Assembly: GCA_016779825.1 (NCBI GenBank)
Contig: JADHMX010000007.1
Location: 1 to 41,557 of the forward strand
Direction of reading: 5' to 3'
From: Synechococcus sp. BS301-5m-G53
GTDB taxonomy: Bacteria; Cyanobacteriota; Cyanobacteriia; PCC-6307; Cyanobiaceae
Length of the DNA: 41,557 nt
Shown here: one piece after another, positions 1-41,557 of the stretch
Numbering within the stretch: the stretch's first letter is position 1
Layout of the letters: every line of letters starts with the position of its first letter
Translations under genes and position numbers: made by a program
The notes under the pieces: model-generated
What the model saw: the letters and a program-made list of their open reading frames with translations, nothing else
What the model was told of the DNA's origin: nothing
Database searches by the model: none

Positions 1-40
1 AGCCGGATTAATGCTGCTGTTGTTGCCCTCTCAGCCACAG

Positions 41-52
<12 letters not shown>
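1..52 (+). CDS. Possible 3' end of a gene entering from the left
   Basis: An open frame runs from the window edge to a TGA at 50-52 and would encode a C-terminus reading [16 protein letters not shown]. The hydrophobic stretch followed by a short polar tail looks like the end of a membrane protein converging on clpB, with a 12-base overlap of the two 3' ends. Such tail-to-tail overlaps occur elsewhere in this window. Only 16 codons are visible, so this is a weak call; the frame could be open by chance. Confidence 0.3.
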
Positions 53-2629
<2,577 letters not shown>

Positions 2630-2773
2630 CTCTGATGCTTTTCAAACTGCGTTCACCGTATGGCGCTTGTCCCGTTCTCAGTGGGGGCAAACCGAAGCCG
2701 TTGGTTGGGTCCTCACGCCAGGGGGCGGCAAACCAGGGCAACTTTTTAGAGTTTGCCGAACCGTTGAGTGCCA

Positions 2774-2983
2774 ATGCCTGACCAGCCGCTGGTGGACTCC
2801 CTTGTGCAGCAGAGCTTGGCGCTCGCAGCGACAGCTGGCGGCGAGCTGGAGCGCAGCTGTTGGATGGTGGTGCATGAACACCACCACGGCGTGAAACCCA
2901 CCGAGTACGACATTCGGGACATCGACGAGGACCTCTACCTGGCTGTGTTGCAGGCGGCCAAACAGGCCCAGTCCGCTGGTTAA
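2774..2983 (+). CDS. Small conserved-looking hypothetical protein
   Basis: A 69-residue acidic protein of unknown function. The ATG at 2774 was chosen over an in-frame GTG two codons upstream. The protein begins MPDQPLVDSLVQQ and contains a distinctive aromatic/histidine segment, WMVVHEHHHG, at about residues 31-40, followed by an acidic helix (DIRDIDEDLYLAVLQAA). No signal peptide or membrane segment is visible. It lies divergent to clpB across about 140 bases and abuts tail-to-tail the minus-strand gene ending at 2984. Real coding character is suggested by the patterned amphipathic helices and tight packing. I do not recognise the family; the HEHHH cluster could bind metal, but that is a guess. 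Confidence 0.7.
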   Translation: MPDQPLVDSLVQQSLALAATAGGELERSCWMVVHEHHHGVKPTEYDIRDIDEDLYLAVLQAAKQAQSAG

Positions 2984-3277
2984 TCAGCCGTTGAGCAGTT
3001 CACGCAGAAGAGCACGGTGAGCGTTTTCGGCTTCGATGCTCTCCCGCATCTCTTTGGGAAGGCGGGCCTCCAAGATGTCCTGCTTTTTCATCTCAGTGGC
3101 GTAGCGGCTGCTGAACTCGCTGAAGCGATTGAGGTAGGGCGTAGCGGTCTCTGTGGTGAAGGCAATCACCTCCAGGGCATGTTTGAAGTGGAGGTAAGAC
3201 ACGGTCCACTCGACCAGTTCGTCAAAACTATGGAGGCCAAGCGGGTTGTCAGGGAGTGTCATCGCTGCATCGCCCAT
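2984..3277 (-). CDS. Hypothetical protein, last gene of the petJ cluster
   Basis: About 97 residues, predicted all-alpha, without signal peptide or membrane segment. The sequence has a tryptophan/tyrosine-rich helix (ELVEWTVSYLHFKHALEVIAF) and a charged C-terminal helical half (EMKKQDILEARLPKEMRESIEAEN). The start is ambiguous: a TTG at 3289, an ATG at 3277 or an ATG at 3262. I prefer 3277 because it sits four bases after the TGA of the preceding gene (3282-3284), a spacing typical of coupled translation. It is the distal gene in the minus-strand series petJ - Nif11 - unknown - this gene. I do not recognise the family. It may be a small interaction module, but no function can be read from sequence. 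Confidence 0.7.
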   Translation of the reverse strand: MGDAAMTLPDNPLGLHSFDELVEWTVSYLHFKHALEVIAFTTETATPYLNRFSEFSSRYATEMKKQDILEARLPKEMRESIEAENAHRALLRELLNG

Positions 3278-3281
3278 GGTT

Positions 3282-3677
3282 TCAACCAAAACCCTCGGCC
3301 TTGGCCTGGGCGGTGAGGTCTCTCAATCGACCGTTGAGCAGCACATCGCGTTCACGGTCTGCCCCCACATGGGGGGCGATCTCCACCCCAGCGGCCTGCA
3401 TGGCTCGCATCGCTGTGGCCTCATCTGCTGACCCTGTTTCACTGCTGATGTAGCGCTCCACGGCGGCTGCCCCTGTGGCATCCGCCGCGAAGTACACCGT
3501 TCCCGGGCCGCGCCGTTCGATGGTTTGCTGTCGCTGCCGGCGTCGGTGTTGCACGCTTGCCCAGAGCCTGCCTTGATTGGCGGTCATAAAGGCATTCAGA
3601 TCGGCGGCGTCGGTGTCTTCCGCCAGGGCCATGCTGGTGCCGTCAACGAAATCACTGAGCAGGGTGACAACGGCCAT
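3282..3677 (-). CDS. Hypothetical protein following the Nif11-domain gene
   Basis: About 131 residues with the ATG at 3677, which overlaps the upstream Nif11 gene by 26 bases; an ATG at 3632 would give 116 residues and no overlap. The N-terminus is mildly hydrophobic (MAVVTLLSDFVDG). A basic helix (QHRRRQRQQTIERRG) is followed by a segment reading PGTVYFAADATGAAAVERY and a helical C-terminal region with a possible turn VEIAPHVGADRERD. No clear catalytic motif is present. Its coupling to the Nif11-domain gene and to the gene at 2984-3277 suggests one transcript with petJ at the head. Family not recognised. The open frame continues upstream through the 15-bp repeats, but that extension is not likely to be translated. 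Confidence 0.65.
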   Translation of the reverse strand: MAVVTLLSDFVDGTSMALAEDTDAADLNAFMTANQGRLWASVQHRRRQRQQTIERRGPGTVYFAADATGAAAVERYISSETGSADEATAMRAMQAAGVEIAPHVGADRERDVLLNGRLRDLTAQAKAEGFG

Positions 3678-3948
3678 CAGAACTGTGTTGATCGAGAGGT
3701 GTTGATTGAGGAGGTGTTGATTGAGGGGGTGTTGATTGAAACGAGCGTTGGATTCGGCTGGTCTCAAACCATTGGGTGATCGCTGATTCCTGGGCGTCGT
3801 CGCTGAGATCCCGCTGAATCACATTGAACCCATGGCGGCGTGCCAGGGCCAGCAGCTGAACGTCATCACGGCACTGCGCAGCATCGCGCCGCAAGCCCTG
3901 GTGATGCTCTATGGCCCGCAGAAAATCTTGAAGAGCTTCACGACTCAT
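3652..3948 (-). CDS. Nif11-domain protein with repeat-encoded tail
   Basis: A 98-residue protein whose first 65 residues fit the Nif11/N11P leader-like domain: start MSREALQDFLRAIEHHQGL, then a helix with LLALARRHGF and a following DLSDDAQ. This family includes nitrogen-fixation-associated proteins and, in marine picocyanobacteria, leader peptides of lanthipeptides (prochlorosins). Prochlorosin leaders end in a double-glycine cleavage site before a Cys-rich core. Here there is no GG/GA site; the tail is QSTPPQSTPPQSTP-like, encoded by 15-bp DNA repeats, and contains one Cys. It is therefore more likely a free-standing Nif11 protein than a lanthipeptide precursor. The start lies five bases after the petJ stop with an AAGGA ribosome site, so co-expression with cytochrome c6 is likely. 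Function unknown. Confidence 0.8.
   Translation of the reverse strand: MSREALQDFLRAIEHHQGLRRDAAQCRDDVQLLALARRHGFNVIQRDLSDDAQESAITQWFETSRIQRSFQSTPPQSTPPQSTPLDQHSSDGRCHPAQ
3685..3743. repeat. 15-bp tandem repeat in the Nif11 gene tail
   Basis: Three consecutive 15-bp units beginning GTGTTGATTGA occupy 3699-3713, 3714-3728 and 3729-3743, with a degenerate 14-bp copy (GTGTTGATCGAGAG) immediately before at 3685-3698. On the coding minus strand the in-frame units give the motif QSTPP repeated. The third copy differs in its last bases. The array falls just after the conserved Nif11 domain and before the next gene, a position where length variation would be tolerated. Confidence 0.9.
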
Positions 3949-3953
3949 CGTCC

Positions 3954-4313
3954 TTACCAGCCCAATTCGGCCCGTTGTTCGATGTAGGTGGCCACAGCAA
4001 CGATCTCCTCTTCCGTGAGTTTGTCGGCATAGCCCGGCATCGCATTCAGGCCATCCTCGATCTCATGCTCGAGGGCCTCCAGCGGGGTGCTCGTATAGGC
4101 CTCAACGTGGTTGTTGAGGTCGCTGATCTTCAGTGTCCGGTTGGCGCGGATCACATTGCCGCCGCCCATGTGACAGGCCGCACAGTTGCTGTTGAAGATC
4201 TGCTCACCTCGTTCCAAAGCAGCGCCATCGACAGCCATCGCTGGAGAAGACAGCAGACCTGTCGCACCAACGATCAACAGCAACGTCAGGATCAGGCCTG
4301 ATACGCGTGCCAT
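3954..4313 (-). CDS. petJ: Cytochrome c6 (soluble cytochrome c553)
   Basis: Lumenal haem protein that carries electrons from cytochrome b6f to photosystem I or terminal oxidase, the iron-based alternative to plastocyanin. The 119-residue precursor starts at ATG 4313 (MARVSGLILTLLL) with a Sec signal peptide ending near SSPAMA. The mature part has the haem attachment site CAACH and a methionine axial-ligand region (NAMPGYADKLTEEE), then the C-terminal helix VATYIEQRAE, all standard for c6. Longer upstream frames are rejected because they lack a signal-like N-terminus. It is 132 bases downstream of petE, separated by a strong terminator, and is followed after five bases by the Nif11 gene. In the family, expression often responds to copper or iron supply; nothing here shows that directly. 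Confidence 0.95.
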   Translation of the reverse strand: MARVSGLILTLLLIVGATGLLSSPAMAVDGAALERGEQIFNSNCAACHMGGGNVIRANRTLKISDLNNHVEAYTSTPLEALEHEIEDGLNAMPGYADKLTEEEIVAVATYIEQRAELGW

Positions 4314-4363
4314 CGCAACCCCTCTAATACCCCAAGGTATCCATCGGTTCCAACAAATAAAAG

Positions 4364-4398
4364 AACCCTGGGCTGTGATTGACACACAGCTCAGGGTT
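4364..4398 (-). terminator. Rho-independent terminator after petE
   Basis: A 14-bp near-perfect inverted repeat (left arm 4364-4377, right arm 4385-4398, seven-base loop) has one mismatch. On the minus strand it is followed by a T-rich run (CTTTTATTT). It is correctly placed to end petE transcription before the separate petJ promoter. Confidence 0.85.
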
Positions 4399-4445
4399 TT
4401 CTGTTGGATTGGCGAATTCGCGTGATTTCCTCAGAAACCTTGGAA

Positions 4446-4805
4446 TCACTCAACAATCACTTTGCCAACCATGCCTGCACCTCGGTGGGGCTCGCAGTAG
4501 AAGTCGTAAGTGCCAGCGGTGGCGAAGGTCTCTTCCCAGGATTCGCCGGGATTGAAGGCGAGATCGGAGTGGCTGTACTCGTCATGGCCGTCGAAAACGG
4601 CGTTGTGAGGAGCCAGTTTGTTGTTGATGAACTTGACGGTGTCACCGGCCTTGATGTTCACAGTGGCGGGCTCAAAAGCGAGCATGCCGCCGTCGGTGCC
4701 GAGCTTCACTTCAACGGTGGCAGCTTGAGCGCTGCCGACGTTGAGGCCGATCAGCATCAGGAAGGCGCAGCAGGCAGCTGCAATGGTGCGGATGACGGAG
4801 CGCAT
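4446..4805 (-). CDS. petE: Plastocyanin
   Basis: Lumenal type-1 copper protein that shuttles electrons from cytochrome b6f to photosystem I. The 119-residue precursor starts at ATG 4805 ([13 protein letters not shown]) with a signal peptide cleaved after about SAQA. The mature domain shows all four copper ligands: His in LAPHNAVF, and Cys, His and Met in [10 protein letters not shown] near the C-terminus. Frames extending further upstream lie inside the preceding gene and lack a signal peptide. Only seven bases separate it from the stop of the SDR gene. Either it is co-transcribed with hemE-SDR, or its own promoter lies inside the SDR 3' end, which would suit a highly expressed gene. A strong terminator follows at 4364-4398. 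The cytochrome c6 gene lies immediately downstream. Confidence 0.97.
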
Positions 4806-4812
4806 GAAAGGG

Positions 4813-5832
4813 CTAGGTCGATGCGTCGACATTACGCGCTGATCTAGGGGTTCCGCGGTTGGGTAGGCCGGAATCACAAAGAACTGTTGCCAAGTCGGGG
4901 GCCTGGCTGCTGCCGCCAAAGCGCTCTGGCTGGGTTACAGGGTCGTGAATGAAGTGGCGCTGGCGAATGCTGAACCGGTCCCAGGCGTTCACCTCGATCG
5001 GCAGCACGCGGATCAGCGTCTCAATCAGCCATGGCCAGAGCGGAATGCCAGGCGTACGGGCCACACCGCGCCAGCGGCAGAGGGTTTTCACGGTGTCATT
5101 CACCGAAATGGCCGGCTGTCCCATCACCACCCGCCGCAGGGCACCTTGACCGGGCTCGCGGTTTGGCTCATGGGGACGTGTGGCCAAGAGGCCGCAGATG
5201 CGGGCGATGTCTTCGGCATGGATGAAATGGAAGCTTGCATCCACCCGAAGCCAACGGGCCAACCAGAGCCAACGGCTGGCTTCTGCCAAGCCTTCGGTGA
5301 GGTAACTGGTGGGGAAGGGACTGGTGCCATCGACGCGTCCGCCGAACACCAAGGTGGGAAACACCGCGATGACTTTGCTGGCCAGGGTGTGCTGTTCGAG
5401 ATCCCTGAGGCAGCGAGCTTTCGTTTGGATGTATTCGGTGCCGTAGGCCAGTGCTTCCGGCAGGGGGCGCAGGTGCCGGTCGAGCACGCTGGCCGTCGAA
5501 AAGTAAATGATCTGCTCCAGCTTGCTTGGATCCAGAAGCTCAAGCATTCGTTTCACTGCCACCACATTCACCTGTTCGGCCCGCTCGGGATCACCCCAGG
5601 CGGTAGCGGTGTGGATCACCCGGTTCACCGATGCAAGCTCATGGGAAAACCGGTCGGTGTCCCGCAGGTCTCCCACCAGCAGACGGATGCGTGGATGGTC
5701 TTTGGGAACAGCCGTGAGTTTTGCGGGATCCCGCAGCCAGAGCAGCAGCTCCGCATCGGAATGATCCAGCAGCCAGCGGGAGATGTACTGACCGACGCAT
5801 CCGCTGGCGCCGGTCACCAGGATGCGGGTCAA
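4813..5832 (-). CDS. NAD-dependent epimerase/dehydratase (extended SDR)
   Basis: A 339-residue Rossmann-fold protein beginning [16 protein letters not shown], the GxxGxxG nucleotide-binding motif of extended short-chain dehydrogenases. After a second strand (LLVGDLRD) come NRVIHTA and a candidate catalytic region with a Ser-Thr pair ([10 protein letters not shown]) and a [12 protein letters not shown] segment that supplies the Tyr-xxx-Lys dyad. The start codon is a TTG at 5832 overlapping the hemE stop by four bases (TTGA); it is supported because the Rossmann strand begins directly there. Together this implies translational coupling to hemE. The substrate is not evident; homologues are often annotated as nucleoside-sugar epimerases, but a role in chlorophyll or haem chemistry should be kept open given its position after hemE. 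Its 3' end probably contains petE regulatory sequence. Confidence 0.88.
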
Positions 5833-6887
5833 ACGACAGCCCCGAGACGGTCCATCACGCTCTTGCCGGCCCGGAAGAAGGCCTCACCATTCTCTTCCGG
5901 CGTACCAGGAAGGATTCCGTGGCCCAGGTTGAGGATGTGCTTCCGGCCGCGGGCTTTGCGCACGCAGTCGTCGATGCGAGCTTCAATTGCCTCCGGGGTG
6001 CCGAACAGAAGGCCGGGATCCACATTGCCCTGAACACCGATGTGCTCCGGCAGGCGTGCCAGGGCTTCTGCCATGTCCACGGTCCAATCCAGCGAAATGA
6101 TGTCAACACCGGTGTTGGCCATCCGCTCGATCACGCCGGCGCTGCCGGAGATGTAGAGGATGAAAGGGGTGTCAGGGTGCGTCTGCTTGACCAGGTCCAC
6201 CACCTTCTTCTGATAAGGCGCAGCGAAGGTGTCGTAGTCCGCAGGACTCAGCTGGCCAGCCCAGGAATCAAACATCTGCACCACTTGGGCGCCGGAATCA
6301 ATCTGGTAGCGCAGGTAGTTGGCGATCGACTCGGCGAAGTGGTCGAGAAGCTTGTGCAGGATCTCGGGTTCGCGGAAGGCCATGGCCTTGATCACCGCGT
6401 AGTTCTTGCTGCTCTTGCCCTCCACTACATAGGCGGCCAGGGTCCAGGGGGCACCAACGAAGCCGAGAACAGCTGCTTCGTTGCCAACGCTTTGGCGGAG
6501 ACGACCCAGCACCTCACCCACAAAGGGCATCGACTCGGCAGGGTTGAGTGGGCGCAGAGCATCCACCTGGGCCATGCTCCTGATCGGATCGCCGATCTGG
6601 GGGCCTTTGCTCTCGATGATGTCGAAATCGATTCCCATCCCCGGCAGGGGCGTGAGGATGTCAGAGAACAGGATCACCCCGTCGGGCTTGAAGGCGTGGA
6701 ACGGCTGCATCGAGATCTCATAGGAGAGATCAGGGTTTTCGGAACGCTCCCGGAAGCTGGGGTACTTGTCCCGCAGGTCTCGGTAGATCTTCATGTAGCG
6801 ACCGGCCTGGCGCATCATCCACACGGGAGGACGCTCCACCGATTCACCGCGCGCAGCGCGCAGGAGCAGGGGTAAAGAGTCGCTCAT
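5829..6887 (-). CDS. hemE: Uroporphyrinogen decarboxylase
   Basis: Cytoplasmic enzyme that removes four carboxyl groups from uroporphyrinogen III to form coproporphyrinogen III, on the shared path to haem, bilins and chlorophyll. The 352-residue length is typical. The hallmark N-terminal motif RQAGRYM occurs near residue 25, the acidic substrate-site region [14 protein letters not shown] near 75-90, and the second signature [12 protein letters not shown] near 140. The C-terminal part has the conserved [15 protein letters not shown] at 6887 is preferred to a TTG one codon upstream. The downstream SDR overlaps by four bases. The upstream glgB gene ends at 6969 on the same strand, leaving about 80 bases for a hemE promoter. 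Confidence 0.97.
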
Positions 6888-6968
6888 CAAGCCCGGTCAG
6901 GTCAGTCGGAAACCTACCCGAATCCAAGCCTCAACTAGACCTTTACCCCCTCTTCGTCATCACGTTCG

Positions 6969-9266
6969 TCACACGATGTTGTCCGGCTCGCTGCTGCTCA
7001 GGCTGCGTTTCGGGTCGTGCTTGAACACCATCAGGCTCAGAGGCGGCAGGCAGAGATCCAGGGAGTTCTCGTAGCCGTGGATGCCCCATTCCTCCGTCGG
7101 CTTGCCGCCCATGTTGCCGAGGTTGCTGCCGCCGTACTTGGCCGCATCGGAATTGAAGATCTCCTCGTAGAAGCCGGAGAGCGGAACACCCACGCGGTAG
7201 TGGGCGTGGCTTTGGGGGGTGAAGTTCGCCACCACCACGAGCCAGGTGCCGCTGGCGCTCTCTCGCCGCATGAAGCTGATCACGGAATGGCGGTTGTCGT
7301 TGCAATCGATCCACTGGAAGCCGAACTGGTCGAAGTCGTCCCGCCAGAGGGCTGGTTCTGCCTTGTAGAGAACGTTGAGGTCATCCACCAGTCGCTGGAT
7401 GCCCTTGTGGGGTTCGTAGTTGAGCAGATCCCATTGGAGATCCCCCCAGACATTCCATTCGGCACGCTGTCCGAATTCCATCCCCATGAAGATCGTTTTC
7501 TTGCCGGGGTGCGTCCACATGTAGGCCAGCAAAGCCCTGGTGTTGGCGTACTTCTGCCAGTCATCGCCCGGCATTTTGTGCAGGAGATGGCTCTTGCCAT
7601 GCACCACTTCATCGTGGCTCAACGCCAGCATGAAGTTCTCGGTGTAGGTGTACCAGATCGAGAAGGTGATGTTGTTCTGGTGGAACTGGCGGAACCATGG
7701 GTCCAGCTCGAAATAATCGAGCATGTCGTGCATCCAACCCATGTTCCATTTGAGGTTGAATCCGAGACCGCCGCTGTCGGTCGGCTGCGTCACCATCGGC
7801 CAGGTCGTTGATTCCTCGGCGATGGAGAGGGCGCCTGGGAAGTGCTGGAACAGCACGTGATTGGCCTGCTGCAGGAAACGCACCGCCTCGGTGTTCTCCC
7901 GACCCCCGTTCTCATTGGGGAGCCATTCCCCGTCGGGACGCAGGTAGTCGCGATAGAGCATCGATGCCACGGCATCCACACGAATGCCATCGATGTGGAA
8001 CTGCTCAAACCAGAAAATGAGATTGGCAACAAGGAAGTTACGAACTTCGTTGCGGCTGTAATTGAAGATCAGTGTTCCCCATTCTTTGTGTTCCCCGATG
8101 CGGGGATCACTGTGCTCGTAGAGATGGGCGCCATCAAAGAAAGCCAGGCCGTGGGCATCCTTCGGGAAATGGCCAGGGACCCAGTCGATGATCACGCCAA
8201 TGCCTTCAGCGTGGCAGCGGTCCACAAACGCCCTGAATTCATCGGGCGTTCCGTAGCGGCTGGTGGGGGCATACCAACCCGTCACCTGATAGCCCCAGGA
8301 GCCATCGAAGGGGTGCTCCGTGATCGGCATCACCTCGATGTGGGTGAAGCCCCTGTCCTTCACGTAGGGGATCAGGCGATCGGCCAGCTCGGCATAGGTG
8401 AGCAGCCGAGCGCCGGGCTTCATGTCTGCCGCGGGGACTGGAGGACGCGGGGTTCCATCGGGCTGAATCCAGGGCTCTTCCGCTGAAGCGTGAATCCAGC
8501 TGCCCAGGTGCATTTCGTACACCGAGATGGGTTGATCCAGCGCGTTGCTGCTGTCGCGCTTCTGCATCCACCCCTGATCGGACCATTGGAATCCGTCCAG
8601 ACGTGCCACGACGGAACTGTTGTCCGGACGAACCTCGTGTTGGAAGCCGTAGGGATCAGCCTTTTGGTAACAGTGACCGTCCTGGGTGCGGATTTCGTAC
8701 TTGTAGAGATGTCCTTCGCCGAGTCCGGGAACAAACAGTTCCCAGATGCCCCCAACACGTTTCTGCATGGGGTGGTGCCGTCCGTCCCATGAGTTCAGAT
8801 CTCCAATGACGGAGACGGTGAGAGCGTTGGGAGCCCAAACGCAGAACATCACACCGGCGATCCCGTCACGCTCGGTGAGGTGGGTACCCATCCTTTGCCA
8901 GATGTGGTGATGGTTCCCTTCGGCGAAAAGGTGGCGATCCATTTCGCCCATCCATTCACCACGGAACGCCCAGGGATCGTGCTGTTCATGCACGATCCCG
9001 CCGCGCTCAACCCTGACCCTGTAGTTGCTGCCTGGATCTCTGTTGAGCTGTGCCTCGAACACCCAGGGGTGGTTCGGGGTGGTCATGGCGATCTCTTCGC
9101 CGCCCTGCAAAAAGGTGACCGTTTGGGCCTCCGGCATCCACATCCGCACGGTCCAACCTTGATCCGAGGGTTGAGGACCAAGCACCGCGAACGGGTGGTC
9201 ATGGCGACAATTCGCCAACCGTTCGCCGTCTTGCACCATCCAGTCGAGGACTGCGGCGACACCCAT
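6969..9266 (-). CDS. glgB: 1,4-alpha-glucan branching enzyme
   Basis: Creates alpha-1,6 branches during glycogen synthesis, the main carbon reserve of these cells. The 765-residue protein has an N-terminal extension of about 110 residues, a CBM48 module ([22 protein letters not shown]), then a GH13 catalytic barrel. The GH13 catalytic residues are visible: Asp nucleophile in [13 protein letters not shown] near 425, acid/base Glu in AEESTTWP near 484, and Asp in [10 protein letters not shown] near 552. The spacing matches GlgB and not GlgX or isoamylase. The C-terminal all-beta domain ends with acidic and serine-rich residues. It is a single gene on the minus strand, upstream of hemE by about 80 bases. 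ATG at 9266 is followed by [17 protein letters not shown], consistent with marine homologues as I remember them. Confidence 0.97.
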
Positions 9267-9326
9267 GGGAGACCTGAGAATTGGGCGCGATGTTAAGCCT
9301 GATTTACGAAACAGATCCGCTGTTGG

Positions 9327-10037
9327 TCAGACGAAGTCTCGGGAAATGTCGACGTTGATGATCCGACCGCGTTCGTCGAAGATCACAAACAGATTGGTCG
9401 TGGCCTCCCCGAAGGCGACAGCCACCAGCACGAGCTGCTGATCGCCGCCTTGATGCGCGATCACGGCGTCTTTCACCTTGCGGAACCCACCAGACACCCT
9501 GCTGAGCTTGGTCCATTTGCGTTCCAGGTCTCCCGGGGCCAGCTCTTCCTGCAACTGCAGGGACATCTTGGAACGCGCGGCCACCCAACGTCCTGCCGCT
9601 AGGTCGCGGGTGAAGTCGAGGGCCGTGGTCTCGATCGGCTGGATTTGGTCGATCCACTTCCAGGCGAGAAGCTTGCCGTCTTCATCCAGCACCATCAGCA
9701 TCCCTTCGTCACCGGATGCCGTGGTCACGACAGCATCAATGGTTGTCGTGTTGTAGCCAGGGATCACGCTGACAACGCGGGTTCCATTGATGGCTTCGCG
9801 TTGGTCGAGGCGGGCCTGGACGGTCTTGACATCAACACTGGCCTGGACCGGGGCGGCGAGAGCGTCGTGCATGGCCTCCCCTTGGCGCTCCTGGAGTGCC
9901 TCCAGCAGGAGTTCGGCGGCTGCTTTGGCTTGGGCTGGCGTGAGTTCAGTTCTGGTCAGTTCCTCCGCTGCTGCGGGACTGATCAACCCCATCGGAGCTG
10001 ACAGAGCGATGGCCAGCAGGGCAGCGGAGAGCTTCAA
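9327..10037 (-). CDS. Secreted DUF3887-type protein
   Basis: A 236-residue exported protein. The N-terminus (MKLSAALLAIALSAPMGL) is a Sec signal peptide with cleavage expected after SPAAA. The mature region has two related halves, each with a helical stretch followed by beta strands: the first around LLLEALQERQGEAMHDAL and the second around AGRWVAARSKMSLQLQEEL followed by VKDAVIAHQGG. This fits the DUF3887 pattern, an NTF2-like fold seen in periplasmic proteins. No catalytic residues are evident. It sits 10 bases downstream of the hydrolase gene at 10048 and is likely co-transcribed with it. A periplasmic or lumenal ligand-binding or scaffold role is possible but not shown. Confidence 0.75.
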   Translation of the reverse strand: MKLSAALLAIALSAPMGLISPAAAEELTRTELTPAQAKAAAELLLEALQERQGEAMHDALAAPVQASVDVKTVQARLDQREAINGTRVVSVIPGYNTTTIDAVVTTASGDEGMLMVLDEDGKLLAWKWIDQIQPIETTALDFTRDLAAGRWVAARSKMSLQLQEELAPGDLERKWTKLSRVSGGFRKVKDAVIAHQGGDQQLVLVAVAFGEATTNLFVIFDERGRIINVDISRDFV

Positions 10038-10047
10038 AACACAAACG

Positions 10048-11652
10048 TCAGTCGAGCTTCAGTCTGCCGGAATCAAAGGGGTTCAGCTGCAGGCTGGAGT
10101 CAGCAAGTTCCAGTGTCAGCGTCACCACACGGTGTTCAGGGCTTGGTGCTCCGCAGGGCACGGCGTCATGGCCAGGGTTGACGCCGATGGCTGGCCAGGC
10201 TGCTGCGGCAACTGAGATTCGCAGCCGGTCACCTCGAACCAGGCTCGCCTGCAGCGGTTGGAGGGTCACGCTGCGCCTGGCTGGCTGCAACGCCGCCTCT
10301 CCGCGAACGCGCAGGATGCCCGTGCTCAGTTGTTCAACGCTGTTGGCGCCCGCAGGGAGGCGAGACAGGCTGATGCAGAGATCAAACCCGGGCTGGTCCG
10401 CTTCGGCGTTCAGAAGGAGGTGCGGTTGACCTGACAGCAGAAGCTCACCAACCAGGGGTGCAGTGGTGAATGTCGCGACGTCGCTGCGTTGATCTACCGC
10501 CAAGCGATCAACAGGGCCAGGTGCTGTCCCGAGGTGTCCACCAATCGCAGGGACCGGTCGCCAGGGGTCATGGACGATGACCACGCTTCCTTCACCTTCT
10601 TCATCCGCCACAAGAGCACCGTCGCTTGGGTCGATGCAGGCCAGTCCTTTCCCCCGCAGGCCCCATGACGTGGTCACAGTCGCATCGGGTGCGGTGATGG
10701 AGTCCCACTGCTCGCGCGTGATGTTCCAGAGCTGGTGGGCTGGCGTCGGCTTCAGCGGGGGATGATCCTGCAGATGCTGTTGGAAGAACTGCAGCATCAG
10801 CTGTTGGGTTTCGGGCCACCACTGCAGATGGGAGGCCGGCCCGATGTGCAGGGATGGCTGTCCGCCGGCGACCTGGCTGCGATGCCAGAGGTCCAAAAGC
10901 CCTACCAGATGGGGATCCCACCATCCACCGATCAACAGCATCGGCCGTTGAAGCCAGCTCGCGGGGGGGGTATGAACCGTCCACTGCTGCCCGTTGTACG
11001 GGTCGCTTTGCAGCCACCTCCAGGCCATGCCATCGGGGTCATGGCGTTGCAGCAGTTCAGGACCGTCCCTCAGGTAGCTGTTGTTTTCCAGGCTTTGGCG
11101 GATCTCTAACCAGGCCGCTGCGTCTCCGCGACGCTGAGCCTGAAGGGCGGCGAGCTGGAGCCCCCAGCCGAGCCCCAGGTGCCACCAATGGGCACCGCCT
11201 TCACAACTCCAGTGACGACGCTCGTCCAGTCCGGTCATCGCCGGGGCCGTGCAGTCCGGTGGTGGTGTGGATTCAGCTGCAGTGAGCTGGGTCAGACCCT
11301 GATACGAGAACCCATAGACCCCCACTCGTCCATTGCATTCCGGCAGCTGGCGCACCCAGGCATGGGTGGCGGAGGTGTCGCCCGCTTCCTGACCAAATCC
11401 TCCGAAACGCCCCTCCGACTCCCCTTGCCCTCGTACGTCCTGAACGATCACAAGGAAGCCATGGGAGGCCCACCAAGAGGGGTGGGCGTAGGTGACCGTT
11501 GAGGCGATACGGCTCCCGTAGGGCTGCCGCATCAGAAGGGCTGGCCAGGGTCCGCCACGGCTGGGGTGCCACAGCCTGGACTGCAGCACAACGCCATCGG
11601 CCAGTGTCAGCGCTGCAAGGCGGCAGGCAATTCCGCTTGTCTCAGCGGACAT
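10048..11652 (-). CDS. CocE/NonD family alpha/beta hydrolase (S15-like)
   Basis: A 534-residue serine hydrolase of the X-Pro dipeptidyl-peptidase/cocaine-esterase family. The N-terminal alpha/beta-hydrolase domain has MRQPYGSR and VQDVRGQGESEGRF, both typical of CocE. The nucleophile elbow GFSYQG places Ser near residue 116, the acid is in GGWWDPHLVG near 250 and the base His in IGPASHLQWW near 280. A C-terminal jelly-roll domain follows (from about 330), as in PepX_C. The real substrate is unknown; family members cleave esters, amides or peptides. No signal peptide is visible, so it is probably cytoplasmic. Its start overlaps the stop of the small secreted protein gene upstream by 11 bases, indicating an operon. 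Confidence 0.9.
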   Translation of the reverse strand: MSAETSGIACRLAALTLADGVVLQSRLWHPSRGGPWPALLMRQPYGSRIASTVTYAHPSWWASHGFLVIVQDVRGQGESEGRFGGFGQEAGDTSATHAWVRQLPECNGRVGVYGFSYQGLTQLTAAESTPPPDCTAPAMTGLDERRHWSCEGGAHWWHLGLGWGLQLAALQAQRRGDAAAWLEIRQSLENNSYLRDGPELLQRHDPDGMAWRWLQSDPYNGQQWTVHTPPASWLQRPMLLIGGWWDPHLVGLLDLWHRSQVAGGQPSLHIGPASHLQWWPETQQLMLQFFQQHLQDHPPLKPTPAHQLWNITREQWDSITAPDATVTTSWGLRGKGLACIDPSDGALVADEEGEGSVVIVHDPWRPVPAIGGHLGTAPGPVDRLAVDQRSDVATFTTAPLVGELLLSGQPHLLLNAEADQPGFDLCISLSRLPAGANSVEQLSTGILRVRGEAALQPARRSVTLQPLQASLVRGDRLRISVAAAAWPAIGVNPGHDAVPCGAPSPEHRVVTLTLELADSSLQLNPFDSGRLKLD

Positions 11653-11923
11653 CAGAGCAGTGCATCCCCACGACGTAAGTCACAAGGATTTCCGCATCCT
11701 GAAAATTCAGATTTTCGCTTTGAGCGACCTTGCGGATGGCTTTTTTTGAGTATGCCGACTGTCCGTTGTTGTTCATTTCCCGGAACGAAAGGCACATCGC
11801 CTTTGCTTTCTCAGGGTTGCGTTTGACGCTGTTGAGCAGATCCGATTCCGCGGCACCCGCAATCAATGGTGCCCCCAACAGTGCAAGAACCACGAGAGCC
11901 GTGCGTAGGGGGTTAAACCTCAT
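11642..11923 (-). CDS. Small secreted hypothetical protein
   Basis: A 93-residue precursor starting at ATG 11923 (MRFNPLRTALVVLALLG) with a clear signal peptide ending near IAGAAE. The mature part of about 68 residues is helical and basic (SVKRNPEKAKAMC, SKKAIRKVAQ) and contains two cysteines, in AMCLSF and in MHCSDV near the C-terminus, which could form a disulfide in the periplasm or lumen. The upstream-extended frame lacks a plausible start. It overlaps the hydrolase gene by 11 bases and follows the DUF4332 gene by 46 bases. Family not recognised. Confidence 0.78.
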   Translation of the reverse strand: MRFNPLRTALVVLALLGAPLIAGAAESDLLNSVKRNPEKAKAMCLSFREMNNNGQSAYSKKAIRKVAQSENLNFQDAEILVTYVVGMHCSDVR

Positions 11924-11969
11924 GCGTTGTTCATACGCAGGATTGGCCACCAAGTCAGGCCTGATGGGG

Positions 11970-12371
11970 TCAGTTCGCAAGTTGCCTGGCGCGGCGAATC
12001 CAATCACCGGCAACCCGCAGATCAACAACGGCAGGTCGTTTGGTTCCAAGGCTGCGCTCAAGCCTGCCGGTTTGACGCACGAGACGTTCGGGGGTGCATG
12101 CCGCAAGAGCGGCCGGTGTGGCAATGCCGGCATGCATCAGCAGTGCGGCGTCCTGGGGGGGGAGATCCAAACCACAGACCAAGGCCGCCATGCCCCGCAG
12201 CCGTTTCAGGTTTCGTGCCGATGCCTGACCGCTGCGGGCCAGTTGGCTCAGCTCGAGATCCGTTAAGGCGCAGACCGTCGACCAGCGGTTGATGCCGGCC
12301 CGATCAAGCTCCTGTTTTTCCCTGCGAAAAGACTGGGGGAGGTCCTGAATCGCGTCGTTGACGTGAGGCAT
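11970..12371 (-). CDS. DUF4332 helix-hairpin-helix protein
   Basis: A 133-residue protein with two helix-hairpin-helix-like repeats of the DUF4332 type: LDRAGINRWSTVCALTDLELSQLAR and LMHAGIATPAALAACTPERLVRQ. These resemble the tandem HhH modules that contact DNA backbone or mediate protein contacts in RadA- and polymerase-associated proteins. ATG at 12371 overlaps the ycf51 stop codon by one base (TGATG), so translation is probably coupled. The C-terminus (VAGDWIRRARQLA) is basic and helical. DUF4332 proteins are frequent in cyanobacteria but their role is not established. No enzymatic motif is present. Confidence 0.82.
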   Translation of the reverse strand: MPHVNDAIQDLPQSFRREKQELDRAGINRWSTVCALTDLELSQLARSGQASARNLKRLRGMAALVCGLDLPPQDAALLMHAGIATPAALAACTPERLVRQTGRLERSLGTKRPAVVDLRVAGDWIRRARQLAN

Positions 12372-12808
12372 CAACGCAGGGTCTTGCTGACTTCTCCGAG
12401 GATGACGGGGCGGCCCACGCCCTTGCCCTCAGCCTGGATTCCCCGCAACCGCACCACCACAGTGCTGCTGGAGCGACCGGAGCCGCGCAGGTTGCCCTCC
12501 ATCTGCTCCAGGGTGGCCTGGACTGCGCTTGGTGCTAGATCGGCGGGAACCTGAGCGACCACCAGGTCGTTGCCGTTGTCGAACACGATCGGCGCCCGTA
12601 CTGCGCCTTCCACCACCACCGGAGGGGTGTAACTCACGCCGAAGGCCCAGCAGCTCACGGCCAGCAGCAGCGTGAAGCTACTCACACCGACCAGGCGAAA
12701 ACGAATGCCCCAACGGGCGAGGAAAGCAACAGCTGTCAGCACTCCCAGCCCAAGGCCGGACCAGCCCAGCCAGGGAGCGGCGGTAAGCAGCAGCTGATCG
12801 AAGGCCAT
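12371..12808 (-). CDS. ycf51: Ycf51 family membrane protein
   Basis: A 145-residue protein of the Ycf51 family (DUF2518), conserved in cyanobacteria and some algal plastid genomes, function unknown. Two N-terminal membrane segments are visible: APWLGWSGLGLGVLTAVAFL (about 11-30) and VSSFTLLLAVSCWAFGVS (about 41-58). A soluble beta-rich domain follows, with DNGNDLVVAQVPADL and SSTVVVRLRGIQAEGKG. The topology suggests the soluble part faces the lumen or periplasm. It is the first gene of the minus-strand series continuing to 9327. The region at 12809-12874 is shared with the divergent TamB-like gene, so both promoters must be there. Confidence 0.85.
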   Translation of the reverse strand: MAFDQLLLTAAPWLGWSGLGLGVLTAVAFLARWGIRFRLVGVSSFTLLLAVSCWAFGVSYTPPVVVEGAVRAPIVFDNGNDLVVAQVPADLAPSAVQATLEQMEGNLRGSGRSSSTVVVRLRGIQAEGKGVGRPVILGEVSKTLR

Positions 12809-12819
12809 GGGGTCTGGTG

Positions 12820-12843
12820 GACTGAAAACAGTCTCTTTATATT
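12820..12843 (+). promoter_or_regulatory. Candidate promoter or operator between ycf51 and tamB
   Basis: A perfect inverted repeat GACTG-aaaa-CAGTC lies at 12820-12833, followed immediately by TATATT at 12838-12843, a good -10-like hexamer for the plus-strand TamB gene starting at 12875. No convincing -35 element is visible. The short palindrome could be an operator, but it may be chance. Confidence 0.35.
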
Positions 12844-12874
12844 GCGCGAGATTCCGGGGTGTCCGTCGCGTCTG

Positions 12875-15800
12875 ATGGGGAAAACGCGGCGCAGGGCCTT
12901 GCTGGCAGCGGGCAGTGTCCTTCTGATCGGGGCAGGAACCGCGGGGTTCATCACCCTTGACTCTGTGGCTGAGCGATCGGTGAGCCGATTCCGGCCCGAC
13001 TTGGAGCGCGCTCTTTCAGGCCCTCTCGGCCACTCCTTGAAGATTGGTCCCTACAAGGGGCTGCGTCCTTGGGGGATGGCCATTGGGCCGAGTCGGATCC
13101 TGCCGTCGGCCGAGGATCGGTCTGAAGTGAGCCTGGAGGGGCTTGAGGTCAGCCTTGCCCCTCTGGCCAGTCTTCGGCGTTTGCAGCCGGTTCTGCAGAT
13201 CACCTTGCACAAGGTTCGCGGCCAGTTCCAGGCCAATGAGGAGGGGGGTTACTGGCGCTTTGGAGCTCCAGGGGGCCAAGCCGCCCTGCCGCGCCTTGGG
13301 GTGCAATACCGGTTGGCCGACCCTGCTCAGCTTCGATTCGGCCCTCAGCGGCAGACCCTTGAACTCCGCAGTCAGGGTTCGGTTCTGCTGGGGGAAGCAT
13401 TTTTCAGCACCGAATCAGAACTGCGTTGGGTCGACGGCGAAGGCTCGCTGCGTCTGGACGGTCAAGGCCACTGGGATCGTCCCAGCTTCAGGCTGCGAAG
13501 TCGGCTGGAGCGGCTCAGCCTGCAACCGTTGGGGGTAGTGATCGGTCCCGCTCAGGATCTGGATGCCTCCGGCAAGCTGCAGGGCGACGTCCAGATCAGC
13601 TGGACCGGTGGCGCCTTGAGCTGCCGGGGTGGACTCAGGCTGATCGGTTTCAAGCTTGCTTCGGTTAGCAGCCGTCGCCTGAGCGTCGGTTGCAAGGGTG
13701 ATCAACTGCAGCTGGAGCCCGCAACACTGCGTTTCGGATCGTTTGAGGCGCTGGCTTCAGGCTCCGTTGCGTTGAACAAGAGTTTTGATCTGCGGGCAGA
13801 TGTCCGCAGCACCGACGTTGGCCCTGCGGACAAAGATCGGTTGAAGCTTCGGATCAAAGGCCCCTGGGGGGAGCCCCAGTGGAGTGCCGATGGTCAGATC
13901 CAGCTGCCTGAGGCCATGGGCCTCAAGACCGCTCTGAAACTGGACGGTCAATGGCGGACCCCCTGGCTGCAACACCAGCAAAGGGTTGTTCTGCTGGATC
14001 GGCTCCGCCTCAGTGCACCCGGACTGCGCTTCGGGCTTGCGGGAACAATTGGCTCCAAGCTTGATCTGCGCAGCACGGAGCTGCAGGTTGATCCCGGCTT
14101 CTGGTCTGCGGTGCCGTCGCTGAAGGCCGGATTGGGACAATCCGCTCCGATCCGTGGAGCCGTTGATGTCAGTGGTGCCCTGACGTCTCCGGATCTCACC
14201 CTCCAGCTTGGCCAGGCTGCAAATCCTCTCCTGGAGAACTGGTCGTTCCAGAGCCGATGGTCCACGGATGATTCGGTTTTGGCGCTGGATCGCTTCACCA
14301 GTCCGATGCTGCGGGCGGAAGCTCGATTACCTCTGCAGCTCAAGCAGGGGCAGATTCAAGCCGGCGAGCTTCAGAGCGGCTTTGAACTGAAACCCCTCGA
14401 CCTGAGTCGCTTCACCCCCTTGATCGGGACGCCTTTGGACGGTTGGGTCTCGGCACGGGGTCGCTTGAACGGTCCGCTCTCAGCGCTTCAGCCGGACATC
14501 ACGCTCATGCTGGACCAACCCCGCTTCGGGGTCTTGCAGATCCCCGAACGTTGGCAAGGCACTCTCCGCGGTGAACTCGGCCAGGGAGCTCGCCTTGCGA
14601 TGGCGGCTCAGCAGAGCGCTGTGCCCGGCACGCTTGTGGCTGAGCTGGCCGCAGACGGTTGGCCCAAGGCCCTACGCCTGGACCGTGGCGACGGGCAGTT
14701 GCGCTTGGACGGACTGACGCCGGGAGGGGAGCAGCGCCGCTATCGCTGGAGTGCAGCGAACCTCAAGATCGATGGTGTTCGTTTCATCAGTCCGCCGGCC
14801 AACCAGCCCAAAGCGGTGGCAGGTCAGCTCACGGGCGCAGGCAGCTTGGCCATGGCTCCCCTCGCGATCCGTGGGTCTGCTGCGATCGCTGAACCCTCCT
14901 TGGCGGGGGTCGCCATGAAGAGCCTCGATCTGGAGGGTTCCCTGACGGACGGACGCTTTCAGGCCGATGCAGCGCTGATGCCCCTGCAGGGAAGTATCCG
15001 GCTGAAAGCCCGTGGAGATCTGGGTGGGCGGATGCACAGCGCAATCGAGGCCGAAGCTCTCGATCTCACCTGGTTGACGCTTCTGGCCCGTCAGTTGAGA
15101 GGGAGCGACTCCCGACCCGGTCTGGCCCCAGGGCGTGCTGAGGATCTCGGAACCCTGTTCATCAACACCTTCGGCGGCTCCCTCGATGGGCAGTTGCAAG
15201 CCCTGGCGCAATCGCGACGTGCTCTCGAGGCTTACGCCCTGGCCAATCCCAGCAAAGGCCCAGAGCTGGATCGTCTGGAAGGGCAGGTCAATCTGAAGGG
15301 AACGATCGAGGGACCCGATCCAAAGCGTCTGAAGGCTGATCTCGTCGCCAAGGCCCATCTCTGGATTGAGGGGGATGACCAGGCCAAGGCGCTTCAACTC
15401 GACCCGGTGGTCGCCACGCTTCGCGGGCCGCTGTTCGGGGGATCCGGTGACCTCTCCTTGCTGCAGGTTCCGTTGTCCCTGCTGGCGTTGTTGGCACCAG
15501 TTCCGCCGCAGCTCCGCGGCAGCATCGGCATTCGTGGCCGTTACGACCTCAGCGGAGAGGCTCCCCTGCTGGTCTCCGATCTGGTGCTCGATTCCGCCAG
15601 CCTGGCGGGCCAGCCCCTGCAGTTGGAGCAGAGATCGGTCGTCGTTGACCGCGAGTTGCTCCGCCTGGATCTGGCCTTCAAGGGAGGGGGTAGTGAGGAA
15701 GCCGTCACCTTGGCCGGGACGGTTCCCTTCGATCCCGATGCTGATCTGAATCTGAAGCTCGAAAGCCATGGGGATGCCCTTGGCGTGTTGACGCTTCTTG

Positions 15801-17314
15801 CGGGTGATTCCCTGAGCGTCAAGCAGGGGGGGACGGACCTAAGGCTGCTGCTGCGTGGGCCTTTGAAGCAACCCCAGGCCAATGGCTTTGTGGTGATCAC
15901 CAACGGAGATCTCAGCATCGGTGAACAGGAGCTACGCCGCATCAACGCCTCGATCCTGTTTGACTTCGATCAGGTGTTGGTGCAACGCCTGGAGGCTGAA
16001 GTGGGCCGTGGCGGCATGCTGCGCGGTTCAGGAACGCTGGGCTTGTTCGCCCCCCAGCGGGATGCTCCCCCCCTCACCTTGCAATTCAGCCAAGGTCAGA
16101 TTCGACAGCCAATCGTGCAGTTCCAAGCCGATGGCGAACTGCAGGTCAACGGTGCGCTGGTGCAACCCGTCCTTTCCGGTGAATTGACCCTTTCGAGGGG
16201 CACGCTTCGGCCGCAGTCGGGATTCTTCGCACGGGCCCGACGGGGTGGGGGCGGACTTCAATCCTTGCTCCCCACCGGTGTGGAGGGTCCCTCGGCAGCT
16301 GTGCAGCCCGGTCCTCAATCGTTGAACACACTTCTCGAGGAAGAGTGGGATTTCCAGGAACCTTTGGTGCTGATGGGACCCAACACACCCATCGAGGGCC
16401 CGGATCAGCTGCCAGGCTTCATGCCGAAGATGCCGGCGATCCGTTTTGAGAATCTTCGGCTTGCGCTGGGTCCTGATCTCCGGGTGCTCATGCCCCCCTG
16501 GATCAGCTTTAAAGGCGAAGGGGCGGTGACCCTGAATGGGCCCCTGGATCCTTCTCTGGAAGCCCGAGGCTTGATCCGGCTCAATTCCGGTCGTCTGAGT
16601 TTGTTCTCCACCACCTTCCGCTTGGACCATCAGGCGGCGAATGTTGCCGTGTTCACCCCCTCCCTGGGGCTCGTGCCCTACGTGGATATCGCGATGAAGG
16701 CGCGGGTGTCCGACAACGTCAGCGTGGGCAGTGCCAACCAGACCACCACGTCCAACGTTTTTGCTGCCAACGGCAGCGGCAGCGCTTACGCCGAGGGCGG
16801 CCAGTTGCGGCTGGTGAAGGTCACGGTGCAGGCCACCGGCCCAGCGAATCGTTTGGTCAGCAGTCTTGATTTACGCAGCTCACCCCCGATGTCCAGACAA
16901 CAGCTGCTGGGATTGATCGGTGGAAATTCTCTGTCTGGGTTGGGCGGCAGCGGTGGTGCCGCTCTGGCCACGGTGGTGGGTCAATCGCTGCTCTCTCCTG
17001 TGCTTGGCACCTTGACCGATGCCATGGGGCAACGCCTGCAGGTGGCGATTTTCCCGACGTACGTCAACCCCGATGTGAAGTCGGACAAGGAGCGCACCTC
17101 CGGCCGGGTTCCACCCACATTCACACTGGTGACTGAGTTCGGTGTTGATTTGACCGACCGGTTCGATCTCTCCGTTTTGGCGGCACCGAACACGACCGAT
17201 GTTCCTCCGCAAGCAACCGTTTCCTATCGGCTGACGCCGAACATGTCCGTTTCTGGGGCTGTGGATGCCAACGGCACCTGGCAGAGCCAGTTGCAGGTCT
17301 TTTTCCGGTTCTGA
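12875..17314 (+). CDS. tamB: TamB/TIC236-type envelope translocation protein
   Basis: A 1479-residue giant with one N-terminal membrane anchor (ALLAAGSVLLIGAGTAGF) and a long body of repetitive beta strands, ending in the DUF490 (TamB C-terminal) domain. Near the C-terminus are SSPPMSRQQLLGLIGGN, a Gly/Ser-rich stretch, and a beta-barrel-docking tail ending QVFFRF with terminal Phe. These fit TamB in proteobacteria and its plastid relative TIC236, long bridge proteins that span inner to outer membrane and support outer-membrane protein insertion or lipid transfer with Omp85/BamA-type barrels. The ATG at 12875 (MGKTRRRALL) is preferred to an upstream TTG at 12842 because the basic residues directly precede the anchor. 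It is followed after three bases by the ROK gene. Bacterial TamB are typically 1200-1500 residues. Confidence 0.92.
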   Translation: MGKTRRRALLAAGSVLLIGAGTAGFITLDSVAERSVSRFRPDLERALSGPLGHSLKIGPYKGLRPWGMAIGPSRILPSAEDRSEVSLEGLEVSLAPLASLRRLQPVLQITLHKVRGQFQANEEGGYWRFGAPGGQAALPRLGVQYRLADPAQLRFGPQRQTLELRSQGSVLLGEAFFSTESELRWVDGEGSLRLDGQGHWDRPSFRLRSRLERLSLQPLGVVIGPAQDLDASGKLQGDVQISWTGGALSCRGGLRLIGFKLASVSSRRLSVGCKGDQLQLEPATLRFGSFEALASGSVALNKSFDLRADVRSTDVGPADKDRLKLRIKGPWGEPQWSADGQIQLPEAMGLKTALKLDGQWRTPWLQHQQRVVLLDRLRLSAPGLRFGLAGTIGSKLDLRSTELQVDPGFWSAVPSLKAGLGQSAPIRGAVDVSGALTSPDLTLQLGQAANPLLENWSFQSRWSTDDSVLALDRFTSPMLRAEARLPLQLKQGQIQAGELQSGFELKPLDLSRFTPLIGTPLDGWVSARGRLNGPLSALQPDITLMLDQPRFGVLQIPERWQGTLRGELGQGARLAMAAQQSAVPGTLVAELAADGWPKALRLDRGDGQLRLDGLTPGGEQRRYRWSAANLKIDGVRFISPPANQPKAVAGQLTGAGSLAMAPLAIRGSAAIAEPSLAGVAMKSLDLEGSLTDGRFQADAALMPLQGSIRLKARGDLGGRMHSAIEAEALDLTWLTLLARQLRGSDSRPGLAPGRAEDLGTLFINTFGGSLDGQLQALAQSRRALEAYALANPSKGPELDRLEGQVNLKGTIEGPDPKRLKADLVAKAHLWIEGDDQAKALQLDPVVATLRGPLFGGSGDLSLLQVPLSLLALLAPVPPQLRGSIGIRGRYDLSGEAPLLVSDLVLDSASLAGQPLQLEQRSVVVDRELLRLDLAFKGGGSEEAVTLAGTVPFDPDADLNLKLESHGDALGVLTLLAGDSLSVKQGGTDLRLLLRGPLKQPQANGFVVITNGDLSIGEQELRRINASILFDFDQVLVQRLEAEVGRGGMLRGSGTLGLFAPQRDAPPLTLQFSQGQIRQPIVQFQADGELQVNGALVQPVLSGELTLSRGTLRPQSGFFARARRGGGGLQSLLPTGVEGPSAAVQPGPQSLNTLLEEEWDFQEPLVLMGPNTPIEGPDQLPGFMPKMPAIRFENLRLALGPDLRVLMPPWISFKGEGAVTLNGPLDPSLEARGLIRLNSGRLSLFSTTFRLDHQAANVAVFTPSLGLVPYVDIAMKARVSDNVSVGSANQTTTSNVFAANGSGSAYAEGGQLRLVKVTVQATGPANRLVSSLDLRSSPPMSRQQLLGLIGGNSLSGLGGSGGAALATVVGQSLLSPVLGTLTDAMGQRLQVAIFPTYVNPDVKSDKERTSGRVPPTFTLVTEFGVDLTDRFDLSVLAAPNTTDVPPQATVSYRLTPNMSVSGAVDANGTWQSQLQVFFRF

Positions 17315-17317
17315 GTC

Positions 17318-18226
17318 ATGCCTGGTGCGCAGGTGATCGGTGTGGATCTCGGCGGCACGGCGATCAAGCTGGCTCGGATTCGTGCCGATGGCACGGTGTT
17401 GGAGCAGGCGCAATGCCCCACGCCCCAGCCCGCTGTGCCGGGCGCTGTGACGATGGCCCTTTGTGAGGCCATTGAGCAGATTGATCCGGAGCATCAGGCC
17501 GATGCGGTCGGCATCGGCCTCCCTGGTCCGATGGATGCGTCTGCCCGCGTCGCCAGGGTTTGCATCAACCTCCCAGGCTGGGAAGACGTGCCCCTGGCGG
17601 ATTGGCTGGAGTCAAGGCTCAATCGGCGGGTGACCCTTGCCAATGACGGCAACTGTGCGGTGGTGGGTGAGGCCTGGCTTGGTGCTGCTCAGGGTGTTGA
17701 TGATGTGGTGCTGCTGACCCTGGGGACCGGTGTGGGAGGCGGGGTGCTTTTGCGGGGCGAGCTGTTCACGGGCCACAACGGTGCTGCGGCGGAACCAGGG
17801 CTGATCGGGGTGCAGCCCGATGGTCCGGCCTGCAACAGCGGGAACCGCGGCTCCCTCGAGCAGTTCGCCAGCATCGCCGGCCTGCGGCGGTTGTGCGATC
17901 GCGACCCCCGCGAGCTCAGTGCAGAGGCGGATGCCGGTGATCCGACTGCCCTGGAGGTCTGGAGCAGGTACGGCGAGCGCTTGGGCTGTGGTGTTGCTTC
18001 TCTGGTGTATGTCTTCACGCCGCAGTTGGTCTTGCTGGGTGGTGGCCTGGCCGGTGCCTCTCGACACTTTCTGCCGTCGGTGCGCCACGAGGTGGAGTCG
18101 CGGGTTCAGGCCGTGTCGCGCGAGGGGTTGCGTATCGAAGCCGCCTGCCTGGGCAACGGTGCTGGACGCCTGGGGGCTGCACGGCTCGCCCTGCAGCGGC
18201 TGAACGGGATGATGGCTTCAGATTGA
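17318..18226 (+). CDS. ROK-family sugar kinase with altered zinc motif
   Basis: A 302-residue ROK (repressor, ORF, kinase) protein without a DNA-binding domain, so a kinase. The phosphate loop [11 protein letters not shown] is at 8-18, the catalytic base Asp110 is in TLANDGNCA and the glycine-rich LGTGVGGGV at 135-143. The usual ROK zinc site (GH plus CxCGxxGC) is modified: the His position reads Leu162 (EPGLIG) and the cysteine motif reads CNSGNRGS (172-179), leaving one of four ligands. Glucokinase or mannokinase activity is plausible; a separate Glk-type glucokinase lies at 25162. The gene begins three bases after tamB and runs into proA, forming one plus-strand unit. Confidence 0.88.
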
Positions 18227-18234
18227 TTGCGTTG

Positions 18235-19542
18235 ATGTCCAACGTTCCAGAGCCTTCCGCTGCGCTGTTGCAGCGTGCTGCAGCTGTCCGCCGTGCTGCT
18301 GTTGATCTGGGGCAGACCGATGACAGCCAACGGGCTCTGGCGCTCCAGGCGATGGCGGATGCGCTGACTGACCGCGCAGAAACCATTCTTGCTGCCAACC
18401 GTCAGGACCTCGAACGCTCTGCGGCCGAGGGGCTGGCACCCGCCCTCATGGCCCGACTGAAGCTGGATGCAACCAAGCTGGCCGCGGCGATTGATGGTGT
18501 TCGCAAGGTGGCCAGCCTGAGCGACCCGCTGGGCTGCCGCCAGTTGCATCGGGAGCTCGACCAGGGATTGGTGCTGGAACGGGTCTCCGTGCCACTTGGG
18601 GTGGTGGGTGTGATCTTTGAAGCGAGGCCTGATGCGGTGATGCAGATCGCCTCCCTGGCGATCCGTTCGGGCAACGGTGCCTTGTTGAAAGGAGGCAGTG
18701 AGGCCCGCTGCACCAATGAGGCGGTGATGGACGCTCTGCAGGCAGGTCTGGCGGCAAGTCCGGTGTCTGCCGATGCCCTGGCGCTGCTCACCACCCGTCA
18801 AGAGAGCCTGGCCTTGTTGCGTCTGGATGGCCTGGTGGATCTGATCATTCCCCGGGGCAGCAACGAGCTGGTGCGCTTCATCCAGGACAACACCCGTATT
18901 CCGGTGCTCGGCCATGCCGATGGGATTTGCCATCTCTATGTGGATGCTGCGGCGGATATCGGTAAAGCCGTACGGGTGGCGGTGGACAGCAAGAGTCAGT
19001 ACCCCGCCGCCTGCAACGCCATCGAGACCTTGCTGGTGCACCGCTCCATTGCCAAGCCTTTTCTGGCTGCGGCACTGCCGGCCTTCGCCGCTGCAGGGGT
19101 GCAGTTACGGGGCGATGCGGAGAGCGTGGCCCTCGGCGTGACTGAACCGGCCACCGAAGAGGACTGGAGCACCGAGTATCTGGACCTGATCCTGGCGGTG
19201 AAGCTGGTGGATGGTCTGGAGGCAGCCACCGATCACATCCGTTCCTATGGGTCGCGTCATACCGAAGTGATCCTTACGGAGGATCCCCAGGTCGCTGACC
19301 GTTTCCTGGCGGCGGTGGACAGTGCCGGTGTCTATCACAACTGCTCAAGCCGGTTTGCCGATGGGTTCCGCTACGGATTCGGTGCTGAGGTGGGCATCAG
19401 CACCCAGACGCTGCCGCCCCGGGGGCCGGTGGGCCTGGAAGGGTTGGTGACCTACCGCTACCGGCTGCGTGGCGAGGGCCACATCGCTGCCGACTACGCC
19501 AACGGCAGCCACCACTTCAGCCATACCGATCTGCCGCTTTGA
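18235..19542 (+). CDS. proA: Gamma-glutamyl phosphate reductase
   Basis: Second enzyme of proline synthesis: reduces gamma-glutamyl phosphate with NADPH to glutamate-5-semialdehyde. The 435 residues fit the family. It has the aldehyde-dehydrogenase fold with the signature [23 protein letters not shown] near 125-150, and a catalytic Cys in [13 protein letters not shown] near 260. The conserved [21 protein letters not shown]-type C-terminal region is present, from which the tail [16 protein letters not shown] follows. ATG at 18235 lies eight bases after the ROK stop and is preferred over an in-frame TTG at 18223. The folB start overlaps its stop by one base (TGATG). Confidence 0.97.
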
Positions 19543-19913
19543 TGGATTGCATCGGGGTGCGGGAGCTCCGCTTATGGGCCCACGTCGGGGTCTTGGACCA
19601 CGAACGCAGGGATGGCCAGTGGTTCAGCGTTGATTTCAGTGTTCAGCTCGACCTGACGGCTGCCGCCGTGGCCGACGACCTGAGCCGTAGCCTCGACTAC
19701 AGCGTGGCGATTCAGGCCCTGCAGGCTTTGTCCCACAAGGTTTGTTGTCTCACGATCGAGCACTTCAGTGAGCAGATGATGGATCGGCTTGAAACCTTGT
19801 ATGGGCCCATGCCGATGTGGTTGCGGTTGAGCAAATGTGCTGCACCGGTGCCGGGATTTAACGGTCGGGTGTTCGTGGAGCGCTCGCGCCATGGGGGCAC
19901 GTCAGCGCTGTGA
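19542..19913 (+). CDS. folB: Dihydroneopterin aldolase
   Basis: Folate pathway enzyme that splits 7,8-dihydroneopterin to 6-hydroxymethyl-dihydropterin and glycolaldehyde. At 123 residues it is the usual size. Family landmarks are visible: the N-terminal strand IGVRELRLWAHVGVLDHER (with the conserved GVxxxER-type segment), LDYSVAIQAL, the substrate-site Glu in CLTIEHFSEQMMDRL, and a lysine (SKCAAPVPG) in the region of the catalytic Lys. The ATG at 19542 overlaps the proA stop by one base; the lipase-like gene then overlaps it by four. This chain suggests one transcript and coupled translation. Confidence 0.92.
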   Translation: MDCIGVRELRLWAHVGVLDHERRDGQWFSVDFSVQLDLTAAAVADDLSRSLDYSVAIQALQALSHKVCCLTIEHFSEQMMDRLETLYGPMPMWLRLSKCAAPVPGFNGRVFVERSRHGGTSAL

Positions 19914-20497
19914 CCATTCCTTTGGTGCTGGTGCATGGTCTGTGGGACACGCCCCGCCTGTTTCACCGGCTGATCCAGGGCTTGGATCAGCCCAAACGCC
20001 CACTGCTGGCTCCGCACTTGCCCCATGGCCTGGGCTGGGTGCCCCTGCGGCAGTTGGCCTCTCGTCTGGATCAGCACATTCAGCAGCGCTTCGGTGCCGA
20101 CATGAGGGTTGATCTCCTGGGGTTCTCGATGGGAGGTGTGATTGGCAGGATCTGGCTGCAGGAGCTGGGGGGAGCCCAGCGCACCCGGCGGTTTCTCAGT
20201 GTGGGTAGTCCACAGCAGGGCACCCTTGCCGCCCAACTGCTCCCCCGGCCGCTCCTGGCCGGTGCTGCAGACATGAAAATGGGCAGTCGCCTGCTGCGGC
20301 AGCTGAATCGCCAACCCGATGCCCTGGCTGGGGTCGATTGCTGCAGTTTCTTTTGCCGTTGGGATCTGATGGTGTGCCCCGGCTGGAGGGCTGTTCTCCC
20401 GGTGGGTCGGTATGAGGAGATTCCCGTGTGGACCCATCAGCAGCTGATGAAACACCCCGTCGCCCTTGAACGGCTCAGCAGCAGCTTGCGCGCCTGA
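19910..20497 (+). CDS. Small lipase-like alpha/beta hydrolase
   Basis: A 195-residue esterase/lipase-type protein starting with GTG at 19910, overlapping the folB stop by four bases. The N-terminal strand and oxyanion motif read LVLVHGLWDTPRLF; the nucleophile elbow is LLGFSMGGVIGR (Ser near residue 74); SVGSPQQGT follows, as in triacylglycerol lipases and PGAP1-like hydrolases. A candidate acid is in FFCRWDLMVCPG, and the final His may be in TMHQ-like positions (WTHQQLMKHPVAL). Membrane-lipid or acyl-ester hydrolysis is plausible. No signal peptide, so cytoplasmic. Its stop lies two bases from the convergent prlC stop. Confidence 0.87.
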   Translation: MTIPLVLVHGLWDTPRLFHRLIQGLDQPKRPLLAPHLPHGLGWVPLRQLASRLDQHIQQRFGADMRVDLLGFSMGGVIGRIWLQELGGAQRTRRFLSVGSPQQGTLAAQLLPRPLLAGAADMKMGSRLLRQLNRQPDALAGVDCCSFFCRWDLMVCPGWRAVLPVGRYEEIPVWTHQQLMKHPVALERLSSSLRA

Positions 20498-20499
20498 GC

Positions 20500-22605
20500 T
20501 CAGGCTGCGGCCACCAGGCCGGAATGGCGAATCAGGGCTTCAGTGCTCGCCGGCCGGCCCCTGAAGGCTTCAAAAACCTCTGCAGGGGAGCGACTGCCAC
20601 CGAGGCTGAGCACGGTGTTGCGGAAGCGGGCTCCGGTTTCGCGAACCCGATCCTCCTGATCTAGACCCACCTCCTCGAAGGCGGAGAAGGCATCTGCACT
20701 CAGCACCTCAGCCCATTTGTAGGAGTAATACCCAGCGGAGTAGCCCCCCGCGAAGATGTGGCCGAAGGCGCAGAGGAACTGGTCCTCTGGGATGGGATCC
20801 ATCACCGTCGTGGTGGTGGCGATGTCCCGCCGCAGCTCGTCGGGCGTGATGCCAAGCTCCGGTGTCCATTGGCTGTGGAGGCGAAGGTCACTGAGGGCGA
20901 AGTGAACCTGCCGCAGAGTGGCCAGCCCCGCATTGAAGGTGCGGCTGGTGCGCAACTTGTTGAATTCGGCCTCGGGCAGGGGTTCTCCGGTCTGCCAGTG
21001 GCGCGCCATACCCATCAACGTTGCGTGATCAAGGCACCAGTTCTCCATGAACTGGCTGGGAAGTTCCACGGCATCCCATTCCACGTTGCTGATGCCGGCT
21101 GCTTCCGGCTCTTCAACGGTGGTGAGCATGTGCTGAAGCCCATGGCCGAATTCATGGAAGAGGGTTTCCACCTCCTCGAAGCTCATCAGGCTTGGCGCGT
21201 CTCCGACGGGTGGCGTTTGGTTGCAGACCAGATAGGCCACCGGCAGCACCACCGAGCCATCGGCTTGTTTGCTCAGGCCCAGGCACTCATCCATCCAGGC
21301 TCCACCGCGTTTGCTGGCCGGCCGGCTGTAGGGGTCGAGATAGAAGCCGGCGATCGGTGTGCCATCCGAGCTCTTCACCCGGAAGAAGCGCACGTCATCG
21401 TTCCAGATCGGTGCCTCGCCATCGGCGGCGACAATCTCCACGTCAAACAGCCGTGAGCAGAGGCTGAACAGTCCGTCGAGTACTTGCGGCAGCGGGAACC
21501 AAGGGCGCAGGGCTTCTTGGTCCAGCTCGAACCGGGATTGGCGCAACTTTTCCGACCAATAGGCGATGTCCCAGGGGGCCAGGTCATCTGCTTCGGGGGC
21601 CTTGTGCTCCCGGGCGATGGCTTGAAGATCCCGCAGCTCCTGTTCAGCTGCGGGGTAGGCCGCAGCGCGAAGTTCTTCCAGGAGAGCTTCCACCGCCGGG
21701 ACGTCGTCGGCCATCTTGGCGCTGAGGCTGAGGTCAGCCCAATGGGCATAGCCAAGGCGAGAGGCCTGTTCGCCCCTGAGGGTCAGGATCTCTTCAATCA
21801 GGGGGCGGTTGTCGAGCTCCCCTGCACTGGCTCGACCCACATGGGCGCGATAAGCCTGCTCCCGCAGGGAACGGTCCTTGGCATGGGTGAGGAAGGGCAG
21901 ATAGCGGGGCATGTCCAAGCCCAGCAACCATGGTCCGGCTTCTGCGGACGCTTCCGCCTCCCCGGCGTCGCGCGCCGCAGCGGCCAGCGCTTCTAACGCT
22001 CGTTGCGGTAAGCCGTCCACCTCGCTGGGTTGCGTGAGCTTCAGGGTCCACTGCTGTGTGGCATCGAGAACGTGGTTGCCGAACTGGGTGGAGAGGGCGG
22101 CCAGACGTTCGCTGGTGCTGTTGAAGGCTGCTTTCTCATTGCCACTGAGGCCAACCCCACGCTGCTGCATCGACAGCAGCTCTGATTTCAAAATCCGCTC
22201 CTGGGTTGGATTGAGCGGCTCGGCGGGTTCGCTTTGAAGGGCCACCAGGGCCCGATGAAGAATCTGGCTTTGGCCAAGGCGGTTGCTCAGGCGCACAACA
22301 TCGGGTTGCTGGGCGGCATGGGCATCACGCAGCTCGGGGGAATTGCAGACTCCGTTGAGGTGCGACACCACACCCCAGCTCCAGCGCAGCCGCTCACCAA
22401 TGGCCTGCAGCGGTTGCATCACCCCATCCCACGACAGTCTCGATGGTCCGGCGAGGGCTGATTCGAGAGCTTGCTCCAGCGTGCTGAAGGACTGATCGAG
22501 CTCTTTAAGCAGAACAGGAATGTCTTGACTGACCAGTTCAGGTGAGATGGCACGAAACTCGGGAAGCCCTTTGCCGCGAAGGAGAGGGGAAACGGTGGTT
22601 GTCAT
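20500..22605 (-). CDS. prlC: Oligopeptidase A (M3 thimet-type metallopeptidase)
   Basis: Cytoplasmic zinc peptidase that degrades short peptides, including released signal peptides. The 701-residue protein carries the zinc motif HEFGH in VETLFHEFGHGLQHML (around residue 490), with the third ligand expected in the downstream Glu-containing helix (VEWDAVELPSQFMEN). The long helical N-terminal half and length match the M3 family. The ATG at 22605 (MTTTVSPLLRGKG) was chosen; a longer frame overlaps ndhD and lacks support. It begins one base beyond the ndhD stop (22607), so the two genes are likely on one mRNA although functionally unrelated. Confidence 0.95.
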   Translation of the reverse strand: MTTTVSPLLRGKGLPEFRAISPELVSQDIPVLLKELDQSFSTLEQALESALAGPSRLSWDGVMQPLQAIGERLRWSWGVVSHLNGVCNSPELRDAHAAQQPDVVRLSNRLGQSQILHRALVALQSEPAEPLNPTQERILKSELLSMQQRGVGLSGNEKAAFNSTSERLAALSTQFGNHVLDATQQWTLKLTQPSEVDGLPQRALEALAAAARDAGEAEASAEAGPWLLGLDMPRYLPFLTHAKDRSLREQAYRAHVGRASAGELDNRPLIEEILTLRGEQASRLGYAHWADLSLSAKMADDVPAVEALLEELRAAAYPAAEQELRDLQAIAREHKAPEADDLAPWDIAYWSEKLRQSRFELDQEALRPWFPLPQVLDGLFSLCSRLFDVEIVAADGEAPIWNDDVRFFRVKSSDGTPIAGFYLDPYSRPASKRGGAWMDECLGLSKQADGSVVLPVAYLVCNQTPPVGDAPSLMSFEEVETLFHEFGHGLQHMLTTVEEPEAAGISNVEWDAVELPSQFMENWCLDHATLMGMARHWQTGEPLPEAEFNKLRTSRTFNAGLATLRQVHFALSDLRLHSQWTPELGITPDELRRDIATTTTVMDPIPEDQFLCAFGHIFAGGYSAGYYSYKWAEVLSADAFSAFEEVGLDQEDRVRETGARFRNTVLSLGGSRSPAEVFEAFRGRPASTEALIRHSGLVAAA

Positions 22606-22606
22606 T

Positions 22607-24142
22607 TCAGCTGGCGATGAATTGAAGGGCCAGGGCGTTGGTGGAGGCTTCGTAGAGATCCATGGCAATGCGGGGCCAGATCCCAATCACCAGGGTGGGC
22701 ACAAGCAGGCTCAGGCCAATCACCAGTTCCCTGGGCCGCATGTCAGCAACGCTGGCCAGTGCAGGAATCCTGGGGCCGAAGAACACCCGGCGGCACATGG
22801 AGAGCAGGTAAATCGGTGTGAGCACAAGACCGATGGCAGCCAGCAGAACGGTGATCGATCGGAACACCGAGGTGAAGGCTTCCTGGCTGGTGATCCCCAG
22901 GAACACAGTGATTTCACTGATGAAGCCGCTCATGCCAGGCAGAGCCAGGGAGGCCAGGGAGCTGGCCAGGAAGAAAGCGAAGGTGATCGGCAACGCTTTG
23001 GCCAGGCCGCCCATGTTGGGGATCGACAGAGTTTTGGTGCGTTCGTAGAAGACGCCTGTGACGAAGAACATGGCAGCCGCGATCAGGCCATGGCTGACCA
23101 TCTGCAACATGGCCCCGCTGATCCCGAGAGCATCGACGGCACCGATCCCCACCAGCACAAAGCCCATGTGACTGACGGAACTGCAGGCGATCCTGCGTTT
23201 GACGTTGTCTTGGGCGAAGGCATTGAGGGCGCCGTAGACGATGTTCACGATCCCAAGGATCACCAGTGCAGGAGCAAGGGTGAAGTGCGCTTCAGGAAGC
23301 ATCTGCACGTTGAAGCGAAGCAGCGCATATCCGCCCATTTTCAGGAGCACGCCGGCCAACAGCATCGACACCGGTGCATTGGCTTCACCGTGGGCATCCG
23401 GGAGCCAGGTGTGCAGAGGGAACATCGGCAGTTTCACCCCGAAGCCGATCAGGAAACCGAGGTAACACAAAAGCCCGAAGGTTCCGCCCGGGGAGCGGGC
23501 CGCTAGTTCGGTGAGGTTGAAGGTGAAGGTATCGCCGGAAAGAGCCAGCGCCAGGCCGCTGATCAGGATCAGCAGGGAAGCAAGGGCCGTGTAAAGGATG
23601 AATTTGGTGGCGGCGTATTGGCGGTTTTGTCCGCCCCAGATGGCGATCAGCAGGTAGACGGGAACCAGCTCGAGCTCCCAGGCGAGGAAGAAGAGAAGAA
23701 AGTCTTGAGACAGAAAGACGAGGCCCTGCGCCGAAGCCTGAACCAGCATCAGGGCGAAGTACAGCCTCGGTTTGCGCTGAACCGACCAGCTGGCAGCTAC
23801 CGACAGGAAGGTGACCAAGCCACTGAGGACCACAAGAGGCGCAGAGAGGCCATCCACACCCAGGGACCATTCGAGGCCGAGAGCTGGGAGCCAACTCACT
23901 CGCTCCACCAGTTGGAGCCCTTCAGCGCTGGGGTCGAAGCGGGTGGCAAACACCCCCATCATCAGCAGCAGATCGACCAGCAGAACGATCAGCGTGATGA
24001 TTTTGGGCGCAGGGGATGGCTTGTCCTCGCTGGCCGGCACCAAGGGCAGCACAAGGGCTGCTGCCGCCGGCAGCAACACAATCAGGGATAACCAGGGGAA
24101 TGGAGTGCTCGAGACAGCAAGCTCTGCTAACCCAGCGTCCAT
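22607..24142 (-). CDS. ndhD: NAD(P)H-quinone oxidoreductase chain 4 (NdhD)
   Basis: Antiporter-like proton-pumping subunit of the thylakoid NDH-1 complex, which oxidises ferredoxin and reduces plastoquinone in respiration and cyclic electron flow. The 511 residues contain about 14 membrane segments. The key acidic residue of subunit D4/NuoM is in [17 protein letters not shown], lysine and histidine of the channel occur in [22 protein letters not shown] and in the conserved [12 protein letters not shown]. NdhD1 (respiratory) and NdhD3/4 (CO2-uptake) paralogues exist; the isolated position away from ndhF3/cupA suggests the D1 type, but this is inference. It is followed one base later by prlC and preceded by thrB on the same strand after about 57 bases. 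Confidence 0.94.
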
Positions 24143-24199
24143 TCCTTGTCTGCAATCTTTAACAAAGCTAACAGGGCTGAATGCCCTGTTTAGGTGGAT

Positions 24200-25147
24200 C
24201 TACTCATCTTCGGCCGGTTGCCAGTGGCTGCCAGAGGTCTGCAGATTCAGAACCGGTGCACGGCTGGCAACCCCCGCCGCTTCCCACGCTTTCACCATGG
24301 CGCGACTCACGGCTGCACCTTTGTCTTCTGAGCAGAGCGCCAGGACGCTCGGCCCGGCGCCGCTGATGGCGCAGCCCCAGGCCCCCGCTTCCATGGCCGC
24401 TTGTTTCACCTGCTCGCCCCCTTTGATCAATCGCCAGCGGTAGGGCTCGTGCAGGCGATCGTGCATGCCGTCGGAGATCAAGTCGCCGTTGCCCGTGCGC
24501 AGCCCCTGAAGAAGCAGCGTGAGGGCCCCCAGGTTCACCACGGCGTCGCTGATGGGAATGGCCTTTGGCATGGCCCGGCGCGCTTCGCTGGTGCTCAAGC
24601 GAATTGAAGGAATCGCCACGACAGCCTTCACGCCCGGCATCCATTCGCAACGCACCACGCGCCAGCGCTGGGAGGCGGCTTTGGCGGTCATGCAAAGGCC
24701 CCCCAGAAGGGAGGGCACAACGTTGTCGGGGTGTCCTTCGATATCAATGGCCAGCTCCAGCAGCTTTTCCTTGGAAAGGGGTTCTCCCACGAGGGCGTTG
24801 GCCCCCATCAACCCCGCCACGATGGCCGTTGCGCTGCTGCCCAGTCCCCTTGCCGGTGGCACGGCAAGGCGCACCCGTGCTTCCAGAGCGACCGGTTCGA
24901 GTCCAGCGGCTTTCCACACCCGTTGGGCGGCTCGGTACACCAAATTCTCAGGCCCACCGCGGAGATGGCTGCCCTCCGATCCCTCAATAATCAGCTCAAA
25001 GCGTTCACCACCCCCTTCGATTCGCTGCATCGCGAATCGATTGTTCAGGTCGAGGGCTGCACCGAGGCAGTCAAATCCAGGTCCGAGATTGGCCGTGGTT
25101 GCCGGGACGTCCACCACCACTTTCTGACCGATGCGCGGCTGCGCCAT
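24200..25147 (-). CDS. thrB: Homoserine kinase
   Basis: GHMP-family kinase that phosphorylates homoserine on the route to threonine. The 315-residue protein has VPATTANLGPGFDCLG near the N-terminus, the ATP-binding PPARGLGSSATAIVAGL motif near 92-108, and a C-terminal GAWGCAISGAGPSVLAL motif 3; all three signature motifs of the GHMP family are intact. Minus-strand, 15 bases downstream of glk and upstream of ndhD. No attenuator or leader peptide is visible in front of it, as expected if it is expressed from the upstream genes. Confidence 0.96.
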   Translation of the reverse strand: MAQPRIGQKVVVDVPATTANLGPGFDCLGAALDLNNRFAMQRIEGGGERFELIIEGSEGSHLRGGPENLVYRAAQRVWKAAGLEPVALEARVRLAVPPARGLGSSATAIVAGLMGANALVGEPLSKEKLLELAIDIEGHPDNVVPSLLGGLCMTAKAASQRWRVVRCEWMPGVKAVVAIPSIRLSTSEARRAMPKAIPISDAVVNLGALTLLLQGLRTGNGDLISDGMHDRLHEPYRWRLIKGGEQVKQAAMEAGAWGCAISGAGPSVLALCSEDKGAAVSRAMVKAWEAAGVASRAPVLNLQTSGSHWQPAEDE

Positions 25148-25161
25148 CGCTGATCCTCTGC

Positions 25162-26196
25162 TCAGGCCAGTGTCCCACCTGACTCCGCCAGCATCCTTGC
25201 CCGGCAGGCGGCACTAAACAGTCCGGCATCGGGGTCGATCACGGCCGTGACCTGCATCCCTTCGATCAACTCGCGGAAGCGCCCCTTGTCGCGCATCGCG
25301 TTGAGAAAGCTGGCGGACTGCAGTCCTTTCAATTGTTTTGATGCGGTGCCACCCCCAACCCAGAGGCCTCCTGTGCAGAGTTCCTGAAGGGCAAGATCGC
25401 CTGCCGCTGATCCATAGGCCTCCAGCCACAGCTGTAAGGCTCGCCGCATTAGAGGATCACCCTCTTCAGCGGCGCGGCTCACCTGAGCAGGAAGATCGTT
25501 TGGGCTGTTGCGTCGCCAGGCCTCCGCCACGTTGCGCAGCGGGTGCATTGCAGCATCGGGTTTCTGAAGCAGCCAGTGGGCCACATGCCCGAGGCCGGTG
25601 CCACTCACGACGCGTTCAATCGACAGCCGGCTCACGGCGAGATCCTGTTTGAGCCAGCAGGCCAGCTCCCATTCGGCGTCATTGCGCGGGGCAAATTCGC
25701 GGTGCCCGCCTTCGCTGGCCAAGGCCACCAGTCCCTGCTGGCTTTGCAGTCCCCGTGCCATGCCGAGACCGGTGCCTGCACCAAGAATCGCCAGGGGGCC
25801 ATCGTCCTGAACACCGTTCTGAAGGACCACCTGCTGGGTCTCATCGAAATGGGGCAAGCCGTAAATCAGCACGCCGAAATCATTCACCAGCTCGAGCCGT
25901 TCCATGCCGGCAGCACGTGCCAGGTCGGCCTCCCGCAGTTGCCAGGGCAGGTTGGTGATCTTGGCCTCCCTTTGGTGCACCGGGCCGGCGACGGCGATGC
26001 AGGCATGCCCTGGAGCCGAGAGATCGGTGGGGCGATTCTTGAGAAAGGCTTCGAGCATTGGCTCGAGGGATGACCATTCCCCTGAGCGGAAGCGCTCTTG
26101 ATGCAGCAAACGAAGCTGACTGCCGTCACTCCCGTAGAGAGCAAGCAGGGTCTTGGTGCCTCCCATGTCTCCTGCCAGGAGGGTGGTGGTGGCCAT
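25162..26196 (-). CDS. glk: Glucokinase (Glk family)
   Basis: ATP-dependent glucokinase of the bacterial Glk family (not ROK). The 344-residue protein has the phosphate loop AGDMGGTKTLLAL at 8-20, sugar-binding VAGPVHQREAKITNLPW, catalytic Asp in LVNDFGVLIYGLP and a GAGTGLGMARG adenosine-binding region. It phosphorylates glucose liberated from glycogen or imported. It lies between thrB and DUF1824, spaced by 15 and 35 bases, in the same minus-strand series. The window also encodes a ROK kinase at 17318; the two are unrelated in subfamily, and division of labour is unknown. Confidence 0.94.
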   Translation of the reverse strand: MATTTLLAGDMGGTKTLLALYGSDGSQLRLLHQERFRSGEWSSLEPMLEAFLKNRPTDLSAPGHACIAVAGPVHQREAKITNLPWQLREADLARAAGMERLELVNDFGVLIYGLPHFDETQQVVLQNGVQDDGPLAILGAGTGLGMARGLQSQQGLVALASEGGHREFAPRNDAEWELACWLKQDLAVSRLSIERVVSGTGLGHVAHWLLQKPDAAMHPLRNVAEAWRRNSPNDLPAQVSRAAEEGDPLMRRALQLWLEAYGSAAGDLALQELCTGGLWVGGGTASKQLKGLQSASFLNAMRDKGRFRELIEGMQVTAVIDPDAGLFSAACRARMLAESGGTLA

Positions 26197-26231
26197 GCGG
26201 GGCCGCAGCGTCTCCTACCAGCGTGGGTCGG

Positions 26232-26627
26232 TCAGCAGAAGAAGTCCAGTGGAAGCGGACCCCAGGTGGTGCTTGGGGTGGTTTCGTCATCGCCGTGTCC
26301 ACTGATCAGAATTCCCTCGCCGAGGCCGTGCTCGATCCGAATGCGGATTGTGCCCCCCTTCTGATTGGCTTTCAGGAAAACAGGGCCCTGCTCCTCAGGG
26401 CTATCGACGAGCTCAAGGGGGTCCCACTGCTGGTTTTGTTCCAGGCTGCGCAGGGCTGTGATGGCCTGCTCCGTGGATGGGGCCATGACGCCGATGGTGA
26501 ACCAATGGGCTGCGGCCATGGCCTGCTGGAGTTCCTGGCGCAGCCGATCTCTGGTTTGGGGCAGCAGTTCCGGTGCTCCCCGCAAACGCGCGAGATCCGA
26601 CAGGTTCTGCACAGGGGACTCCGTCAT
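26232..26627 (-). CDS. DUF1824 family protein
   Basis: A 131-residue cytoplasmic protein of the cyanobacterial DUF1824 family, function unknown. It contains a helical N-terminal half (LPQTRDRLRQELQQAMAAAHWFTIGVMAP) and a beta-rich C-terminal half with FLKANQKGGTIRIRIEHGLGEGILISGHGDD and a final TWGPLPLDFF. The ATG at 26627 overlaps the thrS stop codon (TGATG), indicating coupled translation. It is followed by glk on the same strand. No catalytic motif is evident. Restriction to cyanobacteria makes a photosynthesis-linked or translation-linked role equally possible. Confidence 0.83.
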   Translation of the reverse strand: MTESPVQNLSDLARLRGAPELLPQTRDRLRQELQQAMAAAHWFTIGVMAPSTEQAITALRSLEQNQQWDPLELVDSPEEQGPVFLKANQKGGTIRIRIEHGLGEGILISGHGDDETTPSTTWGPLPLDFFC

Positions 26628-28459
26628 CAATTCAGCTCCAGTCCTGCAGCACGTTGGCTGTTGGCCATCTGGGCCGCCCGGAGGAGGTCAGCCACCGCGG
26701 TGACCCCGAGATCACCATCCCGTCGGCTGCGCAGACTCACGGAGTTCTGCTCCGCTTCCTTGGCACCGATCACTGCCAGTACGGGGATCTTCATCTGTTC
26801 GCCGGTACGGATCAACTTGCCGAGCCGGTCGCCGCTGCGGTCGACCGTGGCCCGTACACCGGCCTTGGTGAGCTGGTCCAGCAGCTGATCGGCGTAAGGC
26901 TGCACGTCGTCGGTGACCGGCAACAGTCGCACCTGCTCTGGGGCCAGCCAGAAGGGGTAATCACCGGCGTAGTTCTCGGTCATGATCCCGAAGAAGCGCT
27001 CCAGCGAACCGAAGATGGCGCGGTGGATCATGATCGGCCGCTGCTTGCTCCCATCGGCGGCGATGTAGTCGAGCTCGAAGCGTTCTGGCAGGTTGAAATC
27101 CAGTTGGATCGTCGAACACTGCCACATCCGGCCAATGGCGTCCTCGATCTTGAGATCGATCTTCGGACCGTAGAAGGCGCCGCCGCCTTCATCAATTTTG
27201 TAGGCCCAACCCTTGCGCTCCAAGGCTTCGATTAGGCCCTTGGTGGCCAGGTCCCAGACGGCGTCATCGCCGATGGACTTCTCCGGACGGGTGGAGAGGT
27301 TGATCTCGTAGTTGCTGAAATCGAAGGCGGAGAGAATCCGCTCGGTGAGATCGAGGATTTTCAGAATTTCGTCGCTGATCTGCTCGGGCAGGCAGAACAC
27401 GTGGGCATCGTCCTGGGTGAAGCCGCGCACCCGCATCAGGCCGTGCATCACTCCGGGCCGCTCGTACCGATACACCGTTCCCAGTTCCGCCCAGCGGATC
27501 GGCAGCTCCCGGTAGCTGCGCAGTTTGCTGGCGTAGGTGAGCACGTGGAACGGGCAGTTCATCGGCTTGAGCTGGTACTCCCGCTCGTCCACCTCCATCG
27601 GGCCGAACATGCTCTCGGCGTAGAAGTCGAGATGGCCTGAGGTTTTCCAGAGGCTGATGTCGGCCACATGGGGGGTGTAAAGCAGCTCATAGCCCCCTTC
27701 GAAGTGGGCTTGGCGCCAGAACTCTTCGATCAACAGGCGCATGCGGGCGCCGCGGGGGTGCCAGAACACCAGTCCTGCACCCGCCTCATCTTCGATGGAG
27801 AACAGGTCGAGGTCCTTGCCGATGCGGCGGTGGTCGCGGCGGAGAGCTTCTTCCTTGCGGCGTTTGTGCTCCGCCAGTTGTTCGGGGGTTTCCCAGGCCG
27901 TGCCGTAGATCCGCTGCAACTGGGCTTTGGTTTCATCGCCGCGCCAGTAGGCCCCTGCCACGCTTTCCAGCTCGAAGGCCTTGGGGTTGAGTTGGCCGGT
28001 GTGGTCCACGTGGGGGCCGGCGCAGAGGTCCCACCAGTCCTCTCCCAGGGTGTAGAGAGTGATGGGTTCTTGAAGGCCCTCAAGAATCTCCAGCTTGTAG
28101 GGCTCCTTCTGGGCCTTGATTTTTGCTTCAGCGTCAGCGCGGGTCACCTCGACACGCTCGAGCGGGAGCTTCTTGTTGATGATCTTGATCATCCCTTTCT
28201 TGATCGCCTTGAGGTCGGCTTCGGTGAAGGGTTCGGGATTATCGAAGTCGTAGTAAAACCCTGATTCGGTCCAGGGGCCGATGGTGACGCGTGCCTTGGG
28301 AAACAGCTGCTGAACCGCCATGGCCATCACATGGCTCATCGAGTGGCGGATCTTGAGCAGCTGGGAGCTTTCGCTGGTCTTGGGCAGAACCACCGGAGCT
28401 GAAGGGGCGGGGGTGGTTGCTGCAGCGCTGCTCACCGGTTCTGGGTCGGGGCCCGCCAT
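26627..28459 (-). CDS. thrS: Threonyl-tRNA synthetase lacking a TGS domain
   Basis: Charges tRNA-Thr. The 610-residue protein begins with a Pro/Ala-rich linker instead of the N-terminal TGS domain, then the editing domain with HSMSH (near 40-44) and DLCAGPHV supplying Cys and His. The class II catalytic core shows motif 2 in YRYERPGVMHGLMRVRGFTQDD and a zinc Cys in PMNCPFHV; the C-terminal anticodon domain follows (VRLLPVTDDVQPYADQL). Cyanobacterial ThrRS commonly lack TGS, so the absence is a lineage feature. ATG at 28459 (MAGPDPEPVSS) is preferred; an ATG at 28483 would overlap the divergent gene. The gene heads the series thrS-DUF1824-glk-thrB. Confidence 0.96.
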   Translation of the reverse strand: MAGPDPEPVSSAAATTPAPSAPVVLPKTSESSQLLKIRHSMSHVMAMAVQQLFPKARVTIGPWTESGFYYDFDNPEPFTEADLKAIKKGMIKIINKKLPLERVEVTRADAEAKIKAQKEPYKLEILEGLQEPITLYTLGEDWWDLCAGPHVDHTGQLNPKAFELESVAGAYWRGDETKAQLQRIYGTAWETPEQLAEHKRRKEEALRRDHRRIGKDLDLFSIEDEAGAGLVFWHPRGARMRLLIEEFWRQAHFEGGYELLYTPHVADISLWKTSGHLDFYAESMFGPMEVDEREYQLKPMNCPFHVLTYASKLRSYRELPIRWAELGTVYRYERPGVMHGLMRVRGFTQDDAHVFCLPEQISDEILKILDLTERILSAFDFSNYEINLSTRPEKSIGDDAVWDLATKGLIEALERKGWAYKIDEGGGAFYGPKIDLKIEDAIGRMWQCSTIQLDFNLPERFELDYIAADGSKQRPIMIHRAIFGSLERFFGIMTENYAGDYPFWLAPEQVRLLPVTDDVQPYADQLLDQLTKAGVRATVDRSGDRLGKLIRTGEQMKIPVLAVIGAKEAEQNSVSLRSRRDGDLGVTAVADLLRAAQMANSQRAAGLELN

Positions 28460-28462
28460 CCT

Positions 28463-28819
28463 ATGGGCGTGACCGGAGGGCACCCCGTGGCTGACTCAAC
28501 CAACCGAGACGCTGGCGCTCTTCTGGATGAGCTGCTGACGTCCCTCCTCGATGACTTTGAGCACTGGTTTCAGCGCGGCGAGGAGCTGCTGAAGGCCTGT
28601 CCTGATGCGGTGATGCCCCGTGAGGATCGTCAGCGGATGGAGCTCCGACTGCAGGACGGCAAGAAGGCGCTCGCTGCGACCCGTGCCCTGGTGGCTGCTT
28701 CAACGGAGCCCATGGCTGTCTCCATGGAGGTCCTGAATCCGTGGCACGGCTTGGTCACGGAAGTGTGGGCCCTGGCCGCGAAGCTGGGTTCGTCCCGTTC
28801 GCGTCAGGCACCCAGCTGA
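28463..28819 (+). CDS. DUF2605 family protein
   Basis: A 118-residue helical protein of the DUF2605 family, found in cyanobacteria, function unknown. Diagnostic features are LLDELLTSLLDDFEHWFQRGEELL near the N-terminus and MEVLNPWHGLVTEVWALAA near the C-terminus. The ATG at 28463 starts three bases from the divergent thrS start; an in-frame GTG at 28487 is also possible and would leave more promoter space. The 3' end overlaps the convergent muramidase gene by 16 bases. No membrane segment is present. Confidence 0.82.
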   Translation: MGVTGGHPVADSTNRDAGALLDELLTSLLDDFEHWFQRGEELLKACPDAVMPREDRQRMELRLQDGKKALAATRALVAASTEPMAVSMEVLNPWHGLVTEVWALAAKLGSSRSRQAPS

Positions 28820-29445
28820 TCGCGCAGCTCACGCAGGTTGCTGCTGTAAAAGCTCGCCAGCTCCTGATGACTTTTGACCGGTTGCCCGTAGGCGGAGCGG
28901 CCGGCTTTGGTCGGGAAAGAGGCCCATTCGGGAGCCAGCTTGGCCATGGCCTCCTTGGTGAGACCCTGCCGATCAATTTCATCCAGAGCACCCCGGCGTT
29001 CCGCGAGATGTAGCGCGGCTTGGTCCTGGTGCTTGGGTTCGAAGCTGTTCAGCATGAGTTCCTGTGCCACACCTTTCCAGGTCTTCGGCAGGAACTGATA
29101 AGCACCAGCTGCGGCGCTGGCGTATCGCTTCACAACCACCCGCTCGGGATGACGGGAGAGGTCCTGGAACTGACCTCCGCCGTACATGATTCGGTAACCC
29201 TTGTCTTCGCCACCCTTCCAGGTTCCTTCGGCGTAGCGGATGGTGTTGAGCAGTGCACGTCGCTCCGGCGTCAGCTCATAACGACCGCCTTCATTGCCAT
29301 AAGCCAAGTTGGCGCGGCTGTTGGAGCCGTCTTGCTCGGTGCCGTGCGCGATGGCCCTGGCCCTCTGAGGCGGCTGCGATGCGGCTGCGCACAGCACCAA
29401 TCCTGCGGTCAGGGCTGCAGCGACCAGAGGTCGACTCCAACGCAT
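28804..29445 (-). CDS. Secreted phage-lambda-type muramidase (GH104-like)
   Basis: A 213-residue protein with an N-terminal signal or anchor (RPLVAAALTAGLVLCAAAS) followed by a domain resembling the lambda R endolysin. The catalytic Glu is in TIRYAEGTWKGGE (near residue 73), followed by YRIMYGGGQFQDLSRHPERVV and the characteristic AAGAYQFLPKTWKGVAQEL. These enzymes cleave the glycan strand of peptidoglycan. No holin, spanin or other phage gene is nearby, so it looks like a domesticated wall-remodelling enzyme. ATG at 29445 gives a clean signal peptide; an earlier ATG at 29478 is possible. The start of the C-terminal region is helical (ELASFYSSNLRELRDQLGA). Confidence 0.85.
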   Translation of the reverse strand: MRWSRPLVAAALTAGLVLCAAASQPPQRARAIAHGTEQDGSNSRANLAYGNEGGRYELTPERRALLNTIRYAEGTWKGGEDKGYRIMYGGGQFQDLSRHPERVVVKRYASAAAGAYQFLPKTWKGVAQELMLNSFEPKHQDQAALHLAERRGALDEIDRQGLTKEAMAKLAPEWASFPTKAGRSAYGQPVKSHQELASFYSSNLRELRDQLGA

Positions 29446-29712
29446 GGATGGGCTGGACGCAGAAAAAAGACGACGCACGCAGGCTGGGCATGTGGACGAT
29501 CACAGTGCTGTCCCACGCGCCCCGGACGCGAGATCGGCGCTTGAGGGGTTGACACGCGCATTGCGCTGTGTCTATGCAAGTGGGAGTCGGCTGAGAGTCT
29601 TGCGAGACTCGTTGCGATCGCTGGGTTTGTCGTCGGCCCGTCGCCTGGGTGCTTGGGGAAGGGCCTGCTCGTTGCATCGATAAGAGCAGCTGATGCTTCT
29701 CTTTGATGGTGA
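29446..29712. other. Intergenic region between muramidase and trpS
   Basis: The longest gene-free stretch here. It contains a perfect 6-bp hairpin, GAGTCT-TGCG-AGACTC at 29594-29609, followed by one GCGATCGC octamer at 29613-29620. No tRNA, no strong terminator with a T-run and no convincing small gene were seen on either strand. It must contain the muramidase promoter and the trpS 3' untranslated region. A small RNA cannot be excluded. Confidence 0.5.
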
Positions 29713-30726
29713 TCAGGTGCGTCGGGCAAAACCCAAGGCATCCCGAACCCGCTCCAGGGTGGCGTTGGCCACGGTTTCGGCCTTCTCGCGCCCTGTGTTC
29801 AGCACCTGGTCGAGTTCGTCGGGGTCACGCATCAAATCGCGGTAGCGCTCCTGGATCGGTTCCAGGGCGTTCACGGTGGCTTCGGCCAGCATCGGCTTGA
29901 ACTGCCCCCATCCCATCTCGGCGCATTCGCTGGCGGCCTGTTCCCGCCCCTTGCCGCTGAGGATCGCGTAAAGCCCCAGAAGGTTGTCGGTTTCCGGCCG
30001 ATCCGGATTGCCGAATTCGAGACCTCGCTCGGGATCGGTTTTAGCGCGTTTGATTTTCTTGGTGATCAGTTCCGGAGGGTCCAGGAGGGTGATGCGACTT
30101 CCCTCATTCGGGTCGCTCTTGCTCATCTTGTTTCGACCATCCGTGAGGCTCATTACACGAGCCCCGTCCTTGAGGATCAGCGGCTTTGGAACCTTGAGCA
30201 CGGGCGTGTCTTTGTCGCCGAAGCGGGCATTGATGCGTTGCTGGGCGATGTCACGCGCCAGTTCCAGATGCTGCTTCTGATCTTCCCCAACGGGCACAAG
30301 ATCAGCGTCATAGAGAAGGATGTCCGCGGCCATCAGCACCGGATAGTCGAGCAGGCCCACGGACACGTTGTCCCCTTGCTTCACCGCCTTTTCTTTGAAC
30401 TGGATCATCCGCTCCAGCCAATTGAGCGGTGTGACGCAATTCAGCAGCCAGCACAGTTCACTGTGGGCTGCCACCTGGCTCTGCACGAACACCGAGCAGC
30501 GCTGGGGGTCCATGCCGCAGGCCAGGTAGAGCGCTGCGGTGGAGCGGGTGTCCTCGGCCAGGCGGCTGGGGTCATGGGGAACCGTGATCGCATGGAGATC
30601 CACCACGCAGACAAAGGTGTCGTGGCTTTCCTGCAGGTCAACCCAGTTGCGGATGGCACCAAGCCAATTGCCGAGGTGCAGTGCTCCGGTCGGCTGCACC
30701 CCGGAAAGAACCCTTGGCCGGTTCAT
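29713..30726 (-). CDS. trpS: Tryptophanyl-tRNA synthetase
   Basis: Class I synthetase that charges tRNA-Trp. The 337-residue protein has the HIGH-type motif in PTGALHLGNWLGAI near residues 13-26, the tryptophan-site region PVLMAADILLYDADLVPVGEDQKQH, and the KMSKS loop in RNKMSKSDPNEGSRI. Length is normal. It begins three bases after the stop of the Gly/Arg-repeat protein and is the last gene of a four-gene minus-strand series starting with the CDF transporter. Confidence 0.97.
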   Translation of the reverse strand: MNRPRVLSGVQPTGALHLGNWLGAIRNWVDLQESHDTFVCVVDLHAITVPHDPSRLAEDTRSTAALYLACGMDPQRCSVFVQSQVAAHSELCWLLNCVTPLNWLERMIQFKEKAVKQGDNVSVGLLDYPVLMAADILLYDADLVPVGEDQKQHLELARDIAQQRINARFGDKDTPVLKVPKPLILKDGARVMSLTDGRNKMSKSDPNEGSRITLLDPPELITKKIKRAKTDPERGLEFGNPDRPETDNLLGLYAILSGKGREQAASECAEMGWGQFKPMLAEATVNALEPIQERYRDLMRDPDELDQVLNTGREKAETVANATLERVRDALGFARRT

Positions 30727-30729
30727 CGA

Positions 30730-31305
30730 TCAGCCCTCGGTTGCTTCGGTTTTGGTGTCGTCCGTGGAAACGTCCGCTACAGCTGCTGGGTTGGTGTCGT
30801 CGCTCGGGACCGCTTCTGACTCGACCACAGGCTCGGGCACTGGTTCAACCTGTACTTCCGGCTGGGGTTTGGCTGGGCGAGCAAAGGGGTTCGGACGCGA
30901 GCCACGGCTGCCGCGCTCGTCATCAAAACGGCGACCGCGACCACCACCATCGCGACCACCACCATCGCGACCACCGCCATCGCGACCACCGCCATCACGC
31001 CGGCCAGCACGGGCAGGTTGATTGCGCTGCTGCTCGATCAGGGCGTCAAGTTGGCCGTCCTCCAGCATCTGCCCAAGGCTGCGGACTGCGAAACCCAACA
31101 CGGCAACGGTGGAGCGGAGATTGAAGGCCTCCTGCAGTGCCCTTGCCGAGCGCATTTCGTTGTCACTCAGGCGAATGCGAAAGCCACCGCCTTCACGGCC
31201 ACCGCCTTCACGGCCACCGCCACGGTTGCCACGACTGCGCTGGCCGTCGCGACCGCCGTCTCCCTGTCCCGCCTGCTGTTGGGGATCGCTGTAGGAATCA
31301 CTCAT
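30730..31305 (-). CDS. Gly/Arg-repeat protein with ribbon-helix-helix-like core
   Basis: A 191-residue protein of three parts. Residues 1-41 are polar and Gly/Arg-rich with two REGGG repeats. Residues about 42-95 form a compact core: strand FRIRLS, helix DNEMRSARALQEAFN, turn, helix STVAVLGFAVRSLGQML. The order beta-alpha-alpha with this spacing resembles ribbon-helix-helix DNA-binding proteins. Residues about 98-130 contain RDGGG repeated four times, encoded by 15-bp repeats, then an acidic Pro/Glu/Val-rich tail. RGG-type repeats commonly bind RNA or drive condensation. Nucleic-acid binding is a reasonable inference, but the target is unknown. It lies between the unknown gene at 31322 and trpS with very short spacers. 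Confidence 0.78.
   Translation of the reverse strand: MSDSYSDPQQQAGQGDGGRDGQRSRGNRGGGREGGGREGGGFRIRLSDNEMRSARALQEAFNLRSTVAVLGFAVRSLGQMLEDGQLDALIEQQRNQPARAGRRDGGGRDGGGRDGGGRDGGGRGRRFDDERGSRGSRPNPFARPAKPQPEVQVEPVPEPVVESEAVPSDDTNPAAVADVSTDDTKTEATEG
30937..30996. repeat. Four 15-bp tandem repeats encoding RDGGG
   Basis: Four head-to-tail units of 15 bp (30937-30951, 30952-30966, 30967-30981, 30982-30996). The first two are GCGACCACCACCATC and the last two differ by one base (GCGACCACCGCCATC). They lie within the coding sequence and keep frame. A shorter pair of related 15-bp units (GCCACCGCCTTCACG) at 31183-31212 encodes the N-terminal REGGG repeats. Confidence 0.95.
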
Positions 31306-31321
31306 GGCCCATGGCCTGGAA

Positions 31322-31849
31322 TCAGGCGCAAGTGTGACGCATCACCGGGGTGGTTTCGGTGATCCAGATCAGCTGGTGGCCTTCAACGCTGTTCTTGCGG
31401 GCCAGCACCAGCATGGGAACAGTGGTGATTCCTCGTTCGATCCGTTCGCGATAGCTGCTCACCAGCTGTCGGTAACGCTGGGCCGTCCATCCGTGGTTGG
31501 CGGAGTCGCGGCTGCTCCAGTAATCCTGCAGCGCTCTTTGGCAGTCCTCCATGCCGAAGTCCTGCCAACAGCTCTGCTGGGCCAAAAGTGGATCCACCCC
31601 CTGCTCGAGCAACCGCCGGTAATGCATTAGTTCGGGTGCTTCATCACGCCCGTCTGGGGGGAGCAGGCGATGCAGCTCGGTGAGGGGAGTCCGGGACAGC
31701 CGCAGCCAGCAGCGTTCTTGCAGCAAGACAGGCAGTTGCCAAGACCAGCCGTCGGAGCGGCGGACTTCGTTCAGCACGTCAATCAGCCCCCTCTGCTGAC
31801 GCTCAGTCAGCCTGGCGAGCTCTATGGCTTCGGTGTTGGCTTTAGCCAT
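31322..31849 (-). CDS. Conserved-looking hypothetical protein
   Basis: A 175-residue, mainly helical, Trp/Arg-rich protein. The ATG at 31849 overlaps the CDF transporter stop by eight bases. Features: N-terminal helices (EAIELARLTERQQRGLIDVL), WSWQLPVLLQERCWLRLSR, three Trp/Gln-rich segments such as QQSCWQDFGMEDCQRALQDYW, and a C-terminal stretch VPMLVLARKNSVEGHQLIWI that looks like beta strands. No signal or membrane segment. Not recognised. It could be a peripheral or regulatory protein co-expressed with the transporter and the Gly/Arg-repeat protein. Confidence 0.75.
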   Translation of the reverse strand: MAKANTEAIELARLTERQQRGLIDVLNEVRRSDGWSWQLPVLLQERCWLRLSRTPLTELHRLLPPDGRDEAPELMHYRRLLEQGVDPLLAQQSCWQDFGMEDCQRALQDYWSSRDSANHGWTAQRYRQLVSSYRERIERGITTVPMLVLARKNSVEGHQLIWITETTPVMRHTCA

Positions 31850-32744
31850 GGGCCCCGGTGTAGGTGATCCCCTCCTCCACGTACTCCTTGGGCTCGAGAT
31901 GGATGGTGCACCGCACCGGCCCGAAGATTCCCTCCAAGCGCTCCTCCACTTGCTCGGTGATCCGGTGCGCCGTGCTGAGGTCGTCGGCGCTGACAATCAT
32001 GTGCATCTCGATGAAGACCTGCTGACCGAGGACGCCGCGGCTGGCGATGTCATGGCAGTTCATCACGCCTGCGGTCGCCATGGCTTCGGCGTAGATGGCC
32101 TCGGGGGCAATCGCCATGTGGTCCACCAGCCAGGGCAAGGTGCCGCGCAGCACCTGAGAGCAGACACGGATCAGCAGCAAGGCCATCGGGATCGCCAGAG
32201 CGACATCGAGCCAGTTCACCTGCAGCCAAACCGCCCCGGCCATGCCCACCAGCACCACCACGGTTGTCCAGACATCACTGGCTGCATGCTGAGCATCCGC
32301 TTTGAGCAGGTTGCTGTTCAATCGCCGACCTTCCCGCAGCTCATAGCCCGCGAGGAGGAGATTGAAGCCCAGCACGAGGGTGAGTAGCACCAGCTCTTGG
32401 CCTGTGACTCGAATGGCTGGTAACCCCTCAAGCAGCCGTTCTCCGGAACGCAGCAGAATTTCGATGGCTGTGAACAGGATGAAACCAGCGATACCCAGGG
32501 CTCCGACCGCCTCATATTTGCGATGGCCGTAGGGATGATCGCGATCGGGCCGCGGATCGGAGAGCTTGTTGGTGACCAGGCCGGTGAGGCTGGAGAGGGC
32601 GTCGGTGGCGCTGTGCATGCCATCCGCGATCACCGCCAGAGATCCACTCATGGCCCCCACGAGAAGCTTCAGCAGCGACATGCTGATGTTCAGCCCCAGG
32701 GCCACCATGAGGACTCTGCGCACCTCCTGGCGGTTGTCGACCAT
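31842..32744 (-). CDS. CDF-family divalent cation transporter
   Basis: A 300-residue cation diffusion facilitator exporting Zn2+, Fe2+, Mn2+ or similar by proton exchange. Six membrane segments are seen. Metal-site residues occur in IADGMHSATDALSS (segment II, DxxxD-type with His) and ADAQHAASDVWTT (segment V, HxxxD), with HPYGHRKYEAVGAL between segments II and III. The C-terminal cytoplasmic domain (GVLGQQVFIEMHMIVSADDLS and VEERLEGIFG) has the ferredoxin-like fold of the family. ATG at 32744 (MVDNRQEVRRVL) is preferred to a TTG at 32768. Metal specificity cannot be fixed by eye; the HxxxD motif is compatible with Zn. It is the first gene of the series ending in trpS. Confidence 0.93.
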   Translation of the reverse strand: MVDNRQEVRRVLMVALGLNISMSLLKLLVGAMSGSLAVIADGMHSATDALSSLTGLVTNKLSDPRPDRDHPYGHRKYEAVGALGIAGFILFTAIEILLRSGERLLEGLPAIRVTGQELVLLTLVLGFNLLLAGYELREGRRLNSNLLKADAQHAASDVWTTVVVLVGMAGAVWLQVNWLDVALAIPMALLLIRVCSQVLRGTLPWLVDHMAIAPEAIYAEAMATAGVMNCHDIASRGVLGQQVFIEMHMIVSADDLSTAHRITEQVEERLEGIFGPVRCTIHLEPKEYVEEGITYTGAHG

Positions 32745-32913
32745 CGCGATGGGATGACTGTGGGTCAAAACTGCACCGGGCCTGTTCCCAAGTTATGGAG
32801 AAGTCTTCTCTCTGGCCTCAAGTTCTGGTGTCAGGAGTTGTGTTGAGCTAAGAAGGGCCACTGCTGCAACAGGCATTCTGTTGAAAATCCCGGCTTCATT
32901 GCCAGACCTGGTG

Positions 32914-34197
32914 ATGCCACCGACGTCGTTGTTGCGGCCGCTCGCTTTGGCTGGAGCTGGGCTGCTGGCCGGACAGTGGCTGATGACCGATGTGATGCAT
33001 GTCCCTGGCGGAGGGCTAGGGCTGCTGGCGGCTGGAGGTGTGGTGATCTGGCTTGGCCGCAAGCCCAGCCAACCACGTTTCGCTGCACCGGTGTCGCTGG
33101 AAGGGTGGATTGCTCGATGCCAGGAGGTGCTGGACCAGTTCGCGCGTTTTGAGCAGCAACCATCTGCCGATCAGGCCCGTCGTGCTGAATTGAAGGCGGT
33201 GGTAGACCGCAAGGGGCCTGTGCGCATGGCGATGGTCGCCTTGGGAGCTTCTCAGGGACCGAATGAAGCAGACCTCAGCAGCTCTCTGGCTGGCCCGGCG
33301 CCGTTAACGCTGTCGCTCTGCCATCCCCTCACCACCGATGACGGCAGCCGTTGCTGGCCCCGGGGTTTGGTCGATCAGGATCTGATCCTGTTCACGCTTA
33401 AAGCGCCTCTGTTGGCTTCAGATCTGCTTTGGCTTCAGCAGCTGCCGGAAGATCAACCCGCCTGGCTGCTTGTGATGAACGCAGGGCAGGACGCGTCGAC
33501 CGATGCCATCGATTCTGTTCGGGATGACCTTCCCGAGCGCTGGCGCGAGCGGATCCTGGTTCATGAGCCTTCGATGCAGCTGCGGACTGCCCTTGCACCG
33601 CTGCGCCGTTCGCTGAAACAGGCTGCGATCGAGACGCGGCCGCGGCTGCTGGCGGAACTGCACCGCCGTTGGCAGCGTGACCTCGAATCGCTTCGGCGTG
33701 AGCGCTTTCTGCAGATCCAGCAACGCACCCAGTGGGTGGTGGCTGGGTCTGTGATGGCATCCCCCATCGCCAGCCTTGATCTTCTCGCCGTCACGGTGGC
33801 CAACGGTTTGATGATCAAGGAGATGGGTGAGATCTGGGGGACATCGCTGCAGCCCGATGTGCTCAGGGAAGCTGCGGCACAGCTTGCTCGGGTGGCGCTC
33901 GCCCAGGGTGTGGTGGAGTGGACCGGTCAGACCTTGCTTGGACTGGCCAAGCTGGATGGGGGGAGTTGGCTCATCGCCGGTGCGATGCAGGCCCTCAGTG
34001 CGGCTTACCTCACCCGTGTGGTGGGCCGATCCATGGCCGATTGGCTGGCGATCAATGCCGGTGTGGACGAACTTGATCTTGTGGCCTTGAAGCAGCAGGC
34101 TCCGTTGTTGGTGGCCCGGGCCGCCGACGAAGAACGGCTGGACTGGAACGGATTTGTTCAGCAATCCCGCGAGTGGATGCTTCATGCAACTTCATGA
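32914..34197 (+). CDS. DUF697 membrane protein with degenerate GTPase-like half
   Basis: A 427-residue protein with two N-terminal membrane segments (LRPLALAGAGLLAGQWLM and GGLGLLAAGGVVIWLG). A middle region (about 100-240) has alternating strands and helices like a small GTPase. The expected P-loop position reads ALGASQGPNEADLSSSL with no GKS/T, and the NKxD position reads VMNAGQDAS. The C-terminal region is the DUF697 domain, with hydrophobic helices SVMASPIASLDLLAVTVANGLMIKEMGEIWG and GGSWLIAGAMQALSAAYLTRVVG. Related DUF697 proteins often carry a functional GTPase domain; here nucleotide binding appears lost. ATG at 32914 is one of several candidate starts. Its stop codon is embedded in a strong terminator separating it from psbA. 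Confidence 0.82.
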   Translation: MPPTSLLRPLALAGAGLLAGQWLMTDVMHVPGGGLGLLAAGGVVIWLGRKPSQPRFAAPVSLEGWIARCQEVLDQFARFEQQPSADQARRAELKAVVDRKGPVRMAMVALGASQGPNEADLSSSLAGPAPLTLSLCHPLTTDDGSRCWPRGLVDQDLILFTLKAPLLASDLLWLQQLPEDQPAWLLVMNAGQDASTDAIDSVRDDLPERWRERILVHEPSMQLRTALAPLRRSLKQAAIETRPRLLAELHRRWQRDLESLRRERFLQIQQRTQWVVAGSVMASPIASLDLLAVTVANGLMIKEMGEIWGTSLQPDVLREAAAQLARVALAQGVVEWTGQTLLGLAKLDGGSWLIAGAMQALSAAYLTRVVGRSMADWLAINAGVDELDLVALKQQAPLLVARAADEERLDWNGFVQQSREWMLHATS

Positions 34198-34229
34198 ATG
34201 CTTCGTGAAGCACTTAATGAAGTTTTTTT
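34188..34229 (+). terminator. Strong terminator overlapping the DUF697 stop codon
   Basis: Left outer arm AACTTCAT (34188-34195) pairs with ATGAAGTT (34217-34224). An inner hairpin TGCTTC-gt-GAAGCA (34199-34212) makes a near-continuous stem of about 16 base pairs with one bulge and one mismatch, followed by a run of seven T (34223-34229). It contains the stop codon at 34195-34197 and insulates the psbA promoter that follows. Confidence 0.88.
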
Positions 34230-34252
34230 GAGAGCTGATTCTGATTGTTGAG

Positions 34253-34284
34253 TTGTCATGTAACGGAAGGTTCCCTCCATAAAC
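34253..34284 (+). promoter_or_regulatory. Candidate psbA promoter
   Basis: TTGTCA at 34253-34258 resembles a -35 box and CATAAA at 34278-34283 a weak -10 box, with a 19-base spacer that is longer than ideal. Transcription from here would give a leader of about 50 bases rich in pyrimidine runs. The fit is only moderate and rests on inspection. Confidence 0.35.
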
Positions 34285-34338
34285 TTGTTCCACCTGTCCC
34301 TTTTTTCGGGGAGAGGTTTATCCGTCTTCTTTTCTTCC

Positions 34339-35415
34339 ATGTCCACCGCAATTCGCAGCGGACGCCAGAGCAATTGGGGAGCCTTTTGTCAGTGGGTGAC
34401 CGACACCAACAACCGCATCTATGTGGGTTGGTTCGGCGTGCTGATGATTCCCTGCCTCCTGGCGGCCACCATCTGCTTCACCATTGCTTTTATCGCCGCT
34501 CCCCCGGTTGATATCGATGGCATCCGCGAGCCTGTCGCTGGCTCTCTGATCTACGGCAACAACATCATCTCCGGTGCTGTTGTTCCTTCTTCCAACGCCA
34601 TCGGCCTGCACTTCTACCCCATCTGGGAAGCTGCTTCCCTCGATGAGTGGCTGTACAACGGCGGCCCTTATCAGTTGGTCTGCTTCCACTTCCTCATCGG
34701 CATTTCTGCCTACATGGGTCGCCAGTGGGAACTCTCCTACCGCCTGGGCATGCGCCCCTGGATCTGCGTTGCTTACAGCGCTCCGCTGTCTGCAGCGATG
34801 GCCGTTTTCCTGGTCTATCCCTTCGGTCAGGGTTCCTTCTCTGATGGCATGCCCCTGGGCATTTCTGGCACCTTCAACTTCATGTTGGTGTTCCAGGCCG
34901 AGCACAACATCCTGATGCACCCCTTCCACATGCTGGGTGTCGCAGGTGTTTTCGGCGGCAGCTTGTTCTCCGCCATGCACGGCTCCCTGGTGACCTCCTC
35001 CCTGGTGCGTGAAACCACCGAGAGCGAGTCCCAGAACTACGGCTACAAGTTTGGCCAAGAGGAAGAGACCTACAACATCGTGGCTGCCCACGGTTACTTC
35101 GGTCGCCTGATCTTCCAATACGCCTCCTTCAACAACAGCCGTAGCCTTCACTTCTTCTTGGGCGCTTGGCCTGTTGTTGGCATCTGGTTCACGTCCATGG
35201 GCGTGTCAACCATGGCCTTCAACCTGAACGGCTTCAACTTCAACCAGTCCATCCTGGATAGTCAGGGCCGCGTCCTGAACACCTGGGCTGACATGGTGAA
35301 CCGTGCCGGCCTCGGCATGGAAGTGATGCACGAGCGCAACGCTCACAACTTCCCCCTCGACCTGGCAACTGTTGAGTCCACTCCTGTGGCTCTGCAGGCT
35401 CCCGCCATCGGTTGA
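34339..35415 (+). CDS. psbA: Photosystem II reaction-centre protein D1
   Basis: Core PSII subunit that, with D2, holds P680, pheophytin, QB, tyrosine Z and the Mn4CaO5 cluster. The 358-residue protein starts at ATG 34339 ([17 protein letters not shown]). Numbering is one lower than in plants. It has D169 (plant 170), E188, H189, S263 in the QB site, and H331, E332, H336, D341 with processing after A343 (plant 332, 333, 337, 342, 344), so it is functional. The pheophytin-contact position equivalent to plant 130 is Gln (YMGRQWEL), which marks the D1:1 or low-light type; D1:2 has Glu there. Marine Synechococcus carry several psbA copies. A strong terminator precedes its promoter and another follows its stop. 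Confidence 0.98.
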
Positions 35416-35471
35416 TCGAGACAGCCTGAGGCTGAAGTCTCCAAGAGATTCAGCTTCGGTTGAACCGCGAA

Positions 35472-35498
35472 CTCCCCTCATGAGAGGGGGGTTTTTTT
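35472..35498 (+). terminator. Rho-independent terminator after psbA
   Basis: Stem CCCCTC (35474-35479) with GAGGGG (35484-35489), extended by a G-T and a C-G pair, with a four-base loop and followed by seven T bases (35492-35498). It lies about 60 bases after the psbA stop. Confidence 0.9.
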
Positions 35499-35590
35499 AT
35501 GCGTTGAGTGATTGATCGTGCATGAAGTGATGCAATCTCACCAGGCCTGTTCGATACATTTTCTGGCCTCATGAATGTCAGGCGCGCTCA

Positions 35591-36469
35591 ATGATTGAGC
35601 TTTTTCTTGGTCTCAGCCTTGCAATCATCATGTTCTCCCTCGGCCTCAGTTTGGAGCCACGGGACTTTGCTGTTGCTTTGCGACAACCGAAAGCCTTGCT
35701 GACGGGTTTGCTTTGTCAGGTCATTGGCCTTCCCTTGATTGCGTTTTTGCTGATTCGCCTGTTCCAGCTGCAAGGTGACTTGGCCTTCGGCGTGATGATC
35801 CTGAGCTGTTGTCCCGGGGGGATTACCTCGAATGTGATGTCCCGTTGGGCCCGGGGTGATGTGGCCCTCTCCATCTCTTACACAGCCATTGTCAGTTTGT
35901 TGACAGCGGTCACCCTTCCTTTGATTCTCGGAGCATCAGCAGGTCAGTTTCTCGAGACTACAGATGTTCAATTCGCCGTTGCTCCACTGAGTTTCAAGGT
36001 ATTTGCGATTGCCACGTTGCCCGTGCTGATCGGTGTGGTGATCAAACAGCTGCGCTCCTCTGCGGCCACCCGGTTGGAACAGAGGTGTTCCCGTTTGGCC
36101 AATCTGTTGTTCGCGCTGATCTTGCTCGCCACATTGATGAGCCAATGGGACGTGTTCACTGCCCATTTGGAGGTGCTAGGTCCGATCTTGATCAGCCTCA
36201 ATGTGCTGATGCTGTTGCTTGGTTGCACGCTGGGCCCGTTGCTGGCTTTGCCCAGGTCTCAAGTGACGATCCTGGCGATTGAGAGTGGCTTCCAGAACGG
36301 GACGGCTGGCATTGTTGTGGGGGCGATGCTCAGTCAGCCCGGTTCCAATGGGGTATTGACGGAAATGAGTCTCCCTTCGGCGGTTTATGGGGTCCTGATG
36401 CTGATCACCGTGGCTCCATTTGTGATTTGGCGTCGTGCTCTCGTTGGGAGAAGTTCCGCGCTCATGTGA
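35591..36469 (+). CDS. Bile acid:sodium symporter family (BASS) transporter
   Basis: A 292-residue inner-membrane transporter with about nine or ten membrane segments. Family landmarks include FSLGLSLEPRDF near residue 20 and the crossover motif ILSCCPGGITSNVMS (about 72-86), plus IESGFQNGTAGIVVGAML near the second crossover with the Asn/Gln sodium-site residues. Substrates in the family include bile acids in animals, and pyruvate, pantoate or other organic anions in plastids and bacteria; none can be assigned here. ATG at 35591 follows the psbA terminator by about 90 bases. The 3' end overlaps the convergent Cys/His protein by eight bases. The sequence looks slightly richer in A and T than genes before psbA. 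Confidence 0.88.
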   Translation: MIELFLGLSLAIIMFSLGLSLEPRDFAVALRQPKALLTGLLCQVIGLPLIAFLLIRLFQLQGDLAFGVMILSCCPGGITSNVMSRWARGDVALSISYTAIVSLLTAVTLPLILGASAGQFLETTDVQFAVAPLSFKVFAIATLPVLIGVVIKQLRSSAATRLEQRCSRLANLLFALILLATLMSQWDVFTAHLEVLGPILISLNVLMLLLGCTLGPLLALPRSQVTILAIESGFQNGTAGIVVGAMLSQPGSNGVLTEMSLPSAVYGVLMLITVAPFVIWRRALVGRSSALM

Positions 36470-36716
36470 TCTCGGGGCACCAGCCGATTTCCTTCTCCAG
36501 CCGCTGCATCCACTGGTGGCAGCGGTGATCGAGGTGGGCTCCCTGAGGGAGCAGGTGTTGGTGCCGTCCGCAGGCCGGCTGGGTCATCCCTGCTTCTCCA
36601 ATGGTGTGCTGAAAGTGCTGGCAGGTGAGGCACACCATGAGGGAGCGGCTGGGTCGAAGCAGCCCTGATCCCATGGGCGGCCAGCTGCTGGGTGGCGGAG
36701 CATTGACGAGGGACAT
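36462..36716 (-). CDS. Small Cys/His-rich protein
   Basis: About 84 residues, or fewer if translation begins at an internal ATG (36674 or 36638). The last 55 residues are compact and rich in Cys and His: CLTCQHFQH, then AGMTQPACGRHQHLLPQG, AHLDHRCHQWMQRL and WCPE at the end. Five Cys and several His in CxxC, CxxH and HxxxC spacing suggest a metal- or iron-sulfur-binding small protein. The N-terminal 25 residues look disordered and may be untranslated. Real coding is supported by the spacing pattern. It is divergent to the small gene at 36808 and overlaps the BASS gene tail. Family not recognised. Confidence 0.68.
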   Translation of the reverse strand: MSLVNAPPPSSWPPMGSGLLRPSRSLMVCLTCQHFQHTIGEAGMTQPACGRHQHLLPQGAHLDHRCHQWMQRLEKEIGWCPEIT

Positions 36717-36717
36717 G

Positions 36718-36803
36718 TTGAGGAGAATGGTAGTTATGTACTAGTCAAAAAGTCCCTCGCTGTCAATTCGTTGATGCTGGTGCACAGGTTTTGAGGAGAA
36801 TGG
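36718..36803. repeat. 13-bp direct repeat flanking a divergent promoter region
   Basis: TTGAGGAGAATGG occurs at 36718-36730 and again at 36791-36803, 73 bases apart start to start. The second copy includes the purine-rich ribosome site of the gene at 36808, the first lies just before the opposite-strand start at 36716. The repeat may be incidental or may mark a duplicated leader. Confidence 0.7.
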
Positions 36804-36807
36804 GGGC

Positions 36808-37005
36808 ATGAGCGAGTCCCGCCCCACCCTCCAGTTCGATTTGGATCTCGAAGCTGTGCGCCTGCTCCACCGGTCTGTGAGCTTTCATCTGGAGAAATGG
36901 CCCGGGGGGGCGGATCCGCGGGAGCAGGAGGCGCTGCAAGCAATGAAGACCTTGCTCACGGCAGCCTTGCTGGAGTTCAGCCTCGATCAAGATGCTCAGC
37001 GTTGA
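36808..37005 (+). CDS. Small hypothetical protein
   Basis: A 65-residue acidic helical protein beginning MSESRPTLQFDLDLEAVRLL. It has two predicted amphipathic helices, VRLLHRSVSFHLEKWPG and QEALQAMKTLLTAALLEFSLD. A GGAGAA ribosome site lies 10 bases before the ATG. No membrane segment or Cys. The organisation suggests a small protein-binding domain. Not recognised. It is likely transcribed from the region at 36717-36807 divergent to the Cys/His protein, and a tiny membrane-protein gene lies downstream at 37142. Confidence 0.72.
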   Translation: MSESRPTLQFDLDLEAVRLLHRSVSFHLEKWPGGADPREQEALQAMKTLLTAALLEFSLDQDAQR

Positions 37006-37141
37006 AGCCTGCCTCCTTCACGCCTCTTCATGGAAGCAGCGACAGCGATCCATTGACGACCTACAACGCCATCAGTGGTTGGGAAGACCATGGAGCAACA
37101 GCAGTCTTCGTCTCTGAGTTACCACTTGAGCCGTTGAACCC

Positions 37142-37294
37142 GTGGGTTGGTTGATCGCCATTGCCATCGTTTTGTCGTTGTCCTGGTTGGGATGGCGCTG
37201 GAATCAGTTCGAGTGTGCGGAGGATCGCTTCATCAGCGGTCGCTTGGTGAAGCGCTTGCGTCGTCATTCACGGCGACGCAAGCACCATCACTGA
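37142..37294 (+). CDS. 50-residue single-span membrane protein (GTG start)
   Basis: A GTG-initiated frame bounded by a stop at 37127-37129 and TGA at 37292-37294. It encodes one hydrophobic segment, GWLIAIAIVLSLSWLGW, followed by WNQFECAEDRFISG, and a strongly basic tail (RLVKRLRRHSRRRKHHH). The arrangement, membrane segment then charged tail, is that of a real small membrane protein. Its end overlaps the convergent cupin-like gene by seven bases. No other start is available in this frame. Function unknown. Confidence 0.6.
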   Translation: MGWLIAIAIVLSLSWLGWRWNQFECAEDRFISGRLVKRLRRHSRRRKHHH

Positions 37295-37782
37295 GCATCG
37301 TGGTCTCTGCAGATGTGCCCGTCTTTCCAGCTCCAGATCCATGGAACGGATGCCTTTGCCTTGCGTAGATCGTCTCGTTCTTCAAGCCGTACGGGAATGA
37401 ATTCCGTTCCGTAATCAAATCCCTGATCACGCATGGACTGGTTCAGAACCAGACTTCCTTCGTTGCTGGACACCGATCGGTGGTAGGTGCCGATGGGGAT
37501 TTGAAGAGCACCCATCGCTCGGATCAAATGAATGATGTGATGGGGATGATCCCAGGCTGGATTGAGCAGCGTGAAGGTCCGAGCCCCCTCCAGCACAAGG
37601 TTGTTGTCCACCTGATGACGGTGCACGTAGTACTGCTCTGACCCGTCTTGATCGGGGGGGGATGTGGCGGTGCCATGGTGAGCGACCACATCGGTGCCAT
37701 TGCTCCCGGGCACCCCAGCGTCAAAGAAGGTTACCGATGGGGTTTCTCGGAAGACATGAATCGGTATGAAGTGAAGTCTCAC
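37288..37782 (-). CDS. Cupin-like protein
   Basis: A 164-residue beta-rich protein with a GTG start at 37782. The segment EQYYVHRHQVDNNLVLEGARTFTLLNPAWDHPHHIIHL has the strand and turn rhythm of a cupin, with several His residues that could bind a metal. The C-terminal part (GFDYGTEFIPVRLEERDD) is charged. No signal peptide. It is the third minus-strand gene after the 60-residue protein and OsmC, 61 bases downstream of OsmC, so co-expression is possible. The cupin assignment is by pattern only; it might instead be another double-stranded beta-helix family. Confidence 0.65.
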   Translation of the reverse strand: MRLHFIPIHVFRETPSVTFFDAGVPGSNGTDVVAHHGTATSPPDQDGSEQYYVHRHQVDNNLVLEGARTFTLLNPAWDHPHHIIHLIRAMGALQIPIGTYHRSVSSNEGSLVLNQSMRDQGFDYGTEFIPVRLEERDDLRKAKASVPWIWSWKDGHICRDHDAQ

Positions 37783-37843
37783 CGTGCCCCCTTGAGTTGT
37801 TCTTATTCCTGCTCTAAATCCGCCCTTGGCGAACAGCCAATGA

Positions 37844-38245
37844 TCAGCACCAGATCAAATCAATCGTCATGGATGGCTCCAAATTACGTTTCACAGGGCA
37901 GTCATTCACAACACGCTTGAACAACTGAACCTGCTCCTCCGATAACCCCCGGGGGAGGGTGATCCAGACACGGAGAGTATCGATCTTTCGGGGCCCGGTT
38001 TGGCTCATGATTTTTTCCACCGATGCTTCGGCATCTGTGACTGTCCAGTTTCGACGTTTGGCCGTGATTCCCATCACGGTCAAGACGCAGGTTCCCAGAG
38101 CAGTGGCCAACAAATCTGTTGGTGAAAAGCTTTCCCCCCGACCGTCATGATCAGGCGGTGCATCGGTTTGCAACGCAACGCGCGAAGGCTCATGTTCTGC
38201 TGTGCAATGCAGATCGCCGGTGTAGCGACAGGACATGCGCGTCAT
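37844..38245 (-). CDS. OsmC/Ohr family peroxide-defence protein
   Basis: A 133-residue protein of the OsmC family, cysteine-based hydroperoxide reductases. The reactive Cys motif occurs in LLATALGTCVLTVMG (near residues 48-62) and the second Cys in VVNDCPVKRNL near residue 118. The N-terminal strands (SCRYTGDLHCTAEHEPS) and the ESFSPTDLLATA helix are typical. ATG at 38245 is preferred to a longer frame; MSCRYTG at 38236 is an alternative. OsmC proteins act in the cytoplasm as dimers against organic peroxides or as osmotic-stress proteins. It is 17 bases downstream of the 60-residue gene. Confidence 0.9.
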   Translation of the reverse strand: MTRMSCRYTGDLHCTAEHEPSRVALQTDAPPDHDGRGESFSPTDLLATALGTCVLTVMGITAKRRNWTVTDAEASVEKIMSQTGPRKIDTLRVWITLPRGLSEEQVQLFKRVVNDCPVKRNLEPSMTIDLIWC

Positions 38246-38262
38246 CCGAGCTCTTCCCTGGA

Positions 38263-38445
38263 TCAGGCCAAGGGCATGCGGCAACCCAGTTGAATGGTGC
38301 CGTCATCGACCAGCCGGCCGAGCCGTTGCGCCACAGCCTCCTCGGTCCGGCTGAACTGATCTTGCTTGGCGGTAACCCAGGCCATCTCGCCGTTGGTGAT
38401 CACCCCGGTGGACATGGCTTCGAGAAAAAGTTCTCCGAGCGTCAT
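38263..38445 (-). CDS. Small hypothetical protein upstream of osmC
   Basis: A 60-residue protein with two predicted helices: MTLGELFLEAMSTGVITNGEMAWV and QFSRTEEAVAQRLGRLVDDG. The second half is well patterned and ends TIQLGCRMPLA. It resembles the small cyanobacterial proteins annotated only as conserved hypothetical. ATG at 38445. The gene lies 17 bases before the OsmC start on the same strand, so the two are probably co-transcribed. No membrane segment. Confidence 0.68.
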   Translation of the reverse strand: MTLGELFLEAMSTGVITNGEMAWVTAKQDQFSRTEEAVAQRLGRLVDDGTIQLGCRMPLA

Positions 38446-38502
38446 GGCATTGATGCGGTTGGGATCACGTTGATGGGCCCCTACTGGGGGTGCATGACCT
38501 CC

Positions 38503-39078
38503 TCACCTTTCTTCATGGCCAAGGATCTGAAGGGCCCGGTTGATTTGATCGTTGGGGCGGGCGTCTGCGGGATTGAGGTGGAACAAGCTGGTGAATCCCT
38601 CGGTTACGTCAGGCCTGTCAGGGGGGGTGGCCAACCTTTGGTGCATCGCACGAATCACCCTTTCTGGAACCTGGCGTTGACGGGACCGATTCCAGGCCAA
38701 GCACTGGTCCAACGGTGTCTGAAGCCACCAGCCGGTCCATTGCAATTGCCTCTCCTCCAGCTCTCTGTGCATCAACCGTTGGCGCCAGCTGAGATGCGCG
38801 TGGGTGGCATCCACAAGCACGTTCTCGCCAGCGGCAAGGGCGCATTCGATCGCCCTATGCAGAAGCGGCTCCAGTTCGGCCCAGGGGCCCTGAACCTCAG
38901 AATTCCCCCACAGCTGGGCCCTCAGTGCATCGCTGGAGATCACCCGTGCATGGAGCAAAGGAGCGAGGATCGCGGCGAGGGTTGACTTTCCACTGCTCGG
39001 GGGACCGATCAACAAATGACCCTGTTGCGTTCCTTCAGGCAACGAAGCGTTTGTAGAGCCACCGCACCAGTCCACCAA
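38503..39078 (-). CDS. P-loop kinase-like ATPase
   Basis: About 191 residues with a Walker A motif LLIGPPSSGKSTLAAIL near residues 22-38, then ISSDALRAQLWG, and a Walker-B-like ENVLVDATHAHLSWRQR. This pattern fits the AAA_33/zeta-toxin-like family of small kinases acting on sugars, nucleotides or RNA 5' ends. The frame opens with TTG at 39078 or GTG at 39075; both overlap the NTF2-like gene by about 40 bases, and a start nearer 39042 (TTG) is possible, so the N-terminus is uncertain. Substrate unknown. No toxin-antitoxin partner is seen next to it. Confidence 0.8.
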   Translation of the reverse strand: MVDWCGGSTNASLPEGTQQGHLLIGPPSSGKSTLAAILAPLLHARVISSDALRAQLWGNSEVQGPWAELEPLLHRAIECALAAGENVLVDATHAHLSWRQRLMHRELEERQLQWTGWWLQTPLDQCLAWNRSRQRQVPERVIRAMHQRLATPPDRPDVTEGFTSLFHLNPADARPNDQINRALQILGHEER

Positions 39079-39484
39079 TCACGGGCACCGGAGCAAACGT
39101 GGGGCCGACAAAATCGAAGTAATCGCGGTGGTCTCCGATCTTTCCATCTGGATTGAAGCTGAGTCGGGTCGCTCCCGGGTAGATGAACTCAATTCCTTTG
39201 ATCTTGAGGCCCATGCGCCATTCAACAAAGGCTGTTTCACCATTCACCACCACCGACTCCGTTTCCAGGAAAACGTCATCACAGCGCTGCATCAGACCGT
39301 CCTGGGCAAGGATGTAGGCGTCGATCCCCTGCCGTTCCTGGGTTGGATCGGTGAAATGCACGTCGTCGGCGTAGACGGCCTTCCATTGCGCAGCTGTGGG
39401 GCCGGGAGTGCCGTACGGCTTGGTGAACAAGGCACGGATCTGATCTGCGTTCAGCAAAGGTTGAAATGTTTGTGATGCTGTCAT
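39035..39484 (-). CDS. NTF2-like (SnoaL-type) protein
   Basis: A 149-residue protein of the NTF2-like superfamily, a cone-shaped alpha+beta fold that binds small hydrophobic ligands. It shows AAQWKAVYADDVHFTDP and MGLKIKGIEFIYPGATRLSFNPDGKIGDHRDYFDF, which match the SnoaL/limonene-epoxide-hydrolase pattern. The C-terminal GGLVRWLYKRFVA is amphipathic. ATG at 39484 overlaps the stop of the DUF481 gene upstream by one base (TGATG), so it belongs to the same operon. Activity unknown; homologues include isomerases, hydrolases and non-enzymatic binding proteins. Confidence 0.85.
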   Translation of the reverse strand: MTASQTFQPLLNADQIRALFTKPYGTPGPTAAQWKAVYADDVHFTDPTQERQGIDAYILAQDGLMQRCDDVFLETESVVVNGETAFVEWRMGLKIKGIEFIYPGATRLSFNPDGKIGDHRDYFDFVGPTFAPVPVIGGLVRWLYKRFVA

Positions 39485-40383
39485 CAGAACTCAGTGCCCA
39501 CCTGAGCTGAGATTGTGCTGCTCACTTCTGGTTTACTCATGCTGTTGTAGACCGATTGATACCGCAATGTTGTGAACAACTTGCTGCCTTTTACAGGATA
39601 ATAGCGGATATCAGTAGTGAACGTGTTCGTGGGTTTTACCTCTGTGGCAAAGACTGGTGTGAACTTGTTGTTAAGGTCGAATTGAAGGGATGGAATTGGA
39701 TTCCAGCGCAGATTCGCGATGATGCTTCCGCCTCCATAAGTATTGCCGCAATATGTATCACTTGAACAGCCCTTCCCGCCTCCCTGCCATTTGGCCGTAG
39801 GCCCCACGGACAACTTGAATTCTGTAGTTTCAGATTCGATCAATGGGTATGCCAAGCCAAAAGTTTGATCGACATTGTTCACCCCTACAGTATTTGTTCC
39901 ATTGTATTGGTAATTGGTTTCAGCAAATAAATCGAATTTAGATGCTAAAGGCTTATCGTATCGGATTTGCGCAGATCCTTTTTCAGTCTCAAATTTTCGT
40001 GGTTCACCTGATTTCTTGGACTGCTTGGAATTGAAACTGCCACTCATGGACAGGCTCTGGTTTTCATCCTCAAAGCGTGTTTTTCCGGTTAAGTTTAACG
40101 TCAAATCTGTGTCGCCATCTTTATCGTTGCCGACCAAGCCTGCTGAGACTGAGCTTTTCCATAAAGGTTTCGGCTGGGGTGGTTTGAGCTCATTTGCAGT
40201 AAGTTCAAGCCTCCCCAGCTGGGGGTGGTCGATAACTGTGACTCCGTTATCCGAGCTGCGCTCGAGCAGTTCACCGTGAATGGTGTCGCCGTTTCGGAGG
40301 GTCAAGGTGACAGTCTCGGCCCAGCTTGCGCTGGCGAAAAGTCCAAAGGACAGGAAGCCAAAAGTTGTGAAAAAAAATTTCAT
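39484..40383 (-). CDS. DUF481-family putative outer-membrane protein
   Basis: A 299-residue protein with an N-terminal signal peptide (MKFFFTTFGFLSFGLFASASWA) and a domain of alternating short beta strands typical of the DUF481 family, which in other bacteria includes salt-stress-induced outer-membrane beta-barrels. An N-terminal strand pair (VTLTLRNGDTIHGELLER) resembles an Sm-like stalk; the rest reads as amphipathic strands with aromatic girdles, ending in a terminal Phe (SAQVGTEF), the signal for BAM-dependent insertion. A Cys pair in GCSSDTYCG could form a disulfide. Codon use looks AT-richer than neighbours, suggesting lateral gain or unusual expression. It follows a 41-residue membrane peptide gene by four bases. 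Confidence 0.85.
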   Translation of the reverse strand: MKFFFTTFGFLSFGLFASASWAETVTLTLRNGDTIHGELLERSSDNGVTVIDHPQLGRLELTANELKPPQPKPLWKSSVSAGLVGNDKDGDTDLTLNLTGKTRFEDENQSLSMSGSFNSKQSKKSGEPRKFETEKGSAQIRYDKPLASKFDLFAETNYQYNGTNTVGVNNVDQTFGLAYPLIESETTEFKLSVGPTAKWQGGGKGCSSDTYCGNTYGGGSIIANLRWNPIPSLQFDLNNKFTPVFATEVKPTNTFTTDIRYYPVKGSKLFTTLRYQSVYNSMSKPEVSSTISAQVGTEF

Positions 40384-40387
40384 GAGG

Positions 40388-40513
40388 TCAATTAAAGAAT
40401 CCTTTGGACTGAAGCCAAATGCCGATGGCGAGTAGTGGCCCGAAGCCTGCGATCAACACGGTGACCTTCAGGCGCAGCGGTGACACCTGAGGTTTGGTCT
40501 GTCGAAGAGGCAT
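40388..40513 (-). CDS. 41-residue single-span membrane protein
   Basis: ATG at 40513, TGA at 40388-40390. The basic N-terminus MPLRQTKPQVSPLRLK is followed by one membrane span, VTVLIAGFGPLLAIGIWLQ, and a short tail (SKGFFN). It begins just before the DUF481 gene, whose start is four bases after its stop, so the two are very probably one operon. The size and topology resemble small thylakoid or envelope subunits, but I do not recognise a family. No Cys or enzymatic motif. Its preservation next to an outer-membrane protein hints at a shared envelope role. Confidence 0.65.
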   Translation of the reverse strand: MPLRQTKPQVSPLRLKVTVLIAGFGPLLAIGIWLQSKGFFN

Positions 40514-40552
40514 GGAGGGACTAAAACCACTCCAAATTTAGGGGGTCGATCT

Positions 40553-40576
40553 GTTGTCGCCTGTGCAGATGACAAC
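40553..40576. other. Inverted repeat upstream of the DUF481 operon
   Basis: GTTGTC (40553-40558) and GACAAC (40571-40576) form perfect 6-bp arms around a 12-base spacer, between the 98-residue gene and the 41-residue gene. There is no following T-run, so it is not a typical terminator; an operator or leader hairpin is possible. Confidence 0.3.
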
Positions 40577-40591
40577 TAATTCGAGCACCGC

Positions 40592-40888
40592 TTAAAGCTC
40601 GTACTCCTCTTCAAACTGCTCAATCAGACCCTTGTAGAGCGCCAGCAGGCCCTCGGTTTCTTCGCAGAAACCGTCCGTTGTGTACTTCGCGATCAGATTC
40701 ACCACGGCGCTGCGGATTTGTGTGAAAGCGCCGAGATACTCACCCTGGATGTCCTCATCGCGGATGTCATTGATCAGCGCGCCCACCAACTCAATCTTCC
40801 GCTTGGCAGCGGCCATCTCCGCTTCCATCTCTTTGTTGAGCTTGCGGCGTTTCTTCGGCATCCCCTCAACCGGTTCAATCAGCGACAT
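40592..40888 (-). CDS. Small charged hypothetical protein
   Basis: A 98-residue soluble helical protein. The N-terminal third is a basic coiled-coil-like stretch (MPKKRRKLNKEMEAEMAAAKRK), and the rest contains DIRDEDIQGEYLGAFTQIRSAVVNLIAKY and an acidic end (GLIEQFEEEYEL). This charge split suggests a protein- or nucleic-acid-binding adaptor. ATG at 40888; it is divergent to the small membrane protein gene at 40959 across 70 bases. Not recognised. Confidence 0.72.
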   Translation of the reverse strand: MSLIEPVEGMPKKRRKLNKEMEAEMAAAKRKIELVGALINDIRDEDIQGEYLGAFTQIRSAVVNLIAKYTTDGFCEETEGLLALYKGLIEQFEEEYEL

Positions 40889-40958
40889 TACGGGAGCCGC
40901 AGGCCTTCCTCGTTCGAGCGGCTTCCCCTAGCGTCGGATTCGCTCGACCCATGGCCTT

Positions 40959-41189
40959 GTGAATCGGACCTTTCGCGGTGTTGCCTACGTGTCCGTCTGG
41001 GTGGTGATCTGGGGAACGGTGGCGTCCCTGATGGACTGGATGCTGCTGACGGGCGAGGTCTACGAAACGGCCAGCTCTGGACAGGCGGTGACGTTCATCG
41101 CCTACGGGGCCGCAACAGTGGTGTTGGCCACGCGGTTCTCGGGGCGTTTTCTTGCAGACGCCGATTCAGAGGCTCCGGATCAGGAGTGA
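40959..41189 (+). CDS. Small two-span membrane protein
   Basis: A 76-residue protein starting with GTG at 40959. Two membrane segments are seen: VAYVSVWVVIWGTVASLMDWMLL (about 8-30) and VTFIAYGAATVVLATRFSG (about 44-62), followed by an acidic tail (DADSEAPDQE). It shares its promoter region with the divergent 98-residue gene and overlaps the convergent TauE/SafE gene by 24 bases. Not recognised; similar short two-span proteins occur in marine Synechococcus. Confidence 0.72.
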   Translation: MNRTFRGVAYVSVWVVIWGTVASLMDWMLLTGEVYETASSGQAVTFIAYGAATVVLATRFSGRFLADADSEAPDQE

Positions 41190-41557
41190 TCCGCCCATCA
41201 GCAGCGCCAGGATCTCGAAGGCTTGCTTGACCAGGCGGCTTCCTTTCACCAGGGAATAGTGCGCCCCCAGAAAGCCTCCGATCAGTGATCCGACAACGAG
41301 AGCGGGAAGCCAGTCCCAACGGATTTCACCGCTCAATCCCAGCACCAGCGCCCCGGTGCCATTCCACCCCAGACCCACCAGCACCAGGGTGTGGGCGACG
41401 GCTCTGGCATAGCTCAGCCCGAACCAGCGCACCAGCCACAGAGTGACAAACAAACCTGTGCCAGAGGTGAGTGAGCCGTTGAGGATTCCAATGAGGAACA
41501 GCCCGCAGGCTCCAACGGCAATGGTCGGGGCTGTCAGCGGACGGGGCTGGTCCGTCG
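41166..41557 (-). CDS. TauE/SafE sulfite-exporter family permease (partial)
   Basis: The C-terminal portion (about 129 codons visible) of a TauE/SafE-family permease; the frame stays open to the window edge, so the gene continues beyond. The visible part has the second family repeat, GILNGSLTSGTGLFVTLW, then ARAVAHTLVLVGLGWNGTGALVLG, a loop IRWDWLPALVVGSLIGGFLGAHY, and the C-terminal segment FEILALLMGGSLLIRSL. Members export sulfite, sulfoacetate or other organosulfur anions; the substrate here is unknown. Confidence 0.85.
   Translation of the reverse strand, partial: TDQPRPLTAPTIAVGACGLFLIGILNGSLTSGTGLFVTLWLVRWFGLSYARAVAHTLVLVGLGWNGTGALVLGLSGEIRWDWLPALVVGSLIGGFLGAHYSLVKGSRLVKQAFEILALLMGGSLLIRSL

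Follow-up and report, generated by a model that had tools for sequence, protein, structure and literature searches.

Analysis of a 41,557-nucleotide stretch of Synechococcus sp. BS301-5m-G53 DNA (the window) revealed a Nif11-domain gene, nif11, lying immediately downstream of the cytochrome c6-type gene petJ. Comparison with related genomes showed that nif11 is a distinct single-copy orthologue in marine picocyanobacteria and is under purifying selection. Discussion of Nif11 proteins usually centers on RiPP leaders or on nitrogen-fixation proteins without a known function; nif11 is most likely an ordinary protein gene, not a RiPP precursor. We propose, with about even confidence, that its product is a small soluble cytoplasmic non-RiPP protein that acts as an adaptor or regulator of the electron-carrier locus and is coupled to petJ where petJ is present. 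A functional link is only slightly more probable than the alternative that nif11 is a passenger of the locus.

Organization of the nif11 locus

The window corresponds to contig C1 in a genome bin of 1.74 Mb (114 contigs, 79% complete, 5% contaminated). The minus-strand cluster and its convergent neighbour are arranged as follows.

4813..5832, minus strand: SDR-type dehydrogenase/epimerase-like gene (named by sequence inspection alone)
4446..4805, minus strand: petE, plastocyanin, 119 aa (profile searches)
4355..4399, minus strand: intrinsic terminator-like hairpin and U run in the petE/petJ interval (folding)
3954..4313, minus strand: petJ, cytochrome c6-type protein, 119 aa, CAACH haem site, ATG at 4313 (ORF and profiles)
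3652..3948, minus strand: nif11, 98-aa Nif11-domain protein, core approximately residues 1-70 (ORF and HMM)
3685..3739, minus strand: 15-bp tandem repeats coding the QSTPP tail (3.7 copies, 92% matches)
3282..3677, minus strand: U132, 131-aa protein of no assigned family (ORF)
2984..3277, minus strand: U101, 97-aa protein of no assigned family, ATG at 3277 (ORF)
2768..2983, plus strand: S71, convergent conserved 71-aa gene without a Pfam match (Pfam search)
41..2629, minus strand: clpB, 862 aa (named by sequence inspection alone)

Only 5 nt (3949-3953) separate petJ from nif11, U132 overlaps nif11 by 26 nt with the stop codon included, and U101 starts 4 nt beyond the end of U132. An earlier note, made from the sequence alone, had described a Nif11-type gene five bases past petJ followed by two unknown genes, and this description was correct. 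No Rfam match for a structured RNA was obtained at the gathering threshold between positions 2000 and 7000. The same bin contained a diverged second SDR-petE-petJ-nif11-S71 copy on contig C9 (L002); in the locus tree this copy clustered with genus g34, and contig C9 is probably contamination from another Synechococcus-like genome.

nif11 encodes a conserved Nif11-domain protein

Searching the window protein with the Nif11 HMM, a check suggested earlier, gave a match to PF07862 of 38.5 bits (E 1.4e-9, gathering cut-off 23.8) that spanned profile positions 1-48 of 48. We then compared a 77-row orthologue profile with 242 genomes of the class. Among the matches listed (E <= 1e-7) there were two groups: an upper group of 14 matches at 86 bits or more, covering profile positions 1 to at least 69 and all belonging to this family, and a lower group at 45 bits or less, all ending by position 61 and including the 17 matches of genome G102. 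Conservation extended past the Pfam domain, with a C-terminal WF in 70/77 orthologues and WFxxS in 67/77; positions 57-68 were conserved similarly to the domain (entropy 1.92 versus 1.83 bits), and the less conserved positions were 49-56 (2.80 bits) and 69-74 (2.63 bits). Across 13 close loci, the median dN/dS was 0.135 for the nif11 core, compared with 0.046 for petE, 0.119 for U132, 0.135 for U101 and 0.161 for petJ.

The predicted structure of the window protein comprised four helices (residues 3-15, 17-24, 29-38 and 45-63) and a disordered tail, with residues 72-89 at pLDDT below 50. We infer that the protein is cytoplasmic; a signal peptide was not seen by eye. Comparison of the fold with the PDB was uninformative, the best hits being SonA borosin precursor chains (E 4.0, Z 3.5, rmsd 6.2 over 56 residues). 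By sequence, the Nif11 domain matched the Nif11 domain-containing protein of PDB entry 9zn4 (E 7.3e-6), a match confined to profile positions 1-52 of 74. Matches to anti-sigma factor N-terminal profiles were weak (MucA 0.017, RseA 0.02) and fell to 0.27 and 0.34 with a larger alignment. A phage origin for nif11 was rejected, as tblastn returned no match among 50,697 phage records at E 0.01; in PHROGs, nif11 had a single match (E 0.18) and U132 and U101 had none.

nif11 lacks the marks of a RiPP precursor

An N11P-type RiPP precursor would combine a Nif11 leader with a modified QSTPP core peptide. The N-terminal Nif11 domain is indeed shared with the N11P family TIGR03798 as presented in the available text of Haft et al. 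2010 (PMC2887384), the tail of the window protein is Ser/Thr-rich and variable among 13 genomes, and Nif11 proteins near photosynthetic genes are treated as putative precursors in the available text of Arias-Orozco et al. 2023 (PMC10783134). The match to the TIGR03798 leader model, however, was 24.4 bits against a cut-off of 32.3, and unlike the N11P family described there nif11 is single copy and has neither a GG site nor a Cys-rich core. The absence of a double-glycine cleavage site, reported in the earlier note, was borne out: GG was absent from the window protein and occurred in 1/77 orthologues. A Cys after residue 60 was found in 4/77, including the window protein, where it lies in the end read from U132. 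Furthermore, 58/77 orthologues end at 66-77 aa, without room for a core peptide, and positions 57-68 are conserved like the domain. A search for modifying enzymes, confined to LanM-type enzymes, identified LanM in just 2/34 genus genomes (1 over the cut-off) and none in the window bin, which is 79% complete. The precursor was rejected on the GG, Cys, C-terminal and LanM evidence, and we regard it as very improbable.

The repeat-encoded tail is a strain-variable spacer

The tail of the window protein, QSTPPQSTPPQSTPL, is encoded by the 15-bp array, in agreement with the QSTPP-type tail of tandem repeats noted earlier. The last eight residues (DGRCHPAQ) lie outside the repeat and correspond to the first U132 codons read in another frame. 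In 13 loci (L007-L019), the main variation in the stretch between the core, which ends in RSF or a similar motif, and the first codon of U132 consisted of 15-bp units, and tail length past SF ranged from 10 to 28 residues; other genus members had little or no tail. The junction itself also varied: the nif11 stop and the U132 ATG overlapped by 1 nt (TGATG or TAATG) in 18 genus loci, and in the window, L021, L022 and L025 nif11 continued, in a different frame, through the first 26 nt of U132. Given this variation in length and the read-through into U132, the tail is a strain-variable, slippage-prone spacer and not a conserved feature. That the tail is instead a functional disordered arm would fit the frame-preserving 15-bp units and the S/Q/T/P composition maintained in the 13 related genomes, but its predicted disorder, its range of lengths, its near absence from other genus members and the four loci in which its end is read into U132 make this improbable.

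Two more 15-bp tandem arrays were observed in the window (30936-30996 and 31183-31221, scores 108 and 78), both in one GGGRD-rich ORF of 191 aa. The downstream gene U132 was present in 24/28 genus loci and 2/6 g34 stretches. Its model was confident (pLDDT 86), and comparison with the PDB gave no convincing fold (best E 0.3; best Z 4.4, rmsd 3.1 over 63 residues); against Pfam it gave weak matches alone, the best being SGL (E 0.001, in 6/24 members). The N-terminus of U132 was very conserved (MAVVTLLSDFxDGTSMAL), by eye likewise at the DNA level.

petJ and nif11 are strictly spaced, and nif11 persists without petJ

Within the genus (34 genomes), nif11 was matched in 28 genomes, and petJ at this locus (minimum identity 60%) in 23; in these searches petJ without nif11 was not seen. 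The gap between petJ and nif11 was -4 to +5 nt in 23/23 genus (g1) loci, 6/6 loci of genus g34 and the contig C9 copy, a total of 30/30, and 130-190 nt in three loci of genus g35. A survey of the family (161 genomes) revealed nif11 matches in 56 genomes and 31/59 genera. Of these matches, 52/56 scored 57 bits or more; the remaining four, in G150, G156, G172 and G177, reached only 41-46 bits and probably represent different Nif11 genes.

The gene was also common at loci that lack petJ. Among 111 petE loci, 33 carried petJ and nif11, 43 nif11 alone, 9 petJ alone and 26 neither, so that nif11 was not found in 35/111, 9 of them with petJ. Of 94 petE-bearing genomes, all but five (G136, G148, G155, G161 and G185) had their petE loci retrieved; the 28 genus loci in the set, also used in the locus tree, were selected for the presence of nif11. 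Presence was scored at a profile E of 1e-4 or better, such that L071 (partial, E 0.001) counts as absent, and L129, counted as neither, ends with its contig soon after petE. The 43 petJ-less nif11 loci comprised 38 from other genera (mostly small genomes) and 5 from the genus itself. In 76/76 loci that had both genes, nif11 shared the strand of petE and lay downstream of it; the fetched nif11 loci had petE upstream, and the L102 stretch ends before petE. In the 43 petJ-less stretches, clpB followed with the same orientation.

A tree built from SDR, petE and ClpB, midpoint-rooted and probably so on long branches, placed the five petJ-less genus loci in two separate positions. Hence petJ was probably lost from the locus on two or more occasions within the genus while nif11 was retained. 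In four petJ-less genus loci (L021, L022, L025 and L029) we observed, just upstream of nif11, a 12-codon ORF that starts with ATGGCA, like petJ, and ends in an ATGA overlap with nif11; this ORF may be what remains of petJ, still coupling nif11. Six genus genomes (G009, G012, G014, G018, G019 and G029) had no match for the petJ-locus nif11, nor for the Nif11-cupin gene described below; as G029 is 98% complete, the absence of both is likely real, at least there.

These data qualify the tie to a lumenal cytochrome c6 claimed in the earlier note. Comparison of petJ neighbourhoods upheld the conserved pair, with its strict spacing in the petJ-bearing loci of g1, g34 and C9, and did not uphold its specificity, with 43 loci lacking petJ against 33 with both genes. 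A c6-specific partner was ruled out on the basis of these 43 loci; the partner is thus not c6 alone. The same evidence bears on the possibility that nif11 is conserved yet unrelated to electron carriers, its coupling to petJ merely borrowing translation and its position being inherited. The 43 loci without petJ and the 26 with neither gene favor such a passenger, as does the SDR-petE-clpB order, which is conserved generally, so that the neighbor may be merely inherited. The spacing in 30/30 petJ-bearing loci argues against it.

A terminator-like hairpin separates petE from the nif11 unit

In the window, the region downstream of petE (4335-4410, minus strand) folded into the hairpin and U run at -29.8 kcal/mol (z -5.1). 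Similar structures between petE and the next gene were found in 31/33 loci with petJ and 41/43 petJ-less nif11 loci, compared with 5.5 and 1.7 expected from shuffles that preserve base composition only. Co-transcription of the nif11 unit with petE was considered unlikely given these hairpins in 72/76 loci. petE thus appears, from folding predictions, to be insulated by an intrinsic terminator, and the petJ-nif11 unit, or nif11 alone, probably begins past it. Since petJ-less loci also have the petE terminator before nif11, the link between nif11 and petE is positional only, a separation that again suits a passenger gene. Between nif11 and clpB in petJ-less loci, terminator-like structures were few (6/43 versus 2.8 expected), making read-through to clpB possible. 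A simple pattern scan, which also missed the petE hairpin, found no promoter-like site at the locus. The abutment of petJ and nif11 (ATGA overlap or a few nt) in the Synechococcus-like genera suggests that they are probably translated from one message, and we infer from the gene arrangement that the two are co-transcribed and translationally coupled.

The neighboring cytochrome

The closest PDB relatives of the window PetJ were cytochromes c6 (E 1.3e-20), and its score against the PetJ equivalog model NF045930 (106.3 bits) was below the cut-off of 135. According to the available text of Slater et al. 2021 (PMC8358224), c6 has Q at the position-52 equivalent and c6B has V, L or I. The window PetJ and 12 close relatives (L008-L019) have E, neither the c6 nor the c6B residue; all other petJ at this locus have Q, except for S in L033 and R in L089. 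Redox tuning by the E-for-Q change in the window-type c6 is possible. The 13 genomes with this E (the window and L008-L019) are the same 13 that carry nif11 repeat tails.

Further c6-like genes were identified away from the locus. G022, G024, G008, G023, G030 and G033 each had one (37-42% identity) besides the locus c6 and c6B. Among 18 searched genomes without petJ at the locus (14 with nif11, 4 without), five (G058, G061, G063, G090 and G102), which we call Prochlorococcus-like on the basis of genome size, carried elsewhere a c6-like gene whose position 52 is Q. No Nif11 ORF was found beside these genes in the surrounding 3- to 10-kb stretches, which speaks against a specific c6 tie.

A second Nif11 gene adjoins a c6B-type cytochrome

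Contig C88 of the window bin (L001, 802-2022) carries a c6B-type cytochrome, with I at position 52, together with YciI and DUF3136 genes and a divergent Nif11-cupin gene that matched TIGR03890 at 268 bits (cut-off 159). The Nif11-cupin gene was present in 28/34 genus genomes, the same 28 that carry the petJ-locus nif11, and in 28/28 it was oriented oppositely to the c6B-type match, at a distance of 97-429 bp. In G001, G013 and G022 the c6B locus lies on one contig with the petJ locus, 9-10 kb away; in the window bin it is on a different contig. The 28 cases are one shared history and not independent, and the two loci are linked. Both pairs place a Nif11-domain gene beside a c6-type cytochrome in the same genomes. 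The TIGR03890 protein, in contrast to the window Nif11, has a cupin domain and is transcribed divergently from its cytochrome; the window protein scored 22.6 bits against TIGR03890, from the Nif11 part only (cut-off 159.45).

Genus genomes contained 2 to 21 Nif11 genes (7 to 10 in 17/19 of the most complete), from which the computed chance of a Nif11 gene within 700 bp of a given gene was 0.0065 for 7 genes and 0.0145 for 21. This low chance, and the presence of a different Nif11 gene beside a second c6-type cytochrome in the same genomes, count against the view that nif11 is carried along with the locus without a link to electron carriers. Considering the evidence on both sides, that view is credible though short of even likelihood.

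Nif11 genes beside photosynthesis genes in published work

We searched open PMC papers and found none pairing Nif11 with petJ, or with Synechococcus and cytochrome c6; one paper contained both Nif11 and plastocyanin, the latter confined to its reference list, and a paper on c6-like proteins (PMC10513939) contained no word starting with Nif. The link, called unexpected in the earlier note, is not entirely so in view of related reports. In the available text of Slater et al. 2021 (PMC8358224), 'Nif1 domain', YciI and DUF3136 genes are stated, as data not shown, to adjoin most c6B, whose function is given as unknown. That of Arias-Orozco et al. 2023 (PMC10783134) mentions a Nif11 cluster near photosynthetic genes, which may or may not be the nif11 described here. 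A stand-alone marine Synechococcus Nif11 protein beside photosynthesis genes is also known in Unk10, of the phycobilisome and CA4 regions (PMC3877281, available text); like the window nif11 in this respect, Unk10 differs in its locus and its length (107-118 aa). Finally, a 'Nif11 domain-like protein', which may be this or another Nif11 protein, was elevated with added iron (PMC9723758, available text).

Proposed role and significance of nif11

In the mechanism that we favor, nif11 would encode a small, soluble, cytoplasmic four-helix protein. petJ and nif11 would share one message and be linked by termination-reinitiation, such that Nif11 would be made whenever this c6 is made, and petE would be kept apart by its intrinsic terminator. 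The C-terminal repeats would serve as a slippage-prone spacer from the folded core to the next start codon. Its most likely role would then be that of a cytoplasmic protein serving the electron-carrier locus through binding or regulation. Cytochrome c6 and plastocyanin act in the lumen; for this reason, and because nif11 persists where petJ has been lost, the protein is unlikely to act directly on mature c6. Its target would be something other than mature cytochrome c6 and common to petJ-bearing and petJ-less strains, for example the expression or precursor handling of lumenal carriers.

More speculatively, Nif11 domains of marine picocyanobacteria might form a cytoplasmic control or chaperoning module for c6-type cytochromes, in which c6 is served by the coupled Nif11 of approximately 72 aa and c6B by the divergent Nif11-cupin. 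The function of the c6-linked protein would then be wider than c6, and this would explain the retention of nif11 in Prochlorococcus-like lineages after petJ left. We consider this broader proposal unlikely.

nif11 thus represents a stand-alone Nif11 protein that holds a fixed place beside photosynthetic carrier genes, lacks RiPP marks and is retained even in small Prochlorococcus-like genomes. With its natural petJ-plus and petJ-minus loci, it offers a defined gene for testing the Nif11 domain outside natural-product synthesis. Taken together, the petJ/nif11 and c6B/Nif11-cupin pairs provide a handle on c6B, and this is the part of the finding that holds most interest.
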